From Mesorhizobium sp. C432A (GTDB taxonomy: Bacteria > Pseudomonadota > Alphaproteobacteria > Rhizobiales > Rhizobiaceae): 64,000 nt of DNA. A model generated the notes under the pieces. It worked only from the letters and a program-made list of their open reading frames with translations, had not been told where the DNA came from and did no database searches. The stretch spans positions 5,001,001-5,065,000 of the forward strand of contig NZ_CP100470.1 in assembly GCF_030323145.1 (NCBI RefSeq), given 5' to 3'. Positions 1 through 64,000 of this stretch are shown here, in pieces; position 1 is the first letter of the stretch, and each line of letters starts with the position of its first letter. A program made the translations under genes and the position numbers.

Positions 1-1
1 G

Positions 2-163
2 CAGACGGCCCAACTCTACGGCGCGGTGATGGAGTTGGACGGACTGACCTCCGTCGAGGCGGGGAGATTGACTTCGCTTGCCGACGATAAGCACGAACTG
101 CCTGGCATCGGCAATTCCGACACCACAGGCGGCCAAACCGGTCACCTATTGGGATTGTCCTAA
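2..163 (+). CDS. C-terminal end of an unidentified protein (partial)
   Basis: An open frame enters from the left edge and ends at TAA 161-163, giving 53 residues that end in HLLGLS. I do not recognise the family. It is mostly polar with a short helical start and no membrane segment. It overlaps the end of the decayed kinase on the other strand by a few bases, which is a common tail-to-tail arrangement, but a chance open frame is possible. Confidence 0.25.
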   Translation, partial: QTAQLYGAVMELDGLTSVEAGRLTSLADDKHELPGIGNSDTTGGQTGHLLGLS

Positions 164-1203
164 GGCGCGACCCGCTCTTTCAATCGACAAAAATCCGCGA
201 GAGAGATTTGGACCGAGCGCAGCGGCGCCTTGAGCGTCCAGACAACGCCTTGTTCCCCAAATTTTAGTTGTCCGGTGCCGCTAAGCGCTTGTGGCGCAAC
301 CCGCTTGAGCACGACGGAGCCAAAACCGCGGCGCGTCGTCCCACTCAGGTTCGGCCCACCCAATTCACGCCAGATCAAGCTAAAGGTATCGGTGCCGTCG
401 GTTGCCGGCGCCGTATCCCATTCGATTTCGACTCGTCCGCCGTGACGTGAAAGTGCTCTATGCTTTGCGGAATTGGTGGCCAGTTCGTGGAAAGCGATGC
501 CGAGATACTGCACGGCATTCGGGCGAAGCGTGATCACAGGCCCGGCCACCGACAAACGGTCCTGCGCCGCGAAAGCTTTGAGTTGCGCCTTGAGCAGGTC
601 GCCGATGCTGGCGCCGCGCCATTCGGCGTCGACCAGGAGATCGTGTGATTGCGAAAGCGCCGAGATGCGCTATCGCACCTGTTCGAGGAATGTCGCCGGA
701 CTGCCCGCCGATTTGCTCGTCTCATAGATCATCGAAATGATGACCGGATGCGGGCTTCGTCGGCTTGCGTTTGCGTGCGCAGATCAAGCAGCTGTTGATG
801 GCGCCGAGAATTTCGCCCGATCCGTCGCGGAGCAGGCGTGGGTGGGCTATAAACGGAATAAGTTCGCCGTCCGGCCGCTCTGCCTGCAATGGCCTGGTCC
901 CACGTGATATCGTGTCCTTCAACCATGGAAACGGCCATCGGGCACTCAGCATGCGCCATCGGCCGACCATCGAGGTGACGGAGTTTCCACGAGCCGCACC
1001 ACAGGTCTCGGCCAAGACCGGACGATGCCCCCAAATGTCGGCAGCGGCCTCGTTGTAGAACGTGATGCGGCCGTTTTTGTCGGAACCTCGTCAGCCCGGG
1101 GCGGTTCTCCCGTTAGCCCAGCCTGACCCAGCAACAAGTCGCCTGGAAACCGTGTCGCCGATGGCAAACGACAACCATTACGGCAAACAGACCTGATCGG
1201 CAT
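160..1203 (-). pseudogene. HWE-family sensor histidine kinase, degraded
   Basis: Reading on the minus strand, pieces of one PAS plus HWE-kinase protein lie in different frames. Near 1030-880 is a PAS start (WCGSWKLRHLDGRPMAHAEC). Near 880-790 the continuation (RPDGELIPFIAHPRLLRDGS) is in another frame. From 720 to 160 come the dimerisation and ATPase parts (SQSHDLLVDAEWRGASIGDL, then FHELATNSAKH as N box and GFGSVVL as G box). At least two frame changes, an in-frame TAG after FLEQVR and loss of the phospho-acceptor HRVKN box separate the pieces. Such kinases are common stress and light sensors in Rhizobiales. The decay makes a working kinase very unlikely. Confidence 0.75.
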
Positions 1204-1341
1204 CCAGCTTCAAAGGCCGCGGAACGCTGTTTCGCAGCCTTTACGTTGCGCCGGCGGCTTCGCATCGACAGGAACCAATCTATGGCCAGAGCGTTTGCCG
1301 CTGCGTACTCTTCTCAGACGTAGCCAGACGGAGTGAGGGAC

Positions 1342-1509
1342 ATGGCTTCATCGGTACTTATCGGCATTCTGATCACTTTCCTGGTGATCATCCTGGTGCT
1401 CTATCTCATCCAGCGTCTGCCACTCGATGGCCGCACGAGGCAGATCGCGCAGATCGTTGTCATCATTATCGGCATCATTTCGCTGTTGAAATACCTGGCC
1501 GCATTTTAG
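1342..1509 (+). CDS. Thivi_2564-like small membrane protein
   Basis: A 55-residue protein with two hydrophobic segments (about residues 5-23 and 37-53) separated by a short polar turn, RLPLDGRTRQ. This pattern, including the conserved LDG turn, matches the small Thivi_2564 family of inner-membrane proteins of unknown function. GAGTGAGG precedes ATG 1342 at ribosome-binding distance. It lies 13 bases before a secreted protein gene on the same strand, so the two are probably cotranscribed. The function is unknown. Confidence 0.6.
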   Translation: MASSVLIGILITFLVIILVLYLIQRLPLDGRTRQIAQIVVIIIGIISLLKYLAAF

Positions 1510-1522
1510 GATAAGGATCGCC

Positions 1523-1816
1523 ATGATATCCCAAACAATGGCATGGATCATTGGAACGGCGTTGTTTGCAGCAACAAGCACGGCCTACGCCCGACCCGAC
1601 ACGCGTTCGATGACCTGCGAGGAGACGCAGCGCCTGATCCAGAGCCATCACTCGGCGGTGTTGACGACCGGCCGGAATACTTACGATCGCTATGTCCGCC
1701 AATACGGCAACGAGTGCGACTGGCCGGAGGTGCCGGTCGCTGCCTCCGTTCCGACACGTGATGGCCAGTGCCGTGTCTATTGGTGCCGGGAACCGGTGTT
1801 CGATTTCCCGAACTGA
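1523..1816 (+). CDS. small secreted cysteine-containing protein
   Basis: A 97-residue protein with an N-terminal signal peptide (hydrophobic residues about 6-20, likely cleavage after TAYA) and a mature part with four cysteines (MTCEE, NECDW, GQCRV, WCREP), suggesting two disulfides in the periplasm. It resembles short secreted hypothetical proteins common in Rhizobiales. AGGATAAGG lies upstream of ATG 1523. It follows the small membrane protein gene closely. No enzymatic motif is visible. Confidence 0.6.
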   Translation: MISQTMAWIIGTALFAATSTAYARPDTRSMTCEETQRLIQSHHSAVLTTGRNTYDRYVRQYGNECDWPEVPVAASVPTRDGQCRVYWCREPVFDFPN

Positions 1817-1977
1817 CATATCCAGCAGCCTTGCGGCGGTCGTTGCCATGGCGCTCCCGGGTTCAGACGATGCATTGCGCGAGGCGACATGGAACCCTTG
1901 CGCTGCGGGTGAATTGATTGTGCGCATGGCGCTGCAAGATGTAGCGGTGTGATGCCCAACCAGATGGAGGAGCGGTC

Positions 1978-2448
1978 ATGCCCAATGATACAAGGCGGAG
2001 CGGCAGCTGCCTGTGCGGCGGCATCCAGTTTTCGGTGACGGGAGATCCCTTTCGGATTGGCCTTTGCCATTGCAAGGACTGCCGCAAGGCTAGCGGGTCG
2101 GCTTTTTCGGCGTTTGCAGTGTGGCCGCTCGAGGCGTTCGAAACGACGGGTATCGTCAGCAGCTACGGCGACAGAAGTTTTTGTCCCACCTGCGGCGGCC
2201 GGGTCCCTTTGGTTCGTGAGAATGAGGTGGAAGTGACGATTGGCAGCCTCGATGAGGTGCCCACCGAAGGGCTGGAGCCCAGCTATGAACTCTGGGTCAA
2301 TCGCCGTGAGCACTGGTTGCAACGCTTGCCTGCCGCCCGGCAATTCGAGCACGACCGAGTCGATGACGAGCCGACAAACCGGACAGCCGAACCGATTTCT
2401 GACGGTGTCGAGACGCCGTCTAGCTTGCCGCAACGCAAGTCGGCCTAG
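1978..2448 (+). CDS. GFA (glutathione-dependent formaldehyde-activating-like) zinc protein
   Basis: 156 residues with the GFA fold signature: SCLCGG (about residues 11-16), CHCKDCRK (about 31-38) and FCPTCGG (about 64-70), which supply the zinc cysteines. The family includes enzymes reported to help form S-hydroxymethyl-glutathione, but most members are uncharacterised, so the substrate here is unknown. A GGAGG motif 6-7 bases before ATG 1978 fixes the start. The last 30 or so residues are poorly conserved and charged. Confidence 0.8.
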   Translation: MPNDTRRSGSCLCGGIQFSVTGDPFRIGLCHCKDCRKASGSAFSAFAVWPLEAFETTGIVSSYGDRSFCPTCGGRVPLVRENEVEVTIGSLDEVPTEGLEPSYELWVNRREHWLQRLPAARQFEHDRVDDEPTNRTAEPISDGVETPSSLPQRKSA

Positions 2449-3019
2449 CGCGAGCGGCGCAGACAGCCGGCAGGCACGAAATTCATTCTCGAAACCGCCC
2501 GATGCCGACAGGACCGGGTCCGACAACATTTCACCCGGTAGAAGCCAAACGCAAAAAAGCCCGCCTTGGCGTCAAGCCAAGGCGGGCGGTAGATCATCCG
2601 GCCTGCGCTGCCGTGGAACGATGGATTGGCCAAAGCCCTGGGCTGAGACCCATGCCGTTTGTAACCGGCGATTGACTACGGAGCGTCCCCGGTCAGCTGG
2701 AATTCGTCTTGTGGTTGCAACGATGCTACGTTTTGTTTGGAAACGAGAGCTTAAGACCACGCAATATCGTTACGTCAACTATGCTGTCCAAGTATGTCGT
2801 GGTGTGAACTGAAGGAATCTTCCTGTCTTGTACAAAAGAACGCTTTGTTTATTTTCTTTCCGTCACATAGTGTAGCGAATCTTGAATCCGGATGGGGCGG
2901 CTTTCATGCAGCCAGCGCCTTCGCAGGATCGCGGTCCGCACGTGCAATATCCACTTCACGGCAATCTTCATGCAAGCATAGTCAGCACAAAGTTCATGCG
3001 CAGACATTGGGGGGCACCG
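2449..3019. other. intergenic stretch without a convincing gene
   Basis: About 570 bases. It holds one strong minus-strand terminator (2553-2587) and then an A+T-richer stretch (about 2700-2880) that could carry a promoter for the small gene downstream. I see no conserved protein or RNA gene in it. Confidence 0.5.
2553..2587 (-). terminator. rho-independent terminator
   Basis: Perfect 12-bp arms GCCCGCCTTGGC (2559-2570) and GCCAAGGCGGGC (2576-2587) with a 5-base loop. Read on the minus strand the hairpin is followed by TTTTTT (2553-2558). No clear minus-strand gene lies just upstream of it, so what it terminates is unclear. Confidence 0.75.
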
Positions 3020-3214
3020 ATGGACCAGCCGAGCAAAATGGAGAACCTGCAGTTCGCGCAAGGGATACTGCGGGAGCTTCGGCAGAAAGCCGAAGGCGAC
3101 GGCGAGAAGCTTCTGACCTACCTCATCGACATGGCCTACCTTGAAGCCAGCGACCGTATCCGTGCCCACTGGGTCGGCAATCACGAGCCCGAAAACCGCA
3201 GGGCCAAGGGGTAG
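3020..3214 (+). CDS. conserved small hypothetical protein
   Basis: 64 residues, rich in charged amino acids and probably helical, with the core MENLQFAQGILRELRQKAEG followed by LLTYLIDMAYLEASDRIR. I recall similar small proteins in Rhizobiales without function. ATG 3020 follows a G-rich ribosome-binding region (TGGGGGGCACCG). The frame stays open further upstream, but that part reads like non-coding sequence. A start at Met 7 is also possible. Confidence 0.5.
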   Translation: MDQPSKMENLQFAQGILRELRQKAEGDGEKLLTYLIDMAYLEASDRIRAHWVGNHEPENRRAKG

Positions 3215-3297
3215 TGCCAAGGGGTAAACCCGAAACGGGGCGATGGTTGCCCCCACGGAGCGTTTGATCAGACGCTTGGGGCCGGCGAGGCCACCGG

Positions 3298-4320
3298 TCA
3301 GTTGGCAATACCGGCTGAGAGGTCAGCCAGAACCTCCCTCACCCGAGTTTCGCTGACGCCGCGCGTGTCCTTGACCCAGCTGGGCGTCGAAAGCGGCGGT
3401 TCGATAAAGCGAACATGGTTGTTTACGGGCCCATGCACATAGGGGCGATTCAGCCCGTAGATGAGCGCGCATGGGACGTTCAGGGCAGCGGCGGCGTGGG
3501 AAATCCCGCCATCAACCCCGAGGAACATGGTCGACGCAGCGATTTGGCACATCGCGTCAGCAATCGACGGGGTCGAGGTGAAGTCGATTGCCTCAGGAAT
3601 GGCGGCGCGGATTTTTGCGGCACCGGCGTGCTCGCGCGGTCCGCCTACAATCCAGATTGCCCAGCCGCGATCATGATGGTCTCTGGCGATCGAAATGAAG
3701 CGCTCGACGGGCCATGAGCGGAAATTCTCAATGTCGGCAGTATAGAGCGCCAGTGCCGGTCGGTCGGCATCGATCTTCTTGTGCTGGCGCCATTCGTCCA
3801 GTTCGGCCGGATCGACCACAAGCCGGGGCGCCGGCCACTCTGCGCCCGCAGCCGGCTTTTCGCCAAGCGAGGCAATCGAGCAGACTTCCTCGAACAGCCG
3901 CGTCTTGCGGGGTCCGAAGGCCCATAGATGGGCCAACCAGCCGGCGGGGAAGCGATTGAGGAGGCCGAATTGCAACTCCTGCGGATAGCCGATGCGCTCC
4001 TCTATTCCGGCCATGAACGCCATCAGCGCCGCCTTGGTGCTGCTGGTCATCAGATAGGCCGTACGGTAATTTTCCTTGCGCAACTCGCCAACCAGGCGGC
4101 TGCGCTCGCCAAAACCGGGGCGCTGATGACGCTTGGCAAGCGCCCAGCCCTTCCTGACATGCGGCATCAGGCGCGCCAGCGGCGCTGCAACGGGCGAGGT
4201 GACGACATCTATGGGGCGATCAGGAAATCGCGCGGCAATGATCTGGATGGCGGAATGGCAACGGACGAAGTCGCCGACCGCGGGGAAGCCGACGAAGAGG
4301 ATTGGATCGCCGGTCGTCAA
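3298..4320 (-). CDS. glycosyltransferase family 9 (heptosyltransferase-like)
   Basis: 340 residues with the GT-B layout of ADP-heptose:LPS heptosyltransferases. The N-terminal half begins ILFVGFPAVGDFVRCHSAIQ (the GDxxRxxPxI-like acceptor loop). The C-terminal nucleotide-sugar part has IVGGPREH and the family's FLGVDGGISHAAAALNVP stretch. It probably adds a sugar to LPS core or another surface glycan at the inner-membrane face. It overlaps the upstream GT4 gene by 4 bases, so the two are translated together. The donor and acceptor cannot be read from sequence. Confidence 0.8.
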   Translation of the reverse strand: MTTGDPILFVGFPAVGDFVRCHSAIQIIAARFPDRPIDVVTSPVAAPLARLMPHVRKGWALAKRHQRPGFGERSRLVGELRKENYRTAYLMTSSTKAALMAFMAGIEERIGYPQELQFGLLNRFPAGWLAHLWAFGPRKTRLFEEVCSIASLGEKPAAGAEWPAPRLVVDPAELDEWRQHKKIDADRPALALYTADIENFRSWPVERFISIARDHHDRGWAIWIVGGPREHAGAAKIRAAIPEAIDFTSTPSIADAMCQIAASTMFLGVDGGISHAAAALNVPCALIYGLNRPYVHGPVNNHVRFIEPPLSTPSWVKDTRGVSETRVREVLADLSAGIAN

Positions 4321-5258
4321 GGAAGCGCTTCGCCGTCAAGGATGCGGGCATAGAGATCCAGATAGCCGCGCGCCGCTTTTTGGATGGGAAATCTCGTCGC
4401 GGCCGATTCGCGGCATTGCTGAGGCGTAAGGTCGGCGACGGCCTCGAAAGCGGCCGCAAATTCTTCATCGGTCTCAAAGAAGCGCCCGCTGTCGGCATCG
4501 ACCGTCTCGGGCAATGCGCCTCGCGTCGTCGTCAGCACCGGAGTGCCGCACAACATGGCTTCGACCGGTGCGTTGCCGAACGGCTCCTCCCAGGCGATGG
4601 GGTTGAGGAAGGCTCGCGCTTCGCCGAGAAGGCGAAGCTTCGGCTCGCCGTCAACGATTCCGTGGAAACGGTATCGCCTGCCAAGGCTCTTGAAAAACAA
4701 CCCTTCGCGGCGGGTCTGACTTCGGCCCAGCAGTTTCCAACGCGAGCCACCGGCGATATCGAGACCGAAATCGAATTTTTTGGCGAGATCGACGGCGCGG
4801 TTGAGGCCTTTGCTTGATCGTGCAATGCCGGCGAGAAATAGCAGGCGGTCGCCCTTTGCAGCCGACAAACGATAGGCGTCCACCGGAAAGCCATTGTAGA
4901 CGAATGTCTCGCGCCCATGCTGGCGGGCATGATTGGCGCTGATAAAGCTCCAGTTCGCAACTGGCATGGGCTGGTCCGGCATAAAGCCGCGCTGCGTATT
5001 CAGCGTTGGAAATGGCACCTCGACGGGCCAACTATGGGTGTGGACGATTTGCGTGTCCCGCGGAATGGCTGCCCGGCATTCGGCATCGGTCGAAGCGTGC
5101 CGGACTTCGAAGAGCGGGTGGCTGGAGCCAGGGCCAGCGATCACCACGACTTCGTGTCCGAGACGAACCATCTCCGTGGCCAGCCATTCGACCTGACGCT
5201 GAATCCCACCGTAACCTCGGCAGGGTATTACGCCCTTCAAAACGAGCGTCACCCGCAT
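4317..5258 (-). CDS. glycosyltransferase family 4
   Basis: 313 residues with a GT-B fold. The N-terminal part carries the glycine-rich loop YGGIQRQVEWLATEM (about 16-30), typical of GT4 enzymes. The C-terminal part has the E-x7-E region in WEEPFGNAPVEAMLCGTPVL, which binds the nucleotide sugar. It is slightly short for the family. It is the first gene of a two-gene operon with the GT9 gene (4-bp overlap), pointing to polysaccharide or LPS assembly. The exact sugar is unknown. Confidence 0.8.
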   Translation of the reverse strand: MRVTLVLKGVIPCRGYGGIQRQVEWLATEMVRLGHEVVVIAGPGSSHPLFEVRHASTDAECRAAIPRDTQIVHTHSWPVEVPFPTLNTQRGFMPDQPMPVANWSFISANHARQHGRETFVYNGFPVDAYRLSAAKGDRLLFLAGIARSSKGLNRAVDLAKKFDFGLDIAGGSRWKLLGRSQTRREGLFFKSLGRRYRFHGIVDGEPKLRLLGEARAFLNPIAWEEPFGNAPVEAMLCGTPVLTTTRGALPETVDADSGRFFETDEEFAAAFEAVADLTPQQCRESAATRFPIQKAARGYLDLYARILDGEALP

Positions 5259-5400
5259 TGACCTTGCCTCACAATGCTCTCAAAGACGGCCCAGTTGCGT
5301 CACGGGCTGGGCATTGTCAAGGTCGCGCCAGAAACGCAAAAAGCCGCGGCGGCCTCGATCGGGTTACGGAATCGTTAATCAGCGCTTGCTACTATACCGG

Positions 5401-5547
5401 ATGACCAAGAATCTCGGCAATGCACCCAGGACCATCTCCAGGCAACAGCCAAAGACCTCCGCTCTTGGTGGGCTGACGCCCGCCCTGTTTCCCCTTGTGG
5501 TCGTCGCGCTCGGATACATGATCGGTCGGCAATTCTTCGGCTTCTAG
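5401..5547 (+). CDS. small single-membrane-segment protein (tentative)
   Basis: A 48-residue frame whose C-terminal half is hydrophobic (ALFPLVVVALGYMIGRQFF), so it could be a small membrane protein. There is no clear ribosome-binding site before ATG 5401, and I do not recognise a family. It sits alone between the glycosyltransferase operon and the broken GT25 gene. It could be chance. Confidence 0.3.
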   Translation: MTKNLGNAPRTISRQQPKTSALGGLTPALFPLVVVALGYMIGRQFFGF

Positions 5548-5729
5548 GGCGACTCGTCTAGGCGCGCACGGTAAAGGCTCGCGCCACGCGGGGGACGCCG
5601 TCAATGTCCACCCAACCTCCAAAACCAACCGGCGGCACCGTACGCCGCTACCCACTGCCCCGCACGTAAGCAAATTTTGTGCAATCACGGGAACGTGATA
5701 TTCACTGATCACCAGACAAGGGGGCGCTG

Positions 5730-6586
5730 ATGAGGTGTCTGGTGATCAATCTTGATCGTTCTCGCGATCGGCTGGCGCATGTCGCGTCCGAGTTCGGCCG
5801 GATCGGAGTACCATTTGAGCGTGTCTCCGCCATCGATTGCCCCGATTGCTGCTCTGTCGCCAAAAGCCCGCTAAGCGCTGCTGAGGTTTGCTGTTCCTGA
5901 GCCACCGCTCGTGTTGGGAGATCGTTGCGAACGGCGCGGATCAATATGGCGCGGTTTTCGAGGACGACGTCGTTTTCGGCGCGGGCGCCGGCTCGCTGCT
6001 TGCTTCCGATCGATGGGTGCCGCGCGATGCCGATGTGATCAAGCTGGAAACGCATTTTGCCAAAGTGAGGGTCGGACGCAAGGAAGTCGCTCTCGATGAT
6101 GGGTTTTCGCTTGCCAGACTTTATGGCCTGCACGCGGGCGCCGCAGGCTATGTCATCTCCAGATCGGCAGCGCAAAGATTGCTGCGCAGGACCATGCATC
6201 TGAGAGGAGAGGTCGACTTCGTTCTTTTTCACCCAGGATTCATGACCTGCTCGCTCAACCGAATCTATCAGATCATGCCGGCGCTTTGCGCACAGCACCA
6301 TTTTGTTTCGGGACGAGAGCGCTTTCCAAGCCTCGTGCGACGGCCCGGGAGGCGGCCAAAACCGTTTCTCGATCGAATTGTCGGAGAAGCGGTGCGAACC
6401 TTCGCCTATCTTCGAAACCAGAGCCTGACCGGAACAAAGAAGATCGAGGCCGTCGCGTTCTCAGGCTCTGAGGTCGACGGCAAACCCGTCCACGGCGCGT
6501 TCATCTATGGGCAGCCCGAGCACGGCCACCTCAACAAGGCGGCCGGCATACCGATCCAGCGGAAGAATAGTTCGACCGCCAGATAA
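5730..6586 (+). pseudogene. glycosyltransferase family 25 (LPS type), one-base frameshift
   Basis: ATG 5730 begins MRCLVINLDRSRDRLAHVAS, the standard GT25 start. The frame runs through FERVSAIDC and LSAAEV, then meets TGA at about 5898. The expected continuation (FLSHRSCWEIV, then AVFEDDVVF with the metal-binding EDD, and LHAGAAGYVISRSAA) follows in the next frame to TAA 6584-6586. Restoring one T in the TTCC run near 5895 would rejoin LSAAEV-C-C-FLSHR exactly. This is therefore one gene broken by a single-base deletion, or a sequencing error. The family transfers galactose or glucose to lipooligosaccharide. The two other glycosyltransferase genes nearby support a surface-glycan locus. Confidence 0.75.
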
Positions 6587-6605
6587 GCAGACGATAGCGG
6601 CTGCG

Positions 6606-7124
6606 TTACGAAACAGCCTTTTCGCGGACCGGAAGCTTCCAGCCCGGCCTGACAAAGTGGCAGGTATAGCCGTTGGGGTATTTCTCGAGATAGTCCTGAT
6701 GCTCTGGCTCCGCCTCCCAGAAATCGCCCACCGGCGCAAGCTCGGTGACGACCTTGCCCGGCCACAGTCCAGAGGCATCGACATCGGCGATGGTGTCTTC
6801 GGCGACGCGCTTCTGCTCGTCGCTGGTGTAGAAGATCGCAGAGCGATAGCTCATTCCGACATCGTTGCCCTGGCGGTTCCTGGTGGTCGGATCGTGGATC
6901 TGGAAAAAGGATTCGAGCAATGTGCGAAAGCTAATCCTGGCCGGATCGAAAACGATCTCGATGGCTTCGGCATGGCTGCCGTGGTTGCGATACGTGGCGT
7001 TGGGCACATCGCCACCGCTATAGCCGACGCGGGTAGAGATCACGCCGGGATAGCGCCGGATCAAATCCTGCATGCCCCAGAAACAGCCGCCGGCAAGGAC
7101 TGCACGTTCGGTGGACGTCGCCAT
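6606..7124 (-). CDS. msrA: peptide-methionine (S)-S-oxide reductase MsrA
   Basis: 172 residues with the catalytic motif GGCFWG (about 12-17; the Cys attacks the sulfoxide). The family stretches [35 protein letters not shown] and YRSAIFY follow, then [16 protein letters not shown] near the end. It repairs oxidised methionine in the cytoplasm using thioredoxin. GGAGG lies 6-7 bases before the ATG. It is the complete usual length. The minus-strand phage lysis genes end just upstream but are unrelated in function. Confidence 0.95.
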
Positions 7125-7192
7125 ATCATACCTCCATTGGATTGCTCCTTAGGTAGGCATTGTCGCTGGCTTCTTCCAGCATCTCAAGTGCA

Positions 7193-7516
7193 TCACTCGT
7201 TGCCGGCCGAGCCGAACCGCCGCACGATGACCTCGAAGACGATGTCGGAAATCCACATGGCCGAGACGCCGATCAAAAAGGCGGCGGCGAGCGTCGTAGT
7301 GTCGTCGGCCGGATCGGGGATAGGCATGCCGGTTGCCCTGAACCAGGCGACGGCAGGCAGCGTCAGATACGCAGCCGCCAGCGCCCCGCAGATCGGCGAG
7401 GCAATCATCTCGCGCAGCTTGTAGCGATGGCGCGACAGTGCTCGCAGCACGCCGCCAGCTAGCCCGGCGGCGACGACCGGCCCCTTGATGCCGAGCATGT
7501 CGAAGAGGTCGTGCAT
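7193..7516 (-). CDS. phage-associated membrane protein (holin-like)
   Basis: 107 residues with about three hydrophobic segments (residues ~10-25, ~42-58, ~72-92) and a charged C-terminus. It is the last gene of the lysis cassette and starts 3 bases after the Rz1-like stop. Its position and topology suggest a second holin or another envelope-acting lysis protein, but I recognise no defined family. Alternatively it could be an ordinary small prophage membrane protein. Confidence 0.55.
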   Translation of the reverse strand: MHDLFDMLGIKGPVVAAGLAGGVLRALSRHRYKLREMIASPICGALAAAYLTLPAVAWFRATGMPIPDPADDTTTLAAAFLIGVSAMWISDIVFEVIVRRFGSAGNE

Positions 7517-7519
7517 CGG

Positions 7520-7711
7520 CTAAGGCCTCCATCCGCAGAGCTTTTGTCCCTTGCGGTTGTGCGCCAAGAGCGCTCTCGCCTCGGCGTCCGACAGGACGTC
7601 GACGGCTTCGGCCGACAGGCGCAGCGGGCTCGAAATCGCGCAGAAGCCGCCCGAAGCAGTCGTGCACCCGGCAAGCGCCACAAGCAGCGCAAGCATCAGT
7701 CCCTTGCCCAT
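7520..7711 (-). CDS. Rz1-like outer-membrane spanin lipoprotein
   Basis: 63 residues starting with a lipoprotein signal peptide (MGKGLMLALLVALAGC, lipobox LAGC), then a short mature part ending LLAHNRKGQKLCGWRP. A small lipoprotein overlapping the 3' end of a membrane/coiled-coil gene by 16 bases in another frame is the classic Rz/Rz1 layout. Spanins join and fuse the inner and outer membranes at the last step of phage lysis. Confidence 0.65.
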   Translation of the reverse strand: MGKGLMLALLVALAGCTTASGGFCAISSPLRLSAEAVDVLSDAEARALLAHNRKGQKLCGWRP

Positions 7712-7944
7712 GATTTCAGCTCCTTTCGAACAGCGTCCGCCGGCAGTGCGCCGACGTCGTTCTGCACCTGCTCAGCGACCGCGCGCGCCGCGGCCTCAGC
7801 GGCCGCCAGTTTGCCGCGCTCGGCCCAGGCGCCGGCCAGCCGCTGGTGAGCGCCCCAGCAAAGGGCGGCGATGGCCGATGCCAGGAAGCCCAGCAGCACT
7901 TTGTTGCCAAGCAGGACGGCGAGGAGCGCGCTCACAGCAGCCAC
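7696..7944 (-). CDS. Rz-like inner-membrane spanin
   Basis: 82 residues: one N-terminal transmembrane segment (about 3-30, VSALLAVLLGNKVLLGFLAS) followed by an alanine/glutamate-rich helix (AERGKLAAAEAAARAVAEQV) likely to form a periplasmic coiled coil. It overlaps the Rz1-like gene downstream by 16 bases and the 32-residue frame upstream by 13 bases. This is the expected topology of an inner-membrane spanin. The family match is by layout, not by strong sequence signature. Confidence 0.6.
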   Translation of the reverse strand: MAAVSALLAVLLGNKVLLGFLASAIAALCWGAHQRLAGAWAERGKLAAAEAAARAVAEQVQNDVGALPADAVRKELKSWARD

Positions 7945-8030
7945 CCGGCGACAAGCCCGGCGGCAAAGCCGATAGCATAGGGTTGCGCGGCTTCGAGATA
8001 GGCGATGATCAGTTGTTGAAACCCTTCCAT
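7932..8030 (-). CDS. 32-residue phage lysis-cassette membrane peptide
   Basis: A very short frame from ATG 8030 to TGA 7932. It contains one hydrophobic segment near the C-terminus (AIGFAAGLVAGWLL). It fills the gap between the holin and the Rz-like gene with overlaps or near-overlaps at both ends, as expected in a compact phage operon. The function is unknown; a small accessory holin or antiholin is possible. Confidence 0.45.
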   Translation of the reverse strand: MEGFQQLIIAYLEAAQPYAIGFAAGLVAGWLL

Positions 8031-8031
8031 G

Positions 8032-8235
8032 TCAGTGCTCCCAGCCGGATTTGCGGGCCAGCCAGTGCCAGGTCTCGGTGACCGAGGCGATGGCGAGACC
8101 GGCGGCGATCTCCAGACCAGCTTGAGTGTCGGGGTCGGAAGAAAATGCCGCCGCGTCGTCGGCGCCGAGCAGGCCACGCGCGACCAGAACACCGGCGCCG
8201 TAACGCAAGCCGATGCGGATGAAGACGGCGATCAT
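8032..8235 (-). CDS. Pam3-gp28-like putative phage holin
   Basis: 67 residues: IRIGLRYGAGVLVARGLLG, then an acidic linker (DDAAAFSSDPDTQ), then a second hydrophobic helix (LEIAAGLAIASVTETWHWLA) and a basic end RKSGWEH. This two-segment pattern, with LRYxxG and DPD, fits the Pam3-gp28 family of putative holins. The start overlaps the endolysin stop by 4 bases (ATGA), as expected for an endolysin-holin pair. Confidence 0.7.
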   Translation of the reverse strand: MIAVFIRIGLRYGAGVLVARGLLGADDAAAFSSDPDTQAGLEIAAGLAIASVTETWHWLARKSGWEH

Positions 8236-8924
8236 GTCGAACTCCTTGCGAAAATCGATTTCAGGATTTGAAGCAGCGCACGCCAGAACGGCAGGCGTTC
8301 GACGGGGCTGACGCGCCCGCCGGTAGACACCGGCGGCATCGCACTGCCGGGCTTCGGCGAGAGCGCTGATGGCTGGGTCGGGGAGCCCGGCAAAGGTGCC
8401 GGAGCGGGCTGTAGTGCCGACATCAACAGCGCCTGGGAACGGACCGACCGGATGCGATCGCTCCAACCCTTGCCGAAAACCGGCCAGGTCGGCAGCCGCC
8501 GCAGGAATGCCAGGCGGGCATCGCAAAGATCGTCGATGACTGCGCCCGGTGGCCTGGCGCCGACAGCTTTGAGCGTGGCCGGGCCGATCCTGCCGTCCTG
8601 TGCGGTGCCAACTGCCGCCTGCAGATATTTAGCCGCCCTGCCCGGCCCACTGTTCACGGCGAAGTCGAAGACGGCATAGTCGACACCGCCGGGAAGCTCG
8701 GCGCCCGCAGCGGCATCCCAATAGAAGCGGCGATAGACCGTCGCCACCTGAGCATCCGTGATATGGCGAAGGTCGTCCTTCGTCGCATCCGCCTTCACGT
8801 AGCGGCGGAAATTGGCCAGCGTCACGCCCTTCATGGTAGCGCCGCCCGGATCGGCCGGATTGTCGGACCAGCCGCCTTCCGATTTGAGGACGAGCGCAAG
8901 CGCCCGCGCGAAGTTGCGGTTCAT
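8232..8924 (-). CDS. phage endolysin, glycoside hydrolase family 108 type
   Basis: 230 residues. The N-terminal domain has LKSEGGWSDNPADPGGATMKG (about 13-33), the family signature with the catalytic Glu in EGG. FAVNSGPGRAAKYLQAAVG and QDGRIGPATLKAV follow, forming the peptidoglycan-binding-like part (about 90-180). The last 50 residues are Pro/Ser-rich, ending in a hydrophobic WRALLQILKSIF segment. It cleaves murein for phage release. It is the first gene of the minus-strand lysis cassette. No signal peptide is visible, so the holin is needed for export. Confidence 0.85.
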   Translation of the reverse strand: MNRNFARALALVLKSEGGWSDNPADPGGATMKGVTLANFRRYVKADATKDDLRHITDAQVATVYRRFYWDAAAGAELPGGVDYAVFDFAVNSGPGRAAKYLQAAVGTAQDGRIGPATLKAVGARPPGAVIDDLCDARLAFLRRLPTWPVFGKGWSDRIRSVRSQALLMSALQPAPAPLPGSPTQPSALSPKPGSAMPPVSTGGRVSPVERLPFWRALLQILKSIFARSST

Positions 8925-8947
8925 TTTGCCTCTTTTGGGGTTGTGGG

Positions 8948-9127
8948 TTAGGGGGCGAGGATTACCGCCGGATCGATCCCGAGCGCTCGGACCAAGTTCA
9001 CAGCATCAGGATCGTCGCTGTAGAGAGAGGGATGGTCCGGAGCGAACCAGCGGGCGAAATAGATCGGGTTGCCGGTGAACATGCCATAGGCCTGCGGCGT
9101 CTTGCCGCCGTCGATGATGCGCTTGCA
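8948..9127 (-). pseudogene. C-terminal fragment of a phage structural/tail-associated protein
   Basis: A minus-strand frame with no start encodes 59 residues: KRIIDGGKTPQAYGMFTGNP, then IYFARWFAPDHPSLYSDDPD, ending AVILAP. A TAG lies immediately upstream in frame. It looks like the tail of a virion protein whose 5' part has been lost. It sits between the lysis genes and the IS256-family element in the defective prophage. Confidence 0.45.
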
Positions 9128-9176
9128 CTACGAATTTCAGCACAATGCGGCGGACTGCCGGGGCAGCACTCCAAGC

Positions 9177-9308
9177 CTAGCCATCCCATATTTGACGCGC
9201 ATCTTCTGGGGCTTCAGGCACTTCGATGCCATTTTCAGGAAGCTCGAGGTCTTCACCATCAAAGCCGCCGAGATAGGCGCCATTGCCATCAACGAAGTAT
9301 TTTGTCAT
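9177..9308 (-). pseudogene. start of a phage tail-region protein, cut short by a stop
   Basis: ATG 9308 begins MTKYFVDGNGAYLGGF and runs 43 residues to DARQIWDG before a TAG at 9177-9179. The next codons read AWSAAPA, the usual continuation of this short tail-fibre-associated protein type (DARQxWDGxAW). The stop is therefore probably a mutation within a longer gene. Downstream the frame is lost. It lies just before the fragment at 8948-9127. Confidence 0.45.
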
Positions 9309-9389
9309 GGTGTCGCCTCAAAATTGGAAAGGGCTTTTTAGATGTGGCTTTTGTACCGGTATCAGTCCCTGCAAATTGGACTGGCGGCA

Positions 9390-9397
9390 CTTGTCGC
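9390..9397. repeat. target-site duplication, left copy
   Basis: CTTGTCGC directly left of the IS256-family element. The same 8 bases lie directly right of it at 10763-10770. Confidence 0.8.
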
Positions 9398-10639
9398 GAT
9401 CGTGTCCCGCGGCGTGGTGTAGCTGGCGGCATTAGTCGCCGTGCTCTCCGGCATGGGGCCGGGCTGATCAGCGCGCCACGGCTGGCAAGGCTGATCAGGG
9501 GATCATCGCTCATCTGGCTGATCGTTTCCAGAGTCATATATCTGGCCCGCTGCACTGCCCATTCATCGTTCTGTTCGAGCAGGATTGCGCCGACGAGGCG
9601 CACGATCGCATCGTCGTTCGGTAAGATACCGACGACCTCGGTGCGCCGCTTGATCTCGCCGTTGAGAGTTTCGATCGGATTCGTCGAGTGGAGCTTGGCG
9701 CGATGTTCCTTGGGGAAGGTCATGTAGGCCAGCACGTCGGGCTCGGCGTCGTCCATGATTGTCGCCAGCTTCGGCACCTTCGGCCGGATCTGGTCGGCGA
9801 CGGCGCGCCATTGTACGGACGCGGCCTCGGGCGTTTCCTGGGCGAAAGCGGTGGGGATGAAGGCTGAGACGACCCTGCGGCCGCTCTTGCCGGCATGGGC
9901 CAGCACGTTCCTCATGAAGTGGACGCGGCACCTCTGTCATGTGCGCGCGCAGCACCTTGGTGACGGCCGCCTTGAGGCCTTCGTGAGCATCGGAGACGAC
10001 GAGATTGACGCCGCGCATGCCGCGACGTGTCAGCTTGCGCAGGAACTCTGTCCAGATCGGCTCGGCCTCCGAGGTGCCAATCTCCATGCCCAGTACCTCG
10101 CGCCGGCCGTCCGCGTTGACGCCGACGGCGATGATAACGGCGACCGAGACGATCCGCCCACCGCGGCGGACCTTCAGGTAAGTGGCGTCGATCCACAGGT
10201 ATGGCCAATCGCCCTCGATCGGCCGATCGAGGAAGGCCTTCACCTCCCCGTCGATCTCCTCGCACAGCCGCGAGACTTGGCTCTTGGATATGCCGCTCAT
10301 ACCCATGGCCTTGACCAGGTCGTCAACCGACCGGGTCGAGATGCCTTGCACATAAGCTTCCTGGATGACGGCGGTTAGCGCCTTCTCGGCCATGCGGCGC
10401 GGTTCGAGGAAACCTGGGAAGTAGCTACCCTTCCTGAGCTTCGGGATGCGCAGCTCGACCGTGCCGGCCCGCGTATCCCAGTCCCGGTCGCGGTAGCCAT
10501 TGCGCTGGGCGAGCCGCAGCGGGTTCTTCTCGCCATAGCTGGCGCCGGTGGCCGCGCCCACCTCCATTTGCATCAGTCGCTCGGCGGCAAAGCCGATCAT
10601 CTCCCGCAGCAGATCGGCATCCGGGGACTTCTCCAACAA
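9398..10639 (-). pseudogene. IS256-family (mutator-type) transposase, frameshifted
   Basis: From 10639 the frame encodes about 230 residues of a mutator-type transposase: [32 protein letters not shown] with the first catalytic Asp, and [13 protein letters not shown] with the second. It then shifts near 9940. The remainder, [12 protein letters not shown] through [20 protein letters not shown] with the catalytic Glu, is in another frame. At the break there is one extra base, and the expected TrpGln codons (TGG CAG) read TGA CAG. The frame then runs out through the element's left end with no stop of its own. Confidence 0.8.
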
Positions 10640-10762
10640 CCAAACCCTACCGGAAAGCGCCGATGACCACCCACACGCCGCTCGCTCGCTACAGCGCTAC
10701 TAACGGCGCGCTCGTGAGCGACTTCGCTACCGCCGAGCTACACCACCTGATGGGACACGACC
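9398..10762 (-). mobile_element. IS256-family insertion sequence (inactive copy)
   Basis: A 1365-bp element. The left end starts GATCGTGTCCC, and the right end read inwards starts GGTCGTGTCCC; further inside both share GTGGTGTAGCT, giving an imperfect inverted repeat of about 25 bp. It is flanked by 8-bp direct repeats CTTGTCGC, the duplication length usual for IS256 relatives. It contains one minus-strand transposase gene that is broken, so it cannot move on its own. It sits between the tail-fibre fusion gene and the lysis cassette. Confidence 0.85.
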
Positions 10763-10770
10763 CTTGTCGC
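10763..10770. repeat. target-site duplication, right copy
   Basis: CTTGTCGC directly right of the IS256-family element, identical to 9390-9397. Confidence 0.8.
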
Positions 10771-10945
10771 TCTTGGCGCCTATGTTGCGGTGCCGGATGG
10801 CTGCTATCGACAGGCGGCTTCTTTTTGGCTGTTTGCCCGTATCGGTAAGCGTAGACATATACATTTCGCGGTATACGGGGTCGCCTTACGAGAAATACTG
10901 CGCTCAGCAGGATCTGCTGCAGGCCAGGAGAGAAGCCGCTAATAA

Positions 10946-12580
10946 TTAGGCCCACGCTCTCACGACGAGCCTCCAGCTACTGTTGGTAATTGTGGTGCCT
11001 GCGCCGGTGCCTTTGGCGGTGATATCAACAGCGGTGGACGAAAACCGCACATTGATGTTGGTGGCGTCCGGGACCAGCGATAGACCTTTGTTGCCTGTAC
11101 CGCCGCCCGGATTAGCCAGTACTTCGTCTCCAATGGAATACCCGGCATCTGCCGTAGTGCATTGCAGCACGGCAAAGTAGTTTTTTGGCTTGACGCCGAG
11201 TCCATGCGCTAGCGTCAGTGATCCGGCATTCGTGATGGTCTGTTGCGGGCTTTCATAACACTTCTGAAGCAACGCCGCGGACGACTGGACATAGCGTGCA
11301 TCCTGTTCGGCCTGCGACCATTGCAGCTTGATCCATCCTCCCCAGGCACCGCCAGCCTGCCTGCGCCGCCATAGCTTTTGGTCTGCCGCCGTAGTGTCGT
11401 TGACGAAATCATGCACCGTCTGCGTCCGGTAGCCAGTGCTTCCGTGCGCTTCCACAAACCCCAGGAACCAGTTTACGCCGTCTGGCGCATTAGCCGCCGC
11501 CGAGGCCACATACCAGCCATTGTCCAGGGCGTTGTTCCAATCGGTGATCGTCTGCGCGACGACACCAAGGTTGGGTCGGCTATCAAGTTTCAGATCAAAC
11601 CCAGCCTTGACGAACCCCGTTGTAGCCAATTGCGTGGTATTCGTTCCAGGCGCTGCGGTCGGCCCCGTTGGCGTTCCGGTAAATGTCGGGCTGGCCTTCG
11701 GCGCCAGGCTGGACACCGCGATCCCACTATCCTTCCCCACCTTGCCCGTCGTGCCCGCGAAAGTGACAATATTGTCGGTTGCCGAAGACGCAGGCCCCAA
11801 AAAATCTCCTACTCCCGTCCCGTCGGCGCCTCTGTCGCCGGCCCGGTCGAACATCAGCCAGATGCCGTTGGCCGTCGTCGGCAAAGTGCCGGCGCCACTG
11901 ACATAGGCGAGCGTCAGCTTGCGGTAGCGCGTCGCCGCCATCAAATCGTCGCGCAGCTTGACCACATGGCCGTCCTTGCGGTGGTAGAGGCGAAACTCCT
12001 CGAACCAGGGCAGCAAGGTCGAAAACACCTTGAAGCGGCCGGACTGCATGCGGTCGAGCATTTCCATCAGCCCCGCCTCGACCGAGACCGAGCCGTCGGC
12101 AAAGCGGGCGTGGCCGGTGAGCATGTTCAAGCCGTGGGCGGCATATTGCCTGGCGAGCGCCGTGCCCGCCCCTTCCAGCGTCTCGCGGCGGCCGTCGCGC
12201 GGCCAGGCCCAGGGCAGCCATTCGCCCCATGGCTTCAGCGCCAGCACCTGCATGGCCGGCGTCTGCTGCGAGGCCCGCGCCGCCTTGGAGATATAGACGA
12301 CATCGGCCTCCGTATCCCAGGCCAGCTCGACCGCGGCCGACGGATGGTCCCAGCCGAAATCGAGCGCGCCGATCCGCGGCCAGTAGCGCGGCAGCCGGAA
12401 CGGCTCGCAGGCGATCAGCTCCTCGGCAATCGGAAAGATGCGGCCGGAGCCCAGCACCGGAACGCCGCGCGCCCGCGCCTCGCGCTCATGTTCGGGATAG
12501 GCGGCGACGATCGCGGCGCGCTCGTCAGGCGAATAGTGTTCGACGTCGTCTATGGTCATGAAGGTGACGTGACGGGTCAT
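10946..12580 (-). CDS. fusion of phage large terminase C-terminus with tail-fibre protein
   Basis: About 544 residues from ATG 12580 (MTRHVTFMTIDDVEHYSPDE). Residues 1 to about 230 are the nuclease half of a large terminase subunit: IFPIAEE, IGALDFGWDHPSAA with the metal-binding Asp, and LRDDLMAATRYRKL at the end. The rest is a tail fibre/collar protein: YVSGAGTLPTTANGIWLMFD, GATDN-type repeats, SPTFTGTPTGPTAAPGTN, and a C-terminal part with LTLAHGLGVKPKNYFAVLQC. The change near 11905-11925 implies an in-frame deletion of every head and tail gene between terminase and fibre. The product is unlikely to work in a virion. Confidence 0.75.
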   Translation of the reverse strand: MTRHVTFMTIDDVEHYSPDERAAIVAAYPEHEREARARGVPVLGSGRIFPIAEELIACEPFRLPRYWPRIGALDFGWDHPSAAVELAWDTEADVVYISKAARASQQTPAMQVLALKPWGEWLPWAWPRDGRRETLEGAGTALARQYAAHGLNMLTGHARFADGSVSVEAGLMEMLDRMQSGRFKVFSTLLPWFEEFRLYHRKDGHVVKLRDDLMAATRYRKLTLAYVSGAGTLPTTANGIWLMFDRAGDRGADGTGVGDFLGPASSATDNIVTFAGTTGKVGKDSGIAVSSLAPKASPTFTGTPTGPTAAPGTNTTQLATTGFVKAGFDLKLDSRPNLGVVAQTITDWNNALDNGWYVASAAANAPDGVNWFLGFVEAHGSTGYRTQTVHDFVNDTTAADQKLWRRRQAGGAWGGWIKLQWSQAEQDARYVQSSAALLQKCYESPQQTITNAGSLTLAHGLGVKPKNYFAVLQCTTADAGYSIGDEVLANPGGGTGNKGLSLVPDATNINVRFSSTAVDITAKGTGAGTTITNSSWRLVVRAWA

Positions 12581-12659
12581 GCAAGCATGCTCCAATAGAG
12601 TGTGGCCATTGATACCAGCGCTCATCAATGCGAAGCTGACCCAAGACTTGGGGGAACAC

Positions 12660-12944
12660 ATGATTCGGATTGCAATCGTTGTCGGCATTGCCGCCAGTGC
12701 ATCGGCATGCACCAGCCAGGCGAATGTTCCTTACGATACGAGTAAAAAAATCTGCAGAACCCGTACCGATCCAGGAACAGGGTTCAAACGCGAGGTCTGC
12801 GTCCCCGACACTCCCAATCAATCCTGTATGCTCTATATATATCAGTATACCGGTCGAGAGAAAATATTGTGCGGCCCATTAACGCGCAAATCGCCAACCG
12901 CCGAAGGTCGTGCCAGGCAACTTGCCGGCACCAAATACCCCTGA
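12660..12944 (+). CDS. small lipoprotein
   Basis: 94 residues from ATG 12660 (GGGGAACAC upstream as ribosome-binding site). The start is a lipoprotein signal peptide, IRIAIVVGIAASASAC (lipobox ASAC). The mature part has paired cysteines (ICRTR, EVCVPD, QSCMLY, ILCGPL). I do not recognise the family. It is one of three genes lying inside the split terminase gene, in the orientation opposite to the phage genes. Confidence 0.5.
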   Translation: MIRIAIVVGIAASASACTSQANVPYDTSKKICRTRTDPGTGFKREVCVPDTPNQSCMLYIYQYTGREKILCGPLTRKSPTAEGRARQLAGTKYP

Positions 12945-12953
12945 TTCGACTTA

Positions 12954-13499
12954 TCAACTGGGTTTGATGCGGATCACCTTTGGCGCCTGCGCATCCATGA
13001 ACATGTAGCACCTGCCAAGCAGCGCCTCTTTGCCGAGCTCATCGAACACATTCTGCCCCAGCGGCGTGATCAGCACCTCGCCCGTAGCCAGCCCATCCTG
13101 GTGGCGGGCCTCGATCTCTTGCCAATGCGCATTCGCAACGTTGGAAAGCACGACATTGAAGGCTGGATGATTGTAGCTGACCAGCACGTTGCCATCATCC
13201 ATGTCGGACGGCTTCATGTCCGGGTGATAGTTGTAAATCATGGCAAGCGTCTGGATGGCGGCCATGGCTGCCGCCTCATCGGACAGGCCGGCTTCCGTCA
13301 GCACGCAGGTGCCGTTTTCAAGGATGGCAAAGTCACGGCCTCTGTCGAAGTAATAGCCGAACCGTTCCTCGATGCGATCGATGGGTTGTGAAAACGAGGG
13401 TCGCCATTTGGGCACCTGGGGCTTTGATACCTCAGCACCACCCGCCGGCGACACGACAAGCGACGACAAACCGCCTGTCAATACCTGCCGCCTGTTCAT
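12954..13499 (-). CDS. exported hypothetical protein with Tat-like signal
   Basis: 181 residues from ATG 13499. It begins MNRRQVLTGGLSSLVV, a twin-arginine-type signal (NRRQVL followed by a hydrophobic stretch), so it is probably exported folded. The mature part contains RIEERFGYYFDRGRDFAILE and LLGRCYMFMDAQ but no motif I can assign. The frame is open upstream of 13499, but that part has no coding character. It is divergent from the HEAT-like gene and lies within the insert that splits the terminase. Confidence 0.5.
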   Translation of the reverse strand: MNRRQVLTGGLSSLVVSPAGGAEVSKPQVPKWRPSFSQPIDRIEERFGYYFDRGRDFAILENGTCVLTEAGLSDEAAAMAAIQTLAMIYNYHPDMKPSDMDDGNVLVSYNHPAFNVVLSNVANAHWQEIEARHQDGLATGEVLITPLGQNVFDELGKEALLGRCYMFMDAQAPKVIRIKPS

Positions 13500-13704
13500 G
13501 GACTTGGTTCCTCGACAACCTGGCCACCAGTCTAGTCGCGGTTCGCGATTCCGCAACGCGCCGAAACGGGAAAGCTTCGCTCTCATCTTTTCCTTTATCG
13601 CTTTATGCGGTAGGTCTTGCCGTGCATCGGCGACATCGATGCGTCTGGGCTGGTGCATTCTGCGCGGCCTGTACTCTACGCGGGTGGGACAGCCACTCTT
13701 TGCC

Positions 13705-14526
13705 ATGACAGATCTATTCGAGGCGATGCGCCTGTCCGCCGAGGACAGCGAGGTTGCTCATCTTTTTTTCAGCGAAGGCGGTAAGATCCTGCTGCCACTC
13801 GGCAAATCGACAAATGCCATGACAGGTCAGGAGATGCTGGAGCGGCTGCTGTCGTCCCCGCATGATGACGATGGCGCGCTTGCCAACGACCTTCTCGGCG
13901 AGCTCGGCAAGACGGTGCCGTTGGAAAGCCTTCGTCTCCTGCTGACATCTGCCAATGCTGAGACGCGAGCGGCGGGTGCGTTTATTGCCACCTTTCAAAA
14001 CCAGAACATAACTTCGATGGTGGGTGAGCTGGCCGCGCTGCTTGGGGACAGCAACCCGCGCACGCGCTTCGATGCCGTGGAGTCTATCTTGCGATGCAGT
14101 ACGCGGAACGATGGTCAGCATCTCGCGCAGGCGTTGTTTGCCCTTGATGATTATCACGATGGTGTACGCATGGGAGCCGTCAAATTTGTGCGCTTTGCAA
14201 AAGACTGGCAGTTAAAGCTTGCGCGTCAGCACGCCGCGTTGCTCAGGCCGCAAACGCCGTTTTCGGCGATCGCCGATATCTCCGGGCAATGGCGAGGTGA
14301 TGCATCAGGCATGATCCGTGCTATGCTCGACCATTCAGAGCCGGTAGTGCGCCGTTACGGCTTGGGGCTGGCCAGCCGGGCGAGGTTGGTCGTTGTTGAC
14401 GCGTTCGTCGAATGGGCGCAGGCGTCCGCCGATCCTGAAATCAGCAAACTGGCAACCGATTGCATCGAGCACAACCAGATATCGCACCACGCCGTATGGC
14501 AATCATCATTGCCGGCAATCGCCTGA
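13705..14526 (+). CDS. HEAT-repeat-like hypothetical protein
   Basis: 273 residues from ATG 13705, made almost wholly of alpha-helices with repeated pairs. LLTSANAETRAAGAFIATF, LLGDSNPRTRFDAVESIL, HDGVRMGAVKFVRF and LDHSEPVVRRYGLGLAS have the spacing of HEAT-type repeats, suggesting a protein-binding solenoid in the cytoplasm. I do not recognise a named family. It sits in the three-gene insert inside the terminase gene and may be cargo carried by the phage, such as a defence or immunity protein, but that is a guess. Confidence 0.5.
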   Translation: MTDLFEAMRLSAEDSEVAHLFFSEGGKILLPLGKSTNAMTGQEMLERLLSSPHDDDGALANDLLGELGKTVPLESLRLLLTSANAETRAAGAFIATFQNQNITSMVGELAALLGDSNPRTRFDAVESILRCSTRNDGQHLAQALFALDDYHDGVRMGAVKFVRFAKDWQLKLARQHAALLRPQTPFSAIADISGQWRGDASGMIRAMLDHSEPVVRRYGLGLASRARLVVVDAFVEWAQASADPEISKLATDCIEHNQISHHAVWQSSLPAIA

Positions 14527-14588
14527 GGCACCGCTGATCTCGGGGTCAAGATAGCGACGTGACAGGACGTAGAGCCTGCCGAACTGAT

Positions 14589-15620
14589 TCAAAGTAATGT
14601 CGTATGATGTTGTCCGCGCACGATATTTGCGCCGGGCGTGGCGGTTCTTACCTTCTCCCCTTGTGGGGTGAGAAGCGGTCCGCGTGGCGGACGAAAAGCC
14701 AATTGCTTGGCTTTTCGAGCTTCGAACGCCCTGAGCCTGCGAAGGGCCGGGTGGTGGCCGATCCAACCTGCCGGGTCCCCGCCGCTCCGCAGCGTCCCGG
14801 CGTTCGCCGGCCTTTCGTCGTGCCACTGGCACGACGAATTCGCTTCGCGAACCAGCTGCTCACCCCACAAGGGGGAAGGGAGAACCTCCTGCGCCGTCAA
14901 GAACCGCAGCACCACGTCGCTCATGCCAAGCAGCGGCGTAAACGTCACCATGGTGATGCCGCCCGTCGCGTTGGTGCGGGTCAGGCCTTCGGAATAGATA
15001 TCGAGCGGCGGCTCCTCGTCGAACCAGACGCCGTGCAGGGTTTCGCCCTGCCACTTTTCGCGGCCCTTCTCATAGCTCTTGAACGACAGCACCGATTCAT
15101 CGGCCTGCACGTCGCCGCCGCCGCCCCAGCGCACCACGATGCTGTCGAGCGCGCCCGGCGCGCCGCGGCCCATCGTGGTCTGGCGGATGGCATCGGCGGG
15201 GATCATGCCGGTGCCCCATGCCGCCTGCTGCTGCGGCGGGCCGACCAGCACGCGCTGCGGGTTGTCTCGCGTGCCCTCGCCGGTCACGCCGGCAGCCCAT
15301 AGCCTGACGGCGGCGTCGAAGGTCTTGCCCTGCCACCACGCGGGATAGCGGCCGGTGAGATGCATGGCCCATTCGGCGCCGCCGGCCCTGGTCTTGCCCA
15401 ACTGGTTGCCGGCCATGAACAGACGTTCCCGGTTCTGCGCGCCGGCGGCGTGAAACTGCGCCTGCCTGGGATAAGGCCGGTAGGCGGCAAGCTGGTTAGT
15501 CCTGCGCCTGCGGTCCAGCTCCTGCAGCAGCGCCAGATAGTGGCGGCGCGTCTTCAGGCTGGTCGCCAAACGGCCCGAGGACGGCTTCGAGGCCACGGAT
15601 GCGGCGGCGGATCTCGTCAT
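14589..15620 (-). pseudogene. phage large terminase subunit, N-terminal (ATPase) part
   Basis: The first 240 or so residues are a terminase motor domain: FHAAGAQNRERLFMAGNQLGKTRAGG (phage-type Walker A, GNQLGKT), AVRLWAAGVTGEGTRDN, and TLHGVWFDEEPPLDIYSEGL (Walker B FDEE). After VVLRFLTAQE the frame enters a RIME-like repeat (14651-14886) and the protein is no longer terminase. Its true continuation is at 12580 and leftwards. The gene is therefore cut by an insert of about 2.3 kb. A start later than 15620 is possible because the first 40 residues overlap the small-subunit gene. Confidence 0.8.
14651..14886. repeat. RIME-like palindromic mosaic element
   Basis: Outer inverted arms CCTTCTCCCCTTGTGGGGTG (left) and CACCCCACAAGGGGGAAGGG (right). 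The internal block GGTCCGCGTGGCGGACGAAA followed by AGCCAATTGCTTGGCT is nearly repeated in the element at 16334-16558. It lies where the terminase gene is interrupted and supplies the end of that broken frame. Confidence 0.75.
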
Positions 15621-15882
15621 CGCTCAGGGCTTCCAGATTGTCAGATGAAACATGCAAATCCTTGGCCAGATCCTTGGGTAGCACCGATTGCACGATCTTC
15701 AGATACTGGTCGGGCTTGTCGGCCCGGACCGCGGCAATGACGCCGGCGCCATGGGCGCTGAAATCGGCGCGAACCGCGTCGAGGAAATCATCGCCAAGCG
15801 TCTTCTTCGTCCGCTTCGGCTTGGCAGCGGCGGCAGTCGCCTTGCGGCCAGGGCGCGCACGCGGCGCCGTCCGGTCAGCCAT
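15496..15882 (-). CDS. phage small terminase subunit
   Basis: 128 residues from ATG 15882. A basic, Ala/Lys-rich start (KPKRTKK) precedes a helical core: LGDDFLDAVRADFSAHGAGV, AAVRADKPDQYLKIVQSVLP and LSDDEIRRRIRGLEAVL. This matches small terminase-like proteins placed directly before large terminase genes in alphaproteobacterial prophages. It would recognise phage DNA for packaging. It overlaps the large subunit frame downstream and overlaps the upstream gene by 8 bases. Confidence 0.65.
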   Translation of the reverse strand: MADRTAPRARPGRKATAAAAKPKRTKKTLGDDFLDAVRADFSAHGAGVIAAVRADKPDQYLKIVQSVLPKDLAKDLHVSSDNLEALSDDEIRRRIRGLEAVLGPFGDQPEDAPPLSGAAAGAGPQAQD

Positions 15883-16285
15883 GATCCGAGATCCCGGCGG
15901 GCTCGGCGGTAGGTGCCTGTTTCGCTGGCCGCTTGATCTTGCCGGACTTGATCTTGCCGGACTTGCGCCGTGCCGATTTTGGCCCTGACCGTGTTGGGGC
16001 GGCCTTGCGGGCTGCATCAGCGGCCGGCGCGTGGCGCTTTCCGGCAGACGCGGCTTTCAGGCTTGCCCTGGCGATCGCCCTTGCGTCGTGCGCGCCGCGC
16101 GGAAAGCCGAAGCCGCCGATGGCATCGACAGGACCACCGCGAACCATGCCGATCAGCACGCCCGGCACGACCGGCTCGATACGGCCGATGCGCGCCTGCG
16201 GGGCAGCGCCCTCGAACACGCCAATGGCGCTGACGACCTCGCGGCCGTCATCGTCGGTGATGATGGTGGCATAGCGGTTGGACAA
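15875..16285 (-). CDS. prophage hypothetical protein with basic C-terminal tail
   Basis: 136 residues. The N-terminal half looks folded (NRYATIITDDDGREVVSAIG). The C-terminal half is very rich in Lys, Arg, Ala and Pro (SARRKSGKIKSGKIKRPAK, with a short tandem SGKIK repeat), suggesting nucleic-acid binding. It is directly before and overlaps the small terminase gene, so it is part of the packaging operon. I recognise no family. Confidence 0.5.
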   Translation of the reverse strand: MSNRYATIITDDDGREVVSAIGVFEGAAPQARIGRIEPVVPGVLIGMVRGGPVDAIGGFGFPRGAHDARAIARASLKAASAGKRHAPAADAARKAAPTRSGPKSARRKSGKIKSGKIKRPAKQAPTAEPAGISDHG

Positions 16286-16333
16286 GGGAGGCCTCGCGGA
16301 TAAGGCAGAATGAACCGAGGATAGCGTTCCTTC

Positions 16334-16558
16334 ACGCCCCCCTCTGTCCTGCCGGACATCTCCCCCTCAAGGGGGGAGATTGGCAGCTCCAGGGTCGCGA
16401 CCAATTTGCAGCGCTGACGATTGGCGAAAGCAAGGCGGCAGTCCGATCTCCCCCCCGTGTGGGGGTTGAGGAGTGGTCCGCGCAGCGGACGGAAAGCCAA
16501 TTGCTTGGCTTTCCGAACGACGAACGTCCGGCAGGCCAGAGGGGGGCTGTCCCGCCGA
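16334..16558. repeat. RIME-like palindromic mosaic element
   Basis: Contains CATCTCCCCCTCAAGGGGGG on the left and, inside, CTCCCCCCGTGTGGGGG followed by GGTCCGCGCAGCGGACGGAA and AGCCAATTGCTTGGCT, shared with 14651-14886. It ends GGCAGGCCAGAGGGGGG, the inverted match of its start. It fills the gap between the prophage edge and the tiny-RNA unit. Confidence 0.75.
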
Positions 16559-16589
16559 CATCCGATATCCGCACGTTGTGGGCATCAGG

Positions 16590-16638
16590 AAAACAAAACC
16601 CGCCTCGTGGGCGGGTCGGTGGCGCAAATCAGCACCAT
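16590..16638 (-). ncRNA. putative tiny RNA, copy A (promoter-to-terminator unit)
   Basis: A minus-strand unit of about 49 nt. A near-ideal promoter (16645-16673) predicts a start at about 16638. The transcript ends in a terminator with perfect 7-bp arms ACCCGCC/GGCGGGT (16598-16616) followed on the minus strand by TTTGTTTT. Between them lies the conserved TGCTGATTTGCGCCACC. The predicted start is the A of an ATG, so a 17-residue leaderless peptide is formally possible, but the second copy does not keep that frame closed. A near-identical unit lies at 17596-17645. Confidence 0.5.
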
Positions 16639-16644
16639 GGACAA

Positions 16645-16673
16645 ATCATAGCAAAGCTGCCCTCACCCGTCAA
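16645..16673 (-). promoter_or_regulatory. sigma-70-type promoter of tiny RNA copy A
   Basis: On the minus strand, TTGACG (16668-16673), a 17-base spacer and TATGAT (16645-16650). The spacer GGTGAGGGCAGCTTTGC differs from that of copy B by one base. Confidence 0.65.
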
Positions 16674-16780
16674 TGCAGATAAGAAATAATTCCTACTCCG
16701 GTCAAAGCCTCGTCCTTGGCGGCGGCGCGCATTGCGCGAGGGCCGCATCGATGGGATGCTGGGTCTCGTCGGAGAGCGAA

Positions 16781-17596
16781 ATGAGCGATGTGACCAGTCA
16801 CTATGGCAGCGGCGGCATTGTCGAGCGCATCCTGTCGGCTGTGCCGGACGCAAAGGCCGGCAGCCTCGCAGCCAAACAACTCTATCCGTTCGATCAGCTT
16901 CATGGCCGCGAGCTGATCGCCACGCAGGACCATGCTGCGCGTCTTGCGCCCTCCGCCGGCGATCGGGTTCTGGACATCGGCAGCGGCATTGGCGGCCCGG
17001 CCCGGTTCCTTGCCGAGACCTATGGGTGCAGCGTCGACGGCGTCGACCTGACGCAGGCGTTCGTCGAGGCATCCCGCCGATTGACCGAGCTCTGCGGCCT
17101 CGGCGACAAAGTGCGTTTCCATGGGGCCGATGCGACAAGGCTGCCTTTTGCGGACGACACATTCGACGCGGCGATCTGCTTCTATGTCGGCATGAATATC
17201 GCCGACAAGGCGGCGGTCATCGGGCAAGCGTGGCGCGTACTGAAGCCGAAGGCCAGGCTTGTCTGGACCGAGGCGGTGCTGGCGGACGGCGAGCCTCACT
17301 ATCCCTTGCCTTGGGCGGTGTCGGCTGTGGCCAGCCATCTCGTCGACCGCGAAACCCTGAAGGCTCTGTTTGCTTCAGCCGGATTCCAGGTCGACGACGT
17401 CATCGACGAAACCGGCGATCACGTCGAGCTGGCGTTGAAACGGGCAAATTCCGGCATGGTTCCGTCGCCCGCCCAGCAGCAGGCCAATGAGATCGTGCTC
17501 GGCGCCGAGTTCGTGCATCGGCGAAAAAACTACATAAGCAGCCTGAGCGAGGGAAAACTCGCGTCACTGGCCATCATCGCTTCCAAGCCGGCCTGA
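16781..17596 (+). CDS. class I SAM-dependent methyltransferase
   Basis: 271 residues from ATG 16781 (GGAGAGCG upstream). It has motif I VLDIGSGIGGPARFLA (about 67-82), the acidic loop VDGVDLT after beta 2, FHGADATRLPFADDTFDAAI (motifs II-III) and a C-terminal lid rich in SPAQQQANEIVLG. The YPFDQLHGRE start and GGIVERIL resemble the sarcosine/dimethylglycine N-methyltransferase-like group, but the substrate cannot be fixed from sequence. The gene is bracketed by the two tiny-RNA units, and the stop codon abuts the terminator of copy B. Confidence 0.75.
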   Translation: MSDVTSHYGSGGIVERILSAVPDAKAGSLAAKQLYPFDQLHGRELIATQDHAARLAPSAGDRVLDIGSGIGGPARFLAETYGCSVDGVDLTQAFVEASRRLTELCGLGDKVRFHGADATRLPFADDTFDAAICFYVGMNIADKAAVIGQAWRVLKPKARLVWTEAVLADGEPHYPLPWAVSAVASHLVDRETLKALFASAGFQVDDVIDETGDHVELALKRANSGMVPSPAQQQANEIVLGAEFVHRRKNYISSLSEGKLASLAIIASKPA

Positions 17597-17645
17597 AAAA
17601 CAAAACCCGCCTCGGCGGCGGGTTGGTGGCGCAAATCAGCAACAT
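17596..17645 (-). ncRNA. putative tiny RNA, copy B (promoter-to-terminator unit)
   Basis: A minus-strand unit with the same build as 16590-16638: promoter 17652-17680, predicted start at about 17645, the shared TTGCTGATTTGCGCCACC core, then terminator arms AACCCGCC/GGCGGGTT (17604-17624) and a T-rich end (17596-17603). The hairpin loop differs (TCGGC against TCGTG) while both stems stay perfect. Similarity to copy A also continues about 30 bases upstream of the -35 box (AAGAATTCCTAC-like). No start-to-stop peptide is shared by both copies. Confidence 0.5.
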
Positions 17646-17651
17646 CGACAA

Positions 17652-17680
17652 ATCATAGCATAGCTGCCCTCACCGGTCAA
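17652..17680 (-). promoter_or_regulatory. sigma-70-type promoter of tiny RNA copy B
   Basis: On the minus strand, TTGACC (17675-17680), a 17-base spacer GGTGAGGGCAGCTATGC and TATGAT (17652-17657). Confidence 0.65.
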
Positions 17681-17844
17681 GATATGTCAGGAAAGAATTC
17701 CTACATCGACATCGATCGGAGACTCGGCGATGCTAGCGCTACCACATCCGGCGTCAAGTCATATGCATATGTTCTAAAGTGCCATGCCGTCGGCGGATGT
17801 TGTCTGATAATTTGTCCTTTGGCATCAAGGGGGCAAAAGAAGCC

Positions 17845-18288
17845 ATGTCTGAGGACAAAATCCGAAATATAAATCTGACCGCCGACATCGTCGCGGCATT
17901 CGTGCGCAACAATTCAGTGCCTCCGGATAGCCTGCCGGCGTTGATCGAGAGCGTCAATGCAGCGCTCGCGGCCGTGGACAATCCCGTTGCTCCGCCGCAA
18001 CCTGCGCCTGAGCCCGCGGTCAACCGCAAGCGCTCGGTAACGCCGAATTTCATTTACTGCCTCGAGGATGGCAAGAAGTTCAGGTCGCTGCGGCGTCATC
18101 TCGGCTCCGCCCATGGCATGACGCCGGAAGCCTATCGCGCCAAATGGGACCTGCCCGGCGACTATCCGATGACGGCGCCCAGCTACGCCGCCAAGCGCTC
18201 GGAGCTGGCAAAGGAGTTCGGGCTCGGCATCAGGACACCCGAGGCCCCGGCCGCCAAGGCGCCGGCCAAGAGCAAGACCAAGGCGTAA
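17845..18288 (+). CDS. MucR/Ros-family zinc-finger transcriptional regulator
   Basis: 147 residues from ATG 17845 (AAGGGGGCAAAAG upstream). A helical N-terminal part (NLTADIVAAFVRNNSV) is followed by the prokaryotic zinc-finger DNA-binding region: YCLEDGKKFRSLRRHLGSAH, MTPEAYRAKWDLPGDYPMTA and YAAKRSELAKEFGLG. MucR/Ros proteins bind A+T-rich DNA and repress surface polysaccharide, virulence or symbiosis genes. The metal-ligand set is Cys/Asp/His/His-like, as in other MucR proteins. The C-terminus is Ala/Lys-rich. This is probably one of several paralogues in the genome. Confidence 0.85.
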   Translation: MSEDKIRNINLTADIVAAFVRNNSVPPDSLPALIESVNAALAAVDNPVAPPQPAPEPAVNRKRSVTPNFIYCLEDGKKFRSLRRHLGSAHGMTPEAYRAKWDLPGDYPMTAPSYAAKRSELAKEFGLGIRTPEAPAAKAPAKSKTKA

Positions 18289-18330
18289 AGGCACGCCCCC
18301 TCCGTGCCGTACGCCTGCTGGAGGACGATC

Positions 18331-18525
18331 GTGGTGGCCGGAGAGCCCAATGACGTTCGCGTGGAACGTGTGGACCGCCGCCAATGGGCGGTGCTGGTTG
18401 CCGAGAATGGCACGGTGACCCAGCATCTGTTCATGGCCCAGGAAGCGGCCGAGGAGTTTGCCGACGGCGAGCGGACAAGGCTCGGCCTTCCCGCCAGGCC
18501 GCCGGCGGCGGATCCGCTGGCCTGA
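18331..18525 (+). CDS. small hypothetical protein
   Basis: 64 residues starting at GTG 18331, chosen because GGAGG sits 7 bases before it. The protein (VRVERVDRRQWAVLVAENGT, then TQHLFMAQEAAEEFADGE) looks like a small alpha/beta domain without a known name. It follows the MucR gene on the same strand at a 42-base gap. Confidence 0.45.
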   Translation: MVAGEPNDVRVERVDRRQWAVLVAENGTVTQHLFMAQEAAEEFADGERTRLGLPARPPAADPLA

Positions 18526-18639
18526 ACAGTCCTTCAACGGGCTGCAGGATACAAGACGCAGCCTTCGACAGGCCGTCTAGCGACTGGTCATTAGCTGGCT
18601 CTTATGGAATCATTCCACTCCAACTCGGGGGAGAGCGGG

Positions 18640-18909
18640 ATGGACAAACCAGCCATGGCATCCGTGTTCAGGATGCGGCAAGCGCCAGCCACTGTTTCGG
18701 GCGTTCGCAGCGTCGGCCAAGGCCAGGCCGATCCGGTCATCGGCAGAAGGCCGCTCGGCGAGGCGATCCGCTTCGTCATCGACGCCCATCCCCATTACGA
18801 CATCAGCTGCGTTTCGATCGCCTATGGCGACGGCTCGGCCCCGCGCCTCGGCAGCCGGGAGGTCAAGGCGCTGTGGGCCGAATATGGCCGCCGCTGGATG
18901 GAAGAGTAG
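18640..18909 (+). CDS. small hypothetical protein
   Basis: 89 residues from ATG 18640, with GGGGGAGAGCGGG just before it. The second half is better structured (LGEAIRFVIDAHPHYDISCV, REVKALWAEYGRRWMEE). I recognise no domain. Its frame is open further 5' but lacks a ribosome-binding site there. Confidence 0.4.
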   Translation: MDKPAMASVFRMRQAPATVSGVRSVGQGQADPVIGRRPLGEAIRFVIDAHPHYDISCVSIAYGDGSAPRLGSREVKALWAEYGRRWMEE

Positions 18910-19003
18910 CGCAGGCCATCGGCCGACGCCTATCGCTTGCATCCCCGTCCGGATCGTAACAGCGGCTCATGCGTTGAGCGTGAGCCAAATGGGAGCAACA
19001 GCC

Positions 19004-19309
19004 ATGAACGTCGCCAATCTGCAACTCGAAGGCCTGCTGATGGCCGTCGCCTCGATCAATCAGGTGCTGGTGCGCAAGGGCCTGCTCACGGTGGAGGATA
19101 TCGACATTGCGCTGCGCAAGGCCGAGGCCATCGAAACCGGCGAGGAGCGGTCCGACGGCATGTCGGAGTCCAACCGCGACGCCGTCAACTTTCCGATCCG
19201 ACTGCTGGAACTGGCCAATCAATGCCAGCCGGAGGCGGACATGCCGTCCTTCTCGAAACTGGCCCGCATGGTCGGTCAGATGAAGGAACCCTACAACGAC
19301 CAGATGTGA
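19004..19309 (+). CDS. conserved small hypothetical protein
   Basis: 101 residues from ATG 19004 (GGGAGCAACAG upstream). It is helical, with LEGLLMAVASINQVLVRKG, LLTVEDIDIALRKAEAIETG and LLELANQCQPEADMPSFSKL. This resembles uncharacterised proteins widespread in Mesorhizobium and relatives. No membrane segment or catalytic motif is visible. Confidence 0.55.
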   Translation: MNVANLQLEGLLMAVASINQVLVRKGLLTVEDIDIALRKAEAIETGEERSDGMSESNRDAVNFPIRLLELANQCQPEADMPSFSKLARMVGQMKEPYNDQM

Positions 19310-19331
19310 GGCGGTCTGCCGACGCGGGGCC

Positions 19332-19757
19332 TCACCCTCGGCCAATCTTCGAGGCCAGCACGCTGCCCGGTCCATGCACGGCGGCAAACAGCAGGCCGGC
19401 GGCGAACGGGAAATGGGACATGAAGGCGCCGAACTCGGCCTGGTTGCCGGTCCAGTGCGACGGACCGTGGAAGGCAAAGCCGAGGAAGACCACGTAGACG
19501 GCGGCGACCAGGGCGGCCGGCGTGAAGAACGCTCCGGTCAGCAAGGCGATCACCAGCAGCGTTTCGAGGATCGCGGCGCACCAGGCCAGAAACAGCGGGA
19601 ACGGGAAGCCGGCGGCGGCGATGTAGCCGGCGGTCATGTTCATATCCATGAACTTGAAGGCTGCTCCCATCGCGAACATGGCGGCCAAGGTCAGGCGGGC
19701 GATGAGAATGGCCGCGGTCTGCCACGGCGATTGAACGGCTTCCATGATGTGCTCCAA
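19332..19757 (-). CDS. DoxX-family inner-membrane protein
   Basis: 141 residues with four transmembrane segments (about 16-36, 53-75, 78-98 and 115-135). It has the family features ARLTLAAMFAMGAAFKFMD near the first helix and ETLLVIALLTGAFFTPAAL. DoxX proteins are small membrane proteins linked in some bacteria to thiosulfate:quinone oxidoreductase or redox stress. The role here is not shown. Translation may start at the first Met or four codons later. Confidence 0.75.
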   Translation of the reverse strand: MEHIMEAVQSPWQTAAILIARLTLAAMFAMGAAFKFMDMNMTAGYIAAAGFPFPLFLAWCAAILETLLVIALLTGAFFTPAALVAAVYVVFLGFAFHGPSHWTGNQAEFGAFMSHFPFAAGLLFAAVHGPGSVLASKIGRG

Positions 19758-19890
19758 AGGTTTGCAACGGGTTTCGCCCCAAGGACGGGCGCCACGCCGC
19801 CGATCCTACACCAGCCCGCGAAATTCTTTCGCGGCAAAGCCGGACCTCGCAAAAGGAGGCGCTTGCAATCCTCTTGCCGCGCGTGGCCGC

Positions 19891-20394
19891 TCAGAGCTTC
19901 GCCATCAGCTCCCGCCCCAACCGTTTCGGCGGCTCGGCGCGCAGCACCACATTGGTCGTCACCGCGCCGTAGCGGCCGATGGCATCGACGATGCTTTCGA
20001 GGTCGGGCGGCGACGGCACGACCACCTTGACCAGAAAACAATCCTCGCCGGTCACCCGCAGCACCTCGACCACTTCCGGCATGGCCGCGAATTTCTTCAG
20101 GCAGGTCTGGATGTGCTCATGCGTGGTGCGCAGGCGGATCATGGCCATGGTGCCGAGACCGAGGGCGGTGGGATCGATCGCGGCCCGGTAGCCGGCGATG
20201 ATGCCGCGCTCCTCCAGCCGCTTCACCCGCTCCGACGTCGCGGGCTGGGACAGGCCGACGCGGCGGCCGAGTTCGGAAATGCCGATGCGGCCATCCTCCT
20301 GCATGATCTCGATGATTGCCATGTCGGTGGGGTCGAGCCGTGGCCGGTAATCGCCGTTTGCCATGAACACCTTCAATCCATCGGAATTCTTCAT
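19891..20394 (-). CDS. Lrp/AsnC-family transcriptional regulator
   Basis: About 167 residues from ATG 20394 (MKNSDGLK); a start at 20364 (MANGDYRPRLD) is also possible. It has an N-terminal winged helix, LDPTDMAIIEIMQEDGRIGI and LGRRVGLSQPATSERVKRLE, and a C-terminal RAM/AsnC ligand domain with RVTGEDCFLVKVVV. Lrp proteins sense amino acids and often control a divergent neighbour. Here the divergent neighbour is the alpha/beta hydrolase gene, 84 bases away. Confidence 0.85.
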   Translation of the reverse strand: MKNSDGLKVFMANGDYRPRLDPTDMAIIEIMQEDGRIGISELGRRVGLSQPATSERVKRLEERGIIAGYRAAIDPTALGLGTMAMIRLRTTHEHIQTCLKKFAAMPEVVEVLRVTGEDCFLVKVVVPSPPDLESIVDAIGRYGAVTTNVVLRAEPPKRLGRELMAKL

Positions 20395-20478
20395 CGCTTT
20401 CCGATGATCTCTCATTCCGCGAACAAGGAGAAGCCCTAGGATTGGGACATCATCTGCGGCGAAGAAACAGGATTTTCC

Positions 20479-21036
20479 ATGACCGACTTCATCATTCTGC
20501 CGGGCAGCGGCGGATCGGGCGAGGCCCACTGGCAGACACGCTGGCAACAGGCCGACCCGGCGATGCGCCGCTTCAGCCCGGCAAGCTGGGAGCTGCCGGA
20601 TTTCGACGACTGGGTGGCGGCGCTGGACGTCGCGGTGTCACAGGCACAGACCCCGCCGGTGCTCGTCGCCCACAGTCTCAGCTGCCTGCTGGTCGCGCAT
20701 TGGCAGGCGGTGTCGAGCCGTCGGATCGGCGGGGCGTTTCTGGTTGCGGTTCCCGACCCGGCCTCGCCGGTCTATCCCGCTTACGGAATTCCCTTCGCCG
20801 ATACGCCGCGCGGGCCGCTTCGCTTCCCCTCGCTGATCGTGGCCAGCACCGACGATCCCTATGATCCGAACGGCTATGCCGGTGAGAAAGCCACACAATG
20901 GGGCAGCGAACTGCACATCGCCGGGCCGCTTGGTCACATCAACAGCAATAGCGGGCTGGGCGACTGGCCGGCGGGAATGGAGCTGCTGACGGCCTTCGTG
21001 AGAGAGAGACAGGCCGACCACGCAATCGCACCGTAG
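20479..21036 (+). CDS. RBBP9/YdeN-family alpha/beta hydrolase
   Basis: 185 residues. It starts FIILPGSGGSGEAHWQTRWQ, the family's oxyanion-hole start. The nucleophile elbow is VLVAHSLSCLL (Ser about 66). Asp in ASTDDPYD (about 126) and His in GHINSNSGLGDWPAG (about 152) complete a Ser-Asp-His triad. It is a cytoplasmic serine hydrolase of unknown substrate. It is divergently transcribed from the Lrp regulator, which is the likely controller. Confidence 0.85.
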   Translation: MTDFIILPGSGGSGEAHWQTRWQQADPAMRRFSPASWELPDFDDWVAALDVAVSQAQTPPVLVAHSLSCLLVAHWQAVSSRRIGGAFLVAVPDPASPVYPAYGIPFADTPRGPLRFPSLIVASTDDPYDPNGYAGEKATQWGSELHIAGPLGHINSNSGLGDWPAGMELLTAFVRERQADHAIAP

Positions 21037-21119
21037 GCGCCCGAAGCGTGCGCGCGGGCTTGCCCCGACTTGTCCCGCCAGCTATCTCTCGGGAGGGGCG
21101 TTTGTGAGGGAGCCTGCGA

Positions 21120-21485
21120 ATGGTGTCCGTCCGATATCTGGTCCGCGATGTCGATCTGTCCATCGCGTTTTATACGAGCTATCTGGGATTCGCGCTGAAG
21201 CAGCAATTCGGTCCGGCGATGGCCATCCTGACGCGCGGCGACCTCTCGCTCTGGCTCGCCGGTCCCTTGGCGTCGGCAGCCAGGCCGATGCCGGACGGCC
21301 GGACACCCGAGCCGGGCGGATGGAACCGCTTCGTGCTCGAGGTCGAGCAATTGCCGTCAATCGTGACTAAGATGGTCGAGGCCGGCGTGCGGTTCCGCAA
21401 CCAGATCGTCGAAGGTCCGGGCGGGCGACAGATTCTTTGTGAAGACCCGTCCGGCAACGTGATCGAGCTGTTCGAGCCCAGCTAG
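21120..21485 (+). CDS. VOC-family (glyoxalase/bleomycin-resistance fold) protein
   Basis: 121 residues with two beta-alpha-beta-beta-beta halves: VRYLVRDVDLSIAFYTSYLG at the start and the typical end GGRQILCEDPSGNVIELFEP, which contributes the metal-site Glu. Members include glyoxalases, dioxygenases and drug-binding proteins; the ligand here is unknown. It ends 4 bases into the convergent zinc-knuckle gene. Confidence 0.75.
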   Translation: MVSVRYLVRDVDLSIAFYTSYLGFALKQQFGPAMAILTRGDLSLWLAGPLASAARPMPDGRTPEPGGWNRFVLEVEQLPSIVTKMVEAGVRFRNQIVEGPGGRQILCEDPSGNVIELFEPS

Positions 21486-21670
21486 ACTTCGGCCGTCGCC
21501 TCGGATTCGGCGCCGGGCTTTGCCTGGCCTTCCCACTGCCGCTCCGCCTCTGCTTTACGCTTCGGACAATCCTCGTAGTCATGCTCTCGCGAACCGCAAT
21601 AGGAGCAGCATTTTGCCGGCGTGTCGGTTCGAAGCATTGTGGCCATGCACAAGAATGCACGAAAATTCAT
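21482..21670 (-). CDS. small protein with a CCHC-type zinc-knuckle-like motif
   Basis: 62 residues. The centre reads KCCSYCGSREHDYEDCPKRK. Cys-x2-Cys-x4-His-x4-Cys is exactly the spacing of retroviral-type zinc knuckles, which usually bind single-stranded nucleic acid. The remainder is charged and disordered (EAERQWEGQAKPGAESEATA). A start at the internal Met at 21646 or 21637 is also possible. Its 3' end overlaps the VOC gene by 4 bases. I know such short proteins only as hypotheticals in Rhizobiales. Confidence 0.5.
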   Translation of the reverse strand: MNFRAFLCMATMLRTDTPAKCCSYCGSREHDYEDCPKRKAEAERQWEGQAKPGAESEATAEV

Positions 21671-21887
21671 CCGGTTGCAGCAGCGTCCGCGACGTCGCTG
21701 CTGGGATGCGTGACCGCCAGCCTGGCACCGCCCTCAATAGCCGCCGCCGAGGATCGGCAGAATCTCGGCGGCAGACATTGCGCGCGGCGCGTATTCGTCC
21801 GGCCTATATCAAAGTTAAATGCGGATGCTGGGCGTGAGGTGGTAGGTGATCGCGATGGGGGGACTCTCAACGCGCTCGAGGTGTCCC

Positions 21888-22064
21888 ATGGACGTTCGAA
21901 ATCTGATTGCCAAATTGTCAGCCGCGGTATTGCACCGCCGCGCCGCGTCTTCGCCGATACTGTTCAGGCCGATCCGCAACTCGCTCGCCGACATCCCGTT
22001 GAAGCCGGCGCCGCGGCCGCCTTATCGTCCGCATCGGCCGATCTGGCCGGCAAGCAACATGTAG
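21888..22064 (+). CDS. small basic hypothetical protein
   Basis: 58 residues from ATG 21888 (GAGGTGTCCC upstream). The N-terminal helix DVRNLIAKLSAAVLHRRA is followed by a Pro/Arg-rich end (PLKPAPRPPYRPHRP). I do not recognise it, and the coding character is modest. Confidence 0.3.
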   Translation: MDVRNLIAKLSAAVLHRRAASSPILFRPIRNSLADIPLKPAPRPPYRPHRPIWPASNM

Positions 22065-22177
22065 CTCGCCGGGCTGCAACCAGTTTGTGATTTCCTCGTT
22101 TATGGCGATCCCGTTTTCAAGGAGGCAAGTGATGAGATCGATCCGGGCGAGGCGCGAATGGTTTGGATGGTGAGCGC

Positions 22178-22471
22178 ATGAGCCGTTTTCTGCCCCTGAC
22201 GATCAGATTCGTGGACGGCAGCGCGATGACGGTGTCGTCGATCGCCGACGCCAGGAGGGCGCTAGGCGGAACATGGAAGAACAAGCAGACGGCGGCCTAC
22301 AAGGCGGCCGACAGGCTGGTGGATGACGCGTTGAACGGCATTTGCCGCCCGGACATCGCCTTTGCCGCTTTCCAGAATGCCGCCGCCCAACAGGGCTTGC
22401 TGAAGCCGGCGAAGCCAAGTGCCGCCCTTGCCATGCTCGACGAATTGGCGTCGCTGGATGGGCATCGTTGA
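22178..22471 (+). CDS. DUF982-family protein
   Basis: 97 residues: PLTIRFVDGSAMTVSSIADA, then WKNKQTAAYKAADRLVDDAL and AFQNAAAQQGLL. This is the layout of DUF982, a short family multiplied in rhizobial genomes and plasmids with no known function. The start at ATG 22178 gives the usual length. Confidence 0.7.
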   Translation: MSRFLPLTIRFVDGSAMTVSSIADARRALGGTWKNKQTAAYKAADRLVDDALNGICRPDIAFAAFQNAAAQQGLLKPAKPSAALAMLDELASLDGHR

Positions 22472-22520
22472 AAGACCGGCTGACGGATTGCCTGCGATGT
22501 CATGGCGAACGCCGGATAGC

Positions 22521-23240
22521 CTATCTCGGCTCGCGGTTCATGCTGAGATAAGTCGGGTCGAACTCGGCGATTTCCACCAGCTGCTGCCAGTCCAGAATGG
22601 TCACCATGTAATTTGCCCAGCCGATCACACCGATCTTGCGCAGCGCGCCGATGACCCGGTTCATGTGGACGACCGAAAGCCCAAGCACATCGGCCAGTTC
22701 CGCCTGCGACAGGGGAAGCCGGAAACTCATGCCGTTGGTCTGCTTGACGACCTGGAGCCGCACGAACAGCTCGCACACAAGATGCGCCAGATGCGAAGTC
22801 TTGGACCGCCGGCCCATGGCCACGATCCATTCCCGATGGATGGCGCCATCGACGAGCGTGTCCAGCCAAAGCAAGCGGCTGAGATGAGGCGCCTGTTCGG
22901 TGATCGTCCTTAGCCGACTGTGGTCGGCGGCGATCACCCGGCATGGCGACAAAGCTATAATGCCATGGTCCATTGTCTTGAGCAGGAAGGCGTGCAAATC
23001 GACAAAATCGCCTGGCACCTGCAACGAGGTGAACTGGCGGCCGCCATCCTCCAGCACCTTGTAGCGCGCCGCCAGACCCTCGATGATGAGCGTGCTGTAG
23101 CCTGGCCTCGATCCCTCTGAAACGATGTCCTGACCGGTGGCAAAATCCATCTCGATGGTCATGGCGGCGGCCAGCAGCCCCTTTTCCTGCTCGGACAAAG
23201 CGTCATGCTGGCCAAGGTTGAGATAAAGCGGTTCTAGCAT
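22521..23240 (-). CDS. Crp/Fnr-family transcriptional regulator
   Basis: 239 residues from ATG 23240. It has an N-terminal cyclic-nucleotide-binding-like beta barrel (about 20-140; FATGQDIVSEGSRPGYSTLI, FTSLQVPGDFVDLHAFLL) and a C-terminal winged helix (about 155-225) with LPLSQAELADVLGLSVVHMN. The Arg-Ser phosphate cassette of true cAMP binders is not evident, and there is no Fnr Cys cluster. The ligand is therefore unknown; redox or metabolite sensing is likely. The frame is open upstream of the chosen start but poorly coding. Confidence 0.8.
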   Translation of the reverse strand: MLEPLYLNLGQHDALSEQEKGLLAAAMTIEMDFATGQDIVSEGSRPGYSTLIIEGLAARYKVLEDGGRQFTSLQVPGDFVDLHAFLLKTMDHGIIALSPCRVIAADHSRLRTITEQAPHLSRLLWLDTLVDGAIHREWIVAMGRRSKTSHLAHLVCELFVRLQVVKQTNGMSFRLPLSQAELADVLGLSVVHMNRVIGALRKIGVIGWANYMVTILDWQQLVEIAEFDPTYLSMNREPR

Positions 23241-23397
23241 CGAGGATCCAGTTCGAGATTTCGTGGACATTCGTGGCCTAGCCAAACGCCGGAGATCGGG
23301 TGCGGTTGCAATCGGCCGGCACGGCGACGGCTCCTGGCAGGAAATCTGCTCAGGGCACAGTCGCATGGAACCATGGGTGCGGGTTGGGATTTAATCC

Positions 23398-23438
23398 ATG
23401 TCGCTCAAAAATGGCCCCGATTTTGAGACAACGACATG
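23398..23438. repeat. CATGTCG palindromic element, copy 1
   Basis: Arms CATGTCG (23398-23404) and CGACATG (23432-23438) with an inner pair CTCAAAA/TTTTGAG (23404-23410 and 23421-23427). The same build recurs at 27311-27360 and 59494-59533. Confidence 0.6.
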
Positions 23439-23523
23439 CATAAAAACACAGACCTGAAGCGCGTCGCCTGCGTCCTTCAACCGCGATGCGCCTTAGCGTT
23501 CTCACGCAGGGATCCTTGCACAC

Positions 23524-23754
23524 ATGGAACGGTTCTACTTCGACTTGTACAACGCCGAGACCCAGATTGATGAAGAGGGGCAGCTTTTTCCCAGCCGGGA
23601 GCGTGCGGGAGCCGAAGCGCTGCGCATATTGCACGATGTGGCGCGCGACGAGATACCGGAGGGCGACCACCGGCGGATCACCGTCAAGATGCTGAACGAG
23701 AACAGGGAGCAGATATTCGAAGCGTCGCTGACCATGGCGTCGCTGTGGAGTTGA
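23524..23754 (+). CDS. DUF6894-family small protein
   Basis: 76 residues: ERFYFDLYNAETQIDEEGQL, then GAEALRILHDVARDEIPEGD and ITVKMLNENREQIFEASLTM. This matches DUF6894, a small alpha/beta family of unknown function common in Rhizobiales. It is complete at the usual length. Confidence 0.7.
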   Translation: MERFYFDLYNAETQIDEEGQLFPSRERAGAEALRILHDVARDEIPEGDHRRITVKMLNENREQIFEASLTMASLWS

Positions 23755-23860
23755 ACTCGTCGACCCTGTCGAGGACTGTATGGAACCTCTTGCCCTCCCC
23801 TCTGTTTCCTAAGGAGGGGCCAGCGGCAGAAGCTGCACGGCTGATTGACTGGAGGCATCT

Positions 23861-24361
23861 ATGTCCTTGCAAAAGCTTCATCCCGAGCAGGTCGACGACA
23901 CACGCAGGCTTGCCTATTCGACCTTTGCCCCGGCGCTGATCGGTTCGCTCACCAAGCGTCTGGCGCGGTGTCAGGGCGTCAAGGAACTGGGCGCCCTGGA
24001 AAAGTCGCTCATCCGCCTGATCGAAGACTCTGATGTCGATGGGCCGCAAGCCGAGGCGATGAAAGAGTTCGCCATCGAGCTGGTGGTGTCGACGATATCG
24101 GAAGCCCGCGCTCACCCCGACACCAAGAGCGATGTCGAAGCCGTTGGCGAGCGCCGCGCCGAAGGCCGCTCCGAGAACCCGCAGACGCTCGAGGAGCAGT
24201 TGCAATCAGGCCTCGAAGACAGTTTTCCGGCCAGCGATCCGCCCGCCGTCCTCTCGACCGCCATTTCCGGCGGCTCGAAGGACCTTGTCGGCACCGACGA
24301 GGTGTTGCGCCGCAAGAAGGAGGCGGCGCAGCGAAAGCAGGAGAAGGCCGACGCCGGTTAG
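23861..24361 (+). CDS. hypothetical protein with a LEEQLQxGLEDSFPASDPPA motif
   Basis: 166 residues. The N-terminal half is helical (TFAPALIGSLTKRLARCQGV). The C-terminal half carries LEEQLQSGLEDSFPASDPPA, a motif I recall in several short Rhizobiales proteins of unknown function, followed by a Lys-rich tail. It is on the same strand as the DUF6894 gene with a 106-base gap. Confidence 0.5.
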   Translation: MSLQKLHPEQVDDTRRLAYSTFAPALIGSLTKRLARCQGVKELGALEKSLIRLIEDSDVDGPQAEAMKEFAIELVVSTISEARAHPDTKSDVEAVGERRAEGRSENPQTLEEQLQSGLEDSFPASDPPAVLSTAISGGSKDLVGTDEVLRRKKEAAQRKQEKADAG

Positions 24362-24398
24362 CCGGACAAGTCGCGCCAGCTCGGGCGATGAGAAGCCG

Positions 24399-26513
24399 TC
24401 AGCCGAAGCGCTTTTCCGGTGACTGTCCGCTGGATGGTGACTGTTCGCCGGCCCGCGCGACGATCGCCTCGAGCGGCTCCGGCCGGTGCAGCAGAAAACC
24501 CTGGCCATAGGCCACGCCCATGCCGCGCAGAATGTCGAGCGCTTCCTGCTGTTCGATCTTTTCGGCCACCACCGCGCAGCCGAGACTTTTGGCGATGCCC
24601 GCTATGGCCGAGACGATCTCGCGGTCGAAACGGCTTTCCGCGATGTTCTCGATGAACGAGCCGTCGATCTTGATCTGATCAACCGGAAAGCGCCGCAAAT
24701 ATTCGAACGAGCTCATGCCGGCGCCGAAATCGTCGAGGCTGACACGGCATTGCCGCTCGCGCGCCTTGCGCACGAACTGCTCGGCGGCGTCGAAATTGGT
24801 GACGGCCGCGGTCTCGGTGATCTCGAAGCCGATGCCGGAATGCGGCGCCCCGGTCTCGGCGATGACGGCGTCGACGAAATCCCACAGCAGCGGATCGCTC
24901 AGCGTCTGCGCCGACAGATTGAAGCCGAGCATGATGGCGCCTGACCGCATCGCCTTGCCATGCTGCGAAAGCGCTGTCCTGATGATCCAGCGGTCCAGCC
25001 GCGAGGCAATGCCGAAGCGCTCGGCGACCGGAATGAATTCGTTGGGCGGGATCAGCTTGCCATTGCGCCCGGCAAGCCGCGCCAGCACCTCGACATGGCG
25101 GCTCTCCTGCCAGGGCTGGCCGAGCAGATGGATTTCCTGGCCGAACAGTTTCAGCCGCCCGTCATCCATGGCGTCGACAGTGTCGGCGGCGACACGCGCA
25201 GCGTTGAGGCCGCCGGAGCCCGACGCCGCATCGGCCGAAAACACCGCGAAGCGATTGCGCCCGGCCGCCTTGGCCGCATAGCAGGCGTCGTCGGCGCAGG
25301 CCAACGCATCGGCAACCGTGGTGGTGGTGTCCTCGACGAAGGCGATGCCGATGCTGGCCGCGAGTTTTCGCGAGGTCACCGGCAGTCCGAGGTCGGCGTC
25401 ACGGACCGCCGCAAGGATGGCGCCGGCCAGCGCCTCGGCCTTGGCCGGTTGGCAATTGGGCACCAGCAGCGCGAACTCGTCGCCACCGAGGCGCGCGGCA
25501 CGCGCCGATGCCGGCAGGCAGCCCAGAATACCGGCGGCCACACCCTTCAGCGCCAGGTCGCCGGCGGCGTGGCCGGCGAAGTCGTTGAGCGCCTTGAAGT
25601 AGTCGAGATCGACATAGAACACCGCCAGCGGCAAAGCCCGCTCGGTGGCGATGTGCACGGCCAGCAGCCGGTCGAAGGCGGCACGGTTCAAGAGGCCCGT
25701 CAGCGCATCGTGGTGAGCGGCGTAGGCGAGTTCCCGCTCGCGTTTCTTGTCCTCGGTGATGTCGCGCACGGTGCCGAGAATCTGGCCCGCCGTCTCGGGC
25801 GCCGCGATGAAGCGCACCAGCGATTCGACATGGCGGATTTCGCCGTCGCGCCTGACGATGCGGTATTGCGCGGCGACGACGCCGTCGGTCGAAAGCGGCG
25901 CCAGATGGGCGCGCTCTGCGGCATCCTTGTCGTCGGGGTGCAGATAGGAATGCCAGAGGTCGGCGGCCACCTCGTCGGTGTCGGCGACCAGGCCGAATAT
26001 CTCCCTGGTGCGGGCGTCCCAATAGCTCTTGTTGGCGTCGATATCGTGATGCCAGATGCCGGTGCCGCTGGCCGCCAGCGCCAGGCGAAAGCGCACATTG
26101 ACCCGCTCCAGTTCGGCTTCCGCCTCTTTCTGCCGGCTGATGTCGGTCTGCACGCCCATCAGCCTGACCGGCCTGCCCGTCTCGTCACGCTCGACAATGC
26201 CGCCGCGGTCCAGCACCCAGATCCAGTGGCCGTCCTTGTGCTTGAGGCGTAGCTCGGTCTCGATCGAGGCGGTCAGGCCGGAAATGTGCCGCTCTCCGCT
26301 GGCCAGCGCCCGCTGGCGGTCGTCGGGATGCGTCAGCTTCAGCCAGAGGTCGTCGCTGTTGGCAAGCTCGCCATCCTCATAACCCAGCATGTGCGACCAG
26401 GTTGGCGAATAGAAACAGTCGCCGCTCAAAATATCCCAGTCCCATACGCCGAGATGAGCGCGTTCGAGCGCAAGCGCCCAGAATTCGCCGTTGCGTATTT
26501 TCTCTTCAGCCAT
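24399..26513 (-). CDS. two-PAS diguanylate cyclase/phosphodiesterase (GGDEF-EAL)
   Basis: 704 residues. PAS 1 is about 10-128 (WDWDILSGDCFYSPTWSHML; PAC end MGVQTDISRQKEAEAELE), and PAS 2 about 135-262 (GTVRDITEDKKRE). The GGDEF domain (about 265-430) has an intact active site RLGGDEFALL (343-347) and FYVDLDYFKALNDFAGHAAG. The EAL domain (about 445-690) reads EVLARL at the EAL position but keeps LGFNLSAQTL, SLDDFGAG and QIKIDGSF. There is no transmembrane segment, so sensing is cytoplasmic. It makes and/or degrades cyclic di-GMP; which activity dominates cannot be told. Confidence 0.9.
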   Translation of the reverse strand: MAEEKIRNGEFWALALERAHLGVWDWDILSGDCFYSPTWSHMLGYEDGELANSDDLWLKLTHPDDRQRALASGERHISGLTASIETELRLKHKDGHWIWVLDRGGIVERDETGRPVRLMGVQTDISRQKEAEAELERVNVRFRLALAASGTGIWHHDIDANKSYWDARTREIFGLVADTDEVAADLWHSYLHPDDKDAAERAHLAPLSTDGVVAAQYRIVRRDGEIRHVESLVRFIAAPETAGQILGTVRDITEDKKRERELAYAAHHDALTGLLNRAAFDRLLAVHIATERALPLAVFYVDLDYFKALNDFAGHAAGDLALKGVAAGILGCLPASARAARLGGDEFALLVPNCQPAKAEALAGAILAAVRDADLGLPVTSRKLAASIGIAFVEDTTTTVADALACADDACYAAKAAGRNRFAVFSADAASGSGGLNAARVAADTVDAMDDGRLKLFGQEIHLLGQPWQESRHVEVLARLAGRNGKLIPPNEFIPVAERFGIASRLDRWIIRTALSQHGKAMRSGAIMLGFNLSAQTLSDPLLWDFVDAVIAETGAPHSGIGFEITETAAVTNFDAAEQFVRKARERQCRVSLDDFGAGMSSFEYLRRFPVDQIKIDGSFIENIAESRFDREIVSAIAGIAKSLGCAVVAEKIEQQEALDILRGMGVAYGQGFLLHRPEPLEAIVARAGEQSPSSGQSPEKRFG

Positions 26514-26658
26514 GCCCTGGTTTCGCTCACTCCGTCGCCGCCACTATGCACGCAAGCAGAGAAGAAAGCGTTACCGGGTGCGCCGCGCCCACAGTGCGGA
26601 CAAGGCCTGCAATCGTGCCGGACCATGCCGTAAGGCGTCATCATGCGATTGGGGCTCG

Positions 26659-27216
26659 TCATGCCATTGGCGCCCTGATTGGAACCGCCCTGCCCGGGCC
26701 TGGCTCGACGATCCTTATCGCGCGGCGGCGCGCATTGTCCTCAAGCAGGCCGCGCAGTTCCTCACGGCCGCGCGCGATGCGCGACATCAGCGTGCCGGCC
26801 GGCACGCCGAGCATCTCGGCGGCCTCGGCATAGGAGAAGCCCTCGATGGCGACCATGGTCAGCGCGGCACGGCGGTCGGGGCTGATCGCCTGCAGCGCGT
26901 CGATGATCTCGCGGGCCGCGACATTCTCCAGCTGGTCGGCGGGAGAGGCCTGCACCTCGCCGGCCTCCAGCGGCAGCATCGAGGCCTCGCCTCGCCGGTT
27001 CACCTTGCGCATCTGGTCGATGAACAGATGATGCATGATCGTGAACAGCCATTTTCGCGGGCTCTCTCCCGTCTGCCAGTTGTCCAGCCGCAGCAGCGCC
27101 CGCTCCAGGCAGTCCTGGACGAGATCGTCGGCGGAATCGCGGTCGCGCAGCAGCGAGCGCGCATAGCGGCGCAGGCGCGGGATTTCGTCGAGAATTGCTC
27201 TCTGCTTTTCGTCCAT
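26659..27216 (-). CDS. ECF-type RNA polymerase sigma factor
   Basis: 185 residues from ATG 27216 (MDEKQRAILDEIPRLRRYAR); an in-frame ATG at 27240 is an alternative. Sigma region 2 has SADDLVQDCLERALLRLDNW and FTIMHHLFIDQMRK. Region 4 has LQAISPDRRAALTMVAIEGF followed by SYAEAAEMLGVPAGTLMSRI (helix-turn-helix). No anti-sigma gene is adjacent, unlike many ECF systems. Its own upstream neighbours are a DUF427 gene and a RiPP-like precursor on the same strand. Confidence 0.85.
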   Translation of the reverse strand: MDEKQRAILDEIPRLRRYARSLLRDRDSADDLVQDCLERALLRLDNWQTGESPRKWLFTIMHHLFIDQMRKVNRRGEASMLPLEAGEVQASPADQLENVAAREIIDALQAISPDRRAALTMVAIEGFSYAEAAEMLGVPAGTLMSRIARGREELRGLLEDNARRRAIRIVEPGPGRAVPIRAPMA

Positions 27217-27308
27217 GACCTTTTGTCTTCGTTTCGGCATGCCGTTGCCGCAAAACCGCTGCGCCCCCGGGTGAGGACAGCTTTGGCTGATCTGAAAAAT
27301 TCCTCTGT

Positions 27309-27758
27309 TCATGCCTGTCGTCGGCTCCAAAAACGCTGGGCACTTTTGGGCGACAGGCATGACGCGCTCAGCGCGGGCGCGGCGTCGATGGTGACCCGGT
27401 GTGGGTAGAAGGCGCCGTGGTCGCGAATTTCAGTCATCTCGTCGAAGGGCTGCTCATAGGCCCACATCGCGTCGTTGCCGGTTTCACCCGCCGGCAGCAC
27501 GTTCCAGTAGCTGGAGTCGCCCTTGTAGGGGCACAGCGTCGACCGCTCCGTCTTCCTGAGCTTGCGGAAGTCGATGTCCTCGAATGGGATGTAGAAGGAG
27601 AAGGGATGGGGCGGCTCGGTCACCATTTTGGCTTTTGCCGAGGAAGCGATGATGTTGCCGCTTGCAAACACGACGACACGCCCGTTGAAGGGCTCGACGG
27701 TGATCACCTTGCCCGGATTGCGCCTGAAGCCGGGTGACGGGTTCGCATGCTGATCCAT
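27309..27758 (-). CDS. DUF427-domain protein
   Basis: 149 residues with the DUF427 core: GRVVVFASGNIIASSAKAKM, FYIPFEDIDFRKLRKTERST, LCPYKGDSSYWNVLPAG and AMWAYEQPFDEM. The family is a small beta-rich fold of unknown function. After HRVTIDAAPAL the last 17 or so residues are encoded by a CATGTCG-type palindrome (27311-27360), so the C-terminus is probably a read-through tail. Confidence 0.8.
   Translation of the reverse strand: MDQHANPSPGFRRNPGKVITVEPFNGRVVVFASGNIIASSAKAKMVTEPPHPFSFYIPFEDIDFRKLRKTERSTLCPYKGDSSYWNVLPAGETGNDAMWAYEQPFDEMTEIRDHGAFYPHRVTIDAAPALSASCLSPKSAQRFWSRRQA
27311..27360. repeat. CATGTCG-type palindromic element, copy 2
   Basis: Perfect 10-bp arms ATGCCTGTCG (27311-27320) and CGACAGGCAT (27351-27360), with inner CCAAAA and TTTTGG. 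It lies at the very 3' end of the DUF427 frame. Confidence 0.65.
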
Positions 27759-27803
27759 GACTGCTCTCCTTGTCCGCTGGTGGTTCGATGCCGGTCGACG
27801 GCG

Positions 27804-27899
27804 TCAGCTCTCACTGGACACTGATGGGCTGGCGACAGCCGTCACACGCGACAGCTTCTGGCGCTTTTCGAGCTGTGGCTTTTCATAGGTCTTCTTCAT
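27804..27899 (-). CDS. putative RiPP precursor with lasso-type leader
   Basis: 31 residues from ATG 27899 to TGA 27804-27806, with AAGGAAG as a strong ribosome-binding site. It begins MKKTYEKPQL and continues to RVTAVASPSVSSES. Tyr5, Pro8, Leu10 and Thr20 fall exactly at the spacing of the lasso-peptide leader motif Yxx-P-x-L-...-T, which is recognised by RRE domains. The usual Gly at position 14 is Gln. Related short Rhizobiales peptides are, as I recall, annotated as putative RiPP precursors. No maturation enzymes (transglutaminase-like B or asparagine-synthetase-like C) are in this window. The core would be the Ser-rich C-terminus. Confidence 0.55.
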   Translation of the reverse strand: MKKTYEKPQLEKRQKLSRVTAVASPSVSSES

Positions 27900-27905
27900 C
27901 GTTCT

Positions 27906-28575
27906 TCCTTTTCTGACGTCTGGCAGCCGGTCCGCGCGGCTGCCGGCCGTGGATCATGGCTCCAAGGGACAACAGGCGCATCTCCCGTCCGGCCGATGCG
28001 CCGCCGAAGAAATCCGGGCCAGCGTGGCAAGAACGATTCGCATGTGTTTCGCCGCGATCCGACGGCGGTGGATTTATCTCAGCCGGGACGGCCATGCTTG
28101 GGCCGGGCGGAACACGGTTTTGGCGAATGCGGCCCTGTCAGCACGACCGCAAGGCTTGGACAGGCGCGAACAGCTACCGGCGCGGCTATGGCGATGGCTG
28201 CTTGGCGCCGGTGCACGCCGCGAAATATCGATAATAAAGGACGACAGGTGAGACTCTACAAAATCAAGATGATTTGCCAGATATTTTCGCCTTTTCGGCA
28301 CGAGAAGCAAAATAAATTTTCGACAGACGAACTTTCACTTCGGAAAAATGTCCATTTCATCTCTGTTAACCAAATATTAACCAAAATTATCCGATACATA
28401 CCGAAGTTATTCGCTGTCGTAATCCGAATCTAAGTTGTAATAATCATTGCACAGTTCGCTTCTGACATTACTGTATCGTTGATGTCTTGCGAAGCATGCA
28501 ACGGAGGAGCTGTAGGAGTGAAATCCGGTCAAGACTGTGTTGCGAGGAACGGTCTGCCCGACGGAGGAAACACGC
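27906..28575. other. intergenic stretch upstream of the fimbrial operon
   Basis: About 670 bases without a convincing gene. From about 28250 it turns A+T-rich (TTAACC-type runs), which fits the control region of the chaperone-usher operon; a candidate promoter is at 28447-28474. I recognise no RNA family in it. Confidence 0.5.
28447..28474 (+). promoter_or_regulatory. candidate promoter of the chaperone-usher operon
   Basis: TTGCAC (28447-28452), a 16-base spacer and TACTGT (28469-28474), about 100 bases before the first gene. The -10 box is weak. An A+T-rich region lies just upstream. Confidence 0.3.
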
Positions 28576-29067
28576 ATGAGATTGCTGAAATATGCGCTGC
28601 TGGCGGGAGCGTCGCTGCTTCCCATCCTGCCCGCGATCGCCGCGACCGCGACGGGCAGCATGAATGTCCGCATCACGATTACCGACGAATGCAAGGTGCA
28701 GACGGCGAGCGATCTCGATTTCGGCTCGCACGGTGTCATTGATGCGAATGTCGACCAGACCAGCACCATCAACGTGCAATGCACGACCGGCAAGTCCTAC
28801 AATGTTGGTCTGAGCGCCGGAGCGGGCGCGGGCGCAACGGTTGCTGTTCGCAAGATGACCGGGCCGGCGTCGGCGACGATCGACTACACCATCTACAGGG
28901 AAAGCACCCGGACGCAGCTTTGGGGCACCACGATCCCCACCGACACGGTCGGCGGAACCGGCAACGGCGCCATTCAGCCGCTGACGGTCTACGGGCGTGT
29001 TCCACCGCAGACGACACCGGCGGCGGGCCTCTACACCGACACCGTTGCGATCACCATAACGTACTGA
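28576..29067 (+). CDS. spore-coat-U-domain secreted pilin (major subunit type)
   Basis: 163 residues from ATG 28576 (GGAGG upstream). Signal peptide RLLKYALLAGASLLPILPAI with cleavage after AIAA. The mature part is one SCPU domain: ITITDECKVQTASDLDFGSH, STINVQCTTGKSYNVGLSAG, LTVYGRVPPQTTPAAGLYTD and the final strand TVAITITY. Two Cys form the conserved disulfide. SCPU pilins are assembled by the archaic chaperone-usher (Csu-like) route into thin adhesive pili used in biofilms. It is the first gene of a four-gene operon. Confidence 0.8.
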   Translation: MRLLKYALLAGASLLPILPAIAATATGSMNVRITITDECKVQTASDLDFGSHGVIDANVDQTSTINVQCTTGKSYNVGLSAGAGAGATVAVRKMTGPASATIDYTIYRESTRTQLWGTTIPTDTVGGTGNGAIQPLTVYGRVPPQTTPAAGLYTDTVAITITY

Positions 29068-29093
29068 CAATCGATACCAACACGAGGACGATC

Positions 29094-29816
29094 ATGCGAT
29101 CCATGCTTTCATGCATCGGAGCCACGGCTGTTCTGTTGCTGTGCGCCGGTCTCTCACAAGCCGCTTCGCTCAGGGTGGCGCCGACAGGTCTCGAGCTGAT
29201 CTCGCCCGACGCCTCGGCGGTTCTCAACCTCAGCAACGATGACCCCAAGCGGCCGATCAATGTGCAGATACGCGTCTTCGCCTGGAGCCAGGCTGGCGGG
29301 ATCGAGACGCTGACGCCGACTACCGACGTCGTCGCCAGCCCGCCATCGACCAAACTCGGACCCAATGCCCAATACGTGGTTCGCGTCGTGCGCGTCAGCA
29401 AGGCGCCGGTGCGGGCCGAGGAAAGCTACCGCGTCATCGTCGACGAGTTACCCGACCCGTCGCGCAAGAAGGCCGGTACGATCGCGCTCGCGCTGCGCTA
29501 TTCGGTCCCGGTGTTTTTCCGCGACGCCGATGCCGCTGCGCCGGCAGTCGCCTGGAGTGTTTCGCGCAAGGGCGGCAGTCTTGTGCTAACAGCCAGCAAT
29601 ACCGGTGAAAGTCGTCTCCGCTTGTCCAACCTATCCCTGACCCAGAACGGCAAAAAGCTCGGCAACCGAAACGGGCTCGTCGGTTATGTGCTGGGCGGCG
29701 CGACCATGCAGTGGCCGATCGGCAGCGGCAAATCACTGTCCGCGGGCTCCGTGCTTTTGAAGGCACAGAGCGATCTTGGACCCTTCGATGCCAACGTTGC
29801 CGTCAAGGGCAAGTAG
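29094..29816 (+). CDS. periplasmic pilus chaperone
   Basis: 240 residues from ATG 29094 (GAGGACG upstream). Signal peptide to about residue 23 (LLLCAGLSQA). Immunoglobulin-like chaperone domain: LRVAPTGLELISPDASAVLN, INVQIRVFAWSQ, VRVVRVSKAPVRAEESYRVI and LALRYSVPVFF, then a second domain. The Arg/Lys pair that anchors the subunit C-terminus is consistent with RVVRV and RYSVPVF. It delivers SCPU subunits to the usher. Its end overlaps the usher start by 29 bases. Confidence 0.85.
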   Translation: MRSMLSCIGATAVLLLCAGLSQAASLRVAPTGLELISPDASAVLNLSNDDPKRPINVQIRVFAWSQAGGIETLTPTTDVVASPPSTKLGPNAQYVVRVVRVSKAPVRAEESYRVIVDELPDPSRKKAGTIALALRYSVPVFFRDADAAAPAVAWSVSRKGGSLVLTASNTGESRLRLSNLSLTQNGKKLGNRNGLVGYVLGGATMQWPIGSGKSLSAGSVLLKAQSDLGPFDANVAVKGK

Positions 29817-32208
29817 CGTCGCTGTCATCGTCGCGGTTGCGACTTTCACACCTTGCTTGGCGGTGCGTTCGCAGGAATTTCCGGCCGTGACGAACCTCGA
29901 ACAGCCGGCTTCCGTTTTGCCAGCGGGCCGCAGCCTCTATCTCGAGGTGTTCATCAACGACGTTTCGACCAAGCTGGTCGGCAATTTTATCGAGATGCCG
30001 GATGGTGGGCTGGCGGCGGCGCCCCAAGAGCTGAAGGAGGTCGGCCTGAAACCGCCGGAGGCCATAGCCGACGCCGGCGGCCTGGTCAGGCTCGACCAGT
30101 TGGCCGACGTTTCGTTTCGGATCGATGAGGTAGCCCAGAGCCTCTACGTCACCGCCGCCAATGACAGCCGCGAGGCGCGCATGGTGGATCTCGGCTTGCG
30201 CTTGCAGGACCGGCCGGCGCCGCAATCGGGCTTGGGCGCGGTTCTCAACTATTCGCTGTTTGCCAGCTCCAACACATTGTTCGACAAGGACGTCGAGCTG
30301 TTCCAAGGCGTTTCCGGCGGCTTCGATGCGCGCGTGTTCAGCCCCTATGGAACGCTCAGCCAATCCTTCATCGCCGGCTATTCCGAGGGCAGGCTGGGCG
30401 GCTTCACGCGGCTCAACACGACATGGAGCTATTCCGACCCCGACCGGCTGATGACCTACCGCGCCGGCGACTTCATCTCCGGTGGATTGTCGTGGACGCG
30501 TCCGGTCTATCTCGGCGGCATCCAGGCGCAACGCAACTTCCACCTGCGATCGGACCTGGTGACGCTACCCCTGCCCTCCTTCGGCGGCACGGCGGCGGTG
30601 CCGTCGACGCTCGAGGTCTATACGCAGAACGTGCGCACCTATTCCGGCGACATCCAGCCCGGACCGTTCCAGGTCACCAATTTGCCGGTGTTCACCGGCG
30701 CCGGACAGGCGCAGGTGGTGTTGCGCGACAGCCTCGGCCGCGAGACAACGGCCACCTTGCCGTTCTATGCCTCCAGCATGCTGCTGCGCCAGGGACTGCT
30801 CGACTTTTCCGTGGAGGCAGGGATGGCGCGGCGCAATTTCGGCATCTCCTCCGACGATTACGACGGCCGCGTCATGGGGGTCGCCACGGCGCGTTACGGC
30901 GTGACCGACCGGCTGACATTGGAAGCCCATGCCGAGGGCGGCGCGGATCTGATCAATGGCGGCATAGGCGCTGCCTTCCCGCTCGGGGCATATGGCGCGG
31001 CTTCGCTGGCAGTCGCCGGCAGCCATCATGACGGGCGCACCGGCTCGCTGGTCGATGCCAGGGTCGAGTTCGGTTATGATGGCTGGGCGGTCAATGCCCG
31101 CATGCAGCGGGCGTTCGGCGGCTATGATGACATCGCTTCGGTGACGGCACAGCCGGTCATACTCGATCCCGATGATTTCACCCGTTTCAGCGCCGGTGTG
31201 CCGCGGGCGGTCGACCAGGTGACGCTCAGCGTGCCGATGCCGATCGATTTCTCCAGCCTCAACTTCTCCTATACCCACCTCAAGGATGCCGAAGGCGAGA
31301 CCAGCCAGATCGTCGGCCTCTCCTATAGTCAGGCGATCTTCAAGCGCAGCACGCTCTATGCCACGGCCTTCGCCGATCTCGACGACGGCGACAGTTATGG
31401 CATCTTTGCGGGGATTTCGATCCCGTTCAATGACGACGTCATGGCGTCGACGGGTGTCGAGCATGGGCCTGACGGCCTCAATGTCGTGGCCGACCTCGCC
31501 AAATCGGAGCGGGCCGAGGACGGCAGCATCGGCTGGCGGCTGCGCACCTCGGAGGGCGAGGTCCCCAATCGTTCGGCAGCGGTCAGCTACCGCGCGCCGT
31601 TTGCGCGTTTCGAGGCCGGCGCCCAGCAATTCGACAAGGACTTTCGCGTGACCGGCCAGATGGACGGCGCCATTGCGGTCGCAGGCGGCGGCGTGTTCGC
31701 CACCAATCGCATCGACGACGCCTTTGCCGTCGTCGATGTCGGCACGCCGGACGTGGAGGTGTTGCATCAGAACCGGCCGGTCGGGAAGACCGACAGCAAA
31801 GGCCGCATCCTGGTCACCGGGCTGAATTCCTATGAGCCGAACACGGTGTCGATAGACCCGAAGAACCTGCCCGTCGACGCCGATATTCCGACCACCAAGG
31901 AGACTGTCGTTCCGGCCGACCGCAACGGCGTCGTGCTGAAGTTCGGCGTGTCGGAGGCGGCGCAGGCCGCGCTGGTGACGCTGGTCGACCCGAGCGGCAC
32001 GCCGCTCGAAGCCGGGCTTGCCGGCCGCGTCGACGGCGGCACGGAAGATTTCGTCGTCGGCTATGATGGGCAGGCCTACATCAAGGGCCTCGGCAAGCAG
32101 AATGCGGTGGTGGTCGGTCTGGCGGACGGCAGCTCGTGCCGAGCGGATTTCCCGTTCGAAGCGGTGCGAGGCCGGCAAGTGACGATCAAGGATGTGGTGT
32201 GCCAATGA
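29788..32208 (+). CDS. outer-membrane fimbrial usher
   Basis: 806 residues from ATG 29788; TTG 29776 is an alternative. After a signal sequence comes the N-terminal chaperone-binding region (LYLEVFINDVSTKLVGNFIE). The 24-strand beta barrel with an inserted plug (DVELFQGVSGGFDARVFSPY, YSDPDRLMTYRAGDFISGGL, SVEAGMARRNFGISSDDYDG) follows, then C-terminal domains (GRILVTGLNSYEPNTVSIDP) ending FEAVRGRQVTIKDVVC. This is the archaic/Csu-type usher, which secretes and polymerises pilins. It overlaps the next gene by 4 bases (ATGA). Confidence 0.9.
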   Translation: MPTLPSRASSVAVIVAVATFTPCLAVRSQEFPAVTNLEQPASVLPAGRSLYLEVFINDVSTKLVGNFIEMPDGGLAAAPQELKEVGLKPPEAIADAGGLVRLDQLADVSFRIDEVAQSLYVTAANDSREARMVDLGLRLQDRPAPQSGLGAVLNYSLFASSNTLFDKDVELFQGVSGGFDARVFSPYGTLSQSFIAGYSEGRLGGFTRLNTTWSYSDPDRLMTYRAGDFISGGLSWTRPVYLGGIQAQRNFHLRSDLVTLPLPSFGGTAAVPSTLEVYTQNVRTYSGDIQPGPFQVTNLPVFTGAGQAQVVLRDSLGRETTATLPFYASSMLLRQGLLDFSVEAGMARRNFGISSDDYDGRVMGVATARYGVTDRLTLEAHAEGGADLINGGIGAAFPLGAYGAASLAVAGSHHDGRTGSLVDARVEFGYDGWAVNARMQRAFGGYDDIASVTAQPVILDPDDFTRFSAGVPRAVDQVTLSVPMPIDFSSLNFSYTHLKDAEGETSQIVGLSYSQAIFKRSTLYATAFADLDDGDSYGIFAGISIPFNDDVMASTGVEHGPDGLNVVADLAKSERAEDGSIGWRLRTSEGEVPNRSAAVSYRAPFARFEAGAQQFDKDFRVTGQMDGAIAVAGGGVFATNRIDDAFAVVDVGTPDVEVLHQNRPVGKTDSKGRILVTGLNSYEPNTVSIDPKNLPVDADIPTTKETVVPADRNGVVLKFGVSEAAQAALVTLVDPSGTPLEAGLAGRVDGGTEDFVVGYDGQAYIKGLGKQNAVVVGLADGSSCRADFPFEAVRGRQVTIKDVVCQ

Positions 32209-33167
32209 AAATCCCAGGCCAAATGATGCGCGCTGCAGTCGTTATAATCCTCGTACTGCTGCCGTCGCTGGCCCGGGCGCAGAGCTGCACCGGTACCGTC
32301 ACCGACATGAATTTCGGTCTCATCGACACGCTGTCGGCCACCGCAGCCACCGCGACGGCGACACTCAACATGAATTGCACCGGCGGCGTGGTGCGCATCC
32401 TGTTCTGTCCGCATATCGGCGCCGGCAGTGGGGGTGCTACCTCGGCGGCAGCCAGGCAGATGGCGAGCGGCGCCAACAGCCTTAACTACCAGCTCTATTC
32501 GGACCCCGGAATGAGCGTCGTGTGGGGTTCCTATGCCTGGGCCTATGCATCGCGCCCGCCGCCGCAGGTGCTGGTGCCCATTCTCATCGGCAATGCATCC
32601 GGCAGCGCCACGATCTACGCTCGGGTGACCGGCGGCCAGTCAGCGGTTCCGCCGGGCACCTATCAGTCGATATTTTCGGGCATCCACGTCGAGTTTCGCT
32701 ACCAGAACGACCTGCTCGGCAACAGCTGCAACACCGGCTTCGGTCTGACGGCGCCCGATCCGACCTTCACCATCAACGCCACGGTCCAGGCAAACTGCCT
32801 GGTCACCACCCAGAACATCGATTTTGGCTCAAAGGGCGTGCTCACCGCTAATGCCGATGCCACCGGCCAGGTCTCGGTGACCTGCACGCCGTCGACCGCC
32901 TATACGGTTTCCCTGGATGGCGGCACGACAGGCGGCACGCCGACCAACCGCAAGATGTCGAAGGGGGCCGAGCGGGTCACCTACGGCCTCTACAAGGACA
33001 TTGCGCGCGCGCAGCCCTGGGGTGATGCCGGAACGCCGGGAAGCACGGTGGCCGGCACCGGAACCGGTACGGCCCAGGCGCTCACCGTCTATGGCCGCGT
33101 GCCGCCGCAGACGACGCCCTCGGCCGGCGTCTACACCGACACGGTGGTGGTGACCATCACCTATTGA
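32205..33167 (+). CDS. two-domain spore-coat-U protein (tip adhesin type)
   Basis: 320 residues from ATG 32205, with a signal peptide (AVVIILVLLPSLARA). There are two SCPU domains: about 25-175 (SCTGTVTDMNFGLIDTLSAT, ILFCPHIGAGSGG) and about 180-320 (ANCLVTTQNIDFGSKGVLTA, LTVYGRVPPQTTPSAGVYTD). The last domain is a near copy of the domain in the first gene. The two-domain build at the operon's end matches CsuE-like tip adhesins. The 3' end overlaps livM of the opposite strand by 7 bases. Confidence 0.8.
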   Translation: MKIPGQMMRAAVVIILVLLPSLARAQSCTGTVTDMNFGLIDTLSATAATATATLNMNCTGGVVRILFCPHIGAGSGGATSAAARQMASGANSLNYQLYSDPGMSVVWGSYAWAYASRPPPQVLVPILIGNASGSATIYARVTGGQSAVPPGTYQSIFSGIHVEFRYQNDLLGNSCNTGFGLTAPDPTFTINATVQANCLVTTQNIDFGSKGVLTANADATGQVSVTCTPSTAYTVSLDGGTTGGTPTNRKMSKGAERVTYGLYKDIARAQPWGDAGTPGSTVAGTGTGTAQALTVYGRVPPQTTPSAGVYTDTVVVTITY

Positions 33168-34147
33168 TCGCGGGCCTCCTCGCCGTTGGCCGGCGCCAGC
33201 CAGCGCGCGTAAATCTCGCCGACGATGCCGCGGCGAAAGACCAGCACGCAGATCATGAAGATCAGGCCGGTGGCGATGGTCACCGGGAAGCCGGAGGTGG
33301 CGAGGGTGTTTTCCAGCCCGACTACCAGGCCGGCGCCGACTACAGGACCGACCATGGTGCCGATGCCGCCGAGCAGTGTCATCAGGATCACCTCGCCCGA
33401 CATCTGCCAGGTGACATCGGTCAGCGTCGCGAACTGGAAGACGATCGCCTTGGTGGCGCCGGCAAGCCCAGCAAGGGCTGCCGACATGACGAAGGCGGCG
33501 AGCTTGTAGCGGCCGACCGAATAGCCCAGCGAGATGGCGCGGTTCTCGTTCTCGCGGATCGAACGCAGGATCATGCCGAAGGGCGAGTTGACGATGCGCC
33601 AGACGGCGAAGACGCCGATGAGGAAGACGGCAAGCACGACGAAATACATGTTGAGCGTGACGTTGAGATCGACGATGCCGAACAGATGCCCGCGCGGCAC
33701 GCCCTGTATGCCGTCCTCGCCTTCGGTGAACGGCGCCTGGACACAGAAGAAATAAAACATCTGCGCCAGCGCCAGCGTGATCATCGAGAAATAGATGCCT
33801 TGCCGGCGGATGGCGAGGAAGCCCATGACCAGGCCGAGCACGGCCGCTCCGGCGGTGCCGAGCAGGATGCCGGCCTCGGGCGGCCAGCCCCATGCCTTGA
33901 CGGCGTAGGCGCAGAAATAGGCGGCGGCGCCGTAGAAGGTGGCGTGGCCGAACGACAACAGCCCGGTGTAGCCGAGCAGCAGGTTGAAGGCGCAGGCAAA
34001 CAGCGCGAAGCACAGCATCTTCATCAGGAAGATCGGATAGACGAAGAAGGGCGCGGCTATCAGCGCCAGTATGGCCAATGCCAGCAATACCCGCTCCAGC
34101 CGCACGGAGGCGGCGGTGCGCTGTTGGTGAAGGGTTGCCTCGCTCAT
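33161..34147 (-). CDS. livM: branched-chain amino acid ABC transporter permease LivM
   Basis: 328 residues with about nine membrane segments. The family stretches are AFNLLLGYTGLLSFGHATFY near the start and RIVNSPFGMILRSIRENENR, the cytoplasmic loop coupling to the ATPase. SGEVILMTLLGGIGTMVGPV follows near the end. It is the last gene of the operon livK-livG-livF-livH-livM (reading on the minus strand), one base after livH. With LivH it forms the inner-membrane channel for Leu/Ile/Val or related amides; the true substrate is not fixed by sequence. Confidence 0.9.
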   Translation of the reverse strand: MSEATLHQQRTAASVRLERVLLALAILALIAAPFFVYPIFLMKMLCFALFACAFNLLLGYTGLLSFGHATFYGAAAYFCAYAVKAWGWPPEAGILLGTAGAAVLGLVMGFLAIRRQGIYFSMITLALAQMFYFFCVQAPFTEGEDGIQGVPRGHLFGIVDLNVTLNMYFVVLAVFLIGVFAVWRIVNSPFGMILRSIRENENRAISLGYSVGRYKLAAFVMSAALAGLAGATKAIVFQFATLTDVTWQMSGEVILMTLLGGIGTMVGPVVGAGLVVGLENTLATSGFPVTIATGLIFMICVLVFRRGIVGEIYARWLAPANGEEARDQ

Positions 34148-34148
34148 C

Positions 34149-35036
34149 TCAGGCGTCCCTTCCGAACAGGCCGGCGGGGCGCAGGAGCAGCACGACCGCC
34201 ATGATGACGAAGACGACGAGGTTCGACGCCTCGGGATAGAACACCTTGGTCAGGCCCTCGGCGAGGCCAAGCATATAGCCGGTGACGATGGCCCCGAGGA
34301 TCGAACCCATGCCGCCGACCACGACGACGGCAAAGACGACGATGATGATATCGGAGCCCATCAGCGGACTGACTTGGTAGACGGGCGCGGCGAGAATACC
34401 GGCAAGGCCGGCGAGCGCCGCGCCGAGCCCATAGGTGAGCGTCAGCAGCAGCGGCACGTTGACGCCGAAGGCCTGCACCAGCTCGGGATTTTCGGTCGCG
34501 GCGCGCAGATAGGAGCCGAGCCTGGTCTTTTCGATCAGGAGCCAGGTGCCGATGCAGATAATGAGCGAGGCCACCACCACCCAGCCGCGATAGTTGGGCA
34601 GGAACATGAAGCCGAGATTGGTGCCGCCGGCAAGCTGCGCCGGAACGGCATAAGGGTTGCCCGACACGCCGTAGTAGAAACGGAACACGCCTTCGATGAC
34701 CAGCGCCAGTCCGAAGGTGAACAGCAGCCCGTAGAGCGGATCCAGGCGGTAGAGCCGCGACAGCGCCACGCGCTCGACCGCCATGCCGAAGACGCCGACG
34801 ATGAGCGGAACCAGGAGCAGCGCCGGCCAGTAGCCGATGCCGAGATGGACGAGCAGCAGGTAACCGATGAAGGCGCCGAGCATATAGAGTGCGCCATGGG
34901 CGAAATTGATGATCCGCAGCAGGCCGAAGATGACGGCCAGGCCGAGGCTCAGCATGGCGTAGAAGGAGCCGTTGATCAGCCCGACCAGCATCTGGCCGAG
35001 CAAGGCCTGGACGGGGATGCCGAAGATCATGGTCAT
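34149..35036 (-). CDS. livH: branched-chain amino acid ABC transporter permease LivH
   Basis: 295 residues from ATG 35036 (MTMIFGIPVQALLGQMLVGL); ATG 35030 is an alternative. It has eight or so membrane segments. Family stretches are INGSFYAMLSLGLAVIFGLL, NFAHGALYMLGAFIGYLL, LGSYLRAATENPELVQAFGV (ATPase-coupling loop) and VVVGGMGSILGAIVTGYMLG. The open frame continues upstream into a RIME repeat, which is not coding. It pairs with LivM. Confidence 0.9.
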   Translation of the reverse strand: MTMIFGIPVQALLGQMLVGLINGSFYAMLSLGLAVIFGLLRIINFAHGALYMLGAFIGYLLLVHLGIGYWPALLLVPLIVGVFGMAVERVALSRLYRLDPLYGLLFTFGLALVIEGVFRFYYGVSGNPYAVPAQLAGGTNLGFMFLPNYRGWVVVASLIICIGTWLLIEKTRLGSYLRAATENPELVQAFGVNVPLLLTLTYGLGAALAGLAGILAAPVYQVSPLMGSDIIIVVFAVVVVGGMGSILGAIVTGYMLGLAEGLTKVFYPEASNLVVFVIMAVVLLLRPAGLFGRDA

Positions 35037-35084
35037 GGCGCCGTCACCGAGGGTGTTGCAAGCGGGATGCGTCTGTGCGGCACG

Positions 35085-35195
35085 TACCCCCACCCGGACC
35101 TTCGGTCCGACCTCCCCACAAGGGGGAGGTAGGGCGGTGGCCCTCCACCCTCCCCCTTGTGGGGAGGGTCGCTGCGCAGCAGCGGGGTGGGGGTA
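35085..35195. repeat. RIME-like palindromic mosaic element
   Basis: Inverted ends TACCCCCACCCGGAC (left) and CGGGGTGGGGGTA (right), with an inner pair CCTCCCCACAAGGGGGAGG and CCTCCCCCTTGTGGGGAGG. It lies inside the liv operon between livF and livH, so it is transcribed and could act as a structured spacer in the mRNA. Confidence 0.75.
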
Positions 35196-35214
35196 CTGCC
35201 GTGGGCTGTCGTCA

Positions 35215-35919
35215 TCATACCCCCAACACCTCGTGCAGCTGTTGCGTGTGAGCGGCAAGCTCGCTTACGGCAAAACCCTCCACCACCTTGCCATGCTCCA
35301 TCAGATAGAAGCGGTCGGCGATGCGCGCGGCGAAGCGGAAATTCTGCTCGACGAGCAGGATGGTCATGCCGCGCTTCTTCAAGGTTGCCAGCAGTTCGCC
35401 GATGCGCTGGACGATGACCGGCGCCAGGCCTTCGGTCGGTTCGTCGAGCAGCAGCATCTGCACGCCCGTCCGCAGGATGCGGGCGATGGCCAGCATCTGC
35501 TGTTCGCCGCCGGACAGTTTGGTGCCGGGGCTGTTGCGCCGCTCCTTGAGGTTGGGAAAGAGATCGAAGATCTCGTGGACGCTCATGCCGCCCTTGGCCA
35601 CCACCGGCGGCAGGATCAGGTTCTCGTCGACGGTGAGCGTGGCGAAGATGCCGCGTTCCTCCGGCACGAAGCCGATGCCGCGATGGGCAACACGATGCAG
35701 CGGCAGGCGCATCAGGTCGCTGCCGTCGAAGGCGACGCTGCCGCTGCGCTTGCGGACCACCCCCATGATGGCGCGCAGCGTTGTGGTCTTGCCGACACCG
35801 TTGCGGCCGAGCAGCGTCACGGTCTCACCGCGAAAAACGTCGAGGTTGACGCCATGCAGCGCATGGCCCTCGCCATACCAGGCGTGGAGATCGCGCACGG
35901 CAAGCAGCGGCTCACTCAT
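35215..35919 (-). CDS. livF: branched-chain amino acid ABC transporter ATP-binding protein LivF
   Basis: 234 residues. Walker A GRNGVGKTTT (about 38-47), signature LSGGEQQMLAIARIL (about 135-149), Walker B MLLLDEPTEGLAP (about 156-168) and switch His-equivalent LLVEQN. EERGIFATLTVDENL is the typical Q-loop region of LivF proteins. It hydrolyses ATP for transport together with LivG. Its start overlaps the livG stop by 4 bases. Confidence 0.92.
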   Translation of the reverse strand: MSEPLLAVRDLHAWYGEGHALHGVNLDVFRGETVTLLGRNGVGKTTTLRAIMGVVRKRSGSVAFDGSDLMRLPLHRVAHRGIGFVPEERGIFATLTVDENLILPPVVAKGGMSVHEIFDLFPNLKERRNSPGTKLSGGEQQMLAIARILRTGVQMLLLDEPTEGLAPVIVQRIGELLATLKKRGMTILLVEQNFRFAARIADRFYLMEHGKVVEGFAVSELAAHTQQLHEVLGV

Positions 35920-36725
35920 GCTCGGTCCCCCTGCTCGGTCCCCATGTAGGCGACCCTGACGCGCTCATCGTTGCTCACCGTCGCGTAGTCGCCGGCGGCG
36001 AGCACCTGGCCGCGCTGCATGACGGTGATCCAGTCGCAGAGGTCGGCGACGACGGTGAGATTGTGCTCGACCATCAGCACGGCGCGGTCCGTTGCCAGCG
36101 AGCGGATGATGCCGGAAATGACGCCGACATCCTCGTGCCCCATGCCGGCCATCGGCTCGTCGAGCAGCAGCACTTTCGGGTCGAGCGCCAGCGTGGTGGC
36201 GATCTCGAGCACGCGCTTCCTGCCATAGGAGAGATCGCCGGCCGGACGATGCGCGACATCGTCGAGACCGACGACGGCAAGCAGTTCGCGCGCCCGTGGA
36301 GTCAGTTGGTCAAGCGCGGCCAGCGAGCGCCAGAACTGGAAGCCGAGCCCGCTCGGCCGCTGCAAGGCGACGCGGACATTGTCGAGCACACTCAGATGCG
36401 GAAAGATCGCCGATATCTGGAACGAGCGGACGAGACCCATGCGCGCCACCCTGGCCGGCGCGGTGCGGGTGATGTCGTTGCCCAACAGTTCGATCCTGCC
36501 GCTGCTCGGCTGCAGGAACTTGGTCAAGAGGTTGAAGATCGTCGTCTTGCCGGCGCCGTTCGGCCCGATCAGCGCATGGATCTGGCCGTGATGGACGTCG
36601 AGGTCGACATTGTTGACGGCGACGAAACCGGCAAAGTCGCGCCGCAGGCCGCGGACGGAGAGCACCACCCGCGGCTTGATTTCGGCACCGTCCGGCTGGA
36701 CGGCCACGGCTTGCACCAGCGTCAC
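35916..36725 (-). CDS. livG: branched-chain amino acid ABC transporter ATP-binding protein LivG
   Basis: 269 residues. Walker A GPNGAGKTTIFNLLTKFLQP, the LivG-type insert LVRSFQISAIFPHLSVLDNV, a degenerate signature LSYGRKRVLEIATTL (LSYG instead of LSGG, common in this family), Walker B VLLLDEPMAGM and the switch LMVEHN. It ends RVRVAYMGTEQG. It overlaps the binding-protein gene upstream by 4 bases and livF downstream by 4 bases. Confidence 0.92.
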   Translation of the reverse strand: MTLVQAVAVQPDGAEIKPRVVLSVRGLRRDFAGFVAVNNVDLDVHHGQIHALIGPNGAGKTTIFNLLTKFLQPSSGRIELLGNDITRTAPARVARMGLVRSFQISAIFPHLSVLDNVRVALQRPSGLGFQFWRSLAALDQLTPRARELLAVVGLDDVAHRPAGDLSYGRKRVLEIATTLALDPKVLLLDEPMAGMGHEDVGVISGIIRSLATDRAVLMVEHNLTVVADLCDWITVMQRGQVLAAGDYATVSNDERVRVAYMGTEQGDRA

Positions 36726-37930
36726 TTAGTGACGAGCGGGCAGCCGCTGTCTTCAGCCTTGATGAAGGCCTTGTCGCCCGGAATGGTCGCAAGGTAGGTG
36801 TAGTAATCCCAGTCCTTCTTGCTCTCCTCGGGCTTCTTGACCTGGTAGAGATACATGTCGTGCACCATCGAGCCGTCGGCCTGTACCTTGCCGTTGGCGT
36901 TGATGATGTCGTCGACGGGCATTTCATGGAGTTGCTTGGCGACCGCCTCGGTCTCGTCGGTGCCGGCCTTGTCGATGGCCTTGAGATATTGCAGCACCGC
37001 CGAATAGGTGCCGGCCTGGATCATGTTGGGCATGCGGTTGGTGCGCTTGAAGAAGCGCCCGGCGAAGTCGCGGCTCTTGTCGTCGCGGTCCCAGTAAAAC
37101 CCTTCGGTGAGCACCACGCCCTGCGCCGCCTGCAGTCCGAGGCCGTGCACCTCGGCAAGCGTGAACAGAAGTGCTGCCAGCCGCTGGCCGCCGGCGACGA
37201 TGCCGAACTCGGCCGCCTGCTTGATGGTATTGGAGGTGTCGAGGCCGGCATTGGCAAGGCCGATAACCTTGGCGCCGGAGGACTGCGCCTGCAGCAGGAA
37301 GGAGGAATAATCCGTCGATCCCAAGGGGTAACGCACCTCGCCCAGCACTTTGCCGCCGCTTGCCTCAACAACCTTTGAGGTCTGCTCCTTCAGCGAATAG
37401 CCGAAGGCATAGTCGACGGTGATGAAATACCAGCTGTCTCCGCCCTGCTGCACCAGCGCGCCGCCGGTGCCGACCGCCTGCGAGTGGGTATCGTAAGCCC
37501 AGTGGAAACCGTAGGGCGAGCATTGCTTGCCGGTCAGGTCGGCCGATGCCGCTCCGGTGACGATGTCGATCTTCTTCTTTTCCTTGGACAACCCCTGGAC
37601 GGCGAGCGCCACTGAGGATGTCGTCAGTTCCATGATCGCGTCGACCTGCTCGGTGTCGTACCACTGGCGCGCAATGTTGGAGGCAATGTCGGGCTTGTTC
37701 TGGTGATCGGCGTTGACGATCTCGATCGGCGCGCCCTGCACCTTGCCGCCAAAATCCTCGACCGCCATCCTGGCGGCCTCGACCGACCATTCGCCGCCGA
37801 AATCGGCATAGACGCCCGACTGGTCGTTGAGGATGCCGATCTTGACCTTGCCGTCGGAAATTTCGCCGGCCGCCGCCGGCATCGCAGTCGCCGCAAGCAG
37901 CGCGGCTGAGACGAGATAGGATGCTTTCAC
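36722..37930 (-). CDS. livK: periplasmic branched-chain amino acid-type binding protein
   Basis: 402 residues with a signal peptide (VSAALLAATAMPAAA) and the two-lobed Leu/Ile/Val-binding fold: VKIGILNDQSGVYADFGG, EIVNADHQNKPDIASNIARQ and GFHWAYDTHSQAVGTGGALV. It delivers ligand to LivHM. It is the first gene of the operon and so likely the most highly expressed. The group resembles binding proteins for amino acids, amides or urea derivatives; the ligand is not determined. Confidence 0.85.
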   Translation of the reverse strand: MKASYLVSAALLAATAMPAAAGEISDGKVKIGILNDQSGVYADFGGEWSVEAARMAVEDFGGKVQGAPIEIVNADHQNKPDIASNIARQWYDTEQVDAIMELTTSSVALAVQGLSKEKKKIDIVTGAASADLTGKQCSPYGFHWAYDTHSQAVGTGGALVQQGGDSWYFITVDYAFGYSLKEQTSKVVEASGGKVLGEVRYPLGSTDYSSFLLQAQSSGAKVIGLANAGLDTSNTIKQAAEFGIVAGGQRLAALLFTLAEVHGLGLQAAQGVVLTEGFYWDRDDKSRDFAGRFFKRTNRMPNMIQAGTYSAVLQYLKAIDKAGTDETEAVAKQLHEMPVDDIINANGKVQADGSMVHDMYLYQVKKPEESKKDWDYYTYLATIPGDKAFIKAEDSGCPLVTK

Positions 37931-38137
37931 AGGTGGTTCCTCCCTTGTGGCCGACGCCGGGAAACGCGGCGGCCTTGCAATGGTTCAACAGTTCCGTCCG
38001 GTTCTCGCTGAAATCCGGGCCAGCGCCCGTCACTTCTCCTCTTGGCAACCCCTCCGCCCTGGGTGCGCCGGGAACCGTAGCATCACATTTCGCGAGGCGA
38101 GAATGCTATTTTCGTAGCAGGCGTGCTAGCGCGGCCG

Positions 38138-39196
38138 CTACCAGTCGGGCTCAATTGGAGAGTCTTCGGAAAAGCCGCTCGGGCCAGGCAGAGAGAGCGT
38201 TGCGGCCGCAGCGTCCAGCAGTGCCCCCGGAAGCCCTTTGAGATGCTCGCTGTCCAGCGGAAGCGCAAGATAGCCCGTGGCAATGCGTGCAGCCGCTTCC
38301 GCCTGTTCACGATCTCTCATTGCCTTGACCGCAGACCGATCAGGCCGCGTGGCCAGCCAAGCCTTGTGCAGAGCGAACATTCGAGGGTCGACCGTCGGCA
38401 TGCTTACGGGATAGCCACGCTCATCGATCGCCACAGCCTCCACCTTCGGGGCGTTGATGAGCCATTGCAGCCCCTTCATGGGTGCGCTGTCGAGGTCGTC
38501 GGCAAGCTGTGTAATCGAGGTAGTGGCGTTGTCCTTGAGGACATGTCTTGCCTGCGGACGGATCAGGTCGACCAGATAGCCATCACGGTTCGCTGCCCTG
38601 AAGGCCCGGGGCTGGAGCGGCTTGAAGGACCTGTCCACTTTACGCAACACGCCTATCAGGCCGGACTGGCTTACCCTCTCGCCGGTCACGAAGCTGATGC
38701 GACGTCGGGAATCGAAGAGCAGGTCGATGTCGCCGGTTGCCGTGAGACCGCTGGTGATCTGGACGCCCGCCAGAGCCTCGTAAGCGAACAGCGCATTCGT
38801 GCCGACGACCAGCAACTGCTTGCCCAGCAGGTCTGTTGCGGCGCACCGCCGCAATATCCGTGCGGCGATCGCCGGTACCCTGCCCAACCCCATTGCCACA
38901 TTGACTTTCGCCAGGCCGTTCAGGCGATCGGCCAGACCTGCCAGCAGATCCTTGTTCTGCACCCTGCCCTCGGAAAACGCAGCGAACGCCTTCTCCGTCT
39001 GGCTGCTTTTCGGCCCGAGTGAATTCTCGACCTGCCGGACCTTCCGCAGCAGGTATTCAGCACCGCTGCGCTCAACCCAGCGCATGCTGCCTGCAAAGCG
39101 CCTTTGGCGCTGGTCATCAGCATGCTGCCAGGCCTCGTAGACCTGTTGCGTATCTATGAGTTGGCGCCGCTGCTCGCCGGTCAACTCTCTCAGCAT
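38138..39196 (-). CDS. GSU2403-like nucleotidyltransferase-fold protein
   Basis: 352 residues. The centre carries a nucleotidyltransferase core: LLVVGTNALFAYEALAGVQI followed by TGDIDLLFDSRRR, in which DIDLLFD gives the metal-binding Asp pair. The C-terminal part has SMPTVDPRMFALHKAWLATR. The N-terminal 100 residues are helical and charged. This matches the GSU2403 family, of unknown function. Nucleotidyltransferases of this kind often serve as toxins or RNA modifiers. The region upstream has four copies of a 9-bp motif, the nearest just before the start codon, suggesting tight control. There is no obvious antitoxin next to it. Confidence 0.75.
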   Translation of the reverse strand: MLRELTGEQRRQLIDTQQVYEAWQHADDQRQRRFAGSMRWVERSGAEYLLRKVRQVENSLGPKSSQTEKAFAAFSEGRVQNKDLLAGLADRLNGLAKVNVAMGLGRVPAIAARILRRCAATDLLGKQLLVVGTNALFAYEALAGVQITSGLTATGDIDLLFDSRRRISFVTGERVSQSGLIGVLRKVDRSFKPLQPRAFRAANRDGYLVDLIRPQARHVLKDNATTSITQLADDLDSAPMKGLQWLINAPKVEAVAIDERGYPVSMPTVDPRMFALHKAWLATRPDRSAVKAMRDREQAEAAARIATGYLALPLDSEHLKGLPGALLDAAAATLSLPGPSGFSEDSPIEPDW

Positions 39197-39198
39197 CG

Positions 39199-39310
39199 TT
39201 TTCCACTCTTAAGCCAGGACCAAGTCAACATAGTGGAAAACTCTTGATTAACAATATGTTGCTATGTTTTTTCCACTATCGCAGCTATCATCTGCACGCC
39301 AAGTGGAAAA
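39199..39310. promoter_or_regulatory. four-copy AGTGGAAAA operator-like array
   Basis: TTTTCCACT at 39199-39207 and 39269-39277 and its complement AGTGGAAAA at 39232-39240 and 39302-39310. The four copies alternate in orientation with centre spacings of 33, 37 and 33 bases, forming two inverted pairs. The first copy abuts the start codon of the nucleotidyltransferase gene at its ribosome-binding site. The region is A+T-rich. I take it as a repressor-binding array controlling that gene. Confidence 0.6.
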
Positions 39311-39407
39311 TACTGTAAAAACAATAAGTTATATCCGAGAAAGGGAGGCCAGAACCTCACACGCGGGTTTTTAGCTGCGCGCACCATGGCAGCCGCTTGC
39401 CGTCGCC

Positions 39408-40010
39408 TCACCGCTTCTGCGGATAGATCGTCTCGCCGCGCTTCAGCATCTCGACAAAAGCCTCGATCTTCTTCCTGCGCCCCGCCTCCGTCTTCATGTT
39501 GTGCGTTCGAAACGCCAGCGCGAACCGGTTCTGGGCGGAAAGCTTTGCCAGCATCTCCTTCGCCTTCGGCTCGGCGTCGATGGCGGCCTGCAGATCGTCA
39601 GGGATCTTCATGTCCTTGCCTGAGGCATAGGCGCGGTCCCAGCGGCCGTCGGCCTTGGCCGCCTCGACCTGTTTCAGCCCGTGATCGGTCATGCGGCCCT
39701 CCTCGACCAGGCGGGCGACATTGTCGATGTTGATCTTGCTCCAGATGCTCTTCTTGCCGCGCGGCGTGTAGCGCTGCAGAAAGCTCTTGTCGTCGAGCGG
39801 CTTGCGTATGGCGTCGATCCAGCCGAAGCACAGCGCCACGTCGATGGCCTGCTTCGGCGTGATCGAGGCGAGGCCCGAGCCGACCTTGTGGACCTTGATC
39901 CAGACCTCGCTCTCGCCGGCATGATTTTCGCGCAGCCAGGCGTAAAAACTGTCGGGATCGGGGAATTCATGAACCTTGTCGGGATCGACCTTGAACGGCG
40001 CCATCATCAC
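39408..40010 (-). CDS. YdeI/OmpD-associated family protein
   Basis: 200 residues. The start DPDSFYAWLRENHAGESEVW, then ITPKQAIDVALCFGWIDAIR and FLQRYTPRGKKSIWSKINID, are the conserved stretches of the YdeI/OmpD-associated family. A C-terminal repeat part AKEMLAKLSAQNRFALAF follows. Members have been tied to envelope stress and resistance to some antimicrobial peptides, but the biochemistry is unknown. It has no membrane segment and stands alone. Confidence 0.8.
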   Translation of the reverse strand: MMMAPFKVDPDKVHEFPDPDSFYAWLRENHAGESEVWIKVHKVGSGLASITPKQAIDVALCFGWIDAIRKPLDDKSFLQRYTPRGKKSIWSKINIDNVARLVEEGRMTDHGLKQVEAAKADGRWDRAYASGKDMKIPDDLQAAIDAEPKAKEMLAKLSAQNRFALAFRTHNMKTEAGRRKKIEAFVEMLKRGETIYPQKR

Positions 40011-40175
40011 CTCGTTGTTGCCGGGCCGGCTGTATCGGCTGTCGATGCCAGTTTCCGTCAGCGGCGTCGATACCCCCTAGCCTATTGCGAGCCGGCTTGC
40101 GCCCAAGCCGGCGCTCATGGCAGTTTTCCGGCTGGTCGAGCCGGGCAAGGCAGACTGCAATTCGGGGGAAATGCC

Positions 40176-40790
40176 ATGCGATCGATGTTACTCGGCCTCA
40201 TCCTTCTGCTGCCGGCCTCTGCGCTCGCCGAACCCATCGAAACCCAGAAGATCATCACCGCGCTGACCGGCGACTTCAATGGGGACGGCGCCGCCGATCT
40301 GGCGATGATCGTCGAGAGCGAGCCCGAAGACGATACCATGGACATGCATTTCTTCCTGAGGGACAAAAAGTACAATTTTCTGAAACCCGCCGGCGTCGTG
40401 CATGAGCAGGTCTACGGCGAATGGAACGACTACGACCAGCCGCATTATGAGGGCTCCGGCATCGAACCGGAGTTGACCTTGCTGCCCAACGGCTCGATCA
40501 AGATCTATCTGCCGGGGCTGATCGGCCCCGGCGAGCGGACCGACATGACGCTGACCATCGCCTGGCGCAACGAGGCCTTCGTCGTCGCCGGCGTTGCCTA
40601 TGACCATTACAAATACCAGTCCGTTGTCGTCTACAGCAGCTGCGACTACGACGTGCTAACCGGCAAGGGCAAAAGTATGCAGACGCAGGATGATGACAGC
40701 AAGGTGAACAGTATCGTGTCTGTCGAAGGCCAGGTCGTGCCCTTCGCGGAGTGGGACACGGGGACGCCTTTTAGGGTATGCGGGGATTGA
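40176..40790 (+). CDS. exported protein with an FG-GAP/VCBS-like calcium-binding repeat
   Basis: 204 residues from ATG 40176 (GGGGGAAATGCC upstream). Signal peptide RSMLLGLILLLPASALA. The motif TGDFNGDGAADLAMIVES (about 30-47) has the D-x-N-G-D-G-x-x-D calcium-loop pattern of FG-GAP/VCBS repeats. Only one repeat is present. The rest is beta-rich with two Cys near the end. It is probably periplasmic, function unknown. An IS256-family element is inserted directly at its stop codon, which lies inside the duplicated target. Confidence 0.65.
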   Translation: MRSMLLGLILLLPASALAEPIETQKIITALTGDFNGDGAADLAMIVESEPEDDTMDMHFFLRDKKYNFLKPAGVVHEQVYGEWNDYDQPHYEGSGIEPELTLLPNGSIKIYLPGLIGPGERTDMTLTIAWRNEAFVVAGVAYDHYKYQSVVVYSSCDYDVLTGKGKSMQTQDDDSKVNSIVSVEGQVVPFAEWDTGTPFRVCGD

Positions 40791-40792
40791 GG
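40785..40792. repeat. target-site duplication, left copy
   Basis: GATTGAGG left of the intact IS256-family element. The same 8 bases follow it at 42131-42138. The TGA stop of the upstream gene lies within it. Confidence 0.8.
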
Positions 40793-42130
40793 GGTTGTGT
40801 GCGTCAAGTTCTGCAAAATGGGCGATCATGAAACTGGTCATGCGGCTTGGCGTAGAGCGAGCTTCTTGTGCTCGCGCAGATCATCCATGTTGATATAGCG
40901 GTTGGCCTCCATCCAGTTTTCGTTGGTTTCGACGGCCAGCGCCCTGACCAGGCGCAGGCAGCTTTCGGCGTTCGGGAAGATGCGCACGACATAGGTGCGC
41001 CGGCGGATTTCCTCGTTGAGCCGTTCAAGCATGTTGGTGGACTTGAGGTGCTTGTGATGCTGACGCGGCAGCCGGAAGAAAGTCAGCGTCTGTTCTATGG
41101 CTTCTTCCGCCCAGGTGGTCAGCCGCGGGTAGCGGGCGGACCATTTGGACAGCCACGCGGCGAGATCGGCCTTGGCCTCGGCGAGATCGCGCCGGTCGTA
41201 GAGCCAGCGCAGTTCCTGCAGACAATCGTCGCCGTGCTTCCTGGGCAGGTGATCGAGCGCGTTCCTGAGGAAGTGGACGTAGCAGCGCTGCCATGCTGCT
41301 TCCGGGATCACCTCGCCGATCGCCGCGACCAGGCCGGCATGGTCGTCGGACACGGCCAGTTCGACGCCCTTGAGACCGCGTCGTTTCAAGCCGACGAGGA
41401 AGTCCTTCCAGGCCGAGCGGCTCTCGCGATTGGCCATCTCCACGGCCAGGATCTGCCGGCGCCCGTCCCAGTCGATGCCGACCGCGATCAGCACCGCCTG
41501 GCTCATCACGATGCCGGCTTCGCGCACTTTCTCGTAGCGGGCATCGAGAATGAGGTAGGGGAATGGCTCCTGAAGCGGTCGTTCGGCAAACGCCTTCAGG
41601 CTCTCGTCCAAGCGCTTGTTGATGGCCGAGATCGACGAAGCCGAGAACGCATGACCGCACAGCTCTTCCGTGATCGCCTTGACCTTGCGGGTCGACACGC
41701 CCTGCACATACATCTCCGCAAGCGTCGCCACCAAGGCCCGCTCGGAACGCTGGTAGCGCTCGAACAGCTCGGTGGAGAAGTGACCCGCCCGGTCCTGTGG
41801 AACCCGCAGCTCAAGCTTGCCCACCCGGGTGACCAGGGTGCGGCCGTAGTAACCCGAGCGATACCCAAGGCGCTCAGGCGTGCGTTCGCCCTTCGAAGCA
41901 CCCAGCGCCTCCTCCATCTCGGCCTCGAGAACCTCCTGCATTACCGCACGGATCACTTCGTGCAGCCCCTCCGGGTTCGAAAGCAGAATGTCTTTGACGG
42001 CAGCGCTGGTCGATTTACCTTCTGTCTTGGTCATGGTGGCGTTCCTTCCAGGAATCGGTGACGTTGAACATCACCAGCCTGCCATGACCGCCCTCTCTCA
42101 GCGAATTTGCAGAACTCTCAGCACACTACC
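40793..42130 (-). mobile_element. IS256-family insertion sequence (intact)
   Basis: A 1338-bp element. The left end is GGTTGTGTGC, with GTTCTGCAAA a few bases in. The right end read inwards is GGTAGTGTGC, again with GTTCTGCAAA. It is flanked by the 8-bp duplication GATTGAGG. It encodes one full-length transposase on the minus strand with all catalytic residues, so it may be active. It differs clearly from the broken IS256-family copy at 9398-10762. Confidence 0.88.
40838..42034 (-). CDS. IS256-family (mutator-type) transposase
   Basis: 398 residues, full length. The N-terminal part is EVLEAEMEEALGASKGERTP. The catalytic core has LILDARYEKVREAGIVMSQA (first Asp), ELAVSDDHAGLVAAIGEVIP (second Asp) and HLKSTNMLERLNEEIRRRTY (catalytic Glu in MLERLNEE), with YVHFLRNALDHLP between. 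It cuts and pastes the element 40793-42130. Confidence 0.93.
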   Translation of the reverse strand: MTKTEGKSTSAAVKDILLSNPEGLHEVIRAVMQEVLEAEMEEALGASKGERTPERLGYRSGYYGRTLVTRVGKLELRVPQDRAGHFSTELFERYQRSERALVATLAEMYVQGVSTRKVKAITEELCGHAFSASSISAINKRLDESLKAFAERPLQEPFPYLILDARYEKVREAGIVMSQAVLIAVGIDWDGRRQILAVEMANRESRSAWKDFLVGLKRRGLKGVELAVSDDHAGLVAAIGEVIPEAAWQRCYVHFLRNALDHLPRKHGDDCLQELRWLYDRRDLAEAKADLAAWLSKWSARYPRLTTWAEEAIEQTLTFFRLPRQHHKHLKSTNMLERLNEEIRRRTYVVRIFPNAESCLRLVRALAVETNENWMEANRYINMDDLREHKKLALRQAA

Positions 42131-42138
42131 GATTGAGG
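42131..42138. repeat. target-site duplication, right copy
   Basis: GATTGAGG directly right of the intact IS256-family element, identical to 40785-40792. Confidence 0.8.
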
Positions 42139-42146
42139 GGGCAGCC

Positions 42147-42322
42147 AATCTCCCCCCTCGTGGGGGAGATGGCCGGCAGGGGGGCCGCTGTCCCGCCAAC
42201 GCACCGGCCAGTGTCAGCCACGTTTATCCCGCGATTCTTGTCAGAAAACAGATCGAGAGGCCGCGATCCTTCGCGCCCCCCTCTGCCCTGCCGGGCATCT
42301 CCCCCACTTGGGGGGAGATTGG
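42147..42322. repeat. RIME-like palindromic mosaic element
   Basis: Starts AATCTCCCCCCTCGTGGGGG and ends CCCCCACTTGGGGGGAGATT. The inner inverted pair is GATGGCCGGCAGG and CCTGCCGGGCATC. It lies between the IS256-family element and the 3' end of the PDZ protein gene. Confidence 0.75.
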
Positions 42323-42325
42323 CCT

Positions 42326-43237
42326 TCACTGCAGATGCGGTTTCTTCAAAAAGCTGTTTCGGTCGGCGGATTTCACTCGCAGCCAAGTCTCACGACCGTC
42401 ACGCACGACCCTGAGAGGAATCTCCGAACCCGCCGGATTCTGCCATAGCTTGCGGTAGAAATCGGCGAGACCGTCGACCTCGCCATCGCGCACGTCGGAG
42501 ATGATGTCGCCCTGGCGCAGGCCGGCCTTGGCGGCGGGGCCGCCTTCGGCGACGCTCATCACCACGACCGCACCGTTCGACTCGGCCGAGAAGGCGCCGA
42601 GCCATGGGCGTGGCGGCTTCGCCACCTGGCCGCGCGTCAGCAGATCGTCGAGGATCGGGGTCAGAAGGTTGATCGGCACGACCATGTTGATGTCAGCGAC
42701 CTCGCCGTTGCGGCTCATCTGCAAAAGCAGCGAACCGATGCCGAGCAGCCTGCCATCCTGGCCGATGAGTGCCGCGCCGCCCCAGGACGGGTGCGCCGGG
42801 GCAATGAAGATCGCCTCGTCAAGCAGATATTCCCAATAGCCGGCGAATTCCTGCTTGGTGACGATGTGCGCCTTGACCGAGCGGCCGGTGCCGTCGGCAA
42901 AGACCACGGGGTCGCCGATATTGGCCTTTGACGCGTCGCCCAGCGCCACCGCCGGCAGGCCGAGCGGCGCCAGCGCCTGCACCAGGCCGAAGCCTGTCTC
43001 CTGGTCATAGGCCAGCGCATGTGCCGGCACGACGCGGCCGTCCTGGTCGGTCAGCCAGACCTCCTCGGCCTCGGTGATGAGATAGCCTATGGTGAGCACC
43101 AGCCCGTCGCCGCGGATAACGACGCCGCTGCCTTCGCGGCGCGTGCCCAAGGCATTGGCCGTGAAGGCATCGTCAGGAACCATGGCGCGCACGCCAACGA
43201 CGGAGCGCAAGAGCGGGGAAACGGGATCGATCGGCAT
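42326..43237 (-). CDS. trypsin-fold/PDZ protein without a catalytic triad (pseudo-protease)
   Basis: 303 residues with the build of a DegP/HtrA-like S1C protein: a two-barrel protease fold (about 10-190; SGVVIRGDGLVLTIGYLITE, IVTKQEFAGYWEYLLDEAIF) and one PDZ domain (about 205-295; EGGPAAKAGLRQGDIISDVR). The usual TNxHVV His region reads TIGYLITEAE, the D-x-A-V Asp region reads YDQETGFGLVQ, and GNSGGP reads PSWGGAAL. His and Ser, and probably Asp, are therefore replaced. There is no signal peptide. It probably binds peptides or regulates another protease rather than cutting. Confidence 0.75.
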   Translation of the reverse strand: MPIDPVSPLLRSVVGVRAMVPDDAFTANALGTRREGSGVVIRGDGLVLTIGYLITEAEEVWLTDQDGRVVPAHALAYDQETGFGLVQALAPLGLPAVALGDASKANIGDPVVFADGTGRSVKAHIVTKQEFAGYWEYLLDEAIFIAPAHPSWGGAALIGQDGRLLGIGSLLLQMSRNGEVADINMVVPINLLTPILDDLLTRGQVAKPPRPWLGAFSAESNGAVVVMSVAEGGPAAKAGLRQGDIISDVRDGEVDGLADFYRKLWQNPAGSEIPLRVVRDGRETWLRVKSADRNSFLKKPHLQ

Positions 43238-43342
43238 GCTTTCACCCTGGCAGATATTCGTGGGCAGTATCCTCTATAGGTATGCCGCGCTGCACAGGGC
43301 GCAAGGGCTTAGGCAACAAGGCAATCATTTCAGAGGCTGGCG

Positions 43343-43498
43343 CTGCTCCTCATCCGCCTGCCGGCACCTTCTCCCCGTATAGCGACGGGGAGAAGGGAGA
43401 TGGCCGCAACATCGGCGCTCTTGGCAACGCTGGCAATTGGGGAAATCAGTAGGCGACAGCGTCCTTCTCCCCGTCACTATACGGGGAGAAGTGCCCGG
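43343..43498. repeat. RIME-like mosaic element, left part (split by IS481)
   Basis: GCTGCTCCTCATCCGCCTG, CCTTCTCCCCGTATAGCGACGG and later CCCCGTCACTATACGGGGAG, continuing after the IS at 44828 with CCGGCAGGGCGATGAGGGGC, the inverted match of its left end. The element has been cut by the IS481-family insertion. Confidence 0.7.
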
Positions 43499-44827
43499 TG
43501 TCCGAACCGGATAGATAGGTAACAGAATGGACCGATAGCATGGGTGACAGTTTTCTTGTCCGCCGGAGGACCGGCGATGGTTTGGCGAGAGACTGGCATC
43601 ATGGACGAGCGGCTACGGTTTGTTGTGGAGTGTCTTTCTGGGGATGAGACGATGGTTGCGCTTTGTGCGGCCTACGGGATCTCACGCAAGAACGGCTACA
43701 AATGGCTAGGACGCTATCGGACGTTTGGGCCTGAGGGTTTGCACGACCTGCCGCGAGCCCCGCTCAATCATGGCCGGGCGACAGCTCAGGATCTGGTTGA
43801 GCGGATTGTGGCGGCCAAGGAGCTGCATCCGCTTTGGGGTCCAAAGAAGATCGTGGCACGGCTCAGGCGCACGGCTCCCGAGTTCATGTGGCCTTCAGCC
43901 TCGACGGTCGGCGCGATCCTTGCGCGGCATGGGCTTGTCCGCGCCCGCAAGCGACCCCGCCTGCGGGCCTGCGGCAATGGACCCTGGCCACAGCCGCAAG
44001 AACCGAACGCGGTGTGGACTGGCGATCACAAGGGCTGGTTCCGGACCCGCGACGGCTGGCGTTGCGAACCCTTGACGGTGATGGATGCGTCGAGCCGCTA
44101 CCTCCTGGCGCTCGAAGCGACGGGATCGACGGCCGATAGCGAAGCCTGGCCGGTGTTCGAACGGCTGTTTGAAGAGCATGGCCTGCCGGATCGCTTCAGA
44201 AGCGACAATGGCCCGCCCTTCGCATCGGCCGGCGTCACCGGGCTGACGCCGCTTGTCGTGCGCTTCATCAAGCTCGGCATCACCTTGGAGCGGATCGCAC
44301 CCGGCAGGCCACAGCAGAACGGACGTCACGAGCGCTTTCACCTGACCATGCTGCCGATGGCCGAGGCACCGGAAGCCGACCGAACGGCACAGGGCCAGGC
44401 CTTCGAGACCTTCCGCCAAAGCTACAATGAGGAACGTCCCCATGAGGCGCTGGGCATGGATACGCCCGCCCAGCACTACCGGTCCTCACAGCGCGCCATG
44501 CCCAGGACACCACCCGAGCCCGTCTATCCGGCCGAGGCCTCGGTCCGCCGCGTGCGCCACAATGGCGAGATCCGATGGAATGGCGGCTTCATATATGTCT
44601 CGCAAGCGCTGGCGGGCGAACCGGTCGCTGCGTTGGAGACCGAAGACGGACAATGGACACTCTCATTCCATGCCCACCCGCTCGGCATCATCGACACACG
44701 GCACATGAAGCTTGCCCGCCGCAGCGCCGCGCCAACCAATCCGCTTGGCGCTGCGGCGGACGCATAGGGGGAGAGAAGTGTCACCTATGTATCCGGTTCA
44801 AAGTGTTACCCATCTATCGGCTGGACA
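43499..44827 (+). mobile_element. IS481-family insertion sequence
   Basis: A 1329-bp element beginning TGTCC and ending GGACA. The left end carries CCGGATAGATAGGTAACA. The right end read inwards carries CCGATAGATGGGTAACA, so the ends are imperfect inverted repeats. It is flanked by CCGG on both sides (43495-43498 and 44828-44831), a probable 4-bp duplication. It is inserted inside a RIME-like repeat. The transposase is intact. Confidence 0.8.
43577..44767 (+). CDS. IS481-family transposase
   Basis: 396 residues from ATG 43577 (GGAGGA upstream). An N-terminal helix-turn-helix (ETMVALCAAYGISRKNGYKW) is followed by a retroviral-integrase-type core with AVWTGDHKGWFRTRDG (first Asp), DRFRSDNGPPFAS (second Asp) and PQQNGRHERFHLTM (Glu). 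A C-terminal GEIRWNGGFIYVSQALAGE domain is typical of this family. All catalytic residues are present. Confidence 0.93.
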   Translation: MVWRETGIMDERLRFVVECLSGDETMVALCAAYGISRKNGYKWLGRYRTFGPEGLHDLPRAPLNHGRATAQDLVERIVAAKELHPLWGPKKIVARLRRTAPEFMWPSASTVGAILARHGLVRARKRPRLRACGNGPWPQPQEPNAVWTGDHKGWFRTRDGWRCEPLTVMDASSRYLLALEATGSTADSEAWPVFERLFEEHGLPDRFRSDNGPPFASAGVTGLTPLVVRFIKLGITLERIAPGRPQQNGRHERFHLTMLPMAEAPEADRTAQGQAFETFRQSYNEERPHEALGMDTPAQHYRSSQRAMPRTPPEPVYPAEASVRRVRHNGEIRWNGGFIYVSQALAGEPVAALETEDGQWTLSFHAHPLGIIDTRHMKLARRSAAPTNPLGAAADA

Positions 44828-44850
44828 CCGGCAGGGCGATGAGGGGCGGC
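44828..44850. repeat. RIME-like mosaic element, right remnant
   Basis: CCGGCAGGGCGATGAGGGGC and the following GGC form the right end of the RIME-like copy whose left part is at 43343-43498. Confidence 0.6.
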
Positions 44851-44866
44851 GCCGACATCGATAATA

Positions 44867-44906
44867 GTTCAACACAAGTTGAACCTTTCTGAATTGCACC
44901 TATGTG
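44867..44906 (+). promoter_or_regulatory. promoter with overlapping inverted-repeat operator before the GST gene
   Basis: GTTCAAC (44867-44873), 4 bases, GTTGAAC (44878-44884), a perfect 7-bp inverted repeat. The right arm overlaps a possible -35 box TTGAAC (44879-44884), with TATGTG as -10 at 44901-44906 after 16 bases. This is a typical place for a MarR- or HxlR-like repressor, though no such gene is adjacent. Confidence 0.45.
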
Positions 44907-44996
44907 TTCCCGTATCTAGGTTCCGCCGACTTTTCCGCCATCAGTCTCGCGCCGTCGCGCAAGTCGTTTCGCCCGCCAAACCAAGGAATTTCCCGC

Positions 44997-45866
44997 ATGA
45001 CCGAATACACCCCGCCGAAAGTCTGGAGCTGGAAGAAAGCCAATGGCGGTACGTTCGCCAGCATCAACCGGCCTATTGCCGGTCCGACGCATGACAAGGT
45101 GCTGCCGGTCGGCAAGCATCCGCTGCAGCTCTATTCGCTGGCGACGCCGAATGGGGTCAAAGTGACTGTCATGCTGGAGGAGCTTCTGGCGCTCGGCCAC
45201 AAGGGCGCCGAATACGACGCCTGGCTGATCCGCATCAACGATGGCGACCAGTTCGGCTCGGGCTTTGTCGAGGTCAACCCCAACTCCAAGATCCCGGCGC
45301 TGCTCGACCGCAGCGGCAAGACGCCTGTCCGCGTCTTCGAGTCCGGCTCGATCCTGCTTTATCTCGCGGAAAAGTTCGGCGAGTTCCTGCCGACCGAACA
45401 GCCGGCGCGCGCGGAAACCTTGTCCTGGCTGTTCTGGCAGATGGGTTCGGCGCCCTATCTCGGCGGCGGCTTCGGCCATTTCTACGCCTATGCGCCCGAA
45501 AAAATCGAATACGCCATCGACCGCTTCGCCATGGAGACCAAGCGCCAGCTCGACGTGCTCGACCGGCGGCTGGCGGAGACTGAATATCTCGGCGGCGCCT
45601 TCTATTCGATCGCCGACATGGCGGTATGGCCCTGGTATGGCGGCCTTGCGCTCGGCCGCATGTACAATGATTCCGCCGAATTCCTGTCGGTGCAGGACTA
45701 CGAGCACGTACAACGCTGGGCCAAGGCGATCGACGCCCGCCCGACGGTGCAGCGCGGCCGCATGGTCAACCGCGCCTTCGGCGACCCGGCCATGCAACTG
45801 CACGAGCGCCACGACGCCAGCGATTTCGAGACGAAGACGCAGGATAAATTGGTGGTGGCGGAGTGA
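44997..45866 (+). CDS. yghU: YghU-type glutathione S-transferase / disulfide-bond oxidoreductase
   Basis: 289 residues from ATG 44997 (AAGGAATTTCCC upstream). The thioredoxin-like N-terminal domain (about 45-130) has LYSLATPNGVKVTVMLEELL, with the T-P-N active-site region of the YghU/YfcG group. FVEVNPNSKIPALLDRSGKT and VFESGSILLYLAEKFG form the glutathione-binding ESGS motif. The helical C-terminal domain has GGFGHFYAYAPEKIEYAIDR. These enzymes use glutathione to reduce disulfides or peroxides. A likely repressor-controlled promoter lies just upstream. Confidence 0.88.
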   Translation: MTEYTPPKVWSWKKANGGTFASINRPIAGPTHDKVLPVGKHPLQLYSLATPNGVKVTVMLEELLALGHKGAEYDAWLIRINDGDQFGSGFVEVNPNSKIPALLDRSGKTPVRVFESGSILLYLAEKFGEFLPTEQPARAETLSWLFWQMGSAPYLGGGFGHFYAYAPEKIEYAIDRFAMETKRQLDVLDRRLAETEYLGGAFYSIADMAVWPWYGGLALGRMYNDSAEFLSVQDYEHVQRWAKAIDARPTVQRGRMVNRAFGDPAMQLHERHDASDFETKTQDKLVVAE

Positions 45867-45867
45867 G

Positions 45868-46022
45868 CTAATCTCCCCCCTTGAGGGGGAGATGGCCGGC
45901 AGGCCAGAGGGGGTCGGCTCGACTGGGCGCGACCTCCTGCGACTGATGAAGGTTAGCGCTCCACGCGCGGCGACCCCCTCTGTCGCCTTCGGCGACATCT
46001 CCCCCTCGAGGGGGGAGATTAG
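45868..46022. repeat. RIME-like palindromic mosaic element
   Basis: CTAATCTCCCCCCTTGAGGG at the left and CCCTCGAGGGGGGAGATTAG at the right as long inverted ends, with an inner GGCAGGCCAGAGGGGGTCGG and CCCCCTCTGTCGCCTTCGGC. It fills exactly the gap between two convergent genes (GST and aminotransferase) and could serve as a two-way terminator. Confidence 0.8.
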
Positions 46023-47224
46023 CCCATCAATTTCGCCAGCCTCGGCACGCCTTCACCCACGGCGCGTTCATCTGCGAGCGTAAAGCTCATCCGCATCGTG
46101 TTGCGGCCCGAACCGTCGGCGTAGAATGCGTTGCCCGGCACGAACGCCACGCGGGCTTCCTTGACCGAGCGGGCGAGCAGCGCGGTGGCATCCGAACCCT
46201 CAGGCAACGTCAGCCAGACGAACATGCCGCCTTCCGGTCGGCTCCAGCTGACGCCATCCGGCATTTCCGCTTCGAGTGCCGCAAGCAAGCCGTCGCGGCG
46301 CTGGCGATAGGCGCCGATCAGCTTTTCCACCTGGCCGTCATACACGGCCTCGGAGACGCGGTGCATGACCAGCTGGTTGATCGACGGGCTGTGCAGGTCC
46401 GACGCCTGCTTCATCAGCACCAGCCGCTCGACGACGCGGCGCGGCGCGCAGACCCAGCCGACGCGCATGCCCGGTGACAGGATTTTCGAGAACGAGCCGC
46501 AATAGAGCGTGCGGGCGTTTTCGATGCCGCCGGAGCGTTCGCAGTCGAGCGCCAGGATCGGCGGCTGGCCCTCGCCGTCATAGCGCAGCGCGCGATAGGC
46601 GGCGTCCTCGATGATAGCAATGTCGAGCTCGTCGGCGAGGTCAAGCACCGCCTCGCGCTGCTGGCGGTTCAGCGTCTCGCCGGTCGGGTTGGCGAAATCG
46701 GGCACCAGATAGGCGAATTTCACCTTGCCGCCTGCAGCGGCAGCAGCGGCCTGGTAGGCGGCAGGCGTCATGTTGCCGCCGTCCGGCGTCAGCCGGTCGT
46801 AGCGCGGTTCGTAGGCGTTGAAGGCCTGCAGCGCGCCGAGATAGGTCGGCCATGTTACCAGTGCTGTGTCGCCGGGCGACAGGAAAAGCTTGCCGAGATA
46901 ATCCAGCGCCTGCTGCGAGCCGGAGGTGATGAAGATGTTGTGCTCGTCGCAGGCAATGCCGAGCTTGCCCATCTGGCCGGCCAGCCATTTTCTGAGCGGC
47001 AGATAGCCTTCGGAGACCTGATACTGAAGTGCTGCGCTCGCCTCCGCACCGCCCAGCACCGAGGCATAGGCATCGGCGATCGCCTGGGCCGGAAACAAGG
47101 CCGGATCGGGGATGCCGCCGGCAAAGGAGATGATGTCGGGCTGGTCGAGCAGTTTGAGCAGCTCGCGGATTTCCGACGCCTTCATGCGCGAGGCGCGCGA
47201 CGCCAACAGGTCCATCAAACTCAC
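46019..47224 (-). CDS. PLP-dependent class I/II aminotransferase
   Basis: 401 residues of fold-type I: IISFAGGIPDPALFPAQAI, FITSGSQQALDYLGKLFLSP, YLVPDFANPTGETLNRQQRE, EDAAYRALRYDGEGQPPI and the PLP-lysine site YCGSFSKILSPGMRVGW (Lys in SFSKILSPG). The C-terminal part has RPEGGMFVWLTLPEG and RMSFT. This group includes 2-aminoadipate and aromatic/branched-chain aminotransferases and the catalytic part of MocR proteins. There is no DNA-binding domain here. The amino acid substrate is uncertain. Confidence 0.85.
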   Translation of the reverse strand: MSLMDLLASRASRMKASEIRELLKLLDQPDIISFAGGIPDPALFPAQAIADAYASVLGGAEASAALQYQVSEGYLPLRKWLAGQMGKLGIACDEHNIFITSGSQQALDYLGKLFLSPGDTALVTWPTYLGALQAFNAYEPRYDRLTPDGGNMTPAAYQAAAAAAGGKVKFAYLVPDFANPTGETLNRQQREAVLDLADELDIAIIEDAAYRALRYDGEGQPPILALDCERSGGIENARTLYCGSFSKILSPGMRVGWVCAPRRVVERLVLMKQASDLHSPSINQLVMHRVSEAVYDGQVEKLIGAYRQRRDGLLAALEAEMPDGVSWSRPEGGMFVWLTLPEGSDATALLARSVKEARVAFVPGNAFYADGSGRNTMRMSFTLADERAVGEGVPRLAKLMG

Positions 47225-47484
47225 GAGCCCACCTCCCGGGATACGGCATCTGGTCCAGCATGACCGTTCTGGCCATGCGATTTAGGTCAATCTGACTGAC
47301 CTATTATCAGGCTCCCTCACCCGCTGGAATAGCCAAACCCTCATTCCGCGTGGCCCAGACGAAAAAGCAAACACATTTCTGCCCTGGACAGGGAAAATTG
47401 TTGCGCGCCGAGGGGCGCGGATGCAACCTCATTCCGAGCGGACCGGCATAAAAAGAAAAGCGGTCTCAACAAGGGGGGGTTAAA

Positions 47485-48225
47485 ATGACGCTTGAGCTCA
47501 TCGGGGCCGGATTCGGCCGCACCGGCACATGGTCGACCTTTGCCGCGCTGAACAGGCTGGGCCTTCCCAGCTATCACATGCAGGAAGTCATCCTCAACAA
47601 GGCCAACAAGGGCCATCTCGACTTCTGGCGCAAGGTGGCCAACAGCCCGCCCGGCAGCCAGCACGACTGGACCAGAGTCTTTGCCAATTACAAGGCGACG
47701 GTCGACAATCCGGGATGCTGCGTGTGGCGCGAATTGATGGCCGCCTATCCCGACGCCAAGGTGCTGCTCACCCTGCATCCGCGCGGCGCCGAGGCCTGGT
47801 ACGACAGCACCATCGACACCATCCACTTCACCGAGACATTGTGGCAGTTCAAGGTGCTGGAATGGCTGACGCCGTTCGGCCGCAAATTCGGCGACATGTC
47901 GCACAGGCTGATCTGGGGCCGCACGCTTGCCGGCGTGATGGACGACCGCGCCAAGGCGGTGGCGCGCTACAACGCCTATACCGAGGAGGTGATAGCGGCC
48001 GTGCCGCCGGAGAAGCTTCTGGTGTTCAAGGTCAGCGATGGCTGGGCGCCGCTCTGCGGCTTCCTCGGCGTGGCGCTGCCCAACGAGCCTTTCCCCAACC
48101 TCAACGACCGCGAAAGCGTGAAGAAGATCATCCGCGACATCATCAAGGGCAGCTACATCATGCTGGGGCTGTCGGTGGCGGCGGTGCTTGCGGCGGTCGC
48201 GGCGCTGTGGTGGTGGCTGGGGTAG
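47485..48225 (+). CDS. sulfotransferase-family protein with a C-terminal membrane anchor
   Basis: 246 residues. It starts ELIGAGFGRTGTWSTFAALN, a P-loop-like 5' phosphosulfate-binding site with a GxGRTGT variant. HPRGAEAWYDSTIDTIHF follows, where the 3' phosphate-binding Arg/Ser is expected, and FPNLNDRESVKKIIRD near the end. The last 25 residues, IMLGLSVAAVLAAVAALWWW, form a transmembrane helix. It resembles the small sulfotransferase family found in animals, plants and some bacteria. The acceptor is unknown. AGGGGGGGTT precedes ATG 47485. Confidence 0.75.
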   Translation: MTLELIGAGFGRTGTWSTFAALNRLGLPSYHMQEVILNKANKGHLDFWRKVANSPPGSQHDWTRVFANYKATVDNPGCCVWRELMAAYPDAKVLLTLHPRGAEAWYDSTIDTIHFTETLWQFKVLEWLTPFGRKFGDMSHRLIWGRTLAGVMDDRAKAVARYNAYTEEVIAAVPPEKLLVFKVSDGWAPLCGFLGVALPNEPFPNLNDRESVKKIIRDIIKGSYIMLGLSVAAVLAAVAALWWWLG

Positions 48226-48247
48226 CCGCCGGACCGTCAGAATATTG

Positions 48248-48436
48248 CTACTTGCGCGTGATCCAGCCGAGCAGATCCGGCTCGACGTCTTCGTGGTCGG
48301 TCAGGTCGCGAACCAGGGAGGCGGCGAGCGCGCGCCACCGCTTTTCCGGGACATTGTCTTCCATCACCGATTTGATGAAGGCGGCGCGCAGGATGGCGCA
48401 ATCGAAGGCGGATACATCGAAAAGCAGTTCTGCCAT
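48248..48436 (-). CDS. small hypothetical protein
   Basis: 62 residues, acidic and helical: ELLFDVSAFDCAILRAAFIK, EKRWRALAASLVRDLTDHED. I recognise no family. It is convergent with the sulfotransferase gene. Coding character is reasonable but there is no independent support. Confidence 0.4.
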   Translation of the reverse strand: MAELLFDVSAFDCAILRAAFIKSVMEDNVPEKRWRALAASLVRDLTDHEDVEPDLLGWITRK

Positions 48437-48720
48437 TTCGGTTTTCCCCGTTCACATCGGGCGCGCGAGCCTGTCGAAGTCTCAGGCGCCAGCGCCCCAT
48501 ACAATGGTCGACGACAGCGGATTCATACTCTTGCCGAACCAAGGTTCAACACAATTCGATTGTACGGTTTTTACCAAGCGATTGCGGTTCGTTGCCCGCT
48601 TTTGCGCCGATGCTAGATTTGCCGGGCGGCCTCTCCCCAGATGGCCGCAAATGGCCGGCGCGGCTCTGGCAACATGCTTTCACCGGCATTCGCGTCGGCC
48701 ATTTCCAGCCCGTGCCAGGC

Positions 48721-49425
48721 TCAGCCCAGCAGCCGTTCGTATTCGGCCTCGGCCTGGCCGTAGAAACCATCGGCGACGGCGATCAGGCCATCCCGGTCGC
48801 GAATGACGATCTCGCCGCGCCGCGACCGGATCAGGCCGCGCCCTTCCAGGATCTGCAGGCCGATGGTGACGCCCGGACGCCTGACGCCGAGCATGACGGA
48901 CAGGAACTCATGCGTGATCTGGATCTGATGGCCGACCACCCTGTCGTCACACATCAGGAGCCATCGGGCCAGCCGATCCTCGAGCTTGGCGCGGGCATTG
49001 CTCAGCGCAGTGGATTTGGTCTGGCCGTGCAGATAATGGGCATAGCGCAGCAGGAAGGCGCGAAGCGTCGGGCTTTTCTGCAACGCTGCCTTGAACGGCT
49101 CGGAATCGATGCACACCGCCTCGCCCGGCATTTGCATGTAGCAATCATGGGGCGCCCAGTCGGCGCCCATCACCAGAGCGGAGCCCGACATGCCTTCGTG
49201 GCCGATGATGCCGACCTCGGTGTCCAGGCCCGGCCGGTTCCTCGCCACCACCGAGGCCAGGCCGCTTTCCAGGAAGCATACCGAGGCGACCGGCTCGCCC
49301 GCCATTTCGAGCGGGGCTTTGAGATCGAGCACACGATGGTGCAAATGCGGCGCAAGCAGTGCGAAGTCGGCCGGGTTCATGCGGCGCAAAAGGCCGCTTT
49401 TCTCCTTGCTGACCGACTGGTCCAT
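48721..49425 (-). CDS. Crp/Fnr-family transcriptional regulator
   Basis: 234 residues from ATG 49425 (MDQSVSKEKSGLLRRMNPAD). A sensor barrel (about 20-130; HHRVLDLKAPLEMAGEPVAS, TEVGIIGHEGMSGSALVMGA) and winged helix (about 150-215; QITHEFLSVMLGVRRPGVTI). The HEFLS...RRPGVT helix is typical of a large Rhizobiales/Bradyrhizobium Crp subgroup. There is no Fnr iron-sulfur Cys set. The ligand and targets are unknown. Confidence 0.82.
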   Translation of the reverse strand: MDQSVSKEKSGLLRRMNPADFALLAPHLHHRVLDLKAPLEMAGEPVASVCFLESGLASVVARNRPGLDTEVGIIGHEGMSGSALVMGADWAPHDCYMQMPGEAVCIDSEPFKAALQKSPTLRAFLLRYAHYLHGQTKSTALSNARAKLEDRLARWLLMCDDRVVGHQIQITHEFLSVMLGVRRPGVTIGLQILEGRGLIRSRRGEIVIRDRDGLIAVADGFYGQAEAEYERLLG

Positions 49426-49594
49426 CGCTCTCTCCCCAAGGGCAAGAGCACATGTCATCTCCCAGCCGTCGGCGCCCTGCCCAAATGCAAACGGTCATTG
49501 GACGATAGCTGACTCGGATTCAGCCATTGTACTTCGTACAAAACCGACAAATCAGGGGCGACGCCCCATGGATCAATCCAGCAGCTTTCCTGGA

Positions 49595-49768
49595 TCAGCG
49601 CTTCGGGCGGTCAGCCGCAACCATGCGCGCTTCGCGCACGATGGACGAGCGATCGTTGCCGATCAGCGATGCGATCTCTTGTATCTGCTGCTCGGAGGCC
49701 CCGGTTTCCCGCGCCAAGGCCGCGAGCGCCTCGGCGCTCAGACCGGACTGTCTCGGTTGCTCCGCCAT
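49595..49768 (-). CDS. small helical hypothetical protein
   Basis: 57 residues from ATG 49768 (GGAGCC close upstream): LSAEALAALARETGASEQQI, QEIASLIGNDRSSIVREARM. The helix-turn-helix-like pattern could be a small DNA-binding protein, but the family is not recognised. The frame is open further upstream. Confidence 0.4.
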   Translation of the reverse strand: MAEQPRQSGLSAEALAALARETGASEQQIQEIASLIGNDRSSIVREARMVAADRPKR

Positions 49769-49908
49769 GGCTCCAATGCCTCCTGTCGGGGCAGGAGTGC
49801 GATGGTCGCTCCCAAGCGTCAGCGCCCATTGATGTGGCCGACGATGCTGCACTGTACGCTTCCGAACAATCGATGGCGAGCGATATATTAGCGACGCTGG
49901 ATGCGGCC

Positions 49909-50064
49909 CTAGAACGGCAGCCTTATCTCATCGATCGACCTCGACTCCGTCCAGCCAATGTCCTTCTGGATCTCCGTCGGCAGCGCGTTCAGTGCGCGCA
50001 CGGTCTTCCTGTGCTTGCTGGCGCGCGCCAGGGCAGCACGAATTCTGCTGAGACTTTCAAACAT
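49909..50064 (-). CDS. DUF1127-like small basic protein
   Basis: 51 residues from ATG 50064 with GGAGG 7 bases upstream. The core SKHRKTVRALNALPTEIQKD followed by IGWTES matches DUF1127, whose members have a basic helix then the L-x-D-I-G end. In related bacteria DUF1127 proteins bind RNA and influence sRNA turnover and phosphate or carbon metabolism. It stands alone. Confidence 0.65.
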   Translation of the reverse strand: MFESLSRIRAALARASKHRKTVRALNALPTEIQKDIGWTESRSIDEIRLPF

Positions 50065-50180
50065 CGGTTACCTCCATGCAGCAGCAGAGCGCTGCCTTAG
50101 GCCCGCTCTTGCGCCGCCTCTGTAACCGATCGATTGCGCGGCAACGGTGAAGCGCTTCACAAACCGATGCCGCCCAGAAA

Positions 50181-50194
50181 CATTTGTATACAAA
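50181..50194. promoter_or_regulatory. perfect 14-bp palindrome ATTTGTATACAAAT
   Basis: The sequence equals its own complement and contains TTGTATACAA, the form often bound by GntR-type (FadR/FCD group) repressors. It lies about 120 bases upstream of the DUF1127-like gene (minus strand). No GntR gene is in the window. Confidence 0.4.
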
Positions 50195-50322
50195 TTAGTT
50201 GCGTTCCCGCGGTGGCGTGATCCGACCTATGGCAGGGCGATCGCATATGGCGCTCCCTCGGGTTCGGCGACCCACCTTCCCTTCGTCGGCGCAAGGCGAT
50301 CACATATGAGTTCTTACGAAGA

Positions 50323-50466
50323 GGACCCCCACCCTAACCCTCCCCACAAGGGGGAGGGAACGCTGCCGCAAGCCACCCTTTCTGGCGTGGAACCCAGGCG
50401 ATTTGCGGCGATCAGCGCCTACCAAGTCTCCCTCCCCCTTGTGGGGAGGGATTAAGGGTGGGGGTA
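50323..50466. repeat. RIME-like palindromic mosaic element
   Basis: Left end GACCCCCACCCTAACCCTCC with CCCCACAAGGGGGAGGG. Right end CCCTCCCCCTTGTGGGGAGG, then GGGTGGGGGTA. It is closest to the copy at 35085-35195. Confidence 0.75.
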
Positions 50467-50825
50467 TTCGTAGAGCGCAAACCTGTCATATTCGATTGCC
50501 CCGCTCCGCGGACGGAGAGGAAATGCCAATCACCGAGGTCGCGGCCTTGATGGGCCTGGGTTTCCTCTCCCCATGGACATGGGGGAGGTGGCCGCGGCGG
50601 ACGGAGTGGGGCTGGCGCCGCCTTATGCGATTGCCCTGCCCTCCTCCGCGCCATCGCCGGCATCCTCGTCCGCCGCCTCGGCTATGGACGAATCCCATCA
50701 TGCGCAATAAGGATGGGGTCTGCCGTGGCGCTTTCGCGCCGAGGCAGGCGACGTTCGATCAATGACGCTGCGCCGGGCGCCTTTTACGCCGCCCAGCAAA
50801 AGTGTCGATACCGGGGGATCTGGTC

Positions 50826-51662
50826 ATGACCGACAACAAGCCGACCGTAGACGTTACCAAGGACTGGCAGGCAACGCAGGGCCAGAAGTCCGGGGCCACG
50901 CGGCTGCGCCTGTTCGCCGTGCTGTCGTGGGTCATCGCCATTGGCGGCGAGATCGCCGGGATCGTACTGCTCTACAAGCACAAGTTCGACCAGGGAAACC
51001 TGCCGCTGCTGATCGGCATCCTGGTCGGGATCGCGATATTCGCCATCGCCGGCAGCCTGCTCTGGAAGGCGGCCAACCGGAAGGACCCGGCCCGCGAATC
51101 CGACACGTTCCGGTTCTTTGTCCAGAACCAGCTCGGCGCGATCATCACCCTGATTGCCTTCCTGCCGCTGGTTCTCTTGATCCTCAACGACAAGAACATG
51201 GACCCGAAGAGCAAGAAGGTGGCCGGCGGTATCGGCGCCGTGCTGGCCGTGCTGGCGACGCTGATCGGGGTCAGCTACCAGCCGCCATCGGTCGAGCAGT
51301 ACACGCAGGACATGAACACCTGCGCGGAACAGATCAAGGCGGGGCAGCCGACCACGGCCTGTTCGCCCGAAGTCGCCGCCCAGGCGCAGGCGATCGCCAC
51401 CGACTCCACCACGGTGGCCGCGGCGACGAAGGACGCGGCACACCCCAATGGCCAGGATGTCGTCTACTGGATCGCGCCGGAAAACGGCGCCGCCAAGTCC
51501 GACACCGAGCATGTCTTCCACCTCTGCGCAGCCGTCAGCCCGCTGAAGGACAAGACCGTCAACAGCGGCTCGGTGACCGAAGCCTACGCCCAGAACGCCA
51601 TCCGCATCACGAAGCAGATCGAGATGGAACAGAAGCAGTGCGGGTTTACCACTACGCCGTGA
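50826..51662 (+). CDS. membrane protein of unknown function
   Basis: 278 residues from ATG 50826 (GGGGGATCTGGTC upstream). There are about four hydrophobic segments: VLSWVIAIGGEIAGIVLLY, LPLLIGILVGIAIFAIAGSL, GAIITLIAFLPLVLLIL and GIGAVLAVLATLIGVSY. A soluble C-terminal half follows (THDMNTCAEQIKAGQPTTAC-like, with several Cys, and ITKQIEMEQKQCGF). I recognise no family. It lies just before the lower-G+C island but its own base use is G+C-rich, so it is probably not part of it. Confidence 0.6.
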   Translation: MTDNKPTVDVTKDWQATQGQKSGATRLRLFAVLSWVIAIGGEIAGIVLLYKHKFDQGNLPLLIGILVGIAIFAIAGSLLWKAANRKDPARESDTFRFFVQNQLGAIITLIAFLPLVLLILNDKNMDPKSKKVAGGIGAVLAVLATLIGVSYQPPSVEQYTQDMNTCAEQIKAGQPTTACSPEVAAQAQAIATDSTTVAAATKDAAHPNGQDVVYWIAPENGAAKSDTEHVFHLCAAVSPLKDKTVNSGSVTEAYAQNAIRITKQIEMEQKQCGFTTTP

Positions 51663-51764
51663 GGGGCGCGTGGGCTGGCGGACCTAGAGGATCACCGCCA
51701 AACCGTCTGAGTTCAACTGGCGTTGGCGCTCTTCCGCAAAAGGAGGTCGTCTGAGCCGCGATCG

Positions 51765-52559
51765 TCACGGCTTTCCTTGAGGCGCAATGGGATTTGCGGT
51801 GGGGGGTGCAACAGCTGGCGCGGGCACTGCCGTGGTGCTCACAGCTGGCAACAGGCCATCACCGATTGCCTTGACGGCCGCGCCGACGATTGCGCCGCCG
51901 ATGACAGCCACAATTGCGAAATAAGTGAGAACGCGTGACTGTCGCTCCTTGATGTCGGCCACCTGTGTTCGCACCCCCTCGTTCTTGTCGCTCAACGCTT
52001 TCAACTCATCTTTCATTCGCTTTTCGAGTGCGTAGAGGGAGTCTACGACGCCAGTGATGTTGTTGATCATGCCGGGGGGAATACCGATCGGGCCTAGCTT
52101 GTCCTTGTGTTTAACCGATGGCGCATCAAGGTCGGCGATCCAAAGGAGGAATAGGGGCATTCCGCGCTGCAGATGAATTGTGGCCGGACCTGCGTTGAAA
52201 ACCGCAAAGATTAATGGGCCCGACCAGCCGGGATCGACGTGGAATCCCGATACATTTACGAGTCCCTTGGACTTGTATGTTGCTTTGATGGAGATGAACC
52301 CCATCACGTCAACAGGGATCGTGACCGTCTCCTCGGTCAGCAAGAATGCAAACTGGCCGGGCGGAATGGCGATCGGAGCGTTTTCCGATAAAATCTGCTT
52401 GGTGTGCGAATTGGGCGCCGGTTGTTCCAATCCAGGCGTGATATAGATTTCGCTACCGACGCGCATTGTGATGGCATTACAGTCAACCACATCGCGATGA
52501 TCATGGTCGACGAGCTTCATTAACCCAGATTCGAGCCGTTGACTGCTCCAAAATGCCAT
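51765..52559 (-). CDS. membrane-anchored dCTP-deaminase/dUTPase-fold protein lacking the catalytic Glu
   Basis: 264 residues. Residues about 1-155 have the dCTP deaminase/dUTPase trimer fold: PPGQFAFLLTEETVTIPVDV, then FHVDPGWSGPLIFAVFNAGP (106-125) and GMPLFLLWIADL. In real dCTP deaminases the strand after GWxG reads LEF/LEL with the catalytic Glu; here it is FAV. The Ser/Arg loop upstream reads KATYKSKGL. A predicted coiled coil (about 168-205), one membrane helix (VLTYFAIVAVIGGAIVGAAV) and a Pro/Ala-rich tail follow. Catalysis is unlikely; binding of a deoxynucleotide as a membrane sensor is my inference. It is divergent from the operon at 52838. Confidence 0.7.
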   Translation of the reverse strand: MAFWSSQRLESGLMKLVDHDHRDVVDCNAITMRVGSEIYITPGLEQPAPNSHTKQILSENAPIAIPPGQFAFLLTEETVTIPVDVMGFISIKATYKSKGLVNVSGFHVDPGWSGPLIFAVFNAGPATIHLQRGMPLFLLWIADLDAPSVKHKDKLGPIGIPPGMINNITGVVDSLYALEKRMKDELKALSDKNEGVRTQVADIKERQSRVLTYFAIVAVIGGAIVGAAVKAIGDGLLPAVSTTAVPAPAVAPPTANPIAPQGKP

Positions 52560-52787
52560 TCCCGTTGCTCCTCCCCGTCACGAATCGTTAGGGATATTCA
52601 AATCCTTTTTATCACTAGACGACTCGGATGCCACATGGGCATCCGTTAAATGCAAGCAGTGACTTGGCTGCTCCTCTGCTTCGCTTTGTCTCCACGCTAT
52701 CAATGTAAGTTGGGCACCTGAAGGCACGCCCTGTTCGGGAACCGTCGATAGCATTCGACTAGAAGTAGCAAAATACGCTTGTCTGAA

Positions 52788-52819
52788 AATCGAACATGCG
52801 CTACATATGATGTTCGATT
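52788..52819. promoter_or_regulatory. inverted-repeat operator in the divergent promoter region
   Basis: AATCGAACAT (52788-52797) and ATGTTCGATT (52810-52819), perfect 10-bp arms 12 bases apart, 19 bases before the first gene of the island operon. TTGTCT (52779-52784) and TACATA (52802-52807) with a 17-base spacer give a possible promoter covered by the repeat. It is the likely site of the XRE protein encoded two genes downstream. Confidence 0.6.
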
Positions 52820-52837
52820 ATAAGACGGAGCACTCAA

Positions 52838-53164
52838 ATGGACGTGCGCACGCGTTTCAAGCCGGACGTCGGCTTTCCCGATGAAGATGTTGAAGACCGT
52901 ATTCGTGAAGCAGTTCGCGACCAGATGGGTATTCAGTCGGTTCTGCGACCGAGAACACGTAGTGCATGTGAGCCTGAGATCGATTCGCTCGTCGTGATCG
53001 AAATCATTTGCTCGATCGAAGAGGTTCTGGGCATCAAACTGCCGACCACCTTCGCACCGAAAGGTGGCTACGATAGCGTTGAAGCTTGTGTCGGTGACCT
53101 TGTGGCTGAAACGCGCGCCGTCTGGAACGCCTCAGTTAGGGAAGAAGAACACCATGACCGATGA
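52838..53164 (+). CDS. acyl-carrier-protein-like small protein
   Basis: 108 residues. The middle reads EPEIDSLVVIEIICSIEEVL and IKLPTTF, then YDSVEACVGDLVAE. This has the shape of an acyl carrier protein: a DSL motif (Ser 50 as possible phosphopantetheine site), an acidic helix 2 and a short final helix. Whether it is modified is unknown. It begins the island operon and overlaps the XRE gene by 11 bases. An ACP-like partner beside nucleotide enzymes is unusual. It could instead be a small adaptor that only looks like ACP. Confidence 0.5.
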   Translation: MDVRTRFKPDVGFPDEDVEDRIREAVRDQMGIQSVLRPRTRSACEPEIDSLVVIEIICSIEEVLGIKLPTTFAPKGGYDSVEACVGDLVAETRAVWNASVREEEHHDR

Positions 53165-53531
53165 CCGCGCCGGATTTGCCTTGCCTCCTTCAGAGCCAGA
53201 TCGCATGGCTCTCGGCGAACGTCTGCGTTCAGCTCGGGAGTATGTGGGTCTTAAGCAGGACGACGTGGCCAAACATCTGGCGATCCCCCGCAGCGCACTC
53301 TCCCATATTGAGGCAGGTCAGCGAAAAGTTGACGCACTTGAGTTGTCGAGAATGGCGAAACTCTATCAGCGACCAGTTAGCTGGTTTACCGGGGAGGATG
53401 CTGTCGAAGTTCCTGAGGAAGTCGCTCATGTCGCCAGGGCAGCTGCAGCGCTGTCCACGCAAGATCGTCAGGAATTGGCGCGGTTCGCGGACTTCCTAAG
53501 GTCGCGCGCCAAAACAAAGGGCGGGCAGTGA
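53154..53531 (+). CDS. XRE-family (helix-turn-helix) regulator
   Basis: 125 residues from ATG 53154. The HTH_3 domain is LGERLRSAREYVGLKQDDVA, HLAIPRSALSHIEAGQRKVD, ALELSRMAKLYQRPVSWFTG (about 20-80). A C-terminal helix follows (ALSTQDRQELARFADFLRSR). XRE proteins paired with ImmA/IrrE proteases act as repressors that the protease destroys on induction. The gene overlaps the protease start by one base (TGATG). The inverted repeat at 52788-52819 is its probable operator. Confidence 0.88.
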   Translation: MTDDRAGFALPPSEPDRMALGERLRSAREYVGLKQDDVAKHLAIPRSALSHIEAGQRKVDALELSRMAKLYQRPVSWFTGEDAVEVPEEVAHVARAAAALSTQDRQELARFADFLRSRAKTKGGQ

Positions 53532-54541
53532 TGGTCGATGCGCGTAACTCGATCTTGACCGGAACGAAGGCTGCCAGCGAGCTTCACCGTGACCTCGGGA
53601 TTCGCAAACGTTTGGAGCGTAGCGGTGGCGGGAGAATTGACGTTTTTGGCGCGATCGGCCACCTCGGCGCGACCTTGATGTTTCAACCGTTGGACAAGCT
53701 GCTTGGTGCATACGTACCAGCAGATGAACCGGGTGTGCTGATCACGACAAAACGGCCGTTGCCCGTCCAGCGTTTCACCGGAGCGCATGAGCTTGGGCAT
53801 CTTTATATGCAGCATGAGCCGAGCTTCGACGACGAAAAAATTCTACGTCGTGCTCCGTTCGCCGTAAGCTCGCCTGCGGATGCACAAGAACAGCAGGCAG
53901 ACGCGTTCGCCGCCATATTTTTGGCCCCGTCCTGGCTACTTGCCATGATTGTTGCGAAACAGAAATGGTTGCCTCAAGCCCTGTCCGATCCTGCCACCGT
54001 TTACCAGCTATCTCTCCGTCTGGGCACAAGCTACAGCGCCACCTGCTATGTCTTGGAAAGGCATAAAGTCATTCGGCGAGATGAGCGCGAGAGGCTTCTT
54101 TCGCATCAGCCAAAGGACATAAAGCGTAGCCTGCTGACCGGCTATGAGCCACCGGACTGGAGATCTGACGTATGGCTGCTTACGAACCATGATGAAGGCA
54201 GCCTGATCGAAGGAGGACGCAATGACCTTTTCGTTGTGCGTCTTCGCGAAAACAGTGGCGCTGGTTATCTATGGGATTTTGATGCGTTAAAGTCAGCGGG
54301 CTTCGCAGTTGTGGCCGACGATCAAGAAGCAATCGATCCAGACCTCGTGGGCGGCCTCCTCACCCGGAAAGTGACGACCCGGTCCAACGATCGCAACCAA
54401 GGCGAAGTGACCCTGCAAGAGCGCAGGCCGTGGCTTCCAGGCAAGCCCCTCAACGAGCTTCACTTGCAATACGATCTAAGAGGACCGGAAGCGCCCGGCA
54501 TGTGGGAGCCTGACCTGCGACGCGTCCTCGAGGCGGCCTGA
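53531..54541 (+). CDS. ImmA/IrrE-type metallopeptidase with C-terminal chagasin-like domain
   Basis: 336 residues from ATG 53531. Residues about 15-210 are an ImmA/IrrE domain: FTGAHELGHLYM with HELGH (86-90) as zinc/catalytic site and the third ligand Glu120 in EQQADAFAAIFLAP. Residues about 225-336 match the I42/chagasin fold: FVVRLRENSGAGYLWDF (usual L-x-E-N-PTTGY-x-W), and near the end LQERRPWLPGKPLNELHLQY (usual RPWE loop and final strand). Chagasins inhibit papain-type proteases, and the next gene encodes one. I infer repressor cleavage by the N-terminal domain and control of the papain-like partner by the C-terminal domain. Confidence 0.8.
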   Translation: MVDARNSILTGTKAASELHRDLGIRKRLERSGGGRIDVFGAIGHLGATLMFQPLDKLLGAYVPADEPGVLITTKRPLPVQRFTGAHELGHLYMQHEPSFDDEKILRRAPFAVSSPADAQEQQADAFAAIFLAPSWLLAMIVAKQKWLPQALSDPATVYQLSLRLGTSYSATCYVLERHKVIRRDERERLLSHQPKDIKRSLLTGYEPPDWRSDVWLLTNHDEGSLIEGGRNDLFVVRLRENSGAGYLWDFDALKSAGFAVVADDQEAIDPDLVGGLLTRKVTTRSNDRNQGEVTLQERRPWLPGKPLNELHLQYDLRGPEAPGMWEPDLRRVLEAA

Positions 54542-54542
54542 C

Positions 54543-55190
54543 GTGATCACGATTATCAAGGATCTTCGCTCCAAATTTGGGCCAGCGAGGGATCAGGACC
54601 CGCGCCCTACATGCATGGCATTTGCCGCGAGCGACGCACACGCGGTGTCGCGCGGAGCCTGGGTGCCATTGTCCGTGGAATGGGCATACTTCCACGCATT
54701 GAAGAGAGAAGGCACCAGGCCGCACGTGGGCGTATACTTCGAAACCATGCTGGAAACTCTACGCGGCGATGGGCAGCCCGTTGAGGCACAATGGCCTTAT
54801 GACGCTTCAGAGTTCGTGGACTTTACAAATTGGCGGCCGCCAGCGGGTGCCAATCCAATCTTTCGGCAACAAGGTCAGAGGATTACGGCAACGGTTAGAA
54901 ACCTCATTGCGCAAATAGACCAAGGCCGACCCGTCCTGTTTACAATGAGTATTTCTCACGCCTTTTATCAGCCAGCCCCACACGGGATAATTTCTTCGAC
55001 AGAGGCCATGGAACCGAAGCGTGTTCATGCCTTGGTTGCGGTGGGTCACGGAACTGTTGGCAGCAAAAGCTATTTGCTTGTTCGCAACTCTTGGGGCGAG
55101 GCATGGGGTCTTGCTGGATACGCCTGGATCGACACGTCTTACCTCTCGCCGCGCCTGGTGGGTGCGGCCGTTATGGCAGGAGAAATTTGA
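54543..55190 (+). CDS. papain-like (C1) cysteine peptidase
   Basis: 215 residues from GTG 54543, one base after the previous stop. RDQDPRPTCMAFAASDAHAV holds the oxyanion Gln18 and nucleophile Cys24 at papain spacing. VHALVAVGHG gives catalytic His162, and SYLLVRNSWGEAWGLAGYAW gives Asn182 with the family's NSWG. There is no signal peptide and no propeptide, so it is a bare cytoplasmic catalytic domain that would need an inhibitor. The chagasin-like domain of the preceding gene fits that need. The target is unknown. In a conflict system it could be the effector. Confidence 0.85.
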   Translation: MITIIKDLRSKFGPARDQDPRPTCMAFAASDAHAVSRGAWVPLSVEWAYFHALKREGTRPHVGVYFETMLETLRGDGQPVEAQWPYDASEFVDFTNWRPPAGANPIFRQQGQRITATVRNLIAQIDQGRPVLFTMSISHAFYQPAPHGIISSTEAMEPKRVHALVAVGHGTVGSKSYLLVRNSWGEAWGLAGYAWIDTSYLSPRLVGAAVMAGEI

Positions 55191-55191
55191 A

Positions 55192-55986
55192 ATGTATCTT
55201 CCGATTGAGCCGCAACCTACGAATGTTAAAGCTTGGCTTGCTGCGGCAACGGCCGTGGAGAACCTAGGTGGCGAGGCTAACAACGTGGTCATCGACATTG
55301 CTGATCCTTTGCTCGAGGACGAGACCGACGCACAAATTATTCGTGTCGTCGACAGCTTCCTTCGGACCCATCACTGCAACGCTCTGAATGGGGTCGCCAA
55401 CACCATTTTTCCACAAAGCCTATTCGATCAGCATGGCCCGGATCAATTCTACCGCGCCTACCATGACCGCGTTTTTCCTCGAATGAAAACCATCACCCGC
55501 GACTGGGGACGATATTTCGAGCGACTGACCAGCTGGAAGAAGCTCGTCAACAATAAGGTAGAAGTGATCAATCCGCTGGACGATCTCGTAACGTTTATGC
55601 GCGGGCAGATCAGTTCAGACAAAAAGACATATCGAAATGCCTACGAGATGACCGTTTACGATCCTGGTCGAGACGCCGGGAAAGGATCCAATCGGCAGTG
55701 CCTAAGCTTCCTGAGTTTCAAACTGACGAACGACAATCGACTTTTGCTCACGGTAATGTATCGCAACCATGCCTACATCGCTCGTGGGCTTGGCAATTTC
55801 ATCGGACTTGGTCGGCTCCAAGCGTTTGTGGCCGGCCAAGCCGGCGCGCAAATGGGCTCGCTTACCTGTATCTCCACCCATGCGATGATCGACCACGGAA
55901 AATCTAGCAAGGGCGATCAGGGTCAAGGCTGGTCGCGCGCAGAAGCTATTGCTTTGCTCGAAGAGTGTCGAAGTTTAATGGGCTAA
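55192..55986 (+). CDS. thymidylate-synthase-like protein
   Basis: 264 residues from ATG 55192 (AGGAG upstream, one base after the previous stop). The C-terminal half follows the thymidylate synthase pattern: NRQCLSFLSFKL (Cys170 at the place of the catalytic PCH Cys), LTVMYRNHAYIARGLGNFIG (usual YQRSxDxxLGxPFNI) and QAGAQMGSLTCISTHAMI (usual AHIY end). WGRYFERLTSW lies in the N-terminal half. Many canonical residues differ (no SxD, no PFN). A hydroxymethylase-like or non-catalytic relative is more likely than ordinary thymidylate synthase. It ends overlapping the MazG-like gene by 4 bases, tail to tail. Confidence 0.65.
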   Translation: MYLPIEPQPTNVKAWLAAATAVENLGGEANNVVIDIADPLLEDETDAQIIRVVDSFLRTHHCNALNGVANTIFPQSLFDQHGPDQFYRAYHDRVFPRMKTITRDWGRYFERLTSWKKLVNNKVEVINPLDDLVTFMRGQISSDKKTYRNAYEMTVYDPGRDAGKGSNRQCLSFLSFKLTNDNRLLLTVMYRNHAYIARGLGNFIGLGRLQAFVAGQAGAQMGSLTCISTHAMIDHGKSSKGDQGQGWSRAEAIALLEECRSLMG

Positions 55987-57143
55987 TCCTTCATCCCGCA
56001 TGACTCTCTGTCTTCCGAAGTCATATCTTCAAACCAAATTTCACGCCGGTTCAAATCGGTTAGGACAACACCTATTCGCGCCGTCTGGAGTTGACGGAAC
56101 ACGGCGTAACCCTGAAGGATCGCCGACTCCCAGAGCCACATTGGCAGCTTCTCGGCTTCATAGCCCCGAACAAAGCGCTTCACGTCCTTCAAGATATCCA
56201 GCCCAAGCTTGGGCGTATTGGCGAAAAAGCGATGCTGCTTAGCGGTCTCGAAAATCCACGTCGTCAAACCTTCTTCGATCAAATTTGCTCGTGCACCGTC
56301 CTCGTTCTCGTCCAGGGCCTTTTGGCTCTTTCGTTTGATTTTTAGCAGCGCCCTTGTCGTCGGTGACCACCCAAGGACTGCCGCATAAGCAAGATGGAAT
56401 ACATCGTGGAAGCGGAAGTCATCTTCTGGGAGGTGATTGTCGGTCAGGCGATCGCCTAGTAGGAAACCGCCCGCTTTCTGAAACACAAATCGCGTCCCAT
56501 TGACCTCGCGCTCGTAAATCAGCACTCGCATCTGCCGCGGAAGCTGTTCGTCAATGTGTAGGCCTTCATCGAGAAGTGGCGGAAACACCCGTTGTGTTGG
56601 CCAACGATCTTCGGTCTTTACAACGTTCCGGATGGCGGCCTCGGTTAGTGTAACTTCCGCAGCTCGAGCGACTTCACCCAAAAGCCCAAGGATGTAGCTG
56701 AGATCATTGTGCAGGGCTGCTACATCAGTATCTTTGGTTTCCGCGCCCTTCCGCTTCGCCAGATGGCCCGTCCCGCCGGCAAGCCCAAGGAGGGCGGACT
56801 CAAGTGTCTCGGTTCGCTGCGTTGCTACCGCGTTGTCAAATGTCGCGAAATTAGGCCCGTGGTGCAATCCTCTGGTCAAATTGACGAGAGATGACCCACC
56901 TCGCCGTGCGACAGCAGAAAGGTACCAAAGGACATCGCCCAATTCTTCGACTACGGCGTCCCGGTAGCCAAAGAACCCATCGGTGTCACGACGCTTTTTC
57001 TTGACCGCGCTGACCAAACTCCCCACTTCACCAACCAGACCCAGGATTGAGGTCCCGATTTCCCCGAACTCCAGTTGATCGGTTCTTGCCGCATGGTCTT
57101 CGAATTGTGCGACAGACATGGAGGCATCGTTTGCGGCCGTCAT
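55983..57143 (-). CDS. MazG-like nucleotide pyrophosphohydrolase with extra C-terminal domain
   Basis: 386 residues from ATG 57143 (GTGGAAAG upstream). The N-terminal all-alpha domain has GLVGEVGSLVSAVKK and AVVEELGDVLWYLSAVARRG, the MazG pattern E-x2-E...E-E-x2-D with the second acidic position replaced by Ser42. A second helical part (LHNDLSYILGLLGEVARAAE) repeats the pattern weakly. Residues about 195-386 form a separate domain (FRFHDVFHLAYAAVLGWSPT, TWIFETAKQHRFF) that I cannot name. MazG enzymes cut (d)NTPs to monophosphates. In phage hypermodification pathways such enzymes help exclude normal nucleotides. It is divergent from the next gene. Confidence 0.7.
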   Translation of the reverse strand: MTAANDASMSVAQFEDHAARTDQLEFGEIGTSILGLVGEVGSLVSAVKKKRRDTDGFFGYRDAVVEELGDVLWYLSAVARRGGSSLVNLTRGLHHGPNFATFDNAVATQRTETLESALLGLAGGTGHLAKRKGAETKDTDVAALHNDLSYILGLLGEVARAAEVTLTEAAIRNVVKTEDRWPTQRVFPPLLDEGLHIDEQLPRQMRVLIYEREVNGTRFVFQKAGGFLLGDRLTDNHLPEDDFRFHDVFHLAYAAVLGWSPTTRALLKIKRKSQKALDENEDGARANLIEEGLTTWIFETAKQHRFFANTPKLGLDILKDVKRFVRGYEAEKLPMWLWESAILQGYAVFRQLQTARIGVVLTDLNRREIWFEDMTSEDRESCGMKD

Positions 57144-57272
57144 CTTTCCACACTCCATCTGCTGATTGTGCTGACTGGCAAGCCCAGACATCCTAGGATG
57201 CGCCCAAGAGAATCGATTTGGCCTTGGGAGCTGAACAATGCCCGTCTCGTTAACTGCGACTTTCGCGCGCAC

Positions 57273-58274
57273 ATGAACACCACCGTCGTTTTCGATACCT
57301 ACTGGAGATTCGCTGCCGAGCGGCTCTCAATGTTTTATCGCAGATTGGCTGATCCATGGGGCCCTTGGACAAACGATCCGATCCTCCGCGAATTTAGGTT
57401 CACTAACACCTATCGCGCGGCCGATCGTGTTAGCCAATATTTGATTAGCGAAGTGCAGTACAGGTCAGAGCGCTCGCAGGAGCCGAAAGAGGTTTTTTTC
57501 CGCACAATTCTCTTTAAAATCTTCAACAAGGTCGACACTTGGGAAGCACTGGAACGAGAATTTGGGCTGCTGACTTGGAAAGATTTCGATTTCGAAAGAG
57601 CCGATCAGTTGCTGAGTCGTCTCCATGCGAAAGGCAGGAAAATCTACTCCGCTGCCTACATCATGCCGCCCCCCCCATTTGGCAAAACCCGGAAACACAG
57701 CAATCATCTGGCGCTACTAAACTTGATGATGACTGACCGATTGCCAGACAGGCTGCGACAGGCACCCGACCTTCAAACCGTTTATGAAACAATTCTAGGC
57801 TATCCGGGCCTTGGCCGCTTTCTGGCATTCCAGTATGCGATCGACCTGAATTACTCCACTTTGCTCGATTTCGATGAAAGCGAATTCGTTGTCGCTGGGC
57901 CTGGCGCGCTTGACGGCATATCTAAGTGTTTCAAGTCGACCGATGGCCAGTCAGCGGAGGAAATCATCAACTGGGTCACCGAACGGCAATCTGACGAGTT
58001 TGCAAGTCGAGGCATAGATTTCGCAGGTCTATTCGGACGACGGCTGCAGCCTATAGATTGTCAGAACCTTTTTTGTGAAATCTCGAAATACTCCAGAGTG
58101 GCACACCCGGATGTACAGGGTATCGCCGATCGCAAAAGAATAAAGCAGAGCTATCGTCGCACAGCTTTGAAGCTGCCTCAACCAAGGTTCCCACCGCGTT
58201 GGGGTGTCTCTACCAATCCTGCAGATGTCATAGTTAATAAGATCAGGTCAGAGGAACAACTTGAACTGCTCTAG
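57273..58274 (+). CDS. 5-hmdU DNA kinase helical-domain-like (putative base hypermodification) protein
   Basis: 333 residues from ATG 57273. FRFTNTYRAADRVSQYLISE (41-60), FFRTILFKIFNKVDTWEALE and, later, FLAFQYAIDLNYSTLLDFDE and EFVVAGPGALDGISKCF are stretches I associate with the helical domain of 5-hydroxymethyl-dU DNA kinases (also described as alpha-glutamyl/putrescinyl thymine pyrophosphorylase). These are phage enzymes that act on modified thymine in DNA. There is no P-loop, so only the helical module is present. Its place beside thymidylate-synthase-like and MazG-like genes supports a link to modified pyrimidines. The assignment is from memory of the family. Confidence 0.65.
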   Translation: MNTTVVFDTYWRFAAERLSMFYRRLADPWGPWTNDPILREFRFTNTYRAADRVSQYLISEVQYRSERSQEPKEVFFRTILFKIFNKVDTWEALEREFGLLTWKDFDFERADQLLSRLHAKGRKIYSAAYIMPPPPFGKTRKHSNHLALLNLMMTDRLPDRLRQAPDLQTVYETILGYPGLGRFLAFQYAIDLNYSTLLDFDESEFVVAGPGALDGISKCFKSTDGQSAEEIINWVTERQSDEFASRGIDFAGLFGRRLQPIDCQNLFCEISKYSRVAHPDVQGIADRKRIKQSYRRTALKLPQPRFPPRWGVSTNPADVIVNKIRSEEQLELL

Positions 58275-58377
58275 TCTTTTCGGTTGAGGCGCGAAGCGGC
58301 CATTCACGGACGCAGGAGACAAAGTCGCCTTTAAGAGCAGCCAGCCTTCGCAGGATCAGCCTTCCCCCAAGACAAAC

Positions 58378-58397
58378 AAGGCCCCTACCGGGGCCTT
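58378..58397 (-). terminator. rho-independent terminator of the sugar ABC operon
   Basis: Perfect 8-bp arms AAGGCCCC (58378-58385) and GGGGCCTT (58390-58397) with a 4-base loop. On the minus strand it is followed by GTTTGTCTT. It lies about 30 bases past the end of the binding-protein gene. Confidence 0.65.
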
Positions 58398-58428
58398 GCG
58401 CATCACCTCAGTGCCGGGCTCCGCCCCC

Positions 58429-59412
58429 TCACTTCCCCATCAGCTGCTTGGCATTCTCGGCCGTGATCGCGGTGGTCTCCACCGTCACCGTCTTGTCCAC
58501 CTCGGTCGCGCAGTCGAGCAGGATCTTTTTCGACATCTCGATCGCTTCCTTGGCGCCCGTCGGGTAGGTGAAGGTTGCGACCCAGTCGCCCTTGGCCACC
58601 GCTTCGATGCCGCCGGCCGGGCCTGGCAGGCCGTCGGTGCCGATGATCTTGACGTCCTTGCCCGCTCCCTTGGCGGCGAGCAGCGCGCCGGCGGCCATCA
58701 TGTCGTTGGAGGCGTAGAGCACCTTGATGTCGGGGTGTGCCTGCAGCATGGCGGCGAAGGCGACCTGCGCCTTGTCCGGCACCCAGTCGGCGGCCTGCTC
58801 GGCGACGATCTGGACCTTCGGGTTGCCTTTCACGCCTTCCTTGAAGCCGTTGAGGCGCTCCACCGCCGGCGTCGAGCTCGGCAGGCCTTGCAGCACGGCC
58901 GCCTCGCCGCCATCGGGCAGCAGGGTCTTGGCGGTGTACTTTCCGGCTTCCTCGGCGATCTTGAAATTGTCGCCGCCGATGAAGGCGGTGTAGTCCTTGC
59001 CCGGGTCGCCGACCGTCTTGCGGTCAAGCTCGATGACCGGGATGCCGGCATCCATGGCGCGCTTCACCGCCGGCGTCAGCGGTGCGGCCTCGAAGGGCGA
59101 GATCAAAAGGATATCGACCTTCTGGGTGATGAAATTGTCGACCTGCGAGGTCTGCGTGTTGACGTTGCCGGCGCCGTCGGCGATCTGCAGCGTGAAGCCA
59201 GGCACTTCCTTGGCCGCCGCCTCCAGCTCGTCATTGACGTGCTGGCGGTAGGGCTCGGCATTGTTGGCCTGCGAAAAACCGATGACGAACTGGCCGTCCT
59301 TGGCGCAGGCTTTCACCAGCGGCTCGGCGGCGTAAGCGGAGCCTGCAATGCACAGGCCGGCGCCTGCCAGCAGCACGGCCTTGAGGGTCGATCCTCTTAG
59401 TGTCGTTTTCAT
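58429..59412 (-). CDS. ribose-type sugar ABC transporter binding protein
   Basis: 327 residues with a signal peptide (LKAVLLAGAGLCIAGSAYA) and the periplasmic-binding-protein type I fold: FVIGFSQANNAEPYRQHVND, VDILLISPFEAAPLTPAVKR, MDAGIPVIELDRKTVG, VLYASNDMMAAGALLAAKGA and IIGTDGLPGPAGGIEAVAKG. This is the RbsB/fructofuranose-like group; the sugar is not determined. It is the last gene of the minus-strand operon LacI, ATPase, permease, binding protein, and a long hairpin separates it from the permease gene. Confidence 0.87.
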   Translation of the reverse strand: MKTTLRGSTLKAVLLAGAGLCIAGSAYAAEPLVKACAKDGQFVIGFSQANNAEPYRQHVNDELEAAAKEVPGFTLQIADGAGNVNTQTSQVDNFITQKVDILLISPFEAAPLTPAVKRAMDAGIPVIELDRKTVGDPGKDYTAFIGGDNFKIAEEAGKYTAKTLLPDGGEAAVLQGLPSSTPAVERLNGFKEGVKGNPKVQIVAEQAADWVPDKAQVAFAAMLQAHPDIKVLYASNDMMAAGALLAAKGAGKDVKIIGTDGLPGPAGGIEAVAKGDWVATFTYPTGAKEAIEMSKKILLDCATEVDKTVTVETTAITAENAKQLMGK

Positions 59413-59493
59413 AACTCACTCTCCTCCTCGTCCGGCCGGGGGGCCAGACCTTGGTTTGACGTTCACGTGTTGCCGTCTCCTCCTTGTTTGTTT

Positions 59494-59532
59494 GTGCATG
59501 TCGTCATCGCAAAACCTTTTGCGCGACATGCA

Positions 59533-59533
<1 letters not shown>
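59494..59533. repeat. CATGTCG palindromic element, copy 3 (operon-internal hairpin)
   Basis: GTGCATGTCG (59494-59503) and CGACATGCAC (59524-59533), perfect 10-bp arms, plus inner GCAAAA (59509-59514) and TTTTGC (59517-59522). It touches the stop codon of the permease gene and precedes the binding-protein gene. No T-run follows, so it is more likely an mRNA-stabilising or processing hairpin than a terminator. Confidence 0.65.
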
Positions 59534-60584
<1,051 letters not shown>

Positions 60585-60585
<1 letters not shown>

Positions 60586-62102
60586 CAGGCCTCCCTGCCG
60601 TTAGCCGCGGCCAGCACCGTGTGCTCGTCGACGCCGCCCAAAAATTCCGCCACATTGCGCCCCTGGCGCAGCACCACGATGCGGTCGCACAGACCGATCA
60701 GCTCCGGCATCTCGCTGGACGCCACCAGAATGCCCAGCCCTTGCGCCGCGAGTGCCCTGAGCCGCTGGTAGATCTCGCCCTTGGCGCCGACATCGACGCC
60801 GCGCGTCGGCTCGTCGAGCAGCAACAGGCGCGGATTGCCGAGGATTTCTTTTGCCAGCACCACCTTCTGCTGGTTGCCGCCGGACAGCGCGCCGACGGCG
60901 ATATCAGGGTTCTTCGGCCGGATGTCGAACTGGCCGAAGGATTCCTTCACCGCCTCGGCCTGGCGGCGCGGCGAGACCAGCCAGTTCGGCGAGATTCTGG
61001 ATATGACCGACATCACCAGGTTGAGGCCGACCGCCATGCGCAGCATCAGGCCCGAGCCCCGGCGGTCGTCGGTGACGAAGGCGATGCCGGCGTGGCGGGC
61101 AGCACTGATCGAATCCAGTTTCACCGGCTTGCCGCCGACAGCAACCTCGCCCTCCCAGCGGCCGGACAGGCCGGTGCCGTAGAGCGCGGACAACAGTTCG
61201 GTTCGCCCTGCCCCCATAATGCCGGCCAGGCCGACGATCTCGCCTTCATGGACATCGAGCGAAACACCTTGCGGCGCCTGCCAGCCGGCGCTATCGCGGG
61301 CGAGCTTGAAGCTGGCGTTCCTCAGGCTGAGCAGCGGCTTGCCCGCCGCTTTGGCGCGTTGCGGATAAAGCTCATCCAGCGGACGTCCGACCAGCAGGCG
61401 CACCAGCTCGGCTTGCGGCGCGTGCGGCTCGGTGATGCCGGCGACGCGACCGTCGCGCATCACCGTCACCCGGTCGGCAATGCCGGGCACTTCCTCCAGC
61501 CGATGCGAGATATAGACGATGCCGACGCCGGTGGCTGCGAGTTTTCTCATGATGTCGAACAGCCGCTCGACTTCGCCGACGGTAAGTGCTGCCGTCGGCT
61601 CGTCCATGATCAGCACGCGGGAGGCATAGGACAGCGCCTTGACGATCGCCACCACCTGGCGCTGGCCGATCGACAGATCGGCGACCATGGCAGCCGGATC
61701 GATGGCGATCTCGATCGCCTCCAGCCGCTTCTTGGCCTCGCGGCGCATTGCCGGCACGTCGAGGAAGCCGCCGGGACGCATCAGTTCGCGGCCGAGGAAC
61801 AGATTGGCGGCGACGTCGAGCGACGGCACCAGGTCGAGCTCCTGGAAGATGGTGGCGATGCCTGCCGCTTGCGCCTCGCGCGGGTTGTTGAAGCGCACGG
61901 GTTTGCCGTCGATCTCGATCATGCCTTCGTCCGGCGTGTAGACGCCCGACAAAAGGTTCATCAGCGTCGACTTGCCGGCGCCGTTCTCGCCGAGCAGCGC
62001 ATGGATTTCGCCGGCCTTGAGGTCGAAGTCGACGCCGCGCAGCGCCTGCACGCCGCCGAAGCGTTTGACGGCGCCGGTCATTACCAGCAGCGGCGCGGTC
62101 AT
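60585..62102 (-). CDS. ribose-type sugar ABC transporter ATP-binding protein (two cassettes)
   Basis: 505 residues from ATG 62102. It has two ABC domains. The first has Walker A GENGAGKSTLMNLLSGVYTP, signature LSIGQRQVVAIVKAL and Walker B LIMDEPTAAL. The second has a degenerate Walker A region GIMGAGRTELLSALYG, signature LSGGNQQKVVLAKEIL and Walker B LLLDEPTRGVD. This is the RbsA/XylG/MglA build, in which the second site is usually less active. It ends ILVASSEMPELIGLCDRIVV. It overlaps the LacI gene by 4 bases. Confidence 0.92.
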
Positions 62103-63112
62103 GTTAGCCTCGTGTGGGTCGGCCTTCCGCAGGAGGCGCGCGCCCGCAGAGTCGCCTGCAGCCGCACCGAACGTGGCTCTGAACCGGTCGCCGCGATGCG
62201 GGCGCTGAGTAGCGCCGCCGCCTGCCTGCCGATCTCGGTGCAGGGCTGCGCCACCAGCGTCAGCCGCGGCTCGAAACAATCGGCCCATTCGAAATCGTCG
62301 AAGCCGGCCAGCGACAGATCGCCCGGAATGCTGAGGCCTTTTTCGCGGATGGCGCGGACGGCTCCGATCGTCGTCATGTTGTTGCCGGTGACCAGTGCGG
62401 TTGGTGGCGACGGCAGCGACAGGATGGCGTGGGTGGATGCGGTCGCCGCCGCCGTGTCGACATTCTCGGCCGAGAGATAGTGCGGCACGCACTCAAGTCC
62501 ATTGGCGGCGAGCGAAGCCTGGAACGCCTCGATGCGCTCGCGCGTCGTCGTCAGGCCCGGCTGTCCGGCGATATAGCCGATGCGCTTGTGGCCGAAGGAG
62601 GCGACATGGTCGATCAGCGCGCGCATCGACGTTTCGTTCTCGACGCCGATCTGGTCGAAGCGCTGGTCGGCGAAACGGTCGATCAGAACGCATGGCATCT
62701 TCTTGTCGGCGAGATAGTCGATGGCCCGCTGCGGCGAGCCCGACGGCGCCAGGATGACGCCGTCGACGCGGCGCTGATGAAAAGCGCGCACCACCTGCAG
62801 TTCGCGGTCGGGATCCTCCTGGGTGTCCGACAGGAAGACCATCAGCCCGAGCCGCGCGCATTCGGCCTCGACCGCGCAGATGATGTCGGTGAAATAAGGG
62901 TTGGAGATCGCCGAGATCGCCAGGCCGACGCTGTTGGTGGTCGAGGCCTTCAGCGAGCGCGCCAGCTCGTTGGGCTGGTAGCCCATGGCGGCAATGGCGT
63001 CGTTGATCAGCCTCGCCTTTTCCAGCGAAACGAAGCGCGTGTTGTTGACGACATGCGAGACGGTCGACACCGACACACCGGCGCGCCGCGCCACTTCAGC
63101 CATTGTCGGCAA
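62099..63112 (-). CDS. LacI-family transcriptional regulator of the sugar operon
   Basis: 337 residues. The N-terminal LacI helix-turn-helix and hinge is TMAEVARRAGVSVSTVSHVV, NNTRFVSLEKARLINDAIAA, MGYQPNELARSLK (1-57). The sugar-sensing domain follows: VGLAISAISNPYFTDIICAV, VDGVILAPSGSPQ, GHKRIGYIAGQPGLTTTRER, VTGNNMTTIGAVRAIREKGL, GDLSLAGFDDFEWADCFEPR. It is the first gene of the transporter operon and probably represses it until the sugar binds. AAACGTTT at 63198-63205 is a likely operator. Confidence 0.92.
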   Translation of the reverse strand: MPTMAEVARRAGVSVSTVSHVVNNTRFVSLEKARLINDAIAAMGYQPNELARSLKASTTNSVGLAISAISNPYFTDIICAVEAECARLGLMVFLSDTQEDPDRELQVVRAFHQRRVDGVILAPSGSPQRAIDYLADKKMPCVLIDRFADQRFDQIGVENETSMRALIDHVASFGHKRIGYIAGQPGLTTTRERIEAFQASLAANGLECVPHYLSAENVDTAAATASTHAILSLPSPPTALVTGNNMTTIGAVRAIREKGLSIPGDLSLAGFDDFEWADCFEPRLTLVAQPCTEIGRQAAALLSARIAATGSEPRSVRLQATLRARASCGRPTHTRLT

Positions 63113-63197
63113 GACATATCAGCGCCTGCAAGCGCTCCTCCCTTATGCGTTTCCCGTCCGCTCTGATGGCGGATTTCAAGGGAGCTTAGGGTGATCG

Positions 63198-63217
63198 AAA
63201 CGTTTGCGCAATCGATT
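63198..63217. promoter_or_regulatory. candidate LacI-type operators
   Basis: AAACGTTT (63198-63205) and AATCGATT (63210-63217), two 8-bp palindromes with a central CG, 12 bases apart centre to centre and about 90 bases before the LacI start. The A-x-x-CG-x-x-T form is typical for this regulator family. Confidence 0.5.
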
Positions 63218-63238
63218 CGATCGAAATTTTTAGCGGGC

Positions 63239-63841
63239 TTATCTCCCCCCTCGAGGGGGAGATGTCGCCGAAGGCGACAGAGGGGGTCGCCGCGCGTGAA
63301 GCGCCAACCTTCCATCTGCAGCAAGGACGTCGAGCCCAGTCGCACCGACCCCCTCTGGCCTGCCGGCCATCTCCCCCTCAAGGGGGAGATTCGCGGTTTC
63401 ACCGAACTCGGCCACCAGCCCCTCATACGCCTCGAAGGCCGGCAGTGCCTCGTAACTGTGCACCGCAGGCGTGGTTGCCCAAGGCAGCTTCTCGCTGGTC
63501 CATGTCTCGATGAACGGCGTGAACCAGCCGGGCTCGTCGAGCATGGTCGGACGCAGATTGACGAACCAGTCGAGCCCTTCGGGGCGCGTGAACATCCAGC
63601 TCATGCAATGTGGGCAGAAGAAATGTTTCGAGGCGCCGTGCAGCCCGCCGATCACCGGCTCGCCTAGCGTGATCTCGAAGCCGTCGGAGGGAATGGCGGC
63701 GTTTAGCGAATAGGCGCTGGCCGACATGCGCTGGCAGCCGATGCAATGGCAAGCCATGGTCAAAAGCGGTTTTGCGGAAATCTTGAGCCGCACACGTCCG
63801 CAGCGGCACCCGCCTTCGGCCGGCAATTTCAGGGTTGGCAC
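63239..63841 (-). CDS. GFA-family zinc protein with a repeat-encoded C-terminal tail
   Basis: 200 residues. GGCRCGRVRLKISA (Cys pair, about 11-15), ACHCIGCQRMSASAY (about 30-44) and FFCPHCMSWMFTR (about 73-85) give the GFA cysteine set for two zinc sites. The family fold ends near FEAYEGLVAEFGE (about residue 147). The remaining 50 or so residues (starting NLPLEGEMAGRPEGVGATGL) are translated from a RIME-like repeat. Its activity is unknown; the tail may be harmless. Confidence 0.78.
   Translation of the reverse strand: MPTLKLPAEGGCRCGRVRLKISAKPLLTMACHCIGCQRMSASAYSLNAAIPSDGFEITLGEPVIGGLHGASKHFFCPHCMSWMFTRPEGLDWFVNLRPTMLDEPGWFTPFIETWTSEKLPWATTPAVHSYEALPAFEAYEGLVAEFGETANLPLEGEMAGRPEGVGATGLDVLAADGRLALHARRPPLSPSATSPPRGGR
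63241..63390. repeat. RIME-like palindromic mosaic element
   Basis: ATCTCCCCCCTCGAGGGGGA at one end, ATCTCCCCCTCAAGGGGGAG at the other, with GATGTCGCCGAAGGCGACAG and CCTCTGGCCTGCCGGCCAT inside. It is closest to the copy at 45868-46022. It lies inside the 3' part of the GFA reading frame. Confidence 0.8.
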
Positions 63842-63873
63842 GGCAGTCTCCCAGTATTCGAAGCGCCGGCGCT

Positions 63874-64000
63874 TCAGTCGCCGGTCAGCGCCTTCGTCGT
63901 CACCAGCGTGACGCCGGCATCGGTGAAATCAGCATTGTACCGGGCGATGATCTCGGTCGCGGTTTCGCCTTCAGTGTCCAGCGTGGAATGGGCATCGGAA
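63874..64000 (-). CDS. isochorismatase-like cysteine hydrolase, C-terminal end (partial)
   Basis: The minus-strand frame enters from the right edge and ends at TGA 63874-63876, giving about 41 residues: SDAHSTLDTEGETATEIIAR then YNADFTDAGVTLVTTKALTG. The SDAHST-x-D and II-x-x-YN pattern matches the end of isochorismatase-fold cysteine hydrolases, which act on amides or vinyl ethers. The catalytic Asp, Lys and Cys lie outside the window. Confidence 0.65.
   Translation of the reverse strand, partial: SDAHSTLDTEGETATEIIARYNADFTDAGVTLVTTKALTGD

What the first reader, a model, noticed from the sequence alone, without database searches (positions are those of the whole stretch)
51765..58274. Candidate new conflict system joining modified-nucleotide enzymes with a protease/inhibitor pair
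Within 6.5 kb of visibly lower G+C lie eight genes packed almost without gaps. They are a membrane-anchored dCTP-deaminase-fold protein, an ACP-like protein, an XRE regulator, an ImmA/IrrE protease with chagasin-like domain, a papain-like protease, a thymidylate-synthase-like protein, a MazG-like NTP pyrophosphohydrolase and a 5-hmdU DNA kinase helical-domain-like protein. Three families (thymidylate synthase, MazG, 5-hmdU kinase-type) are known from phage thymine hypermodification; dCTP deaminases and ImmA-XRE pairs are known from phage defence and mobile elements. I know of no system with this set. Inference: the cell makes, detects or removes modified pyrimidines and answers phage-induced nucleotide changes by proteolysis.
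Basis: partly seen in the sequence, partly recalled or inferred. Interest (0 to 1): 0.92.

Follow-up and report, generated by a model that had tools for sequence, protein, structure and literature searches.

The report
Conserved uracil-nucleotide conflict operon with caged protease
A small block of genes that moves between bacteria and archaea joins enzymes for uracil-type DNA building blocks to a DNA-repair-like enzyme and, often, a protein-cutting enzyme with its own built-in brake; it looks like an undescribed defence or mobile-element system whose function is untested.

Summary
All eight genes are at the stated coordinates, seven pass curated family cut-offs (the ACP only just; the thymidylate-synthase-like protein does not), and the block is an insertion in a variable site. 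It is no chance cluster: of 33 loci found through the TS-like gene (window included), 30 carry XRE and ImmA genes beside it, in Alpha- and Betaproteobacteria, Actinomycetota, Cyanobacteriota and Haloarchaea, often on plasmids.

New facts. (1) Each of these 30 operons has exactly one of two glycosylase-type proteins, HMUDK_hel (15) or uracil-DNA glycosylase (15). (2) ImmA carries a chagasin domain in 16 of 17 operons with the papain gene and 0 of 10 without, though this is one split on the tree. (3) A palindromic operator precedes the ACP gene. (4) AcpS or Sfp-type genes are near in 10 of 33. (5) The "dCTP deaminase" lacks the catalytic Glu in 10 of 10. (6) HMUDK_hel has no kinase; its model resembles helix-hairpin-helix DNA glycosylases and a phage DNA glycinyltransferase.

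Best reading: an inducible defence-type system acting on uracil-type nucleotides or DNA, with a caged protease in one subtype. Function is inferred.

The parts
51765..52559 (-). DCD-fold protein (264 aa) with C-terminal hydrophobic (probable transmembrane) segment; dCTP-deaminase-like but lacking the Glu recalled as catalytic; divergent from the ACP operon
   Evidence: PF22769 9.8e-13; position aligned with Glu of Dcd chain 1xs1 is Ala; hydrophobic segment at residue 214, KD19 2.28; DCD-like gene near the TS-like gene in 10 of 33 loci
52780..52796 (+). putative XRE operator, TGTCTGA-AAA-TCGAACA (1 mismatch to TGTCNGA-N3-TCNGACA), 41 bases before the ACP start
   Evidence: at most 1 mismatch in 14 of 28 loci, resampled mean 0.01; the only site in the window with fewer than 2 mismatches (three others with 2, total not above chance); perfect copy in L009
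52788..52819 (.). inverted repeat with 10-base arms AATCGAACAT...ATGTTCGATT overlapping the operator
   Evidence: 0 of 60 mononucleotide shuffles reach this arm length
52838..53164 (+). acyl-carrier-protein-like protein (108 aa) with intact Asp-Ser attachment motif
   Evidence: PF00550 4.3e-4, at cut-off; DSL motif; AcpS or Sfp-type gene within 7 kb of TS in 10 of 33 loci
53154..53531 (+). XRE-family repressor, CapH-like (125 aa)
   Evidence: HTH_31 5.6e-12; PADLOC capH 3.1e-12
53528..54541 (+). ImmA/IrrE metalloprotease (HELGH) fused to a chagasin-family I42 cysteine-protease inhibitor domain
   Evidence: PF06114 and PF09394; PADLOC capP 1.1e-13; I42 in 16 of 17 ImmA with C1 and 0 of 10 without
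54543..55190 (+). papain-like C1 cysteine protease with Gln, Cys, His, Asn residues in place
   Evidence: PF00112 1.1e-13; motifs read
55192..55986 (+). TS-like pyrimidine C5 enzyme; Cys170 and Asn202 invariant, Asp recalled as folate-binding mostly lost
   Evidence: TIGR03283 6.9e-11, below cut-off; alignment A1; weak profile match to solved TS
55983..57143 (-). MazG-type protein (two helical MazG-like units in the model) fused to MazG_C
57273..58274 (+). HMUDK_hel protein (333 aa), model like HhH DNA glycosylases and a phage DNA glycinyltransferase

Best explanation
The block is one member of a conserved, horizontally transferred, inducible conflict system (most likely defence against phages or other invading DNA) whose core is ACP - XRE - ImmA - TS-like, usually with MazG/MazG_C, and one uracil-directed, glycosylase-type protein (HMUDK_hel here, UDG elsewhere). 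Proposed working: (1) XRE binds the palindrome before the ACP gene and keeps the operon off [site shown by conservation; binding inferred]. (2) Infection or incoming single-stranded DNA activates ImmA, which cleaves XRE, as CapP does to CapH [inferred by analogy]. (3) The MazG protein yields or binds dUMP-type nucleotides, the TS-like enzyme activates the pyrimidine at C5 (possibly with the phosphopantetheine arm of the ACP as carrier or thiol), and the HhH/UDG protein acts on the resulting uracil-type base in DNA, spoiling invader DNA by base removal or crippling modification [inferred from invariant Cys/Asn, fold similarity and strict interchange with UDG]. (4) In the papain subtype the chagasin half of ImmA holds the C1 protease inactive until ImmA is engaged, and release adds a proteolytic, probably growth-stopping, arm [pairing shown; regulation inferred]. 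The DCD-fold membrane protein probably binds dUTP/dCTP-type nucleotides without deaminating them [inferred].
For: Conserved set: 30 of 33 TS-recruited loci have XRE+ImmA and all 30 have exactly one of HMUDK_hel (15) or UDG (15); of 21 loci recruited by HMUDK_hel, 4 have the operon and none of these has UDG. Distribution over two domains on plasmids and chromosomes. Operator. CapH/CapP resemblance. I42-C1 pairing. HExxH in 30 of 30 ImmA and the TS-like Cys invariant in 17 of 17 aligned; UDG Asp and His motif columns invariant in the six aligned. MazG part like dimeric dUTPases; HMUDK_hel like HhH glycosylases. Defence-type neighbours in some loci: gene named Shedu, caspase-family genes, AbiEii, PD-T4-6-type kinase and caspase hits by PADLOC, RES/Xre and nucleotidyltransferase-HEPN genes by annotation. 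Insertion in a variable site. DefensePredictor (PMC13092281; section 5 and passages read) lists MazG, MazG-C and aGPT-Pplase among predicted, unvalidated defence domains and a thymidylate synthase and a 5-hydroxymethyluracil kinase among domains newly validated in defence.
Confidence: 0.45

Rival explanations
1. Element-borne DNA hypermodification: the operon makes a modified thymine/uracil in the DNA of the plasmid or island, as TS and HMUDK_hel genes are thought to do in phages, to evade host restriction; induction happens on transfer.
For: HMUDK_hel matches 484 of 50,697 phage records; in phage M6 it lies beside a P-loop 5-hmdU kinase and near an amino-acid:DNA transferase and a gene annotated as TS; in Kuttervirus heyday it follows a gene annotated as a pyrophosphohydrolase (that gene had no Pfam hit at 0.01). 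A thymidylate-kinase domain is fused to HMUDK_hel in L026 and L039, and a tmk gene lies beside it in L059. 13 of 22 plasmid records with the TS-like gene are typed conjugative. The operon is on three contigs called viral.
Against: In 15 of 30 operons UDG, an excising fold with its motif residues in place (six aligned; roles recalled), takes the slot. The window block has no kinase and no amino-acid:DNA transferase hit. The TS-like family has no match in the phage collection. It does not explain the ACP, ImmA-chagasin or papain genes.
Confidence: 0.2
2. Small-molecule system: ACP, PPTase and TS-like enzyme build a nucleotide-derived signal or antibiotic, released under stress, with the protease as effector or immunity part.
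For: ACP with attachment Ser and AcpS or Sfp-type genes in 10 of 33 loci; the Asp recalled as folate-binding is absent in 14 of 17 TS-like proteins, so the usual one-carbon donor may not be used.
Against: Reading the annotated plasmid neighbourhoods I saw no recurring ketosynthase, adenylation or export gene; the glycosylase-type protein is present in all 30 operons.
Confidence: 0.15
3. Toxin-antitoxin or plasmid-maintenance module: papain or glycosylase is the toxin and ImmA-chagasin/XRE the antitoxin.
For: Plasmid carriage, inhibitor fused beside the protease, operator and repressor.
Against: The papain gene is missing in a whole clade, and the number of enzymatic parts exceeds a usual addiction module.
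Confidence: 0.12
4. Housekeeping dUTP/dUMP pool control acquired by chance.
For: Several parts are related to enzymes of dU nucleotides.
Against: The host has its own canonical thymidylate synthase (G000:C1:3337548); the TS-like gene is rare (8 of 297 genomes of the order, and 7 of 385 of the class, own genome included) and sits in a variable site.
Confidence: 0.03

Closest known systems
CapH/CapP regulation module of CBASS (and ImmR/ImmA, DdrO/IrrE)
   Same: Adjacent XRE repressor and ImmA-like HExxH protease; PADLOC capH 3e-12 and capP 1e-13; palindromic operator upstream. The mechanism of CapH/CapP is taken from discussion passages of PMC10233336.
   Different: No CD-NTase hit; an ACP gene precedes XRE; ImmA carries a chagasin inhibitor domain in the papain subtype.
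Phage thymine hypermodification clusters (M6, ViI-like)
   Same: HMUDK_hel; in M6 with a TS-annotated gene nearby, in a Kuttervirus with a neighbour annotated as pyrophosphohydrolase.
   Different: Different TS family (no phage match), no P-loop hmdU kinase or ADDT in the window block, plus regulator, ACP and protease; UDG can replace HMUDK_hel.
DefensePredictor candidate systems (PMC13092281, Science 2026)
   Same: Lists predicted defence domains aGPT-Pplase, MazG, MazG-C, dUTPase, and UDG in a figure legend; 5hmdU kinase and TS domains among validated systems.
   Different: The text and legend passages seen do not describe an ACP-XRE-ImmA-papain-TS set; the figures and supplements were not available, so a drawn member cannot be excluded.
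Chagasin (I42) / papain (C1) inhibitor-protease pairs
   Same: I42 domain fused to ImmA beside a C1 protease with its catalytic residues.
   Different: Inhibitor fused to an ImmA-type regulatory metalloprotease within a nucleotide-enzyme operon.
dCTP deaminase anti-phage proteins (recalled, Tal et al. 2022)
   Same: dCTP-deaminase fold.
   Different: Catalytic Glu missing in all ten TS-linked proteins examined, and a membrane anchor.

Membership tests
CapH/CapP-type control module | XRE repressor gene next to ImmA-like metalloprotease with HExxH | tested here: met
   HELGH or HEIGH in 30 of 30 ImmA
CapH/CapP-type control module | operator palindrome at the operon start | tested here: met
   at most 2 mismatches in 19 of 28 loci (10 of 19 after leaving out the 8 loci from which the motif was read and the window), resampled mean for 28 loci 0.10
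CapH/CapP-type control module | ssDNA-stimulated cleavage of the repressor | not testable with these tools
   needs biochemistry
CBASS | CD-NTase gene | tested here: not met
   no such Pfam or PADLOC hit among the eight proteins
Phage thymine hypermodification | P-loop 5-hmdU DNA kinase | tested here: not met
   no PF18748 or thymidylate-kinase hit in the window block; present in M6 gp54
Phage thymine hypermodification | amino-acid:DNA transferase (PF18724) | tested here: not met
   no hit among the eight proteins
Phage thymine hypermodification | HMUDK_hel protein | tested here: met
   PF18723 6.5e-109
Thymidylate synthase superfamily | nucleophilic Cys and pyrimidine-recognising Asn | tested here: met
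   invariant in 17 of 17, aligned with TS Cys and Asn; roles recalled
Canonical folate-dependent thymidylate synthase | PF00303 match and folate-binding Asp | tested here: not met
   no PF00303 hit, TIGR03283 below cut-off, Asp in 3 of 17 (by eye; role recalled)
dCTP deaminase | catalytic Glu (recalled) | tested here: not met
   Ala or Ser in 10 of 10 TS-linked proteins; alignment to Dcd chains
Chagasin inhibitor I42 | profile match and co-occurrence with a C1 protease | tested here: met
HhH DNA glycosylase superfamily (HMUDK_hel) | fold | tested here: inconclusive
Anti-phage defence system | protection against phage | not testable with these tools
   needs plating assays

The most novel reading that the evidence does not exclude
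A new kind of immune system in which the thiol of a dedicated holo-ACP traps or carries the C5-activated pyrimidine made by a folate-independent thymidylate-synthase relative, giving a nucleotide-ACP conjugate that serves as toxin, DNA lesion source or alarm; the ImmA-chagasin protein senses it and uncages a papain-like protease. To my knowledge it would be the first TS/ACP chemistry and the first chagasin-caged protease in prokaryotic immunity.
Probability: 0.08. Interest if true: 0.95.

Novelty: categorically new. Interest (0 to 1): 0.82.

Why it matters
If it is a defence system, it links pyrimidine C5 chemistry, a DNA-glycosylase-type protein and a protease-inhibitor cage under one repressor/protease switch. 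That would add a new chemistry and a new way of holding a protease effector to prokaryotic immunity, on plasmids of bacteria and archaea. The one-or-the-other use of UDG and HMUDK_hel also gives a functional handle on the HMUDK_hel family, which is shared with hypermodified phages and for which I know of no tested activity: it predicts a uracil-type base in DNA as substrate. The ACP with its own PPTase beside a TS relative is a directly testable oddity.

Tried and rejected
Chance cluster: rejected, since 30 of 33 TS-recruited loci carry XRE and ImmA beside the TS-like gene.

Kinase reading of HMUDK_hel: rejected for the window; no kinase family was hit, and in M6 kinase and HMUDK_hel are separate genes.

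Active dCTP deaminase: judged unlikely.

TS-like protein as a phage gene: no match in the phages collection at E 1e-3, none in PHROGs at 1e-3, and no confirmed relative in the IMG/VR scan with the single sequence. However, IMG/VR contigs L037-L039, recruited by HMUDK_hel, do carry the operon, so some contigs called viral hold it.

Solved structures by sequence: nothing credible for HMUDK_hel and only weak TS hits with the profile (none with the single sequence). MazG_C was hardly covered by the fold rows, and it was not predicted alone.

Repeated co-loss of chagasin and papain: not shown, because the papain-less operons tested form a single clade. UDG/HMUDK_hel exchange needs 2-3 changes on the TS tree, and starred branches force only 1.

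Literature: the searches listed no paper that I could see describing the set; only listings were seen, except for PMC13092281 (section 5 and passages), PMC7824862, PMC11946847 and PMC10233336 (passages). They cover only open-licence PMC papers. Burroughs et al. 2015 (ref. 59 of PMC13092281), Wen et al. 2024 and Lee et al. 2018 were not held, so description in those cannot be excluded.
Full report
What is there. The window (G000:C1:5001001-5065000 of a 6.02-Mb genome; nearest TS-like relative in a Mesorhizobium MAG, 77% identity) holds at 51765-58274 eight genes of lower G+C than the flanks. They are DCD-fold/TM (-), ACP, XRE, ImmA-chagasin, papain C1, TS-like (+, a tightly packed run), MazG-MazG_C (-, overlapping the TS end by 4 bases) and HMUDK_hel (+). 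DNA similarity to congener G1008 stops at 51664 and resumes at 58375/58426, with unrelated genes between the same flanks there. The block is therefore an insertion in a variable site; none of the eight genes is an integrase.

Is it a system? Loci were recruited by the TS-like protein from genomes and plasmids. Of the 22 plasmid records, regions of 17 were fetched; H6 was read as L023, the same record by length and match position; H8-H11 were left out because their match figures equal those of H7. Window, genome and plasmid loci together make 33, annotated with profiles built here: XRE+ImmA in 30, ACP in 29, MazG in 25, papain in 21, DCD-like in 10, AcpS-like in 8 and Sfp-like in 2. The three without XRE and ImmA are L025 (DCD - TS - a protein with a UDG-like GEAPG motif), L076 (TS fragment) and L112 (partial TS match, record unannotated). 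L031 and L074 lie at contig ends, so absences there mean little. The hosts named in the plasmid records include Rhizobiales, Sphingomonadales, Rhodobacterales, Burkholderia, Streptomyces, Nostoc, Allocoleopsis and Haloarcula. The gene is rare: 8 of 297 genomes of the order and 7 of 385 of the class, the own genome included in each.

TS-like protein. It has no Pfam hit and is below the TIGR03283 cut-off, but in 17 aligned members the Cys and Asn that align with the TS nucleophile and the recalled dUMP-recognising Asn are invariant. The Arg recalled as phosphate-binding is kept in 12 of 17 and is Ala in 5; the Asp recalled as folate-binding is kept in 3 of 17 (read by eye). The host has a normal thymidylate synthase elsewhere. 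The family has 877 hits at E up to 1e-3 in the protein database (120 listed) and none among 50,697 phage records, whereas HMUDK_hel hits 484 of them.

DCD-fold protein. The Glu present in Dcd chain 1xs1, recalled as the wild type's catalytic residue, is Ala or Ser in 9 of 9 aligned TS-linked proteins and in the tenth, L108. L045 and L063, in other contexts, were not examined for it. A hydrophobic C-terminal segment recurs (best KD19 1.45-2.89 in the proteins). A nucleotide-binding, non-deaminating membrane sensor is the simplest inference.

ACP. The match is at the Pfam threshold only, but the Asp-Ser motif is present in 24 of 24 listed (read by eye; the pattern picked a wrong site in some), and AcpS or Sfp-type genes lie close in 10 of 33 loci. 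The ACP is therefore very likely phosphopantetheinylated; what it carries is unknown.

Protease and brake. I42 was found in 16 of 17 ImmA from operons with papain and in 0 of 10 without; Fisher p 1.3e-6, but the ten form one clade, so this is one evolutionary split, not ten. L073-L075 and L108-L111 were not in that test; the ImmA of L108 and L109 are annotated 'protease inhibitor I42 family protein'. The Gln-Cys and Asn motifs of papain are present in 20 of 20 sequences and a His-Ala segment can be read in those listed (the His pattern missed one and picked a wrong site in others). Segments resembling the three chagasin loops (recalled) are visible in the window protein.

Regulation. A palindrome TGTCNGA-N3-TCNGACA lies 12-92 bases before the ACP start (start codons partly my own choice). 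The motif was read from 8 loci. Over 28 loci it is present with at most 1 mismatch in 14 and at most 2 in 19 (resampled means 0.01 and 0.10). Leaving out those 8 and the window, which I had looked at, the counts are 5 and 10 of 19; in 4 later loci they are 3 and 4. Several papain-less operons have the related GTAAGA-N3-TCTTAC (L026, L028, L029, L052, L058, read by eye). The window copy is 52780-52796; over the whole 64-kb window 4 sites with at most 2 mismatches is no excess (2.11 expected), so the evidence is position and conservation. XRE and ImmA match PADLOC capH and capP. PMC10233336 (passages read) describes CapH/CapP: repressor cleaved by the metallopeptidase, stimulated by ssDNA.

Interpretation. 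An inducible conflict system centred on uracil-type nucleotides or bases is the best reading (0.45); hypermodification of the element's own DNA is the main rival (0.2). Defence-type neighbours exist in several loci but not in the window, and 7 of the 10 neighbours I picked had no PADLOC hit.

Prior art. DefensePredictor (PMC13092281; section 5 and passages read) names several of the domains as predicted or validated defence domains; its figures and supplements were not available. The Pfam names HMUDK_hel and MazG_C show that the domains were described before. No paper seen in the listed searches describes the set, and the rating 'categorically new' is for the system as a whole and depends on that.

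Noticed in passing
L054:10885-14140, L109:8887-12051, L047:11825-14008: A gene annotated metallophosphoesterase (its C-terminal part weakly TS-like in L047) lies beside UDG-type operons, followed in L054 and L109 by a separate gene annotated as thymidylate synthase (PF00303 match tested in L054 only): a possible accessory module.
   Followed up: partly
L108:1750-2910; L049, L053, L054, L109: A gene annotated as Shedu nuclease next to the operon in L108; caspase-family genes near the operon in L049, L053, L054 and L109.
   Followed up: partly
L062:1253-9053; L064:6835-9925: HMUDK_hel in other defence-like settings: TIR genes with a TS and a methyltransferase in Sinorhizobium chiapasense, TIR with radical SAM in Parabacteroides.
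   Followed up: no
L050, L060: HMUDK_hel between dnaQ/exonuclease-like and dnaE genes, with a SAM methyltransferase nearby, on Erythrobacter and Sphingosinicella plasmids.
   Followed up: no
L025:8785-11365: Short variant DCD-fold - TS-like - UDG-like (GEAPG motif, with an extra C-terminal part) without XRE, ImmA or ACP hits: perhaps the minimal enzymatic core.
   Followed up: partly
L101:2030-10490: In congener G1008 the same site holds other cargo (adenylate-cyclase-like, MFS, FAD-oxidase-like and LysR-type genes by eye) and a second partial copy of the left flank gene's 3' end, suggesting repeated insertion.
   Followed up: partly
L049:8637-9471; L109:6001-6760: The TS-like gene is annotated as two ORFs in two Rhizobium ruizarguesonis plasmids.
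   Followed up: no
L026:7855-9612, L039:9269-10963, L059:2594-4228: Thymidylate-kinase domain fused to, or a tmk gene next to, HMUDK_hel in some operons.
   Followed up: partly
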